A DNA stretch of 37,678 bases. Source: Tissierellia bacterium (GTDB lineage: Bacteria; Bacillota; Clostridia; Tissierellales; Tepidimicrobiaceae). This document shows positions 1 to 37,678 of the stretch, in pieces (positions within the stretch are counted from its first letter, which is position 1; the number at the start of each line of letters is the position of its first letter). The notes under the pieces are model-generated. The model was not told the DNA's origin. It saw only the letters and a list, made by a program, of their open reading frames with translations, and made no database searches. The stretch covers positions 1 to 37,678 of the forward strand of contig JAAYRD010000001.1 of NCBI GenBank assembly GCA_012518955.1, in the 5' to 3' direction. Made by a program: the position numbers and the translations under genes.

Positions 1-575
1 AACCTTTCTATATATTTTCCAACCATATCCACCTCTAGATTAACCTCATCACCTACACTTTTCTCAACCAGTGTTGTTTCCCTCTTAGTATGGGGAATAA
101 TGGATACTTTGAAAATTTCATCATCCACATAGGCAACTGTAAGACTAATTCCATCAATGGCTATAGAGCCTTTGTATATTATATATTTTAGAATATTAGG
201 TGGAGTAACTATAGACACCCATATGGCATTGTCCTCTCGCTTAAAATCTTTAATAATGCCTGTTCCATCTATATGACCACTTACAATATGTCCACCTAGT
301 CGGTCTCCTATCCTTAAAGCCCTTTCTAGATTAACCCTACTTCCATGAGATAGGTTATCTAAATTACTTTTTCTCATGGTTTCTGCCATAATATTCGTTT
401 GGAAGCTATCGGAATTAAAACCTGTCACCGTTAAGCAGACACCATTAGTTGCGATACTGTCTCCTAATTTAATATTTTCTAATACCTTTTTAGCTTTAAT
501 TACAACACTGGCAGATTTGGTCCCCTTTACAACGGAATGAACTACTCCTATTTCCTCTATAAGTCCTGTGAACAA
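1..575 (-). CDS. ribE: Riboflavin synthase alpha chain (partial, runs off left edge)
   Basis: Last step of riboflavin synthesis: dismutation of two 6,7-dimethyl-8-ribityllumazine molecules to riboflavin, in the cytosol. Missed by the ORF track because it starts with TTG. The minus strand translates as MFTGLIEEIG..., the classic N-terminus of the family, followed by the first lumazine-binding domain with GHIVSGHIDGTG and then the second repeat (IAIDGISLTVAYV, IIPHTKRETTL). About 191 codons are present of a usual 200-220, so only the C-terminus is missing. The TTG has a strong AGGAGGTGT site 4-12 nt upstream and overlaps the ribD stop by a few bases region (ribD ends at 578), indicating translational coupling. 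It lies in the FMN-riboswitch-controlled operon. Confidence 0.93.
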   Translation of the reverse strand, partial: MFTGLIEEIGVVHSVVKGTKSASVVIKAKKVLENIKLGDSIATNGVCLTVTGFNSDSFQTNIMAETMRKSNLDNLSHGSRVNLERALRIGDRLGGHIVSGHIDGTGIIKDFKREDNAIWVSIVTPPNILKYIIYKGSIAIDGISLTVAYVDDEIFKVSIIPHTKRETTLVEKSVGDEVNLEVDMVGKYIER

Positions 576-577
576 AA

Positions 578-1678
578 TTACACCTCCTTTTTTAAGTAAG
601 CTTCTATAATTACATCATCTTTAATCTTCTGAACATTCGTATCCTTAAGATGTATAGCATCCCTCATATATGGAATGCCCTCACCACCAACTGGGGTTTT
701 AGATGAGCTTCCTCCTATTATTTTAGGCCCTATAAAAGATAATACCTTGTCCACAACTCCTGCCTTAAGGGCTGAATAATTTAAAGTACTTCCTCCTTCC
801 AAGAGGACACTATCAATCCTTTTTTCTCCTAAGGATTTCATTAAGTAGAGTAGATCTACCTTTCCCTTCTCAAAAGGTGTTATTATCACTTCAGCACCGG
901 TTTCTTGAATATGTTTTAGTTTTTCTTTATCAATAGCTTCTGTTGTTGCAATAATAGTTTTTGTGCTTTCATCACATTTAAGAACCTTGGCATTCAAAGG
1001 GATGCTTCCCTTTGAATCTACAATTATCCTAATGGGATTTCTTCCATCTCTATCTTTCAATCTAGTTGTAAGCATAGGATCATCAGCTAAAACTGTACCT
1101 ATTCCAACCATTATGGTGGAGTAATGATGTCGCATTTCATGAACATATTGTCTAGATTCCCAGTTGGTGATCCAGCGGGAATCCCCACTACAAGCTGCTA
1201 TCTTTCCATCTAAAGTCATTGCTGTTTTAAGGACACAAAAGGGAAGTCCTGTTGTAATAAATTTTATAAAAACTTCGTTTAACTTTTCCGCCTCATTTTT
1301 TAAAACACCTGTTATTACTTCGATACCATTTTCTTTTAAGATCTTAATTCCATTGCCAGCTACTAAAGGATTAGGATCTTTCATAGAAATTACAACCTTC
1401 TTAATACCCTTTTTAACAATAGTTTGAGCACAGGGTGGAGTTTTCCCAAAGTGAGAGCAAGGCTCTAAGTTTATGTACATAGTGGCTCCGGTAACATCTT
1501 CTGTAGCATTGTTAAATGCATTGATCTCTGCATGGGGCTCTCCATATTTTTTGTGATAGCCTTCACCTATGATCTTCCCATTCTTAACTATTACCGCTCC
1601 AACTAAAGGATTAGGGTTTGTATAACCAACTCCAAGTTTGGCTAGATTAAGAACCCTAGCCATATATAAGGAATCCAT
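578..1678 (-). CDS. ribD: Bifunctional riboflavin deaminase/reductase RibD
   Basis: Catalyses the deamination and then the ribosyl side-chain reduction of the pyrimidine intermediate in riboflavin synthesis (diaminohydroxyphosphoribosylaminopyrimidine deaminase / 5-amino-6-(5-phosphoribosylamino)uracil reductase). Residues 1-145 are a zinc cytidine-deaminase-type domain: HAE at 49-51 (zinc His and catalytic Glu) and the two zinc cysteines in EPCSHFGKTPPC (C74, C83). Residues from about 145 to 360 are a DHFR-like reductase domain with KTAMTLDGKIA and LLEGGSTLN. At 366 aa it has the normal full length. It is first in the operon, directly downstream of the FMN riboswitch, and nearly abuts ribE. 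Confidence 0.96.
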   Translation of the reverse strand: MDSLYMARVLNLAKLGVGYTNPNPLVGAVIVKNGKIIGEGYHKKYGEPHAEINAFNNATEDVTGATMYINLEPCSHFGKTPPCAQTIVKKGIKKVVISMKDPNPLVAGNGIKILKENGIEVITGVLKNEAEKLNEVFIKFITTGLPFCVLKTAMTLDGKIAACSGDSRWITNWESRQYVHEMRHHYSTIMVGIGTVLADDPMLTTRLKDRDGRNPIRIIVDSKGSIPLNAKVLKCDESTKTIIATTEAIDKEKLKHIQETGAEVIITPFEKGKVDLLYLMKSLGEKRIDSVLLEGGSTLNYSALKAGVVDKVLSFIGPKIIGGSSSKTPVGGEGIPYMRDAIHLKDTNVQKIKDDVIIEAYLKKEV

Positions 1679-1703
1679 ATTTTCACCTCAATTCATATTT
1701 TGC

Positions 1704-1736
1704 ACATAAAAAACCCTGATAAAAATTTTATCAGGG
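1704..1736 (-). terminator. Intrinsic terminator of the FMN riboswitch expression platform
   Basis: On the minus strand CCCTGATAA and TTATCAGGG form a GC-capped stem (the full arms extend to 11 bp) followed immediately by TTTTTTATG. It sits between the aptamer and ribD, so it is the expected premature terminator, used when FMN is bound. The anti-terminator partner would lie in 1737-1802, which I did not resolve. Confidence 0.88.
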
Positions 1737-1802
1737 CATGATTCCATAAAATAACTCACTAAGAACTATTAAAAAATATAACTCAAAGAGCATTTCAATT
1801 TT

Positions 1803-1912
1803 CCTTCTTTCATCCAGACTTTACTGTCGGTACTGGAGTTACACCAGTTCTGCCAAAATAGGCTCGCGGACTTTACCGCCGGTAGGGACTTTCACCCTGC
1901 CCTGAAGGACTT
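1803..1912 (-). ncRNA. FMN riboswitch (RFN element)
   Basis: Read on the minus strand this contains the conserved RFN blocks in order: CTTCAGGGCAGGGTGAAAG, CCCTACCGGCGGTAAAGTC, CGCGAGCC, GGCAGAACTGGTG, ACTCCAGTACCGACAGTAAA and GTCTGGATGAAAGAAGG. The closing stem pairs CCTTC-type ends on each side. It lies about 125 nt upstream of ribD, with a T-tailed terminator between them, so FMN should shut the operon off by transcription termination. Confidence 0.97.
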
Positions 1913-1934
1913 TCCATATTTATTTGACAAATCA

Positions 1935-1963
1935 ATATTAACACCGTTTTAAAATTAAGTCAA
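1935..1963 (-). promoter_or_regulatory. Sigma-A-type promoter for the rib operon
   Basis: On the minus strand TTGACT (1958-1963), a 17-nt spacer and TAATAT (1935-1940). Transcription would begin about 15-20 nt before the FMN aptamer, as expected for riboswitch leaders. Confidence 0.75.
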
Positions 1964-2041
1964 TGTATGTTTTAAAAACTAAAGGATAGAATTGTTTATT
2001 CAGGTAATAATAATAACAACAAATATGAAAGGAAGATATAA

Positions 2042-2221
2042 ATGGATCAAAAATTTGTTGTTGTCACCGACAATGCCTTTTCAACTCCCATGTCTAAAGA
2101 CGAGGCCATAAAATCCGTTAAAGAACATGATAAAAACGGTGCAACTGCATATATAATATCTGAAAAGGAAGCTAAAAGAGTAAAAACACCTGATAACTTC
2201 AATAAACCTAAGTGGAGCTAA
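2042..2221 (+). CDS. Small hypothetical protein (59 aa)
   Basis: Plus-strand ORF below the track's length limit. The product MDQKFVVVTDNAFSTPMSKD... ending in NKPKWS is soluble and mixed-charge, with no membrane segment or recognised motif. An AAAGGAAG Shine-Dalgarno site lies 7 nt before the ATG, and a hairpin with a short T-run follows 80 nt after the stop, so it looks like a real monocistronic gene. It is divergent from the rib operon and shares the 78-bp upstream region with it. I do not recognise a function. Confidence 0.65.
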   Translation: MDQKFVVVTDNAFSTPMSKDEAIKSVKEHDKNGATAYIISEKEAKRVKTPDNFNKPKWS

Positions 2222-2641
2222 AACTATACTATCCTTGTTTGGAAATAATATAAGAAATTAAGTCTATTAATATTTAATTTTAAAAATATTAATAGTTAGC
2301 GACGGGACATATTGTATACACATAATATGTCCCTTTTGAATTATTAGTGTGGACTTGTTAATAAGCTTGTTTGTAATTGGGTACACTTCCAACGAAACTT
2401 TTATTAGTCAAGGCTTATCTTTCCAAATATATCTTTACTATGAAAGGACATATTTATATGTTTTCCCCATGTCATGAGATTTTATTATTCTAAACAACAT
2501 CCATAATTCAAGATTTACAATTCTTCATCCGTGAAGGTCAATGTGACCGCCTGTACTAAATCCATTATTGAATAGGTTCCTTAACAATAAATCTATTCCT
2601 ATCAGACAACATTAAATATTGTGGCAAGTATTTAGGTAAAA
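2222..2641. other. Gene-poor AT-rich stretch
   Basis: Apart from the terminator hairpin at 2304-2333 I see nothing convincing here. There is a short perfect inverted repeat GGTCA-ATG-TGACC (2536-2548) of unknown meaning. Minus-strand short frames around 2500-2600 have no start with a usable ribosome site. Confidence 0.5.
2304..2337 (+). terminator. Terminator after the 59-aa ORF
   Basis: Perfect 10-bp stem GGGACATATT / AATATGTCCC with a 10-nt loop, followed on the plus strand by TTTTG. Its position 80 nt downstream of the small plus-strand ORF suits termination of that transcript. Confidence 0.6.
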
Positions 2642-2965
2642 TCATTGATATCCTCTGTCAAAAACTTTTAGATAAAACCCATCAATCAAGAACAGACTAA
2701 TAATAAGTAGTACACCTAGAAAAAGAGTTACAGTTAACCTATATGTTAAATTAGAAATAAAAATTGTGCTTTTAATTCCAAATTGCGTGACTTTTAAATG
2801 GGCTTTGTTATCAGGAAGTTCAACTTCTACTTGTTGATTGTCCGCAACACTAGCAACCCTTACTCCATTCACCTTTATTTGAATTTCTGAGGCCATACCC
2901 TGCCAACCAGTATTTCGTTTAATTGTAGCAGTGATCTTTTTACTAATGCACATTCTATAAACCAT
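2642..2965 (-). CDS. Hypothetical single-pass membrane protein, N-terminal beta domain
   Basis: Residues from about 8 to 65 (ITATIKRNTGWQG..., IQIKVNGVRVASV, VEVELPDNKAHLKV) look like a small beta-rich sandwich domain with alternating hydrophobic residues; residues from about 78 to 98 (LTVTLFLGVLLIISLFLI) form one membrane helix. I do not recognise a named family beyond a general resemblance to PEGA-like repeats. The start is uncertain: AGGAGG lies only 1 nt before the ATG at 2965 and 13 nt before the next ATG at 2953 (MCISKK...); the latter gives 103 aa. It follows the gene at 2993 by 27 nt, so the two may be co-transcribed. Confidence 0.6.
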   Translation of the reverse strand: MVYRMCISKKITATIKRNTGWQGMASEIQIKVNGVRVASVADNQQVEVELPDNKAHLKVTQFGIKSTIFISNLTYRLTVTLFLGVLLIISLFLIDGFYLKVFDRGYQ

Positions 2966-2992
2966 ACCTCCTAACTAAAATCTAAAAATCCC

Positions 2993-3361
2993 CTATAATT
3001 TATATGTTGGTATCCCGGCTATTTTAGCTATATCTCTCAAGCCTTCCTCGATCTCTTCCCTAGAGAAGTTATTTACCTGTAAAAACTCATTATCTAGATT
3101 ACTTAACCTTTGGTAAAAATCGATTACTACCATCATATTCCTACTGTCTTTAGGGTTGAAATTTTCAAAAAGTATATTTTCGGCCTTATTTATTTTTCCC
3201 TCTGATAATAATGTCATTAGTCTTTTATGTAAATTATCATTCTGTGCATATTCTTCGTTTTCAGATAGTTCATAAACAATGGTATCCTTGCCACATACAA
3301 TTTTTGATAAAAATTTGATTAAATTTTTTATAGTTCGCATTATATAGTCTTCTTGGTACAT
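2993..3361 (-). CDS. DUF6483-like hypothetical protein
   Basis: A 122-aa soluble, helical, mostly acidic protein starting MYQEDYIMRTIKNLIKF. The QEDYIMR...IKFL.KI...KD opening recalls the Clostridia family DUF6483 of unknown function; that match is from memory. The ORF track begins 12 nt earlier at a GTG that lies inside the Shine-Dalgarno (AAGAAGGTG), so I chose the ATG at 3361, which has AAGG 10-13 nt upstream. It lies just upstream of the small membrane protein gene and may be co-transcribed with it. Confidence 0.65.
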   Translation of the reverse strand: MYQEDYIMRTIKNLIKFLSKIVCGKDTIVYELSENEEYAQNDNLHKRLMTLLSEGKINKAENILFENFNPKDSRNMMVVIDFYQRLSNLDNEFLQVNNFSREEIEEGLRDIAKIAGIPTYKL

Positions 3362-3489
3362 CAATTTTATCACCTTCTTTTCGCATATTTAAGGACTTCA
3401 AATCAATAGACCTTGTTACCAGATGCTTGAATATAAGCATTAAAAGGCACTTTAATCACCTTACTAAACTTAATAAAATTATACTCGTC

Positions 3490-4998
3490 TTATTTTTCTA
3501 CTTTAAGAATAAAACATAGTAGAAAATATAATATAGCCCCCACTCCAATAGATAACAAGAGCATAATTGGCTCTACTATCCTATAATCTGGCAGCTTTGG
3601 AGTTAAACCATAGAATATACCGTAAACTAAAACCCCCATTATTATGGATGCAAATAGAGTTTTAAAAAAAGATGATAAATAGCTTGTTAAACCAATAGGT
3701 CCTAGTCTCTTTCTTAAACCTATAAACAATAGAGCAGTAGTGAAGATGGCAGATATACTAGTTGCCAATGCCAATCCACTATGTCCCATAGGCTTTATAA
3801 GTATAAGGTTTAGTATTATATTTAAACCTACAGCCAGAGCTCCGTTTATCATCGGGGTTTTGGTATCCTGAAAGGAATAATATACTCTATTCAACATTAG
3901 TCTTAGAGCAGATCCTATCAGTCCTACAGAATAAAATATCAAAGCTTCTGAGGTCATAGAGGTAGCCAACTCATCAAAGGCTCCCCTTTGGAAAAATAGC
4001 TTAACCATAGGTTCTGCCAGTATAAGTATTCCTATAGTTGCAGGTACAGTTATCAATAGTATAATATTGATTCCTCTACCCATAATGCTTTTAATCTGAG
4101 CCTGATCATCTTGAGAAAAGGCCTTAGATAGCATAGGGAATACCACTGTGGTAATAGCCATAACGAATACAGATATTATGAGATCGTTTATTCTTGAAGC
4201 ATAGGTTAATGCAGAAATACTTCCACTTACTAGGCTAGAGGCTAAAGTTTTATCTACTATTGTGTTTATCTGCTGAACTGCCGAACCTATCATCACTGGA
4301 ATAACCAGTAGAAGAGCTTTCTTTAAATATCTATCCCTTAGATTTACATTTAAAGAATACCTATATCCTTGATGTATAATGGCTGGAACCTGTATTAAAA
4401 ATTGGGTAGAAGCGGCAATAACGCTGGCTATCATCAAGTGATTAATATTTCCTTTATTTCCTAAAAAAATCAGGAAAAATATGAAAACAAAATTATAAGG
4501 AATCCCCATTATAGCTGGTGGGCCAAATACCTGGCTACTATGGAGGTATCCTGAAAATACATAGGTGAATCCTAGAAATATTACAATAGGTAGTCCTATT
4601 CTATTCAACCTAACGGCCAAATCAAACTGTTCACCAGTAAAGCCTTTAGCCAGTATCTTGATTACTAAAGGAGATAGGAAAAAGCCCAGTAAAGCCAGGA
4701 TCAGAGTTATTAAAAAAACTACATTCAATATATTGTTCAAAAATTTTAATTTACCTATTCGTCCCTTTTTTTCTTCGATCTCGGTAAAAATAGGAATAAG
4801 GGTAGTATTTAGTGAAGCTCCTATGGTAGTCATTAGCATTACAGTAGCTGTCATAGCAACAAAATAAGTATCGGTTTTGTAGCCAGAGCCATATTTAGAA
4901 GCTATCAACACTTCCCTTATAAATCCTAAGAATTTGCTGATAAGGGTGAATACAGCTATCATCGTTACTGATTGGGTTACTTTTTGTTTATTGGTCAT
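3490..4998 (-). CDS. murJ: Lipid II flippase MurJ (MviN family)
   Basis: Moves undecaprenyl-linked peptidoglycan precursor (lipid II) across the cytoplasmic membrane. The 502-aa product has the MviN/MurJ signature N-terminus (TLISKFLGFIREVLIASKYG), some 14 hydrophobic segments through the whole length, and family stretches such as GASLNTTLIPIF, VFPMLSKA and FFQRGAFD. Length is typical. AGAGGT sits 7 nt before the ATG. It is monocistronic, with its own promoter whose -35 is inside the terminator hairpin of the upstream sugar operon. Other MATE-like flippases are conceivable, but FQRGAFD is characteristic of MurJ. Confidence 0.92.
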   Translation of the reverse strand: MTNKQKVTQSVTMIAVFTLISKFLGFIREVLIASKYGSGYKTDTYFVAMTATVMLMTTIGASLNTTLIPIFTEIEEKKGRIGKLKFLNNILNVVFLITLILALLGFFLSPLVIKILAKGFTGEQFDLAVRLNRIGLPIVIFLGFTYVFSGYLHSSQVFGPPAIMGIPYNFVFIFFLIFLGNKGNINHLMIASVIAASTQFLIQVPAIIHQGYRYSLNVNLRDRYLKKALLLVIPVMIGSAVQQINTIVDKTLASSLVSGSISALTYASRINDLIISVFVMAITTVVFPMLSKAFSQDDQAQIKSIMGRGINIILLITVPATIGILILAEPMVKLFFQRGAFDELATSMTSEALIFYSVGLIGSALRLMLNRVYYSFQDTKTPMINGALAVGLNIILNLILIKPMGHSGLALATSISAIFTTALLFIGLRKRLGPIGLTSYLSSFFKTLFASIIMGVLVYGIFYGLTPKLPDYRIVEPIMLLLSIGVGAILYFLLCFILKVEK

Positions 4999-5038
4999 TC
5001 TATTTACCTCTTTGCTTTATTATTTATTACATCTGTAT

Positions 5039-5068
5039 ATTATACCATAGAAAAAAGACTTCCTTCAA
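5039..5068 (-). promoter_or_regulatory. Promoter of murJ
   Basis: Minus strand TTGAAG (5063-5068), 18-nt spacer, TATAAT (5039-5044), about 40 nt upstream of the murJ start. The -35 box overlaps the terminator of the preceding operon. Confidence 0.6.
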
Positions 5069-5085
5069 TCAAGAAGAAAGTCTTT
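5051..5085 (-). terminator. Terminator of the sugar operon after the gntR gene
   Basis: Minus strand AAAGACTT-T-CTTC, 6-nt loop, GAAG-G-AAGTCTTT followed by TTTC. Eight plus four base pairs with one mismatch. It follows the GntR stop codon by about 35 nt. Confidence 0.8.
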
Positions 5086-5120
5086 GAATTATTCTTAATA
5101 ATATCCCCTGTATTTTTATC

Positions 5121-5843
5121 CTATCTCTTTAATCTTATATTAACCCTATATTTATCTCCTCTAAAATAGTTTTTTACATAGTGTAATTGCTTTCCGTTTT
5201 CCATATATAGTTTAGATTTGATTAATAAAATAGGAGATCCTTCATGGGATTCTAAAATCCTAGCGGTATGTGCATCTGCTTCAATGGATTCTATAGTTTC
5301 CATTGCATAATCTAATTTAAGGTTAAGAACGTTTTCGTAATAATCTATTATAGAACCTTCGAAGTATTTCTCATCTATCTCACCAGTGATATCCTTTGAA
5401 ATATAAAATATCTCGTAGGCCAAAGGTATCTCATCAGCAATCCTAATTCTAGAAACCCTTATTACCTGAGAATTTTCATTAACCGATAATTTATTTGTAG
5501 TTTTTTTAGTAGCATTTATGGTTTCACAGCTAATCACTTTACTATATAATTTCTTCCCGATTTGTTTCATATCTTCAGTAAAACTGGTATATTTATTTTC
5601 TTTGTATATCAGATGCCTATCCTTCACAAAGGTTCCTTTGCCAGACATTCTATATAGATAGCCATCGTTTACCAGGTTGCCAATGGCTTGTCTAATAGTA
5701 TGCCTGCTAACGCTAAATAGATTCATTAGCTCCCTTTCTGAAGGAATCATATCATCTACTTTAAAATCATTATTTAATATTTTATCTTTAATCCAATCCT
5801 CAATTTGGCTATATATAGGTAATCTAGAATTTCTATCAATCAT
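5121..5843 (-). CDS. GntR-family (HutC-type) transcriptional regulator with UTRA domain
   Basis: A 240-aa DNA-binding regulator. Residues 5-70 form the GntR winged helix (IYSQIEDWIKDKIL, PSERELMNLFSVSRHTIRQA, then the wing GYLYRMSGKGTFV). Residues from about 95 to 238 are a UTRA effector-binding domain with SRIRIADEIPLAYEIFYI, where HutC-type proteins bind sugar phosphates or other small ligands. It is the last gene of the ketohexose operon, 42 nt after the LacC-type kinase, so it most likely controls this operon and senses a pathway intermediate such as tagatose-6-phosphate; that ligand is inference. A candidate operator is the dyad at 12220-12235. Confidence 0.9.
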   Translation of the reverse strand: MIDRNSRLPIYSQIEDWIKDKILNNDFKVDDMIPSERELMNLFSVSRHTIRQAIGNLVNDGYLYRMSGKGTFVKDRHLIYKENKYTSFTEDMKQIGKKLYSKVISCETINATKKTTNKLSVNENSQVIRVSRIRIADEIPLAYEIFYISKDITGEIDEKYFEGSIIDYYENVLNLKLDYAMETIESIEADAHTARILESHEGSPILLIKSKLYMENGKQLHYVKNYFRGDKYRVNIRLKR

Positions 5844-5885
5844 ATTTTCCCACCTTTAAACCCACTATTCTTATTGCTATAATTT

Positions 5886-6818
5886 CTATCTTATCATCTT
5901 TACTTTTACTTTTCCATATACTTCCCCAAAGTCATCCATATCTATATGGCCTGTCTTCCTATTCATAGCATTTAAAACACCACATGTATTCCCAACTCTC
6001 AGTATTTCTTCATAAGAACTTCCTTTATCGATTTCACTAACCATACCCGCAACTAAGGCATCGCCAGAGCCTACAGGGCTCATAATATCCACGGTAGGTA
6101 TGGTGACTTTATATATATCATTACCACAAAGAGCGATACTTCCCTCTTTTCCCAAGGATACTACTATCATTTCTACATTATATTTTCTAAGATGATATAA
6201 AGTTTCTATAAGTTGGTCCTCACTATTAATATTAGTACCCAATAGGTTCTCCAATTCGGAAATGTTCGGCTTGATTAAAAATGGTGCAACTTTTATAGCA
6301 TTTTTTAAATATTTTGCACTTGTATCCAAAACAAATTTTAAATTTTCTTCCTTAGCTATTTCTATAAGATCTATATAGAAGTCATCCCTAAGACCTTCAG
6401 GTAAACTACCTGAAGCAGATATTACATTGATATGGTTATTTTTCAATATATCGATTATTAATCTCTTTAAATTTTCCGAGTCTTTCTCGGTAATTATAGG
6501 GCCGGACTCCAATATCTCTGTTTGCTCTTCGCCAGAAATTATTGCTATGCAATTTCTTGTATCACCGTCTATCTTTACAAACTCTGAAACAATTTTAAAA
6601 TCAGACAATTGTTCTTCAATTAATTGCCCTGTGGCACCACCTAAAAAACCTGTTGCTATAACTTTATTACCCAGATTCCTTAATACCTTAGATACATTAA
6701 TTCCCTTTCCACCAGCAGTTTTAACATAATTCCTACATCTATTGATATCATTTATACTATAACTATCCATATAATAACATATATCAATAGATGGATTTAA
6801 GGTAATAGTTAATATCAT
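5886..6818 (-). CDS. Tagatose-6-phosphate kinase / 1-phosphofructokinase family (LacC-type)
   Basis: PfkB-superfamily kinase that adds the second phosphate at C1 of a hexose-6-phosphate or ketohexose phosphate. The N-terminus ILTITLNPSIDICYY and GGKGINVSKVL (36-46) are typical of the LacC/FruK subgroup, and the C-terminal PVGSGDALVAGM holds the catalytic Asp253 and the anion hole. Length 310 aa is normal. It sits between the GatY-type aldolase and gntR (6 nt after the aldolase stop), so the likely reaction is tagatose-6-phosphate to tagatose-1,6-bisphosphate. Sequence alone cannot exclude fructose-1-phosphate as the substrate. Confidence 0.85.
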   Translation of the reverse strand: MILTITLNPSIDICYYMDSYSINDINRCRNYVKTAGGKGINVSKVLRNLGNKVIATGFLGGATGQLIEEQLSDFKIVSEFVKIDGDTRNCIAIISGEEQTEILESGPIITEKDSENLKRLIIDILKNNHINVISASGSLPEGLRDDFYIDLIEIAKEENLKFVLDTSAKYLKNAIKVAPFLIKPNISELENLLGTNINSEDQLIETLYHLRKYNVEMIVVSLGKEGSIALCGNDIYKVTIPTVDIMSPVGSGDALVAGMVSEIDKGSSYEEILRVGNTCGVLNAMNRKTGHIDMDDFGEVYGKVKVKMIR

Positions 6819-6824
6819 GTTAAT

Positions 6825-8632
<1,808 letters not shown>

Positions 8633-8656
8633 TAGAATCACTCCCCCTATTTAAAA

Positions 8657-9625
8657 CTATACATCTATCATTCTCTCTTTATTTCTAACATCCACATAGA
8701 CCGCAACTATTATAATGAGTCCTTTGATTATCTGTTGATAAAAATAGGGCATTCCAATTAAATTCATACCATTATTTATTACTCCAATTATTGAAGCTCC
8801 AATAAAAGTACCTAGTACAGTACCATAACCCCCTGAAAGGCTGGTTCCTCCTAGTACGGCAGAGGCAATGGCATCCAATTCATATCCTGTAGCTGCATTT
8901 GGTTGAGCGGAATAAAGTCTAGCTGTAAGAATTATACTGCTTATGGCTGCAGCTATCCCCATAATTATATAGATTATCACCTGCATTTTTTCAGTATTAA
9001 CCCCTACATATTCTGCAGCAGTTTTGTTTCCTCCAATAATCTTTGCTTGTCTTCCAAACTTTGTTTTAGAAAGTAAAACATGACCTACTATCAATAATAA
9101 TGCCACTATAACAACCGGTACAGGTAGCATACCAAATAGTTTCCCATTTCCTAAAAAAAGAATTGTTGAATTGTTTATTTGAATTGGCTTTGCATCTGTG
9201 AAAGCATAACCAATACCTCTAAATATGCCTAATGTGGCCACTGTAACTATAAAAGTTGGGATTTTAAACTTAGCACCGATGAAACCGTTGAAGAATCCCG
9301 CTATAGCACCTACCATTAATACGATAATAATGGATATCATAGCATTGAATCCCTTGTCCAAACTTATCCCTAATACAATTCCACAAAGAGCTGCTATGGA
9401 ACCAACTGATAAATCTATTTCCCCGATCATCAAAACAAAGGTCATCCCAAAAGCAAGAATTGCTATTATGGAAACCTGCGAAAGTATGGTTAATATATTA
9501 TTAGTCTTTAAAAAATGAGGACTTAATGCCGAAAATAATATCATAAGGCCAATTAAAGCTATGAGGACACCTCCATAACTCTTAAAGACCTTGCTGTCCG
9601 TTATCTTATTAATACCTTTCCCCAT
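8657..9625 (-). CDS. Sugar ABC transporter permease (RbsC family)
   Basis: Membrane subunit of a ribose-type (CUT2) sugar importer, expected to work as a homodimer with the double-NBD ATPase encoded upstream. The 322-aa chain has about 9-10 hydrophobic helices, with family motifs TFVLMIGEIDLSVGS, GFFNGFIGAKFKIPTFIVT and SAVLGGTSLSGGYGTVLG. Its ATG overlaps the end of the ATPase gene by 17 nt and uses GGGTGAG as ribosome site, so the two are coupled. Confidence 0.9.
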   Translation of the reverse strand: MGKGINKITDSKVFKSYGGVLIALIGLMILFSALSPHFLKTNNILTILSQVSIIAILAFGMTFVLMIGEIDLSVGSIAALCGIVLGISLDKGFNAMISIIIVLMVGAIAGFFNGFIGAKFKIPTFIVTVATLGIFRGIGYAFTDAKPIQINNSTILFLGNGKLFGMLPVPVVIVALLLIVGHVLLSKTKFGRQAKIIGGNKTAAEYVGVNTEKMQVIIYIIMGIAAAISSIILTARLYSAQPNAATGYELDAIASAVLGGTSLSGGYGTVLGTFIGASIIGVINNGMNLIGMPYFYQQIIKGLIIIVAVYVDVRNKERMIDV

Positions 9626-11123
9626 CTATCTCACCCTTTCCAGTTATATATGTCATTATTTTCTCTTGAGTTGTATCCTTTGGATCCAGCTCTGCTACAA
9701 TTTGATTCCTATCTATTACCAATAATCTATCCGAAACGTTTAATATCTCGGGCAAATCAGAGGAGATCATTATGATACCTACACCCTTTTCAGCCAGTTG
9801 AATCATCAATTTGTATATTTCAAACTTAGCACCTACATCAATACCCCTAGTAGGTTCATCCAATATTAAAATTTCTGGTTCAATTTCAAACCATTTAGAA
9901 AGGACTATCTTTTGTTGATTCCCACCGCTTAATTTATTTACAATTTGATGTACGCTAGGCGTTTTTATTCTAAGATTGTCCACATGTTTTTCAGTAATCC
10001 TAGTTTCCTTCCTACTATCTATGAATCGAAATCTATTTAAAAGTTTCCCTATATTTGCCATCGTAATATTTTCTTGAACTGTTCCACTTAGAACAAGTCC
10101 TTCATTTTTTCTATCTTCCGTAACAAAAGCTATTCTATGCTCAATTGCATCTAAAGGGTTCTCAACTTTAACCTTTTTCCCATGGATATACATCTCTCCA
10201 CTATCTTTTTTTAGGATTCCAAATATACCCTGCCCTATTTCCGTCCTACCCGAACCCATCAATCCATAGAGTCCCAGTATTTCTCCTGGTCTTAGGTACA
10301 GATTTATATCATTATAAAAATTTTCCTTATTATAGTTTTCAATTACCAACAATCTTTCATCCTTAAGGTATTTAAAATCTTTATGAGGATAAAATTTATC
10401 CATTTCCCTTCCAACCATCATCTTAACCAGTTCATCAGAAGCTGTTTCCGATATCTTAACAGTCCCTATATATTTGCCATCTCTCAATACTGTTACATCA
10501 TCTGCAATTTCGTATAACTCTTCCATTCGATGAGATATATAAATAATCGATTTACCTTCAGATTTTAACTTTCTTATAATCTTAAATAAGATTTCCGTTT
10601 CCTTATTACTTAAAGCGGATGTAGGTTCATCCATAATGATTATCCTTGGATTTTTAGATAAGCCCTTAGCTATTTCAATCATCTGTTGATTGGATATAGA
10701 TAGGTCCTTGATTAAAACATCAGGGGTGATATCTATTCCCAATTCATTCAATAGCGTTTTGGTTCTTTTCTCCATTTCCCTATCATCTATAATCCCAAAA
10801 CGAGTGGGCTCATCTAAAGCAAATATATTGGCTGCTACCGATAGATTAGGGCAAAGGCTTAATTCTTGATATATTGTGCTAATACCAAAGCCATTGGCGT
10901 GATTTACATCCTTTATCTCAATTTCCTTATCATCCATGAATATTTGTCCACCATCGGGTTTATATAGACCTGATAATATCTTTATAAGAGTTGATTTACC
11001 AGCTCCATTTTCCCCTAATAATGCCAATACCTTTCCTTCTTCGATCTTTAGGTTAACTCCTTCAAGGGCAACAACCCCAGGAAATACCTTTTTTATATTT
11101 TTCATTTCTAAGATTGTTTTCAC
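9609..11123 (-). CDS. Sugar ABC transporter ATP-binding protein, two NBDs (RbsA family)
   Basis: A 504-aa fused double ATPase of the CUT2 sugar importers. First NBD: Walker A GENGAGKST near residue 37, signature-like LSISNQQMIEIAKGL, Walker B IIIMDEPTSAL. Second NBD: degenerate Walker A GLMGSGRTE as usual for RbsA/MglA, canonical LSGGNQQKIVLSKW, Walker B ILILDEPTRGID. The start is a GTG preceded by a modest GTGGGTG site. It follows the binding-protein gene by 86 nt, in which an 18-bp hairpin sits. Confidence 0.92.
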   Translation of the reverse strand: MKTILEMKNIKKVFPGVVALEGVNLKIEEGKVLALLGENGAGKSTLIKILSGLYKPDGGQIFMDDKEIEIKDVNHANGFGISTIYQELSLCPNLSVAANIFALDEPTRFGIIDDREMEKRTKTLLNELGIDITPDVLIKDLSISNQQMIEIAKGLSKNPRIIIMDEPTSALSNKETEILFKIIRKLKSEGKSIIYISHRMEELYEIADDVTVLRDGKYIGTVKISETASDELVKMMVGREMDKFYPHKDFKYLKDERLLVIENYNKENFYNDINLYLRPGEILGLYGLMGSGRTEIGQGIFGILKKDSGEMYIHGKKVKVENPLDAIEHRIAFVTEDRKNEGLVLSGTVQENITMANIGKLLNRFRFIDSRKETRITEKHVDNLRIKTPSVHQIVNKLSGGNQQKIVLSKWFEIEPEILILDEPTRGIDVGAKFEIYKLMIQLAEKGVGIIMISSDLPEILNVSDRLLVIDRNQIVAELDPKDTTQEKIMTYITGKGEIDGERY

Positions 11124-11160
11124 AATATAACACCCACTTGCTAAATATTATTTTATGCAA

Positions 11161-11200
11161 CTAAATCTAAAGAAATGCAGAAGCATTTCTTTAGATTTAG
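11161..11200 (-). repeat. Perfect 18-bp hairpin between binding-protein and ATPase genes
   Basis: CTAAATCTAAAGAAATGC, 4-nt loop AGAA, exact inverted copy. It starts 9 nt after the binding-protein stop codon. No T-run follows on the minus strand, so it is more likely a 3' stabiliser or partial attenuator that leaves the lipoprotein mRNA in excess than a full terminator. Confidence 0.7.
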
Positions 11201-11209
11201 AACAATAGT

Positions 11210-12172
11210 TTATTTTACATTTGTGTTGACCTTGTCACCTTCAACAGTTACATCAACAAATCCTTTGCCATTAATATATATGCCTGGAGTTATTGGAACC
11301 TCTTTTTCTACTGTTTCACCCTTCACCAATTTAACAGCGTTTTTAACTGCTTCAGCACCCATCTTGTCTGGATATTGGACAACAACTGCTAAAAATGCAT
11401 TATCCTCATCAACGGAATCCCTCGCTTCCTGAAGTCCGTCAAATCCAACAACGATGGTATCGGATTTTCTTTCAGCAATAGCTGTAGTTGCAGCGATGGC
11501 CATATCATCACCAAATCCAAATATTCCTTTTAGATCTGGTTTACTAGTTAACATATCTTCAGAAGCCTTTTTTGCTTCCTCTCTAGTACGACCTGGTAAT
11601 TCAATTACGATTTCCATATCTGGGTATTGCTCTGCTACCTTTTTAAATCCATCAATACGGTCCCTTACCGATTGTACCTCTGGGTAGGTGATTAATCCTA
11701 CTTCACCTTTTTCATCTAAATATTGAGCCATAGCTTCGGCTGCTATCATACCCCCAGAATAGTTATCAGTTGCAATATGTGAATCAACTTCCACATCGTT
11801 GGCTTTTACATCTATGGTGATAACCGGTATATCAGCTTCTTTAGCTTTCATTATTGCACCTTTAACTCCATCCGAATCAACTGGAGTTAGAATAATGACA
11901 TCCACCTCTTTATTGATGAAGTCTTCTATAGCCGATATCTGTCTATTTAAATCCTGATCTGCTATAGCAACATCAACTTTAGCACCTTGGTTTTCTGCTT
12001 CCTCCTCAATTGCCTCCTTTATGGCTACTTGGAATGGATGGGCCTGTGTTAAAAGAGATGCACCAATTGTTATTCCATCTTCCTTGTCAGGTACATCTGA
12101 TTTAGATGTACAACCAACTACAACAGTTAATAACATTACTGTTGCTAATACTAATGCTAATATTTTTTTCAT
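11210..12172 (-). CDS. Sugar ABC transporter substrate-binding lipoprotein (RbsB-like)
   Basis: Extracellular periplasmic-binding-protein type 1 (LacI-like fold) receptor for a sugar, 320 aa. Signal peptide MKKILALVLATVMLL with lipobox VVGC (Cys21). The mature part carries typical RbsB features: IGASLLTQAHPFQVAIKEAI, DFINKEVDVIILTPVDSDGV, VITIDV, IATDNYSGG and GFDGL. It is the first gene of the operon, 30 nt downstream of a good promoter-operator region. The ligand is inferred from the downstream genes to be a ketohexose, probably D-tagatose, because no isomerase or dehydrogenase is encoded. Confidence 0.92.
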   Translation of the reverse strand: MKKILALVLATVMLLTVVVGCTSKSDVPDKEDGITIGASLLTQAHPFQVAIKEAIEEEAENQGAKVDVAIADQDLNRQISAIEDFINKEVDVIILTPVDSDGVKGAIMKAKEADIPVITIDVKANDVEVDSHIATDNYSGGMIAAEAMAQYLDEKGEVGLITYPEVQSVRDRIDGFKKVAEQYPDMEIVIELPGRTREEAKKASEDMLTSKPDLKGIFGFGDDMAIAATTAIAERKSDTIVVGFDGLQEARDSVDEDNAFLAVVVQYPDKMGAEAVKNAVKLVKGETVEKEVPITPGIYINGKGFVDVTVEGDKVNTNVK

Positions 12173-12203
12173 TATAACTCCCCCCTATATTTAATCTATA
12201 TAC

Positions 12204-12232
12204 ATTATACATTTAACTGGTACGGTTGTCCA
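12204..12232 (-). promoter_or_regulatory. Promoter of the ketohexose operon
   Basis: Minus strand TGGACA (12227-12232), 17-nt spacer, TATAAT (12204-12209), about 30 nt upstream of the first start codon. Confidence 0.78.
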
Positions 12233-12235
12233 TAC
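12220..12235. promoter_or_regulatory. Candidate operator overlapping the -35 box
   Basis: Dyad GTACGG-TTGT-CCATAC, symmetric but for one position, exactly covering the -35 hexamer. The spacing and GTA...TAC edges fit a GntR-family site; the GntR gene at the end of the same operon is the obvious candidate. Not demonstrated. Confidence 0.5.
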
Positions 12236-12261
12236 ATTTGAAAAATAATTTTAAATGTAAT

Positions 12262-12311
12262 AAAAAAATTCTAAGCTATCTATAATTTATTTGAAATTAT
12301 AGATAGCTTAG
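12262..12311 (-). terminator. Terminator after livF
   Basis: Perfect 18-bp stem CTAAGCTATCTATAATTT with a 5-nt loop, followed on the minus strand by AATTTTTTTA. It lies 21 nt after the livF stop. Confidence 0.9.
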
Positions 12312-12332
12312 AGCCATGATATCAATATAAAA

Positions 12333-13043
12333 TTATTTTGCTTCTCCCAAATAAGCTTCCTGCACCTTGCTATCTTTTAATAAATCACTTCCTAGCCCTT
12401 CTAAAACCAATTCCCCTGTTTCTAATACATAAGCATAATCCGCTATTTCCAATGCCTTTTTTGCATTTTGTTCCACCAATAATATGGTATTTCCTTGACT
12501 ATGGAGCATGCTTATTATTTCAAATATATCCTTCACTAAAAGAGGTGCAAGCCCTAAGGAAGGTTCGTCCATCATCAATACCTTTGGTTGTATCATTAAA
12601 GCCCTTCCCACAGCTAGCATTTGTTGTTCTCCCCCTGATAGGGTTCCCGCTTTTTGCCAACTTCTTTCCTTTAATCTAGGGAACATCTCATAGACTCTTT
12701 TCATTTCACTTCTTATACCATTGGAATCCTTTCTAGTATAAGCTCCTAATATTAGGTTTTCTTCTACGGTTAAATCTGCAAATACCCTTCTTCCTTCTGG
12801 CACCATTACTATTCCTTTTTTAACAATATCTTTAGTGGGTAAATTGGTTAGATCTTCTCCATTATATTCTATCTTTCCCTGGGATTTCTCCACCAATCCC
12901 ATAATAGCTCTTAGGGTGGAAGATTTACCTGCTCCATTAGCCCCTATAAGAGTAACTATTTGATTCTCTTCTATGGTAATATCTATTCCCCTAAGGGCGT
13001 TGATACCTCCATAGTGCACGTGTAAATCGGATACCTTGAGCAT
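12333..13043 (-). CDS. livF: Branched-chain amino acid ABC transporter ATPase LivF
   Basis: Second ATPase of the hydrophobic amino-acid (HAAT) importer, 236 aa. Walker A GANGAGKSS, signature LSGGEQQMLAVGRAL, Walker B VLMMDEPSLGLAP, H-loop region LLVEQNAKKAL, and the LivF-type GIVMVPEGRRVFADLTVEENL. It begins one base after the livG stop and is last in the operon, followed by a strong terminator. Confidence 0.94.
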   Translation of the reverse strand: MLKVSDLHVHYGGINALRGIDITIEENQIVTLIGANGAGKSSTLRAIMGLVEKSQGKIEYNGEDLTNLPTKDIVKKGIVMVPEGRRVFADLTVEENLILGAYTRKDSNGIRSEMKRVYEMFPRLKERSWQKAGTLSGGEQQMLAVGRALMIQPKVLMMDEPSLGLAPLLVKDIFEIISMLHSQGNTILLVEQNAKKALEIADYAYVLETGELVLEGLGSDLLKDSKVQEAYLGEAK

Positions 13044-13811
13044 CTATTCCACCCCCAAATAAGCTTCTATAACATTGGAATCCGTTTGTATCGACTCTGG
13101 ATCACCCTGAGCAATTAAACTACCATGATCCAATACCAATATCTCTTCACATATTCCCATTACCACTTCCATATGATGTTCTATTAAAAATATGGTTAAT
13201 TCAAATTCATCCTTTATATCCTTTATAAATTCCATTAGTTCCCTGGTCTCCTGAGGGTTCATCCCTGCTGCCGGTTCATCTAGTAATAATAATTTTGGCT
13301 CCGTTGCCAAAGCTCTAGCAATTTCTAGCCTTCTTTGTTTACCATAGGGAAGGGAATGAGCCTTCCCATCTTTCTCATCCTCCAAACCTACTTTTTCTAA
13401 CAAATAAAGAGATTTTTCCAGCATCATCTTTTCTTCCTTCCTATAATTAGGAAATTTCAATATAGATGAGAATACATTGGATTCAATTCTTAGATGGTTT
13501 CCAATAAATACATTATCCAGAACGGATAATTCCTTAAACAATCTAATATTTTGAAAGGTTCTACATATCCCAAGCTTAGCTATTTCATCTGGTCTTAATC
13601 CCGTTATATCCTGCTCTTCCTCCCCTGGGTTAAATATTATCTTGCCCTCTGTAGGTCTATATACTCCTGTAATTACATTAAAAATAGTAGTTTTGCCTGC
13701 TCCATTAGGTCCAATTAGGCCAACAATTTGCCCTTTTTCAATATCTGCATTAAATTTATTGGCAGCTACAACCCCACCAAATCTCATGGTCATATTTTCT
13801 ATTTTCAGCAT
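13044..13811 (-). CDS. livG: Branched-chain amino acid ABC transporter ATPase LivG
   Basis: First ATPase of the HAAT importer, 255 aa. Opening MTMRFGGVVAANKFN, Walker A GPNGAGKTT, LivG-specific GICRTFQNIRLFKELSVLDNV, signature region LPYGKQRRLEIARAL (the usual LSYGQQR variant), Walker B LLLLDEPAAGMNPQET, then IEHHMEVVMGIC. Closely spaced with livM (20 nt) and livF. Confidence 0.94.
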   Translation of the reverse strand: MLKIENMTMRFGGVVAANKFNADIEKGQIVGLIGPNGAGKTTIFNVITGVYRPTEGKIIFNPGEEEQDITGLRPDEIAKLGICRTFQNIRLFKELSVLDNVFIGNHLRIESNVFSSILKFPNYRKEEKMMLEKSLYLLEKVGLEDEKDGKAHSLPYGKQRRLEIARALATEPKLLLLDEPAAGMNPQETRELMEFIKDIKDEFELTIFLIEHHMEVVMGICEEILVLDHGSLIAQGDPESIQTDSNVIEAYLGVE

Positions 13812-13831
13812 ATCTGAAGTTCACATCCTTT

Positions 13832-14821
13832 TTAGTTTTCTTTTAATAACCCTTCCTTCCTAAATATGACTACTGCCATAAGGATTATCGAAAAGATAAC
13901 CATCCTCATTCCTGCCACTCCCTCTAATTTCACAAAACCTAAATTAATGGATTCGTCTAAGAACCTTAAAGCTTCCATGGCTATGGTGACTATTATAGCT
14001 GAAACTACTGAACCTTTTATACTCCCCAATCCACCTAGAACCACGATCAACAATATATTAAATGTAAGTACTATTCTAAACATATTTGGGTCTATTGTTC
14101 CCAATAAAGCGGCTAAAAGTCCTCCACCAACTCCTGCTAAAAATGATCCAAAGGTAAAGCTCATCACTTTGTGAGTAAATAGATTGATCCCCATGGATCT
14201 AGCTGCTATCTCATCTTCTCTAATAGCATTGAAGGCTTTTCCATAGCTTCCTTCCATTAAAAAGGTCATAAATAAAATGGTAACAAGAGCTAATCCCCAA
14301 CTCCACCATACATTAGTAGATGCAGGTATTCCCTTCAAGCCTAATGCTCCATTGGTTATAGATTGGGTATTGGTAAATACTACCCGTATTATTTCAGCAA
14401 AACCTAAAGTAGCTATGGCTAGATAGTCATCTGTAAGCCTAAGAACAGGGGCCCCTATTAAAAATCCGAATAGTCCGGCCATTACCCCTCCCATCATAAG
14501 GGCAGGAAAAAAGCTCCATTCTATATTAGCTAAAAAAGGCACTATAGGTTTCATGAAAAAATTCATCTCTTTCATAGGGGCAGGCATGGTAAGGATTGCC
14601 ACCGTATAGGCCCCTATAGCCATAAATCCAGCATGACCTAACGAAAACAGTCCGGTAAATCCATTTATCAGATTCATGCTAAGGCCTAAAATTATATAAA
14701 TTCCACAAAGGTTTAATACCCTTAATTTATAATCATCTAAGACTTTATTCAATATGAACAATACCACTATTGTAATTATAAGCATACTCAATGATTTTTT
14801 AAATCTATTATTTATTTTCAT
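13832..14821 (-). CDS. livM: Branched-chain amino acid ABC transporter permease LivM
   Basis: Integral membrane subunit, 329 aa, about 8-10 helices, pairing with LivH. Typical family stretches: YIILGLSMNLINGFTGLFSLGHAGFMAIGAY, LRLTDDYLAIATLGFAEIIRV, GSYGKAFNAIREDEIAARSMGIN (the EAA-like cytoplasmic loop) and VLGGLGSIKGSV, each shown here only in part as recognised. Three nucleotides separate it from the livH stop. Confidence 0.93.
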   Translation of the reverse strand: MKINNRFKKSLSMLIITIVVLFILNKVLDDYKLRVLNLCGIYIILGLSMNLINGFTGLFSLGHAGFMAIGAYTVAILTMPAPMKEMNFFMKPIVPFLANIEWSFFPALMMGGVMAGLFGFLIGAPVLRLTDDYLAIATLGFAEIIRVVFTNTQSITNGALGLKGIPASTNVWWSWGLALVTILFMTFLMEGSYGKAFNAIREDEIAARSMGINLFTHKVMSFTFGSFLAGVGGGLLAALLGTIDPNMFRIVLTFNILLIVVLGGLGSIKGSVVSAIIVTIAMEALRFLDESINLGFVKLEGVAGMRMVIFSIILMAVVIFRKEGLLKEN

Positions 14822-14824
14822 AAG

Positions 14825-15718
14825 CTACACCTTCTCTGTAATTTTTTCTCCCATTAAACCTGTAGGTTTAATTAGAAGTATTACAATCAAAAGGATGAAT
14901 GCAAATGCATCCCTATACCCAGTAAGCTTCGGTAACAGAGCTATAAGCATTATTTCCCCTAGTCCTAATATAAATCCACCTAATACAGCCCCAGTTATAT
15001 TGCCTATTCCTCCTATAACTGCCGCTATAAAACATTTCAAACCTGGCATTACTCCCATTAAAGGCATCAATTGAGGATATCTAATCCCCCACATAATTCC
15101 TCCAACGGCAGCTAAAAAGGAACCTATAAAAAATGTAATAGAGATAATTCTATTTATATCTATCCCCATCAAACTGGCTGTTTCATAATCCTTTGACAAA
15201 GCCCTCATAGCCATTCCTGTTTTAGTTTTGGTAATGAAGTAGGTAAGACCTAATAACAATAATAAGGTAACCAGTGGAATGATGAAGGTTATTAAACTTA
15301 TGGATACCCCTCCCAATTTTATTACCTTATTAAATACATTAGGAATAGGGAAGGCTTTGGGCCTTCCCCCAAATACTACTATTCCAAAATTTTGTAAAAA
15401 GAAGGAAGCTCCTATAGCAGATATCAATATAGTAATTCTAGGCGACTCCCTCAATGGTCTATAGGCTACTTTCTCAAGGAGGAGACCAATCAATCCGGTC
15501 AGTACTGAAGCAAGTATAAATACAATCCACCAAGGTATGGATGTGAACAATATCCCATAATAGGTGATATAGATTCCCAACATAAATATATCACCATGGG
15601 CAAAGTTTATCAGTCTAAGGATTCCATATACCATGGTATATCCTATGGCTATTAAAGCATATAAACTACCTAGTGAAATGCCATTAGCCAGATGTTGCAA
15701 TAGTCCCTGATTACCCAT
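14825..15718 (-). CDS. livH: Branched-chain amino acid ABC transporter permease LivH
   Basis: Integral membrane subunit, 297 aa. Family N-terminus GISLGSLYALIAIGYTMVYG then LRLINFAHGDIFMLG, EAA-like loop MRALSKDYETASLMGIDI, and AAVIGGIGNITGAVLGG. It follows the livJ stop by 27 nt, with a GGGGG-containing ribosome site before the ATG. Confidence 0.94.
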   Translation of the reverse strand: MGNQGLLQHLANGISLGSLYALIAIGYTMVYGILRLINFAHGDIFMLGIYITYYGILFTSIPWWIVFILASVLTGLIGLLLEKVAYRPLRESPRITILISAIGASFFLQNFGIVVFGGRPKAFPIPNVFNKVIKLGGVSISLITFIIPLVTLLLLLGLTYFITKTKTGMAMRALSKDYETASLMGIDINRIISITFFIGSFLAAVGGIMWGIRYPQLMPLMGVMPGLKCFIAAVIGGIGNITGAVLGGFILGLGEIMLIALLPKLTGYRDAFAFILLIVILLIKPTGLMGEKITEKV

Positions 15719-15745
15719 ATTAAATCCCCCTTCTAGCCTAATCTT

Positions 15746-16909
15746 TTAGTTAGGTTCAACAGTAGTCAAGTATTCAAATTCTCCATCTACTACTTTTTTA
15801 ATTACAGCACTCTTCACTGCATCCCCATTTTCATCCAAGGTAATAATTCCCGTAGCTCCCATAAATTCAGTGGTTTCAGCAATCTTATCCCTTATAACCT
15901 TTGGATCCGTAGAGTCTGCTTTTTCTATGGCATCCAATATAACCATGTATGCGTCATAGCCTAGTGCTGCAAAAGCATTGGCTTCTTTATTATATTTTTC
16001 TTTATATTCTTCTAAAAACACTCCCGAAACATCTGTCACCGGTGCCTCTGCTGTAAAGTGAGTACTAAATACCGTACCCTCTACTGAATCCCCACCAATT
16101 TCCACCAGTTCTGGCGCTTCCCAGGTGTCCCCACCTAGAATCGGTGTATCCATGCCCAGATCCCTTGCTTGCTTAATAAGTAATGCAGATTCACCATAAT
16201 TTCCAGGTGCAAATATTACATCCGGGTTCTTTCCTTTTACATTTGTAAGTTGGGCGGTAAAGTCTTGATCCCCTGTATTATAAGAAGAAATTTCTACTAT
16301 ACTATCTTCATCACCTGTCAACTCTTTGAAGGCATCCACAAAATACTTGCTAAGCCCTACAGAATAATCCTGGGTAACATCTTGGATAATAGCTGCCTTT
16401 TTTGCACCTAATTCATTAAATGCATAGTTAGCCATTACCGTCCCCTGGAATGGGTCTATAAAGCAAACCCTAAAGTAATAGTCATTATTTAATGTAACCA
16501 AAGGATTAGTTGGAGAACATCCTACCGCTGGCACTTGTCCTTTATTAACTATATCTCCCGCTGCCATAGATAGAGAACTACCGTAGCTACCTATAATTGC
16601 AACTACCTCATCCTTTTCTATAAGTCTTGAAGCTGCATTAGCCGCCTCCACCTTATCGGATTTGTTATCTACTATAACCAGTTCAACCTTTTTGCCAAGT
16701 ATTTCTCCTTTGATTTCATTGGCCAATTCAATACCCTCTACCGTCATCTCTCCTCCAGCTGCATTGGCCCCAGTCATAGGTTCAAATACCCCTATTTTAA
16801 TTACATCAGCGTCAGAAGAACCTCCCGTCTCTTCTGATTGACTACACCCTGCTAAGGTTGATACAGCTAATGCCAATACCAATAGTAGTAGCCATAGCTT
16901 TCTTTTCAT
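15746..16909 (-). CDS. livJ: Branched-chain amino acid ABC transporter binding lipoprotein (LivJ/LivK-like)
   Basis: Extracellular receptor of the HAAT importer, 387 aa. Signal peptide MKRKLWLLLLVLALAVS and lipobox LAGC (Cys22). Mature protein starts the Leu/Ile/Val fold with IKIGVFEPMTGANAAGGEM and has VVDNKSDKVEAANAASRLI, AIIGSYGSSLSMA and ALGYDAYMVILDAI. The opening position in an operon with livHMGF makes branched-chain or another neutral amino acid the likely ligand; some such receptors take other ligands (amides, urea). A long leader with an imperfect dyad precedes it. Confidence 0.92.
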   Translation of the reverse strand: MKRKLWLLLLVLALAVSTLAGCSQSEETGGSSDADVIKIGVFEPMTGANAAGGEMTVEGIELANEIKGEILGKKVELVIVDNKSDKVEAANAASRLIEKDEVVAIIGSYGSSLSMAAGDIVNKGQVPAVGCSPTNPLVTLNNDYYFRVCFIDPFQGTVMANYAFNELGAKKAAIIQDVTQDYSVGLSKYFVDAFKELTGDEDSIVEISSYNTGDQDFTAQLTNVKGKNPDVIFAPGNYGESALLIKQARDLGMDTPILGGDTWEAPELVEIGGDSVEGTVFSTHFTAEAPVTDVSGVFLEEYKEKYNKEANAFAALGYDAYMVILDAIEKADSTDPKVIRDKIAETTEFMGATGIITLDENGDAVKSAVIKKVVDGEFEYLTTVEPN

Positions 16910-16936
16910 TTTAAAACCCCCTTATAATAATATTTA

Positions 16937-16959
16937 AGACACGTCCTAATGACATGTCT
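16937..16959. repeat. Imperfect dyad in the livJ leader
   Basis: AGACACGTC-CTAAT-GACATGTCT, nine-base arms with one mismatch (G-T in RNA). It lies 28 nt before livJ inside the transcribed leader; either an operator or an mRNA hairpin near the ribosome site. Confidence 0.45.
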
Positions 16960-17039
16960 GTTTGAGTGACAAGTATTGCTTATTCTGATGCAATAGTTGG
17001 TATAATATTTAGACTATTTTAAATATTCAATTTAGTTAA

Positions 17040-17068
17040 ATTATACTAGCTTGCCCTGGAATTGTCAA
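17040..17068 (-). promoter_or_regulatory. Promoter of the liv operon
   Basis: Minus strand consensus TTGACA (17063-17068), 17-nt spacer, consensus TATAAT (17040-17045). The leader to livJ would be about 125 nt. Confidence 0.85.
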
Positions 17069-17254
17069 TATATCTCCCTATTCTAGAGTATGCACTTCCA
17101 CGTCTTTTATAACCTTTCTGCAATATATAAAAGTATAAAAATAAATATAAAAGGAACAATACACCATATGTAGATTTATACATAATATTGCAATAATTTT
17201 AGCGTTTTTGTTAATCATCTTAAATCTAAGTTGTTTTTTAACATATTTACAAGT

Positions 17255-17266
17255 GCAAACGTTTGC
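17255..17266. promoter_or_regulatory. LacI/CcpA-type palindrome upstream of the M20 peptidase
   Basis: Perfect 12-bp palindrome GCAAACGTTTGC, the core preferred by LacI/GalR-family proteins (cre and PurR-like sites). It lies just upstream of GATAAT (17275-17280) and beside TTTACA (17246-17251), so it would act on the plus-strand promoter. As a cre site it deviates at a few positions. Confidence 0.5.
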
Positions 17267-17394
17267 TTATATGGGATAATATAAGTAAAATAGTAAAGGT
17301 TGTTCTAGTTTGGACAGTTATACCAATTTGTGTATTTCTGCTATTGGATTTTCAATACATTCATATCATAAAATAAAGCTTGAGGAGTGATACT

Positions 17395-18567
17395 ATGAAG
17401 TTTAATGAAGTTGTAAATCTTATCACAAAAGATGAAGTTGTTGAATTAGCTCAAAAGATGGTCCAATTTAATACGGTTAACCCTCCAGGAAATGAAAAAA
17501 TACTAGCAGATTTTCTAGGTGAAAAATTCAAATCCTATGATATTGATTCAGAAATAATTGATTTAGGGGATAATAGGGCCAATGTTATTGGAAGAATTAA
17601 AGGAAGCGGCGAAAGAAAAGCTTTATTGTTAAATGGTCATTTAGACGTTGTGCCTCCAGGAGATGTAGAATGGGAACATGGTCCATTTTCAGGCGCTGTA
17701 GTAGACGGCAAATTATATGGTAGAGGTTCAGCAGATATGAAGGGTGGCTTGGCTGGAATGATCATGGCTGCTAAAGCTGTTAAAGCTGCTGGAATCCCAC
17801 TTAAAGGCGACCTTATCGTTGCTGGAACTGCAGGTGAAGAAGATGATAGTATTGGAGCTTTCCACTTTCTAGAAAACGATGGCCTAAAGGATGTTGGTGG
17901 AATATTAATAGGAGAACCAACTTCATGTGAAATCAATATTGCCGAAAAAGGTGCATTCTGGGTAGAAATAACTGCTTACGGAAAAACTGCTCATGGAGCA
18001 TTCCCACAAGAAGGTGTAAACGCTATCCTCCATGCAAACCTAATATTAAACGAGATACAAAAATATGAATATAAATACACCCAGAACGATTTTTTAGGGG
18101 ATCCAACCCTGAATATATCTACAATTTCAGGAGGAGTTAAGACAAATGTAGTTCCAGATAAATGTTCATTCACAATAGATATGAGAACAGTTCCATCTAT
18201 TGATCATGATGATATAATTAAGGACTTTGAAGCAATTATCAGCAGATTAAAAGAAGATCATCCTGACCTAAATGCAACGGTCAAAGTTATCAACAATAGA
18301 CCAGCAGTAGAAACCAATCCAGATCATGAGTTCATAAAATCAGCACAAAAAGTAGCTAAGGACATATTCAATAAAGACTTGGAACCAAAGGGAGTAAGCT
18401 TCTATACAGATGCGGCAGTATTCCTACCAACCACCAATTTACCAGCTATTATCTATGGACCAGGCGCTTCAGATATGGCCCATCAACCAAATGAACATAT
18501 TACAATAGATAATTTATGGGAAGCTACTCAATTCTATATAGGTATGATACTAGAATACTTAGCTTAG
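17395..18567 (+). CDS. M20-family metallopeptidase/deacylase (ArgE/DapE type)
   Basis: Di-zinc hydrolase of N-acyl amino acids, small peptides or carbamoyl compounds, 390 aa. Metal and catalytic motifs in order: GHLDVVPPG (H82, D84), GRGSADMKGG (D114), AGEEDD (general base E148), GEPTS, dimerisation domain with GKTAHGAFPQEGVNA, and a C-terminal metal His in AHQPNEHI. The track starts at a TTG that is part of the ribosome site; ATG at 17395 has GAGGAG 7 nt upstream. It is the only long plus-strand gene, convergent with pucR. True substrate unknown: acetylornithine deacetylase, desuccinylase or a dipeptidase are all possible, and neighbouring genes do not point to lysine or arginine synthesis. 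Confidence 0.87.
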   Translation: MKFNEVVNLITKDEVVELAQKMVQFNTVNPPGNEKILADFLGEKFKSYDIDSEIIDLGDNRANVIGRIKGSGERKALLLNGHLDVVPPGDVEWEHGPFSGAVVDGKLYGRGSADMKGGLAGMIMAAKAVKAAGIPLKGDLIVAGTAGEEDDSIGAFHFLENDGLKDVGGILIGEPTSCEINIAEKGAFWVEITAYGKTAHGAFPQEGVNAILHANLILNEIQKYEYKYTQNDFLGDPTLNISTISGGVKTNVVPDKCSFTIDMRTVPSIDHDDIIKDFEAIISRLKEDHPDLNATVKVINNRPAVETNPDHEFIKSAQKVAKDIFNKDLEPKGVSFYTDAAVFLPTTNLPAIIYGPGASDMAHQPNEHITIDNLWEATQFYIGMILEYLA

Positions 18568-18603
18568 ATATCTACTATATTAAAACCTATAATATGTATT
18601 ATA

Positions 18604-18638
18604 AAAGTCCTCAGGGCTGTAATCCTGGGGACTTTTTA
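18604..18638. terminator. Bidirectional terminator between M20 peptidase and pucR
   Basis: AAAGTCCTCAGG / CCTGGGGACTTT, 12 pairs with one G-T, followed by TTTTTATA on the plus strand and by TTTTAT on the minus strand. It separates two convergent genes. Confidence 0.85.
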
Positions 18639-18642
18639 TACT

Positions 18643-20271
18643 CTATTTAATCAGCAATTCATCAAATTGTAATAGAACCTCTAACTTTATCCTCTCCACT
18701 GGATTTTGTAAGTCTATGTCTATAATTTCTTGTATCTTAGCTACTCTATATCTAACCGTATTGGGATGGATAAATAACTCCTTTGCAGCTAAATTGGAAT
18801 TACAATTATGCTTTAGATATGCTTTTAAAGTTTCCAATAATTCATATCTATCCTCTAAATCTAATATTGGAGCTAGATCTTCTCTTAAAATTTCCAAACC
18901 TTCTCTTGTAAAAAAATCCATTTCAATCAAACCAAATAAACCTAGATCTTTATAATTTATTATCTTTTCTTCACCATATATATATCTGCCTATTTTCAAA
19001 GTCTTCGTACACTCATCATATCCTTTGTTCATATAAACAATATCTCCTGTGGTGTGGCTCACACCTCCCCTAAAAATACTGCCTTCTATCCTGTTTTCCA
19101 AACTATTAATAAGCTCTAGACTCTTTTGCTTTATATCATGATATATACTTTTCCTATTCTTACCATCAACTGAATGTAATATGACAATTTGATTTTTAGC
19201 AAGTAACCCGAATATGGTGTTCTCCCTTCCAAAGATACGATAAATATATTGAGAAATATCATCTCTCCATTCATATAAGTTTATATCTGCATCCTTTTCT
19301 TCAATAACTATTGAAATGTATTCATGTTTTATACCCACATTCAGCTTTCCAGCTTTTTTAAATATCCTTTGTCTATCTAATTGATCAGATTCTACTATTT
19401 CCTCTACTAGCTCATCCTGAAACCTTCCTTCATATATACCAGTTATAAAGCTTTTATCGTATATATAGGATAATAATAGATAGGAAAGTCGAATAAGTAA
19501 GATATCATAATAATCCAACCTATGATCTTTTTCCCATATCACTAAATAAACTATCTTTGAGCCATAACTTTCTATAGGTAGAATAACCCAAGTATTATAA
19601 CCACATTCTCCATCTAGGTCTTTATATCGCACTATATTTAAATTATCACACAGTACTTCTTTTTCGTGTTTACAAGGTGGATTCCACAACCTATTATAAT
19701 AATCCTGGTCGAGGTCTTTTTCCTTATCCTTAAAATAAATCTTTTCATTGAGCATATCCAATAGTTCTACTGGCCTATATAATTCATCTTCCAAAGCCAT
19801 AACTATATCTTTTACATTGTTTGTGGTCTTTATATCAGCAAATGCCTTGCTTAAATTGTCCTCTTTTTTAGCCATCTTTAATATAAAATTGGTTACGGCC
19901 ATTGTATTTACTTCATTTATAATATCACTCCAACGAACATTCCAGGGAACCGAAATCAACGGAAACTTTAGCTCATTGCATAAATTTATTATTCTATTGG
20001 GAATCTCTTTTAAATATCTATCTGGCTTTATACCTATAGCTGCTACATTTTTTTCATGTAAAAACAAAATTAGTTCCTCAAAAAGTTCTATATTATCTAG
20101 GAATAAATAACCTGTAGTTACTACCCATTCATTTCCCTTACACCATTTAAATCCATCAGGAGCATCGAATAAAACTACGGATTGAACCTCCCTATCCAAA
20201 CCCCCTTCTCCAGCCAATACTCTATATCCTTTAAAAAAACGTCTCTGTAAAACTTTTCCTATAGTTATCAT
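18643..20271 (-). CDS. PucR-family transcriptional regulator
   Basis: A 542-aa regulator of the purine-catabolism type. Residues from about 5 to 125 form the N-terminal PucR domain (VLQRRFFKGYRVLAGEGGLDREV, VVTTGYLFLDN, IGIKPDRYLKEIP). The middle has a degenerate GGDEF-like (CdaR) part, and residues from about 480 to 540 are the C-terminal helix-turn-helix (YLKHNCNSNLAAKELFIHPNTVRYRVAKI). Minus-strand TATAAT at 20330-20335 is a -10 candidate; no good -35 is visible. The neighbouring M20 peptidase, BMP-type transporter and S58 peptidase are natural targets, but this is inference. Confidence 0.9.
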   Translation of the reverse strand: MITIGKVLQRRFFKGYRVLAGEGGLDREVQSVVLFDAPDGFKWCKGNEWVVTTGYLFLDNIELFEELILFLHEKNVAAIGIKPDRYLKEIPNRIINLCNELKFPLISVPWNVRWSDIINEVNTMAVTNFILKMAKKEDNLSKAFADIKTTNNVKDIVMALEDELYRPVELLDMLNEKIYFKDKEKDLDQDYYNRLWNPPCKHEKEVLCDNLNIVRYKDLDGECGYNTWVILPIESYGSKIVYLVIWEKDHRLDYYDILLIRLSYLLLSYIYDKSFITGIYEGRFQDELVEEIVESDQLDRQRIFKKAGKLNVGIKHEYISIVIEEKDADINLYEWRDDISQYIYRIFGRENTIFGLLAKNQIVILHSVDGKNRKSIYHDIKQKSLELINSLENRIEGSIFRGGVSHTTGDIVYMNKGYDECTKTLKIGRYIYGEEKIINYKDLGLFGLIEMDFFTREGLEILREDLAPILDLEDRYELLETLKAYLKHNCNSNLAAKELFIHPNTVRYRVAKIQEIIDIDLQNPVERIKLEVLLQFDELLIK

Positions 20272-20367
20272 GTATTCTATCCCTTCTTCCTATTTTTCAT
20301 ATAATAAATATAATTATTTCTACCTTTTTATTATACCCTATTTTGGTTATTATCTGTCGTATTTTGT

Positions 20368-20405
20368 AAGATTGTAAATTTCATTGTCACTTTTTATACA
20401 ATCTT
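20368..20405. repeat. Inverted repeat upstream of pucR
   Basis: AAGATTGTA (20368-20376) and TACAATCTT (20397-20405), exact 9-bp arms 20 nt apart, between the pucR promoter region and the terminator of the flavoprotein gene. The centre-to-centre distance of 29 nt is close to three helical turns, so it could be a paired operator. Confidence 0.4.
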
Positions 20406-20414
20406 GTGTTTCAT

Positions 20415-20459
20415 AAAAAATAAATTCCTTTTCCGATACCAAGTATCGAAAAAGGAATT
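20415..20459 (-). terminator. Terminator of the flavoprotein/BMP-transporter operon
   Basis: Minus strand AATTCC-TTTTT-CGATAC, loop TTG, GTATCG-GAAAA-GGAATT followed by TATTTTTTATG; 17-bp stem with one mismatch, starting right after the stop codon. Confidence 0.88.
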
Positions 20460-20460
20460 C

Positions 20461-21738
20461 TTATGCATTTAACACCGCTTCTAATATAGCCTCTGTTAAA
20501 GAAGGATGTATTATTAAATTTGATTTTATATCTTTTACCATAACTTTATTGTGAATTAATATGCTCAATAAACTTACATATTCAGATACATTTTCTCCTA
20601 CCATCCATATCCCTAATATTTTCTCCTCTTGGTCTATTATTACCTTTACAAATCCTTCTTCTATATCCTTTGCCCAGCCTCTCCAAGTATCCTTAAAATA
20701 AGAATATCCTACCTTGTAAGGCAAAGTTAATTCCCATTCTTGCTTTCCTACACCAGCCATCTCAGGCAAAGTAAATATGGCCCGTGGCAATTCCTCATAC
20801 TTTATATCTACGGGAGTATTATGGAGTATATAGTCTGCCACCTGTATTCCTTGATATATGGCTATATGTCCCATGCCCATGATGCCATTTATATCTCCAA
20901 TAGCAAATACATGGCTTTCATTCGTTGCTAGATTTTCATCTACAACTATTTTATCCTCTTTTACAATTATATTTAACCTTTCTACTCCTCTAGGGATATT
21001 TGGTTTTCTAAGAAGGGTAACCAAAGCCTTGTCTCCTTCTATAGTTCTTCCATCTTCTAATATGACCTTAACCCTTTCTTTTTCTGTCCAGGCCTTTTCT
21101 GCTCCAACCCCTTTTATTATATTAACCCCTTTATTCTTTAGATAGTTTTCAATAGGAAATACTAAATCCTCATCGTTTCCCAACAGTAAGCTGTCCTCTT
21201 TTTCCACTATGGTTACACTAACTCCCAACTCTGCATATAGAGCTGCAAACTCTACTCCCTCTACATTTCCTCCTAGTATTATCATAGTTTTGGGAATAAC
21301 GCTTAAATCTATCGCTTCTTTATGGGTTATTATCCTATTCCCGTCTATAGGTATTTCTCTAATGCTAGCAGATTCCGTGCCTGTAGCTATTATTATATAA
21401 TCTCCTTCCAATATAGTATTTCCCACATTATAGGATTGGGAATCTATAAACTCTCCTTCTCCAAAATAAATGTCTATACCTTCGTTTATAAGGTTGTTTT
21501 TTATTCTATTATCCAAAACTTCTAAATCTCTATCCCAAGTAGATAGAAACTTTTCATCACCTTTTTTAAAGGAATCCAAAATCTTCTTTACCGGCAACGC
21601 ACCCCAACGAAGAGCTGTACCACCTAAGGACTCCTTCTCTATTAATGCTACTGATTTGCCTCCCCTTGCCAAAGTGATGCTACTATAATATCCAGCTAGT
21701 CCTCCACCTAATACCAAAACATCATATCTTTTCTCCAC
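20461..21738 (-). CDS. Lipoamide-dehydrogenase-like flavoprotein lacking the redox disulfide
   Basis: FAD/NAD(P)-binding class I pyridine-nucleotide oxidoreductase fold, 425 aa. FAD site LGGGLAGYYSS (10-20), NAD domain ILGGNVEGVEFAALYAELG, second FAD motif VFAIGDINGIMGMGHIA, and a C-terminal dimer domain ending in IHPSLTEAI, which keeps the His-Glu pair of the family. The defining CxxxxC is gone: where relatives read GGTCLNxGC, this has GGTALRWGAL (A42, A47). It therefore cannot do disulfide exchange as lipoamide dehydrogenases do; NAD(P)H oxidase or another flavin-only reaction is more likely. GTG start with AAGGAG 8 nt upstream, directly after the permease stop. Role beside a nucleoside-type importer is unknown. 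Confidence 0.85.
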   Translation of the reverse strand: MEKRYDVLVLGGGLAGYYSSITLARGGKSVALIEKESLGGTALRWGALPVKKILDSFKKGDEKFLSTWDRDLEVLDNRIKNNLINEGIDIYFGEGEFIDSQSYNVGNTILEGDYIIIATGTESASIREIPIDGNRIITHKEAIDLSVIPKTMIILGGNVEGVEFAALYAELGVSVTIVEKEDSLLLGNDEDLVFPIENYLKNKGVNIIKGVGAEKAWTEKERVKVILEDGRTIEGDKALVTLLRKPNIPRGVERLNIIVKEDKIVVDENLATNESHVFAIGDINGIMGMGHIAIYQGIQVADYILHNTPVDIKYEELPRAIFTLPEMAGVGKQEWELTLPYKVGYSYFKDTWRGWAKDIEEGFVKVIIDQEEKILGIWMVGENVSEYVSLLSILIHNKVMVKDIKSNLIIHPSLTEAILEAVLNA

Positions 21739-22662
21739 CTAAGCTGCTCCTTCCCTGTCCCTTTTTTTCTTTGCCAATTGGCGTTTGGTTAAGATAAATA
21801 GGGCAACTATGGTTGCCACATAGGGAATCATCTGGGTAAACTGGCTAGGTACACCCACTACCTGTAGTCTAATCCCCAGGGCATCAAAAAACCCAAACAT
21901 CAAAGCTGCAGCAAAAGTTTTTATGGGATTAGCCGTTCCAAATATTATGGCCGCCAATGCTACGAAACCCCTATTAGCACTCATATTCTCCGTAAACAAT
22001 GTTAGATATCCTAAAGAAAGGTGAGAGCCAGCAAATCCACATAGAATTCCACATACAATGGAGCCTATATATTTCATCTTCTTAGGGCTAACTCCAGCAG
22101 TTTCCAATGCTTCTGGATATTCACCTGATGCTCTAAGCCATATGCCATAGGGAGTTTTATATAGATAAATATAGATTAAAGCTACAAATATCCAACTAAG
22201 ATATACGAATATGGAGTGATTATTAAGTATTACATTTAAAAATGGAATACTGGAGATGCCAGGAAAATTCAATCTTGGCAATGGGATTATGTCTGGTGAA
22301 GAAAATGCTCCTTTGACCCCAAATATACTCCTCAATAAAAATACGGTTAAACCACCGGCAAATATATTTATGGCAATACCTACGATGAATTCATCAGATT
22401 TTAAATCTATTACAAATATAGCGAATATTAGCCCTACAACTAAGCCTACTAAACCTGCTAAAACTACACCTGCCAAAGAAGATCCAAAATAATAGCTACC
22501 TAGTACTCCAAAAAAAGATCCTAGAAGTATCATCCCCTCCATTCCTATATTAAGCATCCCTGCATGCTCCGTAAGAAGTCCTCCTAAGGCCGCCAATATA
22601 AGGGGGGTAGCAGTTCTTATGGTGTGTTGTATCAAGGTAAGGTTTAATACTTGTTTAAGCAT
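21739..22662 (-). CDS. ABC transporter permease, BMP/nucleoside type (NupQ/YufQ-like)
   Basis: Second integral membrane subunit of a nucleoside-type importer, 307 aa, about 8 helices. Family motifs TPLILAALGGLLTEHAGMLNIGMEGMILLG, VSPKKMKYIGSIVCGILCGFAGSHLSLG and GFVALAAIIFGTANP, shortened here. The ORF track extends 27 codons upstream into the previous gene; the ATG at 22662 (MLKQVLNLTLI) with AGGTG 6 nt upstream and an 8-nt overlap with the preceding stop is the natural start. Confidence 0.88.
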   Translation of the reverse strand: MLKQVLNLTLIQHTIRTATPLILAALGGLLTEHAGMLNIGMEGMILLGSFFGVLGSYYFGSSLAGVVLAGLVGLVVGLIFAIFVIDLKSDEFIVGIAINIFAGGLTVFLLRSIFGVKGAFSSPDIIPLPRLNFPGISSIPFLNVILNNHSIFVYLSWIFVALIYIYLYKTPYGIWLRASGEYPEALETAGVSPKKMKYIGSIVCGILCGFAGSHLSLGYLTLFTENMSANRGFVALAAIIFGTANPIKTFAAALMFGFFDALGIRLQVVGVPSQFTQMIPYVATIVALFILTKRQLAKKKRDREGAA

Positions 22663-23737
22663 TCCTTTCACCTGCCTTTTGTTTAACCTTTCTTCCTGCA
22701 TTCCATTCCTTAAATTTCTCCTTAAAACCTGCTTCCCCTGCAATGAATAAAATTATTATAGATTGTATCACCAATACCAGTTCAGAGGGAATGGAAGTTG
22801 CATTCTCCATAGAAATAGAGCCTGTTTTCAATGCTCCGAAGAATATGGACATTATAATGACACCAATTGGATTGTTCTTAACTATTAAAGCTACTAACAT
22901 TCCATCCCAAGCATAGCCTGGAGATATGTTTTGTAAAAATCTATAATGAACCCCCAGTACTTCAAAAACCCCAGCTAAACCACATAGAGCACCTGAAAGC
23001 ACCATAGCAATTATCATCTGTCTCCTATCGTTTATTCCACCAAATCTTGCAAATAAGGAGTTTTGTCCTACTAGCTTGAAATCATAACCTGTTGAGGTCT
23101 TCTCCATGAGATAATATATTAAAAGAGCTATGAATCCCATAAAAAATATACTTGTATTTAATGTAGATAATCTTATCAACCTTGACAGATGAAATTGATC
23201 AGCTATAATCTCCGTTCCATTTAACTTCCCTCTAGTAGTTGCAAAAGGATAATTTACCAAATAAGAGGTAAAAAAAACTGCTACGGTATTCAACATTATA
23301 GTAGTAATAACCTCATCTATCTTATACTTAACCTTTAACAGTCCGGGAACAAATGCATATAATCCCCCTACCAAAGCTCCTGCAATAATAGCTAGAATTA
23401 TGCCTATTCCCTTAGGTAAGGTTGTAAAGGTAATGCCCACATAGGCGGCAGCAAATGCGCCAAGGTATAGTTGCCCCTCTCCTCCGATATTAAATATGCC
23501 AGACCTAAAGGATATAGCGGTAGCAAGACCTGTCAGTACCAAAGGTACCGTCTTAGCAAATGTATTGGCCATATTATATTTGGATCCAAAAGCACCCTTT
23601 AGAAGAGCTCCGTAGCCTACGGCTGGACTTCTACCATTGGCCATCATAATTAAGGCACCGATTAATAGAGAAGCAGATATAGATAAAACCAAAGAGACTA
23701 TGTATTCCAAATCCTTTTTAAATAATTTACTATTCAT
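22655..23737 (-). CDS. ABC transporter permease, BMP/nucleoside type (NupP/YufP-like)
   Basis: First integral membrane subunit, 360 aa, with roughly 9 helices. Motifs of the family: VPLVLTGLATAISFRSGIFNIGGEGQLYLGA, DEVITTIMLNTVAVFFTSYL, GYDFKLVGQNSLFARFGGI (cytoplasmic loop) and SGALCGLAGVFEV, quoted in part. It overlaps the ATPase gene by 8 nt and the second permease by 8 nt, so all three are translationally coupled. Confidence 0.9.
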   Translation of the reverse strand: MNSKLFKKDLEYIVSLVLSISASLLIGALIMMANGRSPAVGYGALLKGAFGSKYNMANTFAKTVPLVLTGLATAISFRSGIFNIGGEGQLYLGAFAAAYVGITFTTLPKGIGIILAIIAGALVGGLYAFVPGLLKVKYKIDEVITTIMLNTVAVFFTSYLVNYPFATTRGKLNGTEIIADQFHLSRLIRLSTLNTSIFFMGFIALLIYYLMEKTSTGYDFKLVGQNSLFARFGGINDRRQMIIAMVLSGALCGLAGVFEVLGVHYRFLQNISPGYAWDGMLVALIVKNNPIGVIIMSIFFGALKTGSISMENATSIPSELVLVIQSIIILFIAGEAGFKEKFKEWNAGRKVKQKAGERNA

Positions 23738-25280
23738 TTGAGGCCCCCCTTCCTGCTAAATCCATATGTTTGCCCGTCATATAAAGACCTATATCTTTTT
23801 TAGATATTTCTCCATTCAAAAATTCCCCTGTAATCTTTCCTTCATATAATGTAATTATCCTATCAGATAATCTAAATATCTCATCTAAGTCAGCAGAAAC
23901 CAGTAGTATTGCCGCCCCTTTATTTCTCTTCTCGATTATTTGACTATGGATAAATTCAATAGCTCCCACATCTACCCCTCTAGTAGGTTGGGCAATTATT
24001 AATATGGGAGTATTAAAAGAAAATTCCCTTGCAATAACCATCTTCTGCATATTTCCACCAGATAGGTTTCCTGCTGGCAAATCTCCAGTAGGGGTTCTAA
24101 TATCAAACTCCTCTATTAATCTATCAGACCTTTCCATAATCTTCTTCTTATTCATATGAATTCCTTTGATTGCATAAGGCTCTGTATGTTGAATGCCCAT
24201 TAGCATATTCTCCCATATAGTTGCCTCACTGGATAACCCTGTTGCTAATCTATCCTCAGGCACATGAGCTATTCCTAGATCCCTAATCTCTCTTGGGCTT
24301 TTATTAAACACTTCTATACCTTTAACCGTAAAGGTACCTTCCTCCATCTTCCTTAGTCCCGTTAACACTTCTACCAATTCAGATTGTCCATTTCCTTCTA
24401 CTCCTGCTATTCCTAGTATCTCACCTGCATTTAAACTGAAGGATACCTGATCTAATGCAATAAGATCCCTGTTATCCCTTGCCTTTATACCTTTTACAGA
24501 TAAGACCTTTTCCTTAGGTATTTTCTCTTTATGAAGTTTTTCAAATAGTACTTCCCTACCTACCATCATCTCCGCTAATATTTGTTCATCAGCATCTTTT
24601 GTTTCTAAGGTTCCTATCATCTTCCCATGTCGCATAACACTTACCCTATCGGATATAGCCAATACCTCCTGAAGCTTGTGAGTTATTATGATTATAGTTT
24701 TTCCCAAATCCTTAACAAGCTTTCTAATCACATTGAATAAATCTTCCGCTTCTTGAGGGGTAAGAACCGCTGTAGGTTCATCCAATATCAGAATGTCCGC
24801 TCCTTTATACAATACCTTCAATATCTCAATTCGTTGCTGAATTCCAACAGACAGAGATTCTACCTTCCTATAAGGATCTACCTTCAATCCATAGGTTTTA
24901 GATAATTCTTCCGTTCTCGATACAGCTTCTTTGAAGTCCATGAATATCCTATTCTTCCTAGGTTCCGTACCTAAAACTATATTCTCCGCCACAGTAAAGG
25001 AAGGTAATAACATAAAATGCTGGTGAACCATTCCAATCCCAAGATTGATTGCATCTAATGGACTATTTATTTCAACGGGTTCTCCCTCAAAAAATATCTC
25101 TCCTTCTGTAGGTTCATATAGTCCGTATATTATATTCATTAAGGTAGACTTGCCTGCCCCATTTTCACCCACAATAGCATGGATTTCTCCCTTTTCTATA
25201 TCCAAGCTAACCTTATCATTAGCCAATACACCTGGAAATTGTTTAGAAATGTTTTTTACCTGAATTAACTTTTTAGTCAT
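23730..25280 (-). CDS. ABC transporter ATPase, two NBDs (NupO/YufO-like)
   Basis: Double ATPase of the nucleoside-type importer, 516 aa. NBD1: Walker A GENGAGKST, IYGLYEPTEGEI, GMVHQHFMLLPSFTVAENI, signature LSVGIQQRIEILK, Walker B ILILDEPTAVLTP. NBD2: GVEGNGQSELVE in place of Walker A, HVPEDRLATGL, LSGGNMQKMVIAREF, and IIAQPTRGVD where Walker B normally has a DEP. Start chosen at ATG 25280 (MTKKLIQ): the track's GTG is inside the AGAGAGGTG ribosome site. A perfect 40-bp palindrome separates it from the binding-protein gene. Confidence 0.9.
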   Translation of the reverse strand: MTKKLIQVKNISKQFPGVLANDKVSLDIEKGEIHAIVGENGAGKSTLMNIIYGLYEPTEGEIFFEGEPVEINSPLDAINLGIGMVHQHFMLLPSFTVAENIVLGTEPRKNRIFMDFKEAVSRTEELSKTYGLKVDPYRKVESLSVGIQQRIEILKVLYKGADILILDEPTAVLTPQEAEDLFNVIRKLVKDLGKTIIIITHKLQEVLAISDRVSVMRHGKMIGTLETKDADEQILAEMMVGREVLFEKLHKEKIPKEKVLSVKGIKARDNRDLIALDQVSFSLNAGEILGIAGVEGNGQSELVEVLTGLRKMEEGTFTVKGIEVFNKSPREIRDLGIAHVPEDRLATGLSSEATIWENMLMGIQHTEPYAIKGIHMNKKKIMERSDRLIEEFDIRTPTGDLPAGNLSGGNMQKMVIAREFSFNTPILIIAQPTRGVDVGAIEFIHSQIIEKRNKGAAILLVSADLDEIFRLSDRIITLYEGKITGEFLNGEISKKDIGLYMTGKHMDLAGRGASNE

Positions 25281-25311
25281 GTAGTACATCACCTCTCTAC
25301 ATTAAAAATTG

Positions 25312-25351
25312 TTTAAAATGGAGAAGTAGACGTCTACTTCTCCATTTTAAA
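25312..25351 (-). repeat. Perfect 40-bp palindrome between BMP and ATPase genes
   Basis: TTTAAAATGGAGAAGTAGAC followed at once by its exact reverse complement. It begins 3 nt after the BMP stop codon. As RNA it is a 17-18 bp hairpin without a strong T-run, the same arrangement as at 11161-11200. Confidence 0.75.
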
Positions 25352-25353
25352 TA

Positions 25354-26391
25354 TTATTTTGCCTCTGGAACTTCTATTTCTCCACTTACTATTTTTTCTT
25401 TGATTTCTTCTAATTTAGCCTTCATTTCATCTGTAGCAAATTGTTCCATATCATCGGTGCCGTAACCCATTCCTACACCGTCTTGTTCCAATCCATAATA
25501 GACAACTTTTCCAGGTTCTATTTCACCTTTTTGTATATTTTCTATAGTGTCATATATGGAAAGACCAACCTTTTTAACCATGCTAGCTACGATTACATCT
25601 GGATTTATATATCGCTGATCTGTATCTACGCCTATGGCGTATTTGCCCATCTCTTCAGCTGCTTCAAATACCCCTTCTCCAGTTTTTCCTGCTACTTGGA
25701 ACACTATATCCGCCCCTCTTGAATAAAGAGCTGTAGCTCCTTCCTTACCTTTGGCTGGGTCTTCAAAATCTTCTGCAAATATGGTCTCTACCGTTATTTC
25801 TGGGTTTATGTACTCGGCCCCTGCTTTATATCCTACTTCGAAATTTCTAATTACTGGTATATCCATTCCGCCTACCATTCCTATAGAGTCCTCCTCTGTC
25901 AACATGGCAGCTAAAGCCCCAGCTAGGAATGATCCTTCATTTTCCGCATAGCTTATGGCAATTAGATTGTCTATTCCTTCTATTTCAGTATCTACATAGA
26001 TATAATAAACATCTGGAAATTCTTCCGCTATTTCCTGCGCCACATCGTGGAATTCATGTCCTACTATAGCCACTATTGGAGCATACTCTGAAGCCTGCAC
26101 TAATTGATCTGTAAATAAAGATGGATCGTTTCTACATTCATATACCTTGTACTCAATACCTAATTCTTCCTCGGCTTTTTCTACTCCTTCATGGGATGAA
26201 TCATAGAAGGAACGATCACCAAGACCACCAGCCACTACTAAGGCTACCTTTGTTTCTTCAACTGAATCCTCATCTACATCTGCTGAAGTATCGTTTTCTC
26301 CATCTGTAGGCGTCTCCTTTTGACCGCAACCAACTACTACCAGAGACAATACCAACAACAAAATAAGTAAAACTGAGATTCTTCTTTTCAT
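25354..26391 (-). CDS. BMP-family substrate-binding lipoprotein (PnrA/NupN-like)
   Basis: Extracellular receptor, 345 aa, for a nucleoside-type ABC importer. Signal peptide MKRRISVLLILLLVLSL and lipobox VVGC (Cys22), then an acidic Thr/Asp linker. The mature chain has BMP features: VALVVAGGLGDRSFYDSSHEG, AYAENEGSFLAGALAAMLT-like segment, GMVGGMDIPVIRNFEVGY and AIGVDTDQRYINPD, quoted in part. First gene of the operon. Purine nucleosides are the usual ligands of this family; the PucR gene nearby agrees. Confidence 0.9.
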   Translation of the reverse strand: MKRRISVLLILLLVLSLVVVGCGQKETPTDGENDTSADVDEDSVEETKVALVVAGGLGDRSFYDSSHEGVEKAEEELGIEYKVYECRNDPSLFTDQLVQASEYAPIVAIVGHEFHDVAQEIAEEFPDVYYIYVDTEIEGIDNLIAISYAENEGSFLAGALAAMLTEEDSIGMVGGMDIPVIRNFEVGYKAGAEYINPEITVETIFAEDFEDPAKGKEGATALYSRGADIVFQVAGKTGEGVFEAAEEMGKYAIGVDTDQRYINPDVIVASMVKKVGLSIYDTIENIQKGEIEPGKVVYYGLEQDGVGMGYGTDDMEQFATDEMKAKLEEIKEKIVSGEIEVPEAK

Positions 26392-26444
26392 TTACAAATC
26401 CTCCCCCTTTTTTGTAATAGATGGCAAAACTCCATCCTACCTAA

Positions 26445-26473
26445 ATTATATCCTATGATAACGTTTTTTTGAA
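26445..26473 (-). promoter_or_regulatory. Promoter of the BMP-transporter operon
   Basis: Minus strand TTCAAA (26468-26473), 17-nt spacer, TATAAT (26445-26450). Confidence 0.6.
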
Positions 26474-26497
26474 GGTATTTTTTATTCTCAATAAGAT

Positions 26498-27451
26498 TTA
26501 CCTGTAACCCTTAAATCCATATAGAGAATTAGCCGATTTTATTCCATTGATAATGGCCCTTTCCATAACCTTTGCTGCCAATGTGCCCACTACATTTATA
26601 TCCGCTTCCACTTTACCCGTTGCCATGGTGAAGATAGTATCTCCATCAAATAAGGTATGGGCCGGCCTTATGGTTCTGGCGTATCCATTATGAGCCATAG
26701 AAGCTATTTTATTTGCCTCAGCTTTTGTAAATATCCCATTGGTCGCTACAACCCCTATAGTCGTATTTCCGTTGAATACGTTTCTATTTATATCATAATC
26801 TTTAAACAATATGTTTTCCGTTCCAATAAGCTTTTGACCTTCTTCATCCAATAACCCTGCCAATATCTCTCCAGTTTGTGGATCTATTACATCTCCTAAG
26901 CAGTTTACTGCTACTAAAGCCCCTACTTTCAAATCTCCTATTTGAATAGCATAGGAACCTAATCCACCTTTCATAGCCCTATCTGGACCTAAAAACTTCC
27001 CTAGGGTAGCTCCTGTTCCTGCCCCTATATTTCCATTGGGACATTCTAGATTTGTAGCGTTGACACAGGCTTGGTATCCCATTTCAAAATCCGGCCTTCT
27101 ACTGGAATCTCCAATGATTAAATCAAATAGCACTGCACTGCAAACTATGGGAACCTTTGTCACCTGAACATCGAATCCAATGTCTCTTTCTTCTAAATAC
27201 TTCATAGCTCCAGAGGCAGCATCCAGTCCAAAGGCAGATCCTCCTGATAACACTATTCCATGAATCTTATCTACTAAATTCTCAGGTTTTAATAGATCTG
27301 TCTCCCTAGTTCCTGGGGCTCCACCCCTCACATCTACTCCGCCTGTTGCACCTTCTTCACATATGATAACGGTACACCCAGTTGCAGCTTCTAAGTCCTG
27401 TGCATTGCCAACCCTGATCCCATCTATATGGGTAAATTGTATTTCTTTCAT
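26498..27451 (-). CDS. P1 family (S58, DmpA-like) self-processing aminopeptidase
   Basis: Ntn-type amidohydrolase that cuts itself into two chains and then hydrolyses N-terminal amides or peptides. The 317-aa product has family motifs THIDGIRVGNAQD, VRGGAPGTRET, GIVLSGGSAFGLDAASG, GNIGAGTGATLGKF and GNTTIGVVATNG. By analogy with ThnT (recalled Asn-Thr cleavage), N229-T230 in FNGNTT is the probable processing site, with Thr230 as nucleophile. It has its own promoter and precedes the BMP operon on the same strand. Likely substrates are small amides or D-/beta-amino acid peptides; none is indicated. Confidence 0.88.
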   Translation of the reverse strand: MKEIQFTHIDGIRVGNAQDLEAATGCTVIICEEGATGGVDVRGGAPGTRETDLLKPENLVDKIHGIVLSGGSAFGLDAASGAMKYLEERDIGFDVQVTKVPIVCSAVLFDLIIGDSSRRPDFEMGYQACVNATNLECPNGNIGAGTGATLGKFLGPDRAMKGGLGSYAIQIGDLKVGALVAVNCLGDVIDPQTGEILAGLLDEEGQKLIGTENILFKDYDINRNVFNGNTTIGVVATNGIFTKAEANKIASMAHNGYARTIRPAHTLFDGDTIFTMATGKVEADINVVGTLAAKVMERAIINGIKSANSLYGFKGYR

Positions 27452-27484
27452 TGTAAGACATCCTTTCTATTATTTTATATAACA

Positions 27485-27513
27485 ATTCTATAAACTAAAT
27501 AATGTGATTTCAA
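27485..27513 (-). promoter_or_regulatory. Promoter of the S58 peptidase gene
   Basis: Minus strand TTGAAA (27508-27513), 17-nt spacer, TAGAAT (27485-27490). Confidence 0.6.
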
Positions 27514-27564
27514 TATACCTTATTAATACTTCTATGTACATACCAAAAGTCCTTCTTCATAATT

Positions 27565-27612
27565 AAAATAAGTTTCTTTCTGATGCCAAGCACCAAAAAA
27601 GAAACTTATTTT
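27565..27612 (-). terminator. Terminator after the 388-aa binding-protein gene
   Basis: Exact 15-bp arms AAAATAAGTTTCTTT / AAAGAAACTTATTTT around an 18-nt apical part that can fold further (TGC-CAA-GCA). It begins 5 nt after the stop codon; on the minus strand the descending arm itself supplies TTATTTTAATTAT. Confidence 0.8.
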
Positions 27613-27616
27613 ACAT

Positions 27617-28783
27617 TTATTGTAGATTTTTAGCAAAATCTAGATAAAATATTTTGTTTTTTATATCTTTCAATGCTCTACCTTTCAATTCTCCTTCCAG
27701 CTTTCCAGATTTTTGTAGATGTTTCAATATTATATCTACATTATCAAACCACTTTTGGCTCGCTTCTATAGTGTAGATTGTAGTAGTACTCCTAGCCGCA
27801 TCTTTTGACATCCCGGTCCAATCTGCTACCAACTTTCCTGCGTCTTCCTTGTTTTCATTTGCATATTCCGATGCAATGACTAATAGCTTAAAAAGCTGTT
27901 CCATTTCCTCAGGATAATCTTCTATAGCATCATCTGTAGCTGAAAATACACAACATGGGAATTCATGCCATTTACCACTTGGTGGTAAATCTCTCATATC
28001 TAGAACAACCTTTCCTGCCTTTTCAACTTCAGCCAATTCTGGGAAAGGTGATAGCCCAATCCATCCATCTACTTGTTCATTTGTTAATGAAGGAATTAAG
28101 TTGGCAGTTCCTTTTAAGTCTAGTAATAGTATATCTGAGTTTATATCATCCGGGTCTTCTGTAGCCATTATATTCATTTCTTTCATTACTGTTTCAAACA
28201 GAATTGCAGAGACATTATCAGGTGAGGGGTAGCCTATTATTACAGGTTTGTCCTGTATCTTTACATATTCTATAAAATCATCTGCATTGTTTATAGGTGA
28301 ATCTTCTGACATCACTAGTCCAATACCATCAACATTAATAGGCCCTAATATCTTTATTTTATGACCATCGTCTATAACAGTCAATGGAAGATCTATAGAT
28401 GAAAGACCCATTTGCAAGTCACCTTGAGTCATCATAGCCATTATTTCTTCTCCATCATCGACTGCTACAAGATCTATATTAGCTATCTCATCATCACCAG
28501 ACATAAGTACATATTCTTCTCCACCTACAACCTCTTTTAAGTACACACCTTCATCTTTAAACTCTTCATTCATAGCTGCTGCTACAATTAAAGGTGCTTG
28601 ATGGTTGCTAAAGATATAGCCAATACTTAATGTGGGAATATCATTTGATTCCTCTTTTTCTTCTTCTATTTCTTCCACTTCTTCCTTTACTGTCTCCTCT
28701 TCCTTTTCCTTGCTAGCACACCCTACCATTAAGGTCAATACTATTACCAGTGCTAATACAAAACACAAACCTCTTCTTTTCAA
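27617..28783 (-). CDS. ABC-type substrate-binding lipoprotein, NrtA/SsuA-like, Ser variant of the Sec/Cys receptors
   Basis: Extracellular receptor of the nitrate/sulfonate/taurine class, 388 aa. TTG start with GAGGAG 8 nt upstream. Signal peptide, lipobox MVGC (Cys22), then an extremely Glu-rich linker to about residue 48. The mature part aligns by eye with the tandem receptors at 33307-35647: SIGYIFSNHQAPLIVA here against NVGYYNUDHMIGGPVG, and EFPCCVFSATDD against GVCCAFSLN. At the Sec/Cys site it has Ser, the ordinary state for the class. No permease or ATPase is adjacent on this transcript; it may share the one at 31001-32574. Monocistronic, between its own promoter and terminator. Confidence 0.8.
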   Translation of the reverse strand: MKRRGLCFVLALVIVLTLMVGCASKEKEEETVKEEVEEIEEEKEESNDIPTLSIGYIFSNHQAPLIVAAAMNEEFKDEGVYLKEVVGGEEYVLMSGDDEIANIDLVAVDDGEEIMAMMTQGDLQMGLSSIDLPLTVIDDGHKIKILGPINVDGIGLVMSEDSPINNADDFIEYVKIQDKPVIIGYPSPDNVSAILFETVMKEMNIMATEDPDDINSDILLLDLKGTANLIPSLTNEQVDGWIGLSPFPELAEVEKAGKVVLDMRDLPPSGKWHEFPCCVFSATDDAIEDYPEEMEQLFKLLVIASEYANENKEDAGKLVADWTGMSKDAARSTTTIYTIEASQKWFDNVDIILKHLQKSGKLEGELKGRALKDIKNKIFYLDFAKNLQ

Positions 28784-28822
28784 TTATAACACTCCTCTTT
28801 TCCTTACGTTTCTACAATATCA

Positions 28823-28851
28823 ATTATATATTTATATGCTTAAATTATCCA
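28823..28851 (-). promoter_or_regulatory. Promoter of the 388-aa binding-protein gene
   Basis: Minus strand TGGATA (28846-28851), 17-nt spacer, TATAAT (28823-28828), in the 127-bp gap after the molybdoenzyme gene. Confidence 0.6.
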
Positions 28852-28910
28852 GTGTTTTTCTTTACATAGGTTTGTTGTTCTTATTATCAATTTTAGTAAT
28901 CTAACAATTC

Positions 28911-30950
28911 TTATAAGGATGTGAGTTTCACCAATAACGCCCTATCTGGTGGGAATCCACTTATGGGATCTAAGTTTTCATTGTCCGTAAGTTCATTTGC
29001 ATTGGCATCATTCCAGCCATGTGAAATCAAAGCTGTTGTAGGTAATACATCTTCCGTTATTTCAGCCTTTAATTTTATGCTTCCCCTTAGACTTTCAACC
29101 TTAACCATATCTCCATCCTTAATCTTTTTCCTTTCTGCTATCTGAGGATTAATTTTGACCTTTGCCACCTCTTCTTGGCTTTTATAACCGTTGAGAGACT
29201 CTATGTTTCTATATCTTGAATGATAATATTGTAAATACCTAGCTCCAGTTGATAATACCAGTGGGTATTCCTCTGCTAATTCTTTCGTTGATAATGGACT
29301 TTCAGCTGGTTCATTATATATAGGCAAAGGATCATATCCTGATTTCTCTAAAGTTGTAGAATATATCTCCACTTTTTTAGAAGGGGTATTGAATCCATTT
29401 TTAGTATATTTCTTTTCTTCAAAGGTTCTATATTTATACCCATAGTTCATATTAAGCATTTCTTCAAATGTTTTTCCTATCTTTTGAAACCTATATCCTA
29501 TAGCCTCTTCATCAGAATTCCAAGGAAAAGCTTCTTCAAGTCCCATACCTTTGGCTATATCAGAGATAAATTTACACTCTGATATACCTTGTTTGCTCTC
29601 TATTAATTTAGGTGCTAAGCCTACTATACCGTCACCAGAACTATCCACACCATTCCATATCTCATACCTTTCTATAGGGAATGTTCCTGGAATGATGATA
29701 TCTGCCATCTTAGCTGTTTCAGTCATAAAATTATCCATTACCACTAAAAAATCTAAAGCTTTTAATGCTTCCCTTAGCTTATTAACATTAGGCCATGTTA
29801 AGATAGGATTACTTCCAATGATCATCATTCCTTTTAATGGATAGGGTTTGTCTTCTAATATTGCATCGCTAAATATATTGGCTTGTGCACTATTATAATT
29901 AGCACAGAACAGCGGATATTCAGATTTCCCTATAGGTTCCCTATTGTATTTAACATTCTCCAACTCTAGAGAAGATAAAGGGGGAGGAGGACTCATAGTA
30001 GCTCCTCCAATTATATCTATATATCCCATAATTGCTTGAAGTATTGAAATTGCTCTAGCTGTTTGAAATCCATTTGATAAAAGCTCTATTGCTATTCCAG
30101 GAGAAATGTTCCCTGGTTTATTGTTGGCAAATATCCTAGCACCTTCTACAATAAGCTCCTTAGGAACATCTGTAATCTTTTCAACCTTTTCCGGTATATA
30201 GTCTTTGACTAATTCAACTAGTTTGTCAAAACCTACGGTCCATTCTTCTACAAAATCTTTGTCGTAGAGTTCTTCCTCAATTATTATATGGATTAGACCC
30301 AAGGCTAATGCCCCGTCTGTTCCTGGTCTTAGTTGTAAATGAACATCTGCCCTTTTGGCAGTATAGGTTTTTTGAGGGTCTACTACAATCAATTTAGCCC
30401 CATTATTTATAGCCTTGTTTATATCCATCATTTGACTCGGCCTAGAATTCATAGGATTATATCCCCACAAAACTATACATTTACTATTTTTATAATCAGC
30501 ACTAGGAAGAACCCCTACAGTCATCTTATTTGCCATCTCCTTTGATAGATGACAATGGCTTCCCGCTGATGATTGGTTTGGAGTACCATAAGCTTGTCCA
30601 AACCTTCTTACATGTCCTGAAAATTGCTTTCTAACCCCTGCTTCTCCTGTATGTACTGCCAATGATTCACTTCCAAAATTTTCTTTTAAGTATGTAAATT
30701 TTTCAACTATAATATCAATTGCCTCTTCATAGCTTATTTCATGCCAATTCCCATTTTCATCTTTTTTCATTGGACAACTCAATCTATCCTTAGCGTAGAG
30801 CATCTCAGGCAATGCCCTTCCCTTAGGACAAGTAAATCCTTTAGATATAGGATGTTCCTTGTCTCCCTTCACAGAGAGCACCTTGTTATCTTCCACCATT
30901 ACTTCAATTCCACAATTTCCACTACAAAGAGTACATATTCCTTTAGCCAC
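28911..30950 (-). CDS. Molybdopterin (bis-MGD) oxidoreductase, FDH/thiosulfate reductase superfamily, Cys ligand
   Basis: DMSO-reductase-superfamily enzyme, 679 aa, cytoplasmic (no Tat signal). Residues 1-55: 4Fe-4S domain with CTLCSGNC (C6, C9, C13) and CPKG (C41; the following Lys is the usual electron relay). Residues from about 55 to 550: molybdopterin domains; AGSHCHLS places Cys133-His134 where E. coli FDH-H has Sec-His, so Mo or W is probably Cys-ligated. C-terminal from about 570: cofactor-binding domain with LVLSTGARYLQYYHSRYRN. Start at GTG 30950 (MAKGICTLC) because AAGGTGG lies 8 nt upstream; the track's ATG 36 nt earlier has no ribosome site. 50 nt after the ABC ATPase gene, apparently the same operon. 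No partner subunit visible. Substrate unknown. Confidence 0.88.
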   Translation of the reverse strand: MAKGICTLCSGNCGIEVMVEDNKVLSVKGDKEHPISKGFTCPKGRALPEMLYAKDRLSCPMKKDENGNWHEISYEEAIDIIVEKFTYLKENFGSESLAVHTGEAGVRKQFSGHVRRFGQAYGTPNQSSAGSHCHLSKEMANKMTVGVLPSADYKNSKCIVLWGYNPMNSRPSQMMDINKAINNGAKLIVVDPQKTYTAKRADVHLQLRPGTDGALALGLIHIIIEEELYDKDFVEEWTVGFDKLVELVKDYIPEKVEKITDVPKELIVEGARIFANNKPGNISPGIAIELLSNGFQTARAISILQAIMGYIDIIGGATMSPPPPLSSLELENVKYNREPIGKSEYPLFCANYNSAQANIFSDAILEDKPYPLKGMMIIGSNPILTWPNVNKLREALKALDFLVVMDNFMTETAKMADIIIPGTFPIERYEIWNGVDSSGDGIVGLAPKLIESKQGISECKFISDIAKGMGLEEAFPWNSDEEAIGYRFQKIGKTFEEMLNMNYGYKYRTFEEKKYTKNGFNTPSKKVEIYSTTLEKSGYDPLPIYNEPAESPLSTKELAEEYPLVLSTGARYLQYYHSRYRNIESLNGYKSQEEVAKVKINPQIAERKKIKDGDMVKVESLRGSIKLKAEITEDVLPTTALISHGWNDANANELTDNENLDPISGFPPDRALLVKLTSL

Positions 30951-31000
30951 ATCTTCACCCACCTTAATATATTCAAAATAAATCATTTCTATATATCTTA

Positions 31001-31765
31001 TTAATCCTCTGTCATCTCCGGACTTGCCTTTGTTAAGGCTATAGTCAATTGATTTTTATACTTCTCATACTCAATAGATTTCCTATTCCTAGGCCTATCC
31101 AACTCTATATTCATATCTTCTACTATTTGACCTTTATTGGTAGACATAACTATAACCCTATCACTTAAATAAACTGCCTCATCTACATCATGAGTAACCA
31201 TAACCACTGTTGTCCTATCCCTTAGCCAAATTTCTTCCAATTCATCCTGTAGGCTCTGTCTCATCTGAAAGTCCAAAGCTCCTAAAGGCTCGTCCATTAG
31301 AAGTACACTTGGTTTAGTAGCCAAGGCCCTAACCAATGCAGTCCTTTGTTTCATTCCTCCAGAGATTTGGTGGGGATATAGCCCTTCCCTACCTTCCAAT
31401 TGAGACATTTCCAGCAGAACTTTCAGTCTTTCTTCCCTTTCTGCCTTCGGCATCTTTATTTGCTTCATTGGAAATAATATATTATCTTTCACCGTCATCC
31501 AAGGAAATAAGGCATAGTTTTGGAATACAAATCCTCTATCTGGACCTGCTTTTACAACCTTTTTTCCTTCCACTATTATTGAGCCTGAATCAGGTTTTTG
31601 AAATCCCGCTATTATAGTTAGCAAAGTAGTCTTCCCACAACCCGAAGGTCCAAGTAATGATATAAATTGTCCCTTGTCCACTTCAAAGCTAATATCCTTA
31701 AGTACTTGATTTATATTTCCGTTACTGATAAAGGTTTTATTGATTGCATCCACCGTTAGTTCCAT
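31001..31765 (-). CDS. saoA: ABC transporter ATPase of the selenoprotein importer (SsuB/TauB-like)
   Basis: Energises the importer whose permease is encoded just upstream, 254 aa. Walker A GPSGCGKTT, VFQNYALFPWMTV, signature ISGGMKQRTALVRAL, Walker B VLLMDEPLGALD, H-loop VMVTHDVDEAV: the pattern of nitrate/sulfonate/taurine ATPases. The track starts at 31783, but that ATG has no ribosome site and lies inside the permease reading frame after the Sec codon is read through. ATG at 31765 overlaps the true permease stop as TAATG, with GGAGG 11 nt upstream, a coupled start. The name follows the Sao set from memory. Confidence 0.88.
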   Translation of the reverse strand: MELTVDAINKTFISNGNINQVLKDISFEVDKGQFISLLGPSGCGKTTLLTIIAGFQKPDSGSIIVEGKKVVKAGPDRGFVFQNYALFPWMTVKDNILFPMKQIKMPKAEREERLKVLLEMSQLEGREGLYPHQISGGMKQRTALVRALATKPSVLLMDEPLGALDFQMRQSLQDELEEIWLRDRTTVVMVTHDVDEAVYLSDRVIVMSTNKGQIVEDMNIELDRPRNRKSIEYEKYKNQLTIALTKASPEMTED

Positions 31766-32574
31766 TACTGTGCGTGCCTCCATTTAGTAAGTGTTTTATT
31801 AATAATTTGTAGTATCCTATCGATACCAAAGCCAACAAACGCAGACATAAACATCAGTGCCATAAGCACATCTGTTTGCATTCTAGTTTGGGCTTCAACC
31901 ATAGAGTAGCCAAGACCGGCACTCGTCGCTATGAACTCCGCTCAGACAACGGACATCCAACCAGTACCTACAGCAATCCTTGCTCCTGTAAGCACATCGG
32001 GTATTGAAGCTGGAATTATTACATTAACAAATATACTAAGTGGACCTGCTCCCATACTCCTGGCTGCATTATAGTAATCCTTTGAAATACCCCTAACTCC
32101 TTGCATTGTATTGAGTATTATTGGAAATACTCCAGAAAGCGCAATCATGAATAAAGTTGGTCCATCCCCTATTCCTAGCCAAATAATGGTTAAAGGAACC
32201 CAGGCCATAATAGGTACCTGTCTTACCGAGTCTATAATACCTCCTAGAAGCTTTTCAGCTAGCTCCGAAAGACCCATTATATATCCTATGGGTATCCCTG
32301 CCAACAACGCATATAGAAATCCCTTAAGTACTCTTTTCATAGTAATTGACAAATTTAGTAATATCTCTGGATCTGTGACGGAACTAACTAATGCTTTAGC
32401 TATTGCCATAGGCGTAGGTAGTAATAATGGTGAATCTATCCTAATAGCTCCAAAATACCATATTCCAATGACTCCAACAAATACAAGTCCCCTATATATC
32501 CTTTCTTTTATATCTCTTTTTTTCATTTCTGAGTATCTTGATCTTCCTTTATAGAGAGAAGCTTTATTTTCCAT
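31765..32574 (-). CDS. saoP: ABC transporter permease, selenoprotein (TGA read as Sec)
   Basis: SsuC/TauC-type membrane subunit, 269 aa including Sec211. The track stops at TGA 31942-31944, but the frame continues AEFIATSAGLGYSMVEAQT... to TAA at 31765, and this tail is what relatives have (WMSxVAAEMxxxxxGLGY). The EAA loop NAARSMGAGPLS and PASIPDVLTGAR lie before the Sec; Sec directly precedes the conserved Ala-Glu in the next membrane segment. Start at 32574 has GGGGGG 8 nt upstream but overlaps saoB by 52 nt; ATG 32526, overlapping the saoB stop as ATGA, is an alternative giving 253 aa. Pseudogene status is unlikely given conservation past the TGA and the intact neighbours. Confidence 0.85.
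31905..31923 (-). promoter_or_regulatory. Candidate bacterial SECIS hairpin of saoP
   Basis: 18 nt after the UGA the mRNA can form AGUGCC-GGUCUU-GGC(U)ACU: six pairs with one bulged U. The GGUCU in the loop is the element SelB contacts in the E. coli fdhF SECIS. Position and loop fit a bSECIS; other Sec genes here have weaker-looking candidates (for example CUGGU/ACUAG, 37471-37492). Confidence 0.5.
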
Positions 32575-33314
32575 TTTTCTAACCCCCCTTCTTCTAAATC
32601 AGTTTTAGTGTAGTTGTAAAAATGTTGTTTCAATAAATTTTCTTCCTCCATCAATTCTTCTAAGGATTCATTATATATCTTTATAAATTTCTTAAATTGT
32701 CTAGTTTTCTTAAACTCTGTATTAGATAGTAGAACATAGGTGGTATAATCTCCATCAACTACTGTATCTTCCTTTGTTCCATTTAAATGTACTCCCTTTA
32801 TAAAATCAATTATAATTGCATCCACTTCCCCTTTCTCTAATGCATAGGGAAGAGCTCCCACCATCATTGAAACTATTTCTACATCTTCTCCAAATCTTTT
32901 CCTTATTAAATCTATTTGATAATCCCTATCCTGAGTCATACCAACTACTTTAGGACTCTGGGTATTCATAACAAATATATCTGAATTCATCGTGCATTCA
33001 GAGATTACCTCAAACCCTTCCGTATTTTCAAGATATTCTTTAGCTGCCTCTTTGCATATAATTGCCATATCCAATAAATCTGAGCTCAAGGCCCATTGAG
33101 AAGTTTTGGCTCAGCAGTCCTTTATAAAATAGGCTTCTAATTCATCTCCCGCCTTTATTTTTTCATCTTTTATCATATAATCTACAACAAAACCAGAAAT
33201 ATCATCAGACACTCCAACCCTCACCTTTCCTCCCACCAATACTTCTGATGGGAGAAAAAAGGTTATGGTTATAGCTACTCCAATAATCAGTATTATTAGA
33301 AGTATTCTATTCAT
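32523..33314 (-). CDS. saoB: Membrane-anchored substrate-binding selenoprotein with Cys-Sec pair
   Basis: 263 aa with Sec68; the track shows two fragments (33111-33314 and 32523-33089) separated by TGA 33111-33113. Residues 3-22 form an uncleaved or signal-anchor helix (ILLIILIIGVAITITFF) with no lipobox Cys. The rest resembles a periplasmic-binding type 2 domain: VRVGVSDDISGFVVDYMI, then FIKDC-Sec-AKTSQWALSS..DMAIICKEAAK, then a second lobe (VGALPYALEKGEVDAIIID). Cys67-Sec68 is a vicinal thiol-selenol that could hold a soft metal or metalloid. Starts with an 8-nt overlap with the preceding receptor gene. I recall SaoB as an ABC substrate-binding (seleno)protein of this kind. Confidence 0.82.
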
Positions 33315-34413
33315 CTATTCCATCTATCTCCATTGCTTTTTGTTTAAATTCCTCATAGCCCATACCTATAGGAAATATTGGATCTACCTTTTCTTTGATA
33401 AATTCATCAAAATCGTCTAAATTAGCTGCATTGTAAATATCATAAGCTATTAGATCTTCAAACTCAGGCAATTTTTCTATTAAATCATATTTTTCATATA
33501 CATTATAAGCATGTTGGAAATTTTCTTCTTCAATTTGCCATGTTAAGGTTCTACCCTCTTCTACACATTTTTTATATATAGTCATGATTGCAACTTCTTC
33601 TGGAACATTATAATATTCAGCAAATATCTTTGCTGCTTCATAAGGATGCTCATATACATATTCTATACTCTTTTGATGGGCTAGTAATAACTTTTTAGCT
33701 AGCTCTGGATGCTCTTCTACGAATTTTTCATTTAAGGAGAAAGCACAACAAATACCCATTTTATCATCCATCTCCATGTAAGTAGCCATTATCTTACCAG
33801 TACCATCATAGACAGCCATAGAACCCCAAGGGTCACAAGCGGTAAAGGCCTTGATTTGACCAGTACTTAAAGCCATGTATGCATCTGCATCTGAACCAAT
33901 ATTTACTAGATCATAATCCTCTTCATCCGTAGATAGATTTAATATCTTTGAATATCCAGCTATCCAACCTTCACCTTTAGGATTACCAATAGCTACTTTT
34001 TGACCATATAATTCTTCTGGATCTTCTATATCATTTGCTACTACCAAATACATAGAACCTCCAATATGGTTGTTAGCTCCAATTAAAATTGGAGAACCTT
34101 GACCATTAGCAGCAATCAACCCTCTATTACCAATATATCCAGCATCCATCTGTCCTGCTGCCATAGCCTCTGGAACTTTACCATTTCCAGTTAACTTTAC
34201 ATTTAACCCCAACTCTTCATAAATTCCTGCTGCCTCACCAATTGGTGCACCTACCATATGGTCACAATTGTAATAGCCTAAATTGATTTCATAATCATCT
34301 GCAACATCTTTTCCAGCTATTGGTTTTGCTCCCGTATCTTTCTTGCCACAGCCCACCAAGGATGTAGCCATTAAAATTCCCACCAATAAGAACAATAGTA
34401 TTCTTTTTTTCAT
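33307..34413 (-). CDS. ABC substrate-binding lipoprotein, NrtA/SsuA-like, Cys form
   Basis: Extracellular receptor, 368 aa. Signal peptide MKKRILLFLLVGILM, lipobox LVGC (Cys22). The first strand of the mature domain ends in GYYNC (Cys50), exactly where the tandem copy at 34547-35647 has Sec. Other likely site residues: FTACDPWGSM and GICCAFSLN with a Cys pair. Start at 34413 (MKKR) is 10 nt from GGAGG; the track adds three codons. It overlaps saoB by 8 nt, so receptor and SaoB are coupled. Product of a tandem duplication; 50 bp at the 3' end are identical in both copies. It probably feeds the SaoP-SaoA transporter. Confidence 0.85.
   Translation of the reverse strand: MKKRILLFLLVGILMATSLVGCGKKDTGAKPIAGKDVADDYEINLGYYNCDHMVGAPIGEAAGIYEELGLNVKLTGNGKVPEAMAAGQMDAGYIGNRGLIAANGQGSPILIGANNHIGGSMYLVVANDIEDPEELYGQKVAIGNPKGEGWIAGYSKILNLSTDEEDYDLVNIGSDADAYMALSTGQIKAFTACDPWGSMAVYDGTGKIMATYMEMDDKMGICCAFSLNEKFVEEHPELAKKLLLAHQKSIEYVYEHPYEAAKIFAEYYNVPEEVAIMTIYKKCVEEGRTLTWQIEEENFQHAYNVYEKYDLIEKLPEFEDLIAYDIYNAANLDDFDEFIKEKVDPIFPIGMGYEEFKQKAMEIDGIDE
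33308..33357. repeat. 50-bp direct repeat, copy 1
   Basis: Identical to 34548-34597. Covers the last codons of the receptor gene (QKAMEIDGIDE) and the ATGAATA start of saoB. Confidence 0.9.
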
Positions 34414-34518
34414 GTTCACCATTCCTCCACTTTAGTTGTATATTTCTCTGATTATCATCATAAGAGCCATCCCATTGTATTACCACAATTTCCACCAAAT
34501 GTAATAGCTTATCTTTCT

Positions 34519-34554
34519 TTAAACAACCCATAGTATTAAGAATATCTTATTCAT
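34519..34554 (-). pseudogene. Possible remnant of a duplicated saoB start
   Basis: After the Sec receptor gene the minus strand reads MNKIFLILWVV and then TAA, overlapping the receptor stop exactly as saoB (MNRILLIILII...) overlaps the Cys receptor. It suggests the duplicated unit included the start of saoB and the second copy decayed. Only about 11 codons can be compared, and the first lie in the identical repeat, so the case is moderate. The remaining 100 nt up to the next gene show no saoB similarity. Confidence 0.4.
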
Positions 34555-35647
34555 CTATTCCATCTATCTCCATTGCTTTTTGTTTAAATTCCTCATAAGT
34601 CATACCTACAGGTAAAATCGGATCTACTTCTTCTTTTATGAAGGTATCAAAGTCTTTTGCTCCACATTCAGCCAATATTTGTTCATATACAACATCTTCA
34701 TACTCTGGCAACTTTTCTAAAAGATCATATTTTTCATATATACTATAAGCATGTTCAAAATTATCATGGTCTAATTTCCAAGTTAAGGTCCTACCTTCTG
34801 CAACGATCTTTTTATAGATAGTCATTATAGAAACTTCCAATGGAACACCAAAGTATTCAGAGAATATCTCAGCTGATTTATATGGATGTTTATAAACATA
34901 TTCTACAGATTTTGTATGAGCTAATACCAATTTTTTTGCCAAATCTGGATGATCCTTTATTAAGTTTGTATTTAGGGAAAATGCACAACATACTCCCATC
35001 CTATCGTCCATTTCCATATAGGTAGCCATAATTTTCCCTACCCCTTCATGTTCTGCCATAGATCCCCATGGATCACAACAAGTATATGCATCGATTTGAC
35101 CCATTTTTAATGCAGTAAACTTATCTGCATCCGAGCCTATATTGACCAATTCATATGCATCAGGATCATCAGTCAGATTTAATATCTTGCCATATCCACA
35201 TTGCCAAGCCTCACTAGTTGATGGATCTGGCATAGCAATTTTTTTACCTAATAAATCCTCTGGTTTTTCAATATCATTTGCTACAACTAGATACATAGAA
35301 CCACCTATATGATTATTCGCTCCTACTACTATTGGAGAGCCTAATGCATTGGCCCCATATAAGCCTCTTGTTCCTATATATCCTGCATCCATCTTCCCTG
35401 CTGCCATGGCCTCTGGAACCTGACCATTTCCAGTTAACTTTACATTTAATCCAAGCTCTTCATAAATTCCTGCAGCTTCCCCAACGGGTCCGCCTATCAT
35501 GTGATCTCAGTTGTAATATCCTACATTTAATTCATAATCCTCCGCAACATCTCCTGATTTTTTACCAGTGTCTTTCTTACTACATCCTGCTAAGGATGTA
35601 GCTACCATTACCCCTACTAGCAAAAATAGTAGTATCCTTTTTTTCAT
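34547..35647 (-). CDS. ABC substrate-binding lipoprotein, NrtA/SsuA-like, selenocysteine form
   Basis: 366 aa with Sec47. The track splits it into 35507-35707 and 34547-35500 at TGA 35507-35509. Read through, GYYN-Sec-DHMIGGPVGEAAGIYEELG lines up with GYYNCDHMVGAPIGEAAG of the Cys copy, and similarity continues without shift on both sides: the strongest Sec evidence in the window. Signal peptide MKKRILLFLLVGVMV, lipobox LAGC (Cys22). Additional cysteines in YTCCDPWGSM (the Cys copy has one fewer) and GVCCAFSLN. Start at 35647 is 10 nt from AAGGAG; two further ATGs just upstream are alternatives. It follows saoC by 31 nt. Confidence 0.9.
34548..34597. repeat. 50-bp direct repeat, copy 2
   Basis: Identical to 33308-33357; the 1,240-bp offset is about one receptor gene plus its spacer, marking a tandem duplication. 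Confidence 0.9.
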
Positions 35648-35678
35648 ATTCATCATTCTCCTTTTTCTTGGTATATGA

Positions 35679-36146
35679 TCAGCAACAATCCTCCATTCCA
35701 TCTCCAAATAGATCCTTTAATTCTAGGCCTTCAACTCTAAATATGGCATATCCAAACTTTCCATCTTTAGATCCAGATACGATAAACTCCATCGGTGGCT
35801 TTTTATCTATATCTTTAAATTCTATTGTCTGGTTCTCTATTGGAGCTGGTACTTCTTCAGTAATTTCGTATTGACTTCCTTTATCTAAAACTACTACCAT
35901 TCCATTAGACCGTTTAGCCTTATTAAATATTACGATGAGGTCCTTCGTTCCATCACCGTTCATATCTTCGTATCCACATTTTAATATTTCATTATCCGGA
36001 TATTGGGATATAAAATGTTGTAATAGTTCATTGTCCAAGCTTACTCCTAAATCCTTCTCTTGTTTAATCTTATCCTGGCTAAATCCCCATATTCCTAGTC
36101 CAAAAATTATTATAATTACAATTGGAATTCTTAATTTTTTCCACAT
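35679..36146 (-). CDS. saoC: Membrane-anchored protein ending in Cys-Cys-COOH
   Basis: 155 aa. Residues 7-23 are an N-terminal membrane anchor (IPIVIIIIFGLGIWGF). The exported domain has DMNGDGTKDLIVIF, an EF-hand-like DxNGDGxxD loop as in VCBS/FG-GAP proteins, and later VSGSKDGKFGYAIFRVEG. It ends GDGMEDCC with two Cys as the last residues, a flexible vicinal dithiol. I recall a family called 'Cys-Cys-COOH (seleno)protein SaoC' that fits. The stop is TGA, but I take it as a real stop because the next gene's ribosome site and starts follow at once. ATG with GAGAGG 8 nt upstream; 14 nt after saoE. Confidence 0.82.
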   Translation of the reverse strand: MWKKLRIPIVIIIIFGLGIWGFSQDKIKQEKDLGVSLDNELLQHFISQYPDNEILKCGYEDMNGDGTKDLIVIFNKAKRSNGMVVVLDKGSQYEITEEVPAPIENQTIEFKDIDKKPPMEFIVSGSKDGKFGYAIFRVEGLELKDLFGDGMEDCC

Positions 36147-36160
36147 AGTTTCTACCTCTC

Positions 36161-37249
36161 CTAATTGAATGCCTTTTCAAAGCTATCTTTGACCTTTGGC
36201 ATAATCCCCTTTAAAAAGAATATAAATATTATAGCTGAGCATAAATATTTTAATGGTTCTGGCGCTGCAAATATGAGTCTATTTGCACTTTCTATGGATT
36301 TATCAATATTATTAAAATTAATTACCGGTTTAAATCCAGGCATCAATAGCTTATTTGTCAAAGCCCCTACTAATAATGCAGCTGTAGTCACTATAGTCCC
36401 ATACATTATAGCTGTTCTCTTACCAATTACATTGTAAATACTTATAAGTTCTGGAAAATTGGTAGCCGCTCCTGCCATTAAAAATGTAATAGCAACCCCT
36501 GGCGCCGCTCCACTAGCCACTAAAGCTGCTATGAAGGGGATGTGTCCTACAGCACAGACATACATTACTGTAGCCAGCACAGCAATGTTTCCAAGGGATA
36601 ACATGCTCGGATTCCCCAGATATTTTTGTATAAAGGTATCTGGGAAGGCCGTTATTATAAAACCACCTAAAAGCATACCTAGTATTACATATTTACTAAC
36701 TATTAAGGCCAAATCATTATATGCCCAAATCATTCCTGATTTTATCTTATCCTTTAATGTAAGATTGACTTTATCATCTAGGCTTGTAGCAATTATCTGC
36801 TCCTCTAAACCTGGCATTTTCAGTTCGTCCCCTCCAAATTTATTGGCTACAATTCCTATAATCATAGGAAGGGTAAATCCTACTATTAAGTATATAAGGG
36901 TAATCTCCTTCCCCAAAAGACCATAACTTAAAATAACTGCACAAGGATTTATTATAGGAGTAGATGTCATAAATGCTAACACAGGACCCAAGTATGCTCC
37001 TGAATAATACATACTCAATCCTAGAGGGATTGTCCCACAACTGCAAATAGGTAGAAACATTCCAGATATAGTTACTTTTAATAAAGAAACTATTTTAGTA
37101 TTCCCTAAAGATCTATGAAACCTTTGAGGAGATAAAACATCACGCAACAAACCTGCAATAGTAAAGCTAAATATTAGCCAGGGAGAAGCTCCATTTAGCA
37201 TACTTATGGCAGCAAGTAACATAGATTTTATAAAATCAAATATGATCAT
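36161..37249 (-). CDS. saoE: ArsP/DUF318-type permease (putative organometal(loid) exporter)
   Basis: Integral membrane protein, 362 aa, about 8-10 helices with a cytoplasmic loop near residues 140-170. The family signature FLPICSCGTIPLGL (Cys-Ser-Cys) is present, followed by TSTPIINPCAVILSY and, in the second half, AVGHIPFIAALVASGAAPGVA and LMAGAATNFPEL. Characterised ArsP members export trivalent organoarsenicals, so removal of a metal(loid) product is a reasonable inference. It lies 16 nt after saoT and 14 nt before saoC. AGGAG is 13 nt upstream of the ATG, a rather long spacing; no better in-frame start was found. Confidence 0.85.
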   Translation of the reverse strand: MIIFDFIKSMLLAAISMLNGASPWLIFSFTIAGLLRDVLSPQRFHRSLGNTKIVSLLKVTISGMFLPICSCGTIPLGLSMYYSGAYLGPVLAFMTSTPIINPCAVILSYGLLGKEITLIYLIVGFTLPMIIGIVANKFGGDELKMPGLEEQIIATSLDDKVNLTLKDKIKSGMIWAYNDLALIVSKYVILGMLLGGFIITAFPDTFIQKYLGNPSMLSLGNIAVLATVMYVCAVGHIPFIAALVASGAAPGVAITFLMAGAATNFPELISIYNVIGKRTAIMYGTIVTTAALLVGALTNKLLMPGFKPVINFNNIDKSIESANRLIFAAPEPLKYLCSAIIFIFFLKGIMPKVKDSFEKAFN

Positions 37250-37265
37250 TTAGACTATTCATCTC

Positions 37266-37529
37266 CTATTCATCCAACTCTTTAACCGCCTCTTCTATTG
37301 CTTTTTCTATGGTGTCCTTGGAAAGCCTTTCTATCTTTTTATTTTCATTGATAATCAAAGTTCCCCTAAAAATAACCCCATATTTTTTTATGTAATCAAA
37401 ATCCTTTCCAGCATAGTAAATCTTTACATCAACCTTATCCTTATATTTTGCTGCAGCAGCCTCTACAGCTCTAGTATTACCATCACAACCAGATCAGGTA
37501 TTTATAAATTCAACCAATACCTTAGACAT
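37266..37529 (-). CDS. saoT: Thioredoxin-like selenoprotein with UxxC motif
   Basis: 87 aa with Sec12, absent from the ORF track because TGA 37494-37496 lies near its start. The product begins MSKVLVEFINT-Sec-SGCDGNT: a beta strand then Sec-Ser-Gly-Cys, exactly the CxxC site of small thioredoxin-fold proteins with Sec replacing the first Cys. The rest fits the fold (RAVEAAAAKYKDKVDVKIYY, KYGVIFRGTLIINENK), although the usual cis-Pro before TLIIN is Gly. ATG has GGAGG 8 nt upstream. First gene of the selenoprotein operon and 16 nt before saoE. No signal peptide, so cytosolic: it could reduce or receive a metal(loid) in the cell. Confidence 0.85.
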
Positions 37530-37584
37530 CTAGAACACCTCCAAATACATAATGTTATGAGATAATACATTTGTGACAAAAAAG

Positions 37585-37613
37585 TATAAAAAAAGAAAGG
37601 CCTCTGATATAAT
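37585..37613 (+). promoter_or_regulatory. Plus-strand promoter for the right-edge gene
   Basis: TATAAA (37585-37590), 17-nt spacer, extended -10 TGATATAAT (TATAAT 37608-37613), inside a long inverted-repeat leader. Confidence 0.5.
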
Positions 37614-37655
37614 GTTGTTTACCACAACAAACAAAAATCGGAGGGATCCTTTCTT
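37593..37655 (+). repeat. Long imperfect hairpin that covers a ribosome site
   Basis: Nested arms: AAGAAAGG / CCTTTCTT (8 of 8), CTCTGAT / ATCGGAG (6 of 7 plus a G-T), and TGTTGT / ACAACA around TTACC. The right arm contains the GGAGGG ribosome site and ends directly before the ATG at 37656. Confidence 0.6.
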
Positions 37656-37678
37656 ATGAAAACAATTATAACAGAAGA
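37656..37678 (+). CDS. Start of a plus-strand gene, possibly a transposase (partial)
   Basis: Only MKTIITE and part of a codon are inside the window. GGAGGG lies about 10 nt upstream. The folded leader that hides the ribosome site and the abrupt change of strand suggest an insertion-sequence transposase, and the opening recalls helix-turn-helix transposase subunits from Clostridia, but seven residues cannot prove it. Confidence 0.4.

Follow-up and report, generated by a model that had tools for sequence, protein, structure and literature searches.

The SAO locus of a Tissierellia bacterium is followed by a gene for a predicted molybdenum- or tungsten-dependent enzyme, here termed MoOx, whose closest relatives are mostly encoded in SAO loci as well. 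We tentatively propose, at a little under an even chance, that MoOx serves the SAO system as an optional enzyme of the cytosol and acts on the imported compound, taking two electrons and reducing it. The SAO pathway, which has a predicted importer, lyase, and exporter and no known substrate, probably includes such a further, putative catalytic step, and MoOx offers a candidate catalyst that could be purified to search for the substrate.

The SAO (Sec-assisted organometal) system, which reportedly goes back to Haft and Gwadz in 2023 and Haft and Tolstoy in 2025, is presumed to take up organometal compounds and degrade them. In the window (the whole stretch of 37,678 nucleotides analyzed here), the genes run on the minus strand in the order SaoT-E-C-X-X-B-P-A, from 37529 to 31001, with MoOx directly after them (Table 1). 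All of them, including both copies of SaoX, exceed their NCBIfam cut-offs, and four (SaoT, one SaoX, SaoB, and SaoP) have an in-frame TGA. With seven Sao families passing, the selenoprotein transport operon proposed by the first-pass annotation is confirmed. According to PMC13188914, the SAO system is an operon with six selenoprotein genes. In the NCBIfam search, no model named for an SAO molybdoenzyme was matched. The gene 3' of MoOx encodes an additional substrate-binding lipoprotein, SBP3, which scores only 28 bits against the SaoX model, below its cut-off. Relatives of SBP3 occur in three other SAO loci (L136:13345-14505, L067:7309-8472, and L135:7470) beside their own permease and ATPase; SBP3 of the window stands alone, with neither of these.

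Table 1. Coordinates of MoOx, its motifs, and neighboring genes in the window, and of MoOx2 genes in other SAO loci
Feature	Position	Strand	Evidence
SBP3, extra NMT1-type substrate-binding lipoprotein 3' of MoOx	27617..28783	-	PF13379
MoOx, predicted [4Fe-4S]/bis-MGD (Mo or W type) enzyme	28911..30950	-	PF04879, PF00384, PF01568
Signature S-H-C-H-L-S-K around the Mo/W-ligand Cys	30540..30560	-	codons read from sequence
Four [4Fe-4S] Cys (Cys18, 21, 25, 53, ATG numbering)	30828..30935	-	invariant columns of alignment A1; alignment with AH, Psr, FDH
SaoA, ABC transporter ATPase	31001..31783	-	NF040729, 441 bits, cut-off 360
SaoP, permease, in-frame TGA (Sec)	31765..32574	-	NF040733, 418 bits
SaoB, Cys-Sec substrate-binding selenoprotein, in-frame TGA	32523..33314	-	NF040727, 236 bits
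SaoX copy 2, substrate-binding protein, Cys form	33307..34422	-	NF040735, 508 bits
SaoX copy 1, substrate-binding protein, in-frame TGA (Sec)	34547..35647	-	NF040735, 490 bits
SaoC, Cys-Cys-COOH protein	35679..36146	-	NF040734, 195 bits
SaoE, efflux transporter, ArsP_1 permease family	36161..37249	-	NF040736, 535 bits; PF03773
SaoT, thioredoxin-like selenoprotein, in-frame TGA	37266..37529	-	NF040730, 128 bits
MoOx2	L055:16204-18318
MoOx2	L056:985-3099
MoOx2	L057:16399-18513

The open reading frame of MoOx (28911-30986) has two candidate starts: an ATG at 30986, giving 691 amino acids, and a GTG at 30950, giving 679. The better Shine-Dalgarno sequence belongs to the GTG (AAGGTGGGTGAAGAT-GTG), and the sequence directly 5' of this codon is AAGGTGGG. 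The GTG lies 50 nt from the SaoA stop (31001), as originally annotated, and the ATG 14 nt from it; the annotated ligand motif Cys133-His134 likewise holds for the GTG start and corresponds to Cys145-His146 in the ATG numbering used below. No terminator-like site was found in the gap between SaoA and MoOx. A promoter-like site (10/12) lies at 28851-28823, 5' of the SBP3 gene, although such sites are near chance overall (51 found versus 45.7 expected), and a terminator-like site lies 3' of the SBP3 gene at 27600-27576. The protein is full length: the Pfam domains Molybdop_Fe4S4, Molybdopterin, and Molydop_binding each score far above cut-off, so that the Fe4S4, molybdopterin, and dinucleotide-binding domains of the bis-MGD (MopB/DMSO reductase) superfamily are all present. 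No signal peptide or other export signal was seen by eye. From the sequence we infer a cytosolic protein with a bis-MGD cofactor that holds molybdenum or tungsten. Structure prediction of MoOx from six sequences gave a mean pLDDT of 59.6, with the active site below 50, a model too poor to support conclusions on fold or geometry.

The genome that contains the window encodes moaA, moeA, mobA, fdhD, a TupAB-like tungstate importer (its TupA scores 241 bits, below the cut-off of 400), and an AOR-type protein (L082, contig C145, 2520-16555). The importer and the AOR-type protein make tungsten possible for MoOx. A single PF00384 match in this genome raised the possibility that MoOx is its sole bis-MGD enzyme; this was ruled out by a fragment of an FDH alpha subunit on C145, which ends inside a gene (L082, 17552-17872) whose last 106 amino acids match FDH alpha.

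Relatives of MoOx were collected from genome samples, none of them exhaustive, of the order (249 genomes), the class (391), the phylum (329), and family f82 (20). Ten proteins form a single clade in the tree (support 100/99): those from the window, G203, G644, G718, Tissierella creatinophila (G239), G243, G692, and G802, and two copies from G1036. A histidine stands just before the ligand cysteine in all ten and in none of 24 outside sequences; we refer to this group, with its motif S/C-H-C-[HNY]-x-S-K (SHC[HNY]xSK), as the SHC clade, and eight of its members have His-Cys-His. Within it, the proteins from the window, G203, G644, G718, and T. creatinophila make up a subclade (support 100/99). 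Our literature searches, whose scope did not extend to the original SAO papers, returned nothing specific on the SHC clade; MoOx marks an unstudied branch of a superfamily that is central to anaerobic chemistry. The absence of a nearby electron-transfer partner, noted at the outset for the window, is borne out more widely: no protein with a ferredoxin-type motif was found within ~3.5 kb of MoOx in the window, and a search of the other eight clade loci, covering 3 kb around MoOx wherever the contig extended that far, found no such partner gene either (only one flank is visible in G203, where the contig ends inside the MoOx gene). Outside relatives in G010, G504, G1033, and G1037 have a ferredoxin-type gene nearby.

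Our survey of SAO loci covered 29 genomes with SaoB above cut-off, with up to 20 kb read around each SaoB gene. A MoOx of the SHC clade was present at the SAO locus in four of them: the window, G203, G644, and G718, the last three with proteins 69-79% identical to that of the window. Thus, four of the five subclade members are found in SAO loci, which represent two families of bacteria and two different gene arrangements, and the view that the enzyme belongs with the Sao genes is upheld; a subclade with no association to these genes is not what we found. The order in G203 is SaoX-B-P-A-L-MoOx. In G644 it is SaoB-A-P-X, C-E-D, and MoOx-SaoL, and G718 has the same arrangement (SaoB-A-P-X, C-E-D, MoOx) without SaoL adjoining MoOx. 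The probability that four of five subclade members lie beside SAO genes by chance is ~1e-8 if independence is assumed, although related loci are not independent. Within the order, SaoB is present in two of the four clade-bearing genomes and in 15 of all 249 (P = 0.019). Phylogeny provides a better test: a single clade uniting the SaoA proteins of the four MoOx loci is rejected (AU p = 5e-6), and the SaoE tree requires at least two changes for MoOx-bearing loci. Because the MoOx proteins themselves are close kin, MoOx and SAO have joined at least twice, or MoOx has moved between SAO loci.

These patterns bear on the possibility that MoOx works as a soluble dehydrogenase or reductase of a general kind (resembling FDH, PhsA, or S/N-oxide reductases) with another substrate, a neighbor of SAO genes by chance or hitchhiking. 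On the one hand, most SAO loci have no MoOx, and its presence at only 4 of 29 indicates that it is not essential to the SAO system. On the other hand, MoOx joined SAO independently on at least two occasions and adjoins Sao genes in four loci, which speaks against chance, and we regard this reading as improbable.

It had been suggested that the enzyme replaces or complements a lyase step. SaoL, the MerB-like lyase, was not matched in the genome of the window, an assembly of 200 contigs that is 97% complete, and the same model gave matches in 12 of the 19 genomes searched. Nevertheless, SaoL adjoins MoOx in two of the four loci, as SaoA-SaoL-MoOx in G203 and as MoOx-SaoL in G644, which indicates that MoOx adds to the lyase and is not its general replacement. 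Both SaoL and a clade MoOx are missing from two SAO genomes, G201 and G004; thus, SaoL is not strictly required for SAO, and a role of MoOx as a general substitute for SaoL is ruled out. Of the two suggestions, therefore, complementing fits better and replacing does not stand as worded, although replacement in the window organism alone is possible. In T. creatinophila, SaoL is encoded elsewhere in the genome, at a contig start (L080, G239:C59:182-712). The SaoL proteins of G203, G644, and T. creatinophila group together weakly (81/69), a hint that MoOx and SaoL move as a pair. Outside its SAO locus, G203 encodes another SaoL (L081, G203:C227), which follows a different ATPase and permease.

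Members of the clade outside SAO loci are also associated with transport. T. creatinophila, the fifth member of the subclade, and G243 have MoOx at other importers, and neither genome has SaoB. In T. creatinophila, G1036, G802, and G692, a sister importer cassette combines an SsuB-like ATPase, an SsuC-like permease, an NMT1 binding protein, and MoOx; MtaA/CmuA-type URO-D proteins accompany three of these cassettes, and a corrinoid protein or RACo accompanies those of G1036 and G692. In G243, the neighbor of MoOx is an ABC importer of the amino-acid type, and one of the two G1036 copies is next to an Opp-type operon. The common theme of the clade loci is the import of a compound and its handling in the cytosol, in many cases with methyl transfer. 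This theme bears on a different role, in which MoOx would act on the redox state of the pathway or on the released metal(loid), for example by regenerating oxidized Sec/Cys groups or by reducing the metal once it is freed and before SaoE exports it. The several in-frame TGA (Sec) codons and Cys-Cys motifs of SAO proteins are consistent with such a role, as is the presence of SaoE, SaoC, and SaoD in the G644 loci with MoOx and SaoL; however, the sister enzymes stand beside importers and methyltransferases without Sao proteins, which points to the imported substrate as what the loci share and makes this role quite unlikely.

Other enzymes were also seen in or near SAO loci. In four loci of Tissierella-type genomes that lack MoOx (L045, L046, L047, and L049), a URO-D methyltransferase and RACo are encoded ~5 kb from SaoB, as is a corrinoid protein in L047 and L049. 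HGD-D (PF06050, 2-hydroxyacyl-CoA dehydratase type) is encoded in or beside SAO loci L045-L049, L051, L067, L068, and L135-L138, accompanied by a BcrA-type activator ATPase in L068 and L045; it is possibly a further low-potential reductase of the SAO system. A second, distant bis-MGD enzyme, MoOx2, ends the SAO loci of three related genomes (G107, G108, and G109), where it lies ~90-120 nt beyond SaoX; in L055, greA comes next. It is ~29% identical to MoOx, groups with G018/G019, and has S-L-C-Y at the ligand; identity, motif, and tree rule it out as a MoOx ortholog, and MoOx2 represents a separate recruitment to SAO loci.

In the mechanism we favor, the Sao importer, or a related one, would bring the compound into the cell, where MoOx would act either on this compound or on the first product made from it. 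Cys145, with His144 and His146 on either side of it in the sequence, would hold the Mo- or W-bis-MGD center at which the reaction takes place. The two electrons would most likely come from a soluble ferredoxin or flavodoxin, and the reduced compound would then be in a state suited to SaoL, to a corrinoid methyltransferase, or to efflux through SaoE; a pentavalent or otherwise oxidized organometalloid is an example of a fitting substrate. Judged by its relatives, MoOx is more likely a reductase than a hydratase, because most of them are redox enzymes and electrons could be supplied by a soluble ferredoxin or flavodoxin. A bolder version is doubtful in our view: the SHC clade would be a new molybdo- or tungstoenzyme family for imported organometal(loid) or methylated compounds, with a reaction new to the superfamily (e.g., reductive activation or cleavage of a carbon-metal(loid) bond), standing in for SaoL in the window organism and working alongside it in others. 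If MoOx does act on organometal(loid)s, its reaction would be of a new type and would matter for the cycling of mercury or arsenic under anaerobic conditions.

Among known enzymes, the nearest solved structure by sequence is acetylene hydratase (2E7Z, 34% identity over aligned columns), with 313 bits versus 241 for 2VPW, the next, which is followed by formate dehydrogenases. It is likewise a solo cytosolic [4Fe-4S]/bis-MGD enzyme with a cysteine metal ligand, and in the alignment MoOx keeps the four cluster cysteines, the CPKG lysine, Cys145, and His146. MoOx might therefore be a non-redox enzyme like its nearest solved relative, in which W(IV) or Mo(IV) would activate the substrate toward hydration or hydrolytic cleavage and electrons would not be transferred on balance. 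Such chemistry would explain the missing partner subunit, and it is consistent with the lack of a linked electron-donor gene and with the tungstate importer and AOR-type protein of the genome. However, Asp13, which is specific to the acetylene hydratase subfamily and essential there (PMC12096430), is absent from MoOx (CDINC in acetylene hydratase versus CSGNC in MoOx), its site being occupied by Ser, Gly, Asn, or Thr in the SHC clade and by Ser in the window. Moreover, Met140-Cys141-Ile142 of acetylene hydratase corresponds to His144-Cys145-His146 in MoOx, and the true acetylene hydratase branch (acetylene hydratase with L003) is separate from the MoOx clade in the tree. The missing Asp13 and the separate branch rule out acetylene hydratase itself, and we consider non-redox chemistry unlikely and favor reduction.

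The first-pass annotation had compared MoOx with formate dehydrogenase (FDH). The Cys-His pair is indeed common to both, as are the domain make-up, the Fe4S4 motif, and the CxKG lysine when cytosolic FDH (FdhF; TIGR01591) is considered; the likeness goes no further than this, and acetylene hydratase is the nearer solved relative. The residue before the ligand is Val or Leu in FDH and His in MoOx, and GGATMSPPPPLSS takes the place of the FDH segment LRGQNN with its catalytic arginine (Arg333 in E. coli FdhF). The best NCBIfam scores of MoOx, Fdh-alpha with 373 bits and PhsA with 306 bits, would suit a general dehydrogenase or reductase, but they are about half of the cut-offs (666 and 694, respectively), and no named NCBIfam family reaches its cut-off. 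The Fdh-alpha score and the missing arginine segment rule out a formate dehydrogenase. The polysulfide/thiosulfate reductase subunits PsrA/PhsA (2VPW), ~30% identical, are also Cys-ligated bis-MGD catalytic subunits; in contrast to them, MoOx has no nearby gene for an Fe-S or membrane subunit and no visible export signal, and the PhsA score together with the lack of a ferredoxin-motif gene nearby excludes this assignment.

Compared with the SAO system of Haft and Gwadz (2023) in the description given by PMC13188914, the window shares SaoT, E, C, X, B, P, and A; its genome has no SaoL, and its locus adds MoOx and SBP3.

Follow-up and report, generated by a model that had tools for sequence, protein, structure and literature searches.

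By its profile match, the 155-residue protein studied here is a clear member of the NCBIfam family NF040734, "Cys-Cys-COOH (seleno)protein SaoC", and the best explanation of its terminal dithiol, which we regard as an evenly balanced proposition, is that a membrane-anchored, extracytoplasmic SaoC accepts a soft metal or metalloid leaving the cell via the permease SaoE. The basis for this explanation was observed directly and consists of family membership, invariance of the Cys-Cys pair, the gene order saoT-saoE-saoC, SaoE-SaoC fusion, co-occurrence of the two proteins, and homology to FG-GAP-like lipoproteins, while we infer the outside location of SaoC, its docking, metal binding, the direction of transfer, and Ca2+ in its loop. 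The gene lies in a 37,678-nucleotide stretch of DNA from a Tissierellia bacterium, referred to as the window.

The original prediction had placed a protein with Cys-Cys as its last two residues and a DxNGDGxxD loop at 35679-36146, and both features are present in the open-reading frame at exactly that place (GDGMEDCC-stop and DMNGDGTKD). The frame is on the minus strand, which the prediction had not given, and comprises 155 codons with the 3′ end GAT-TGT-TGC-TGA (D-C-C-stop), producing the C-terminus GMEDCC. It belongs to an operon, encoded entirely on the minus strand in the order saoT, saoE, saoC, saoX, saoX, saoB, saoP, saoA, in which each product scores above its own NCBIfam cut-off:

37266..37529, minus strand: saoT, thioredoxin-like selenoprotein, UGA at codon 12 (NTUSGCDG); NF040730, 127.9 bits with U read as C
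36161..37249, minus strand: saoE, ArsP_1-family efflux permease, directly upstream of saoC; NF040736, 535 bits; PF03773
35679..36146, minus strand: saoC, Cys-Cys-COOH protein, 155 aa; NF040734, 195.3 bits (cut-off 80), profile positions 4-148 of 148
34547..35653, minus strand: saoX copy 1, selenoprotein with a UGA in frame at YYNUDHM; NF040735, 458 bits, read-through
33307..34422, minus strand: saoX copy 2, Cys form, 70% identical to copy 1; NF040735, 508 bits
32523..33314, minus strand: saoB, selenoprotein with Cys-Sec (C67 U68); NF040727, 164.9 bits, read-through
31765..32574, minus strand: saoP, ABC permease, Sec at codon 211; NF040733, 303 bits, read-through
31001..31783, minus strand: saoA, ABC ATPase; NF040729, 441 bits

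Score, CC-COOH end, and an operon with SaoT, SaoE, SaoX, SaoB, SaoP, and SaoA were thus all found together. SAO stands for the selenocysteine-assisted organometallic system (Haft and Gwadz 2023, as cited in a 2026 review, PMC13188914). The review gives a CU motif for SaoC (NF040734), its Cys-Sec form being WP_252346668.1, and names Sec as a possible metal ligand in both SaoB and SaoC. Given the NF040734 match inside an SAO operon and the review entry, the SaoC family and its unusual C-terminus are already described and the window gene is a further example. The architecture, which had been called odd, is odd, but it is that of a named family. In the available sources, the names of SAO proteins derive from their sequences and gene context, and their functions are predicted.

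In four of the operon genes, a position at which Cys or Sec would be expected is taken by an in-frame UGA: codon 12 of saoT, codon 68 of saoB, codon 211 of saoP, and one codon of the first saoX. As a result, saoB, saoP, and saoT are cut short or split by standard open-reading frame calling (31765-33314 and 37266-37529). The tandem saoX copies (33307-35653) differ at the YYNUDHM motif, Sec (UGA) in the upstream copy corresponding to Cys in the other. At three further loci (L091, L099, and L105), saoT has its in-frame UGA two positions later in the alignment (14 instead of 12), which suggests a different place for Sec in the SaoT motif. A molybdopterin oxidoreductase gene (window 28911-30986) adjoins the operon, and relatives of it stand beside SAO genes at L107 (70%), L103 (47%), and L101 (44%).

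The original prediction had looked to SaoB or the receptors as partners of the tail, whereas gene order, co-occurrence, and gene fusion point to the permease SaoE. In all 23 neighborhoods with saoE, saoC directly follows it and saoT precedes it; at one further locus, L120, saoC is broken and saoE is absent. Across 113 genomes of one class, SaoE scored above its cut-off in 16, all of which also have SaoC, and SaoC was found in 17, of which 16 have SaoE. Three loci (L007, L009, and L010) encode SaoE and SaoC as a single open-reading frame of 510-522 aa, each above both NCBIfam cut-offs. These loci represent three genera of one family, so that the fusions, belonging to one family-level clade, may be a single event, and they may also reflect co-regulation rather than a shared channel. 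ArsP is an exporter of trivalent organoarsenicals.

Were SaoC instead to serve the import side, its dithiol at the outer face would capture a metal compound and pass it to the Cys or Sec of SaoX, SaoB, or SaoP. This alternative, which we consider unlikely, is consistent with the presence of saoX or saoB directly after saoC in most loci, with the vicinal Cys-Sec pair of SaoB, which mirrors the Cys-Cys of SaoC, and with genome G989, where saoT, saoE, saoC, and saoB are kept together while saoX, saoP, saoA, and saoL are on a different contig. However, at L107 the saoT-saoE-saoC unit is on the strand opposite to the ABC importer genes, the fusion partner is SaoE and no importer protein, and co-occurrence of SaoC with SaoE is near complete. 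At L105 and L117, the ABC importer genes are on a contig other than that of the saoT-saoE-saoC unit.

The terminal cysteines were followed through a sample of 50 SaoC loci, obtained by NF040734 searches of related genomes and one contig search (the window locus and 49 further), from which 46 distinct full-length proteins were aligned:

35682..35687, minus strand: codons of Cys154-Cys155 (TGT TGC), followed by the stop TGA at 35679-35681; invariant in 46/46 distinct full-length homologues

Cys-Cys occupies the last two NF040734 profile positions in 50/50 loci, and homologues from the same gene neighborhood therefore keep the tail cysteines throughout. Of the endings proposed for homologues (CC, UC, or CU), the first was found in every locus and the other two in none of the 50. 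A single SaoC (locus L069, genome G989) departs from an exact CC end through an extra Asp, giving CCD. Among the 46 aligned proteins the pair is the only invariant cysteine in SaoC, the other invariant positions being D69, A101, P102, E120, G125, K127, and G132, and identity to the window protein ranges from 26 to 56% (37 aligned homologues). All four combinations of TGT and TGC are used at the two tail cysteines (16, 11, 10, and 9), and this synonymous variation at both codons indicates that the amino acids are held rather than the DNA. Within the window, SaoC alone of 66 open-reading frames of at least 60 aa ends in CC, and in 27 related-genome neighborhoods 21 of 654 frames of at least 80 aa do so, all 21 being SaoC or an SaoE-SaoC fusion. 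Since CC-ended frames belong exclusively to SaoC and its fusions in both sets, the ending is not due to chance. A selenocysteine extension past the UGA stop (CCU...) was considered and rejected: TAA or TAG stands at or one codon beyond that place in 40/46 homologues, and the sequences downstream of the six UGA stops have nothing in common.

The two cysteines lie at a fixed 7 and 8 positions past the conserved F147, with M151 present in 45 of the 46 aligned proteins, and the columns from F147 to C155 are free of gaps in all 46, which argues against a free arm. The tail thus seems to be a short element of fixed length, rather than a long swinging arm, and suited to a docked hand-over; being too short for a far swing, it would need a close dock for any hand-over of metal. 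The same fixed length, together with the conserved M151 and F147, would fit a C-terminus packed against SaoE in a SaoC that acts as a structural or gating subunit of the permease and transfers no metal, and the conserved positions A101, P102, E120, G125, K127, and G132 can be counted in favor of such a role. We nevertheless find this role distinctly improbable, as two invariant terminal cysteines, no other invariant cysteine, and the reported Cys-Sec form fit thiol or selenol chemistry better. Improbable to a similar degree is a purely redox role, in which the tail, rather than binding metal, would make or break disulfides in SaoE, SaoX, or some other operon protein with Cys or Sec: vicinal thiols can be redox active and the thioredoxin-like SaoT is always encoded in the saoT-saoE-saoC unit, but the SaoT sequence has no export signal and the protein would sit across the membrane from SaoC, a vicinal Cys-Cys disulfide is strained and rarely an efficient exchanger, and the remaining functions of the operon are mainly transport.

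Ahead of the tail, the body of SaoC is of FG-GAP type and contains two repeats:

35940..35966, minus strand: DxNGDGxxD loop (DMNGDGTKD), residues 61-69, in the first FG-GAP-type repeat; D61 in 45/46, D65 in 41/46, and D69 in 46/46 proteins
35772..35813, minus strand: second, degenerate FG-GAP-type repeat (DIDKKPPMEFIVSG, residues 112-125), with E120 and G125 invariant, aligned by hhalign with the second lipoprotein repeat

N63 of the loop is conserved in 36/46 SaoC proteins and its glycines less so. FG-GAP_3 is the best Pfam match of the window SaoC at 17.2 bits, below the gathering score of 26.9, and 11 of 38 SaoC homologues match it weakly (E ≤ 0.01). A SaoC profile matched a secreted esterase in the PDB (E 0.0018), with repeated stretches matching the DxNGDGxxD loops of the esterase, while a PDB search with the single SaoC sequence gave nothing significant; an AlphaFold model built from a two-sequence alignment had a pLDDT of 44, too low to support any statement on structure. 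Alignment by hhalign with larger FG-GAP-like lipoproteins gave probabilities of 97.3 and 97.9 (E 2e-11 and 3e-13) over ~135 columns, taking in the second degenerate repeat DIDxKPPxEF. The loop had been described as EF-hand-like, and the spacing of its acidic residues is alike. This reading was rejected, since Pfam matches at E up to 10 included no EF-hand and SaoC matches go to FG-GAP beta repeats instead. From what is known of the FG-GAP family, the first loop probably binds Ca2+.

With FG-GAP/FG-GAP_3 (PF13517) and the Firmicutes-type FG-GAP-like lipoproteins, SaoC has in common the DxNxDGxxD loop and the second degenerate repeat. The nearest relatives of SaoC outside the SAO system are mostly larger proteins of this kind (270-460 aa) and without CC, whereas SaoC is two repeats and a tail only. 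Since the homology ends at about LFG ahead of the tail and a CC end is absent from all 28 FG-GAP-like relatives inspected, SaoC resembles two repeats taken from an FG-GAP-like lipoprotein and given an M-x-x-C-C end.

The original prediction had also called the protein exported, which is plausible given its hydrophobic N-terminus:

36078..36134, minus strand: hydrophobic anchor at the N-terminus, residues 5-23 (19 residues, hydropathy 2.1)

Because this is a single hydrophobic segment without a clear lipobox, membrane anchoring is its likelier role. A simple rule that also caught some false sites finds a lipobox-like cysteine at the place of the anchor in 23 of 46 homologues. The SaoE-SaoC fusions have a short K/R-rich linker between the last SaoE helix and the SaoC helix, which suits an extracytoplasmic C-terminal SaoC domain, while simple hydropathy gave no clean topology for SaoE. 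Hydropathy on its own is not enough to fix the topology.

In the mechanism that we favor, export by SaoE followed by capture outside, SaoC would be tethered to the cytoplasmic membrane, on its outer face, through the N-terminal helix or a lipid, its body forming a two-repeat FG-GAP-type beta unit, probably with Ca2+ at the first loop, and ending in the fixed-length M-x-x-C-C-COOH tail. SaoC would dock to the permease SaoE from outside, where the terminal dithiol could take the thiophilic metal or metalloid moved out, and this capture would pull release forward and prevent re-entry. A more specific statement, which we offer tentatively and would sooner doubt than accept, is that SaoC serves an ArsP-type exporter as the subunit that accepts metal at the outer face, its two-repeat FG-GAP unit presenting an M-x-x-C-C-COOH (or Cys-Sec) ligand at the pore exit with no need of a MerB-like lyase in many hosts. 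If true, this would be a distinct way to complete soft-metal efflux, for which the natural SaoE-SaoC fusion would be direct evidence of pairing.

The MerB-like lyase SaoL scored above its cut-off in 18 of 48 SaoC genomes, a lower bound as several genomes are incomplete, and none was found above the cut-off in the window's own genome (G000, 97% complete) or in 29 other SaoC genomes. The SaoC-SaoE pair is thus independent of SaoL. Genomes lacking SaoL commonly carry the other SAO genes, and the label of organometal cleavage is weakened accordingly; besides organometals, inorganic thiophilic metals or metalloids may serve as the substrate. The strict pairing of SaoE with SaoC, their fusions, and the many genomes lacking SaoL suggest that being an organometal open to cleavage by SaoL is no requirement for the substrate. 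A single-sequence query found no SaoC homologues in viral contigs and plasmids.

The closest chemical comparison is with mercuric reductase, MerA, to which the tail had been likened by the original prediction and whose C-terminal cysteine pair and its conformational change are described in a 2023 paper (PMC10587081). The two share vicinal C-terminal cysteines and a soft-metal context, and a MerA-like, metal-handling dithiol in SaoC is chemically reasonable. The ligand chemistry of the analogy therefore holds up, but its mobility probably does not carry over: MerA is a cytosolic flavoenzyme whose flexible C-terminal segment serves the active site in the dimer, whereas SaoC has no recognizable catalytic domain, a short fixed tail, a presumed outside anchor, and no visible sequence relation to MerA. 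The window also encodes a product resembling a pyridine-nucleotide-disulfide oxidoreductase (20461-21738) that is missing the usual CxxxxC redox pair; it was rejected as a MerA partner, being below the MerA cut-off and having neither that pair nor a CC tail. The staphylococcal SaoC of the saoABC operon (PMC9223772) has the name alone in common, being a DNA-binding protein. The likeness to the NF040734 family itself extends to the full-length match, the CC-COOH end, and the company of SaoT, SaoE, SaoX, SaoB, SaoP, and SaoA, and nothing essential differs, the window copy being Cys-Cys where the form listed in the review (WP_252346668.1) is Cys-Sec.
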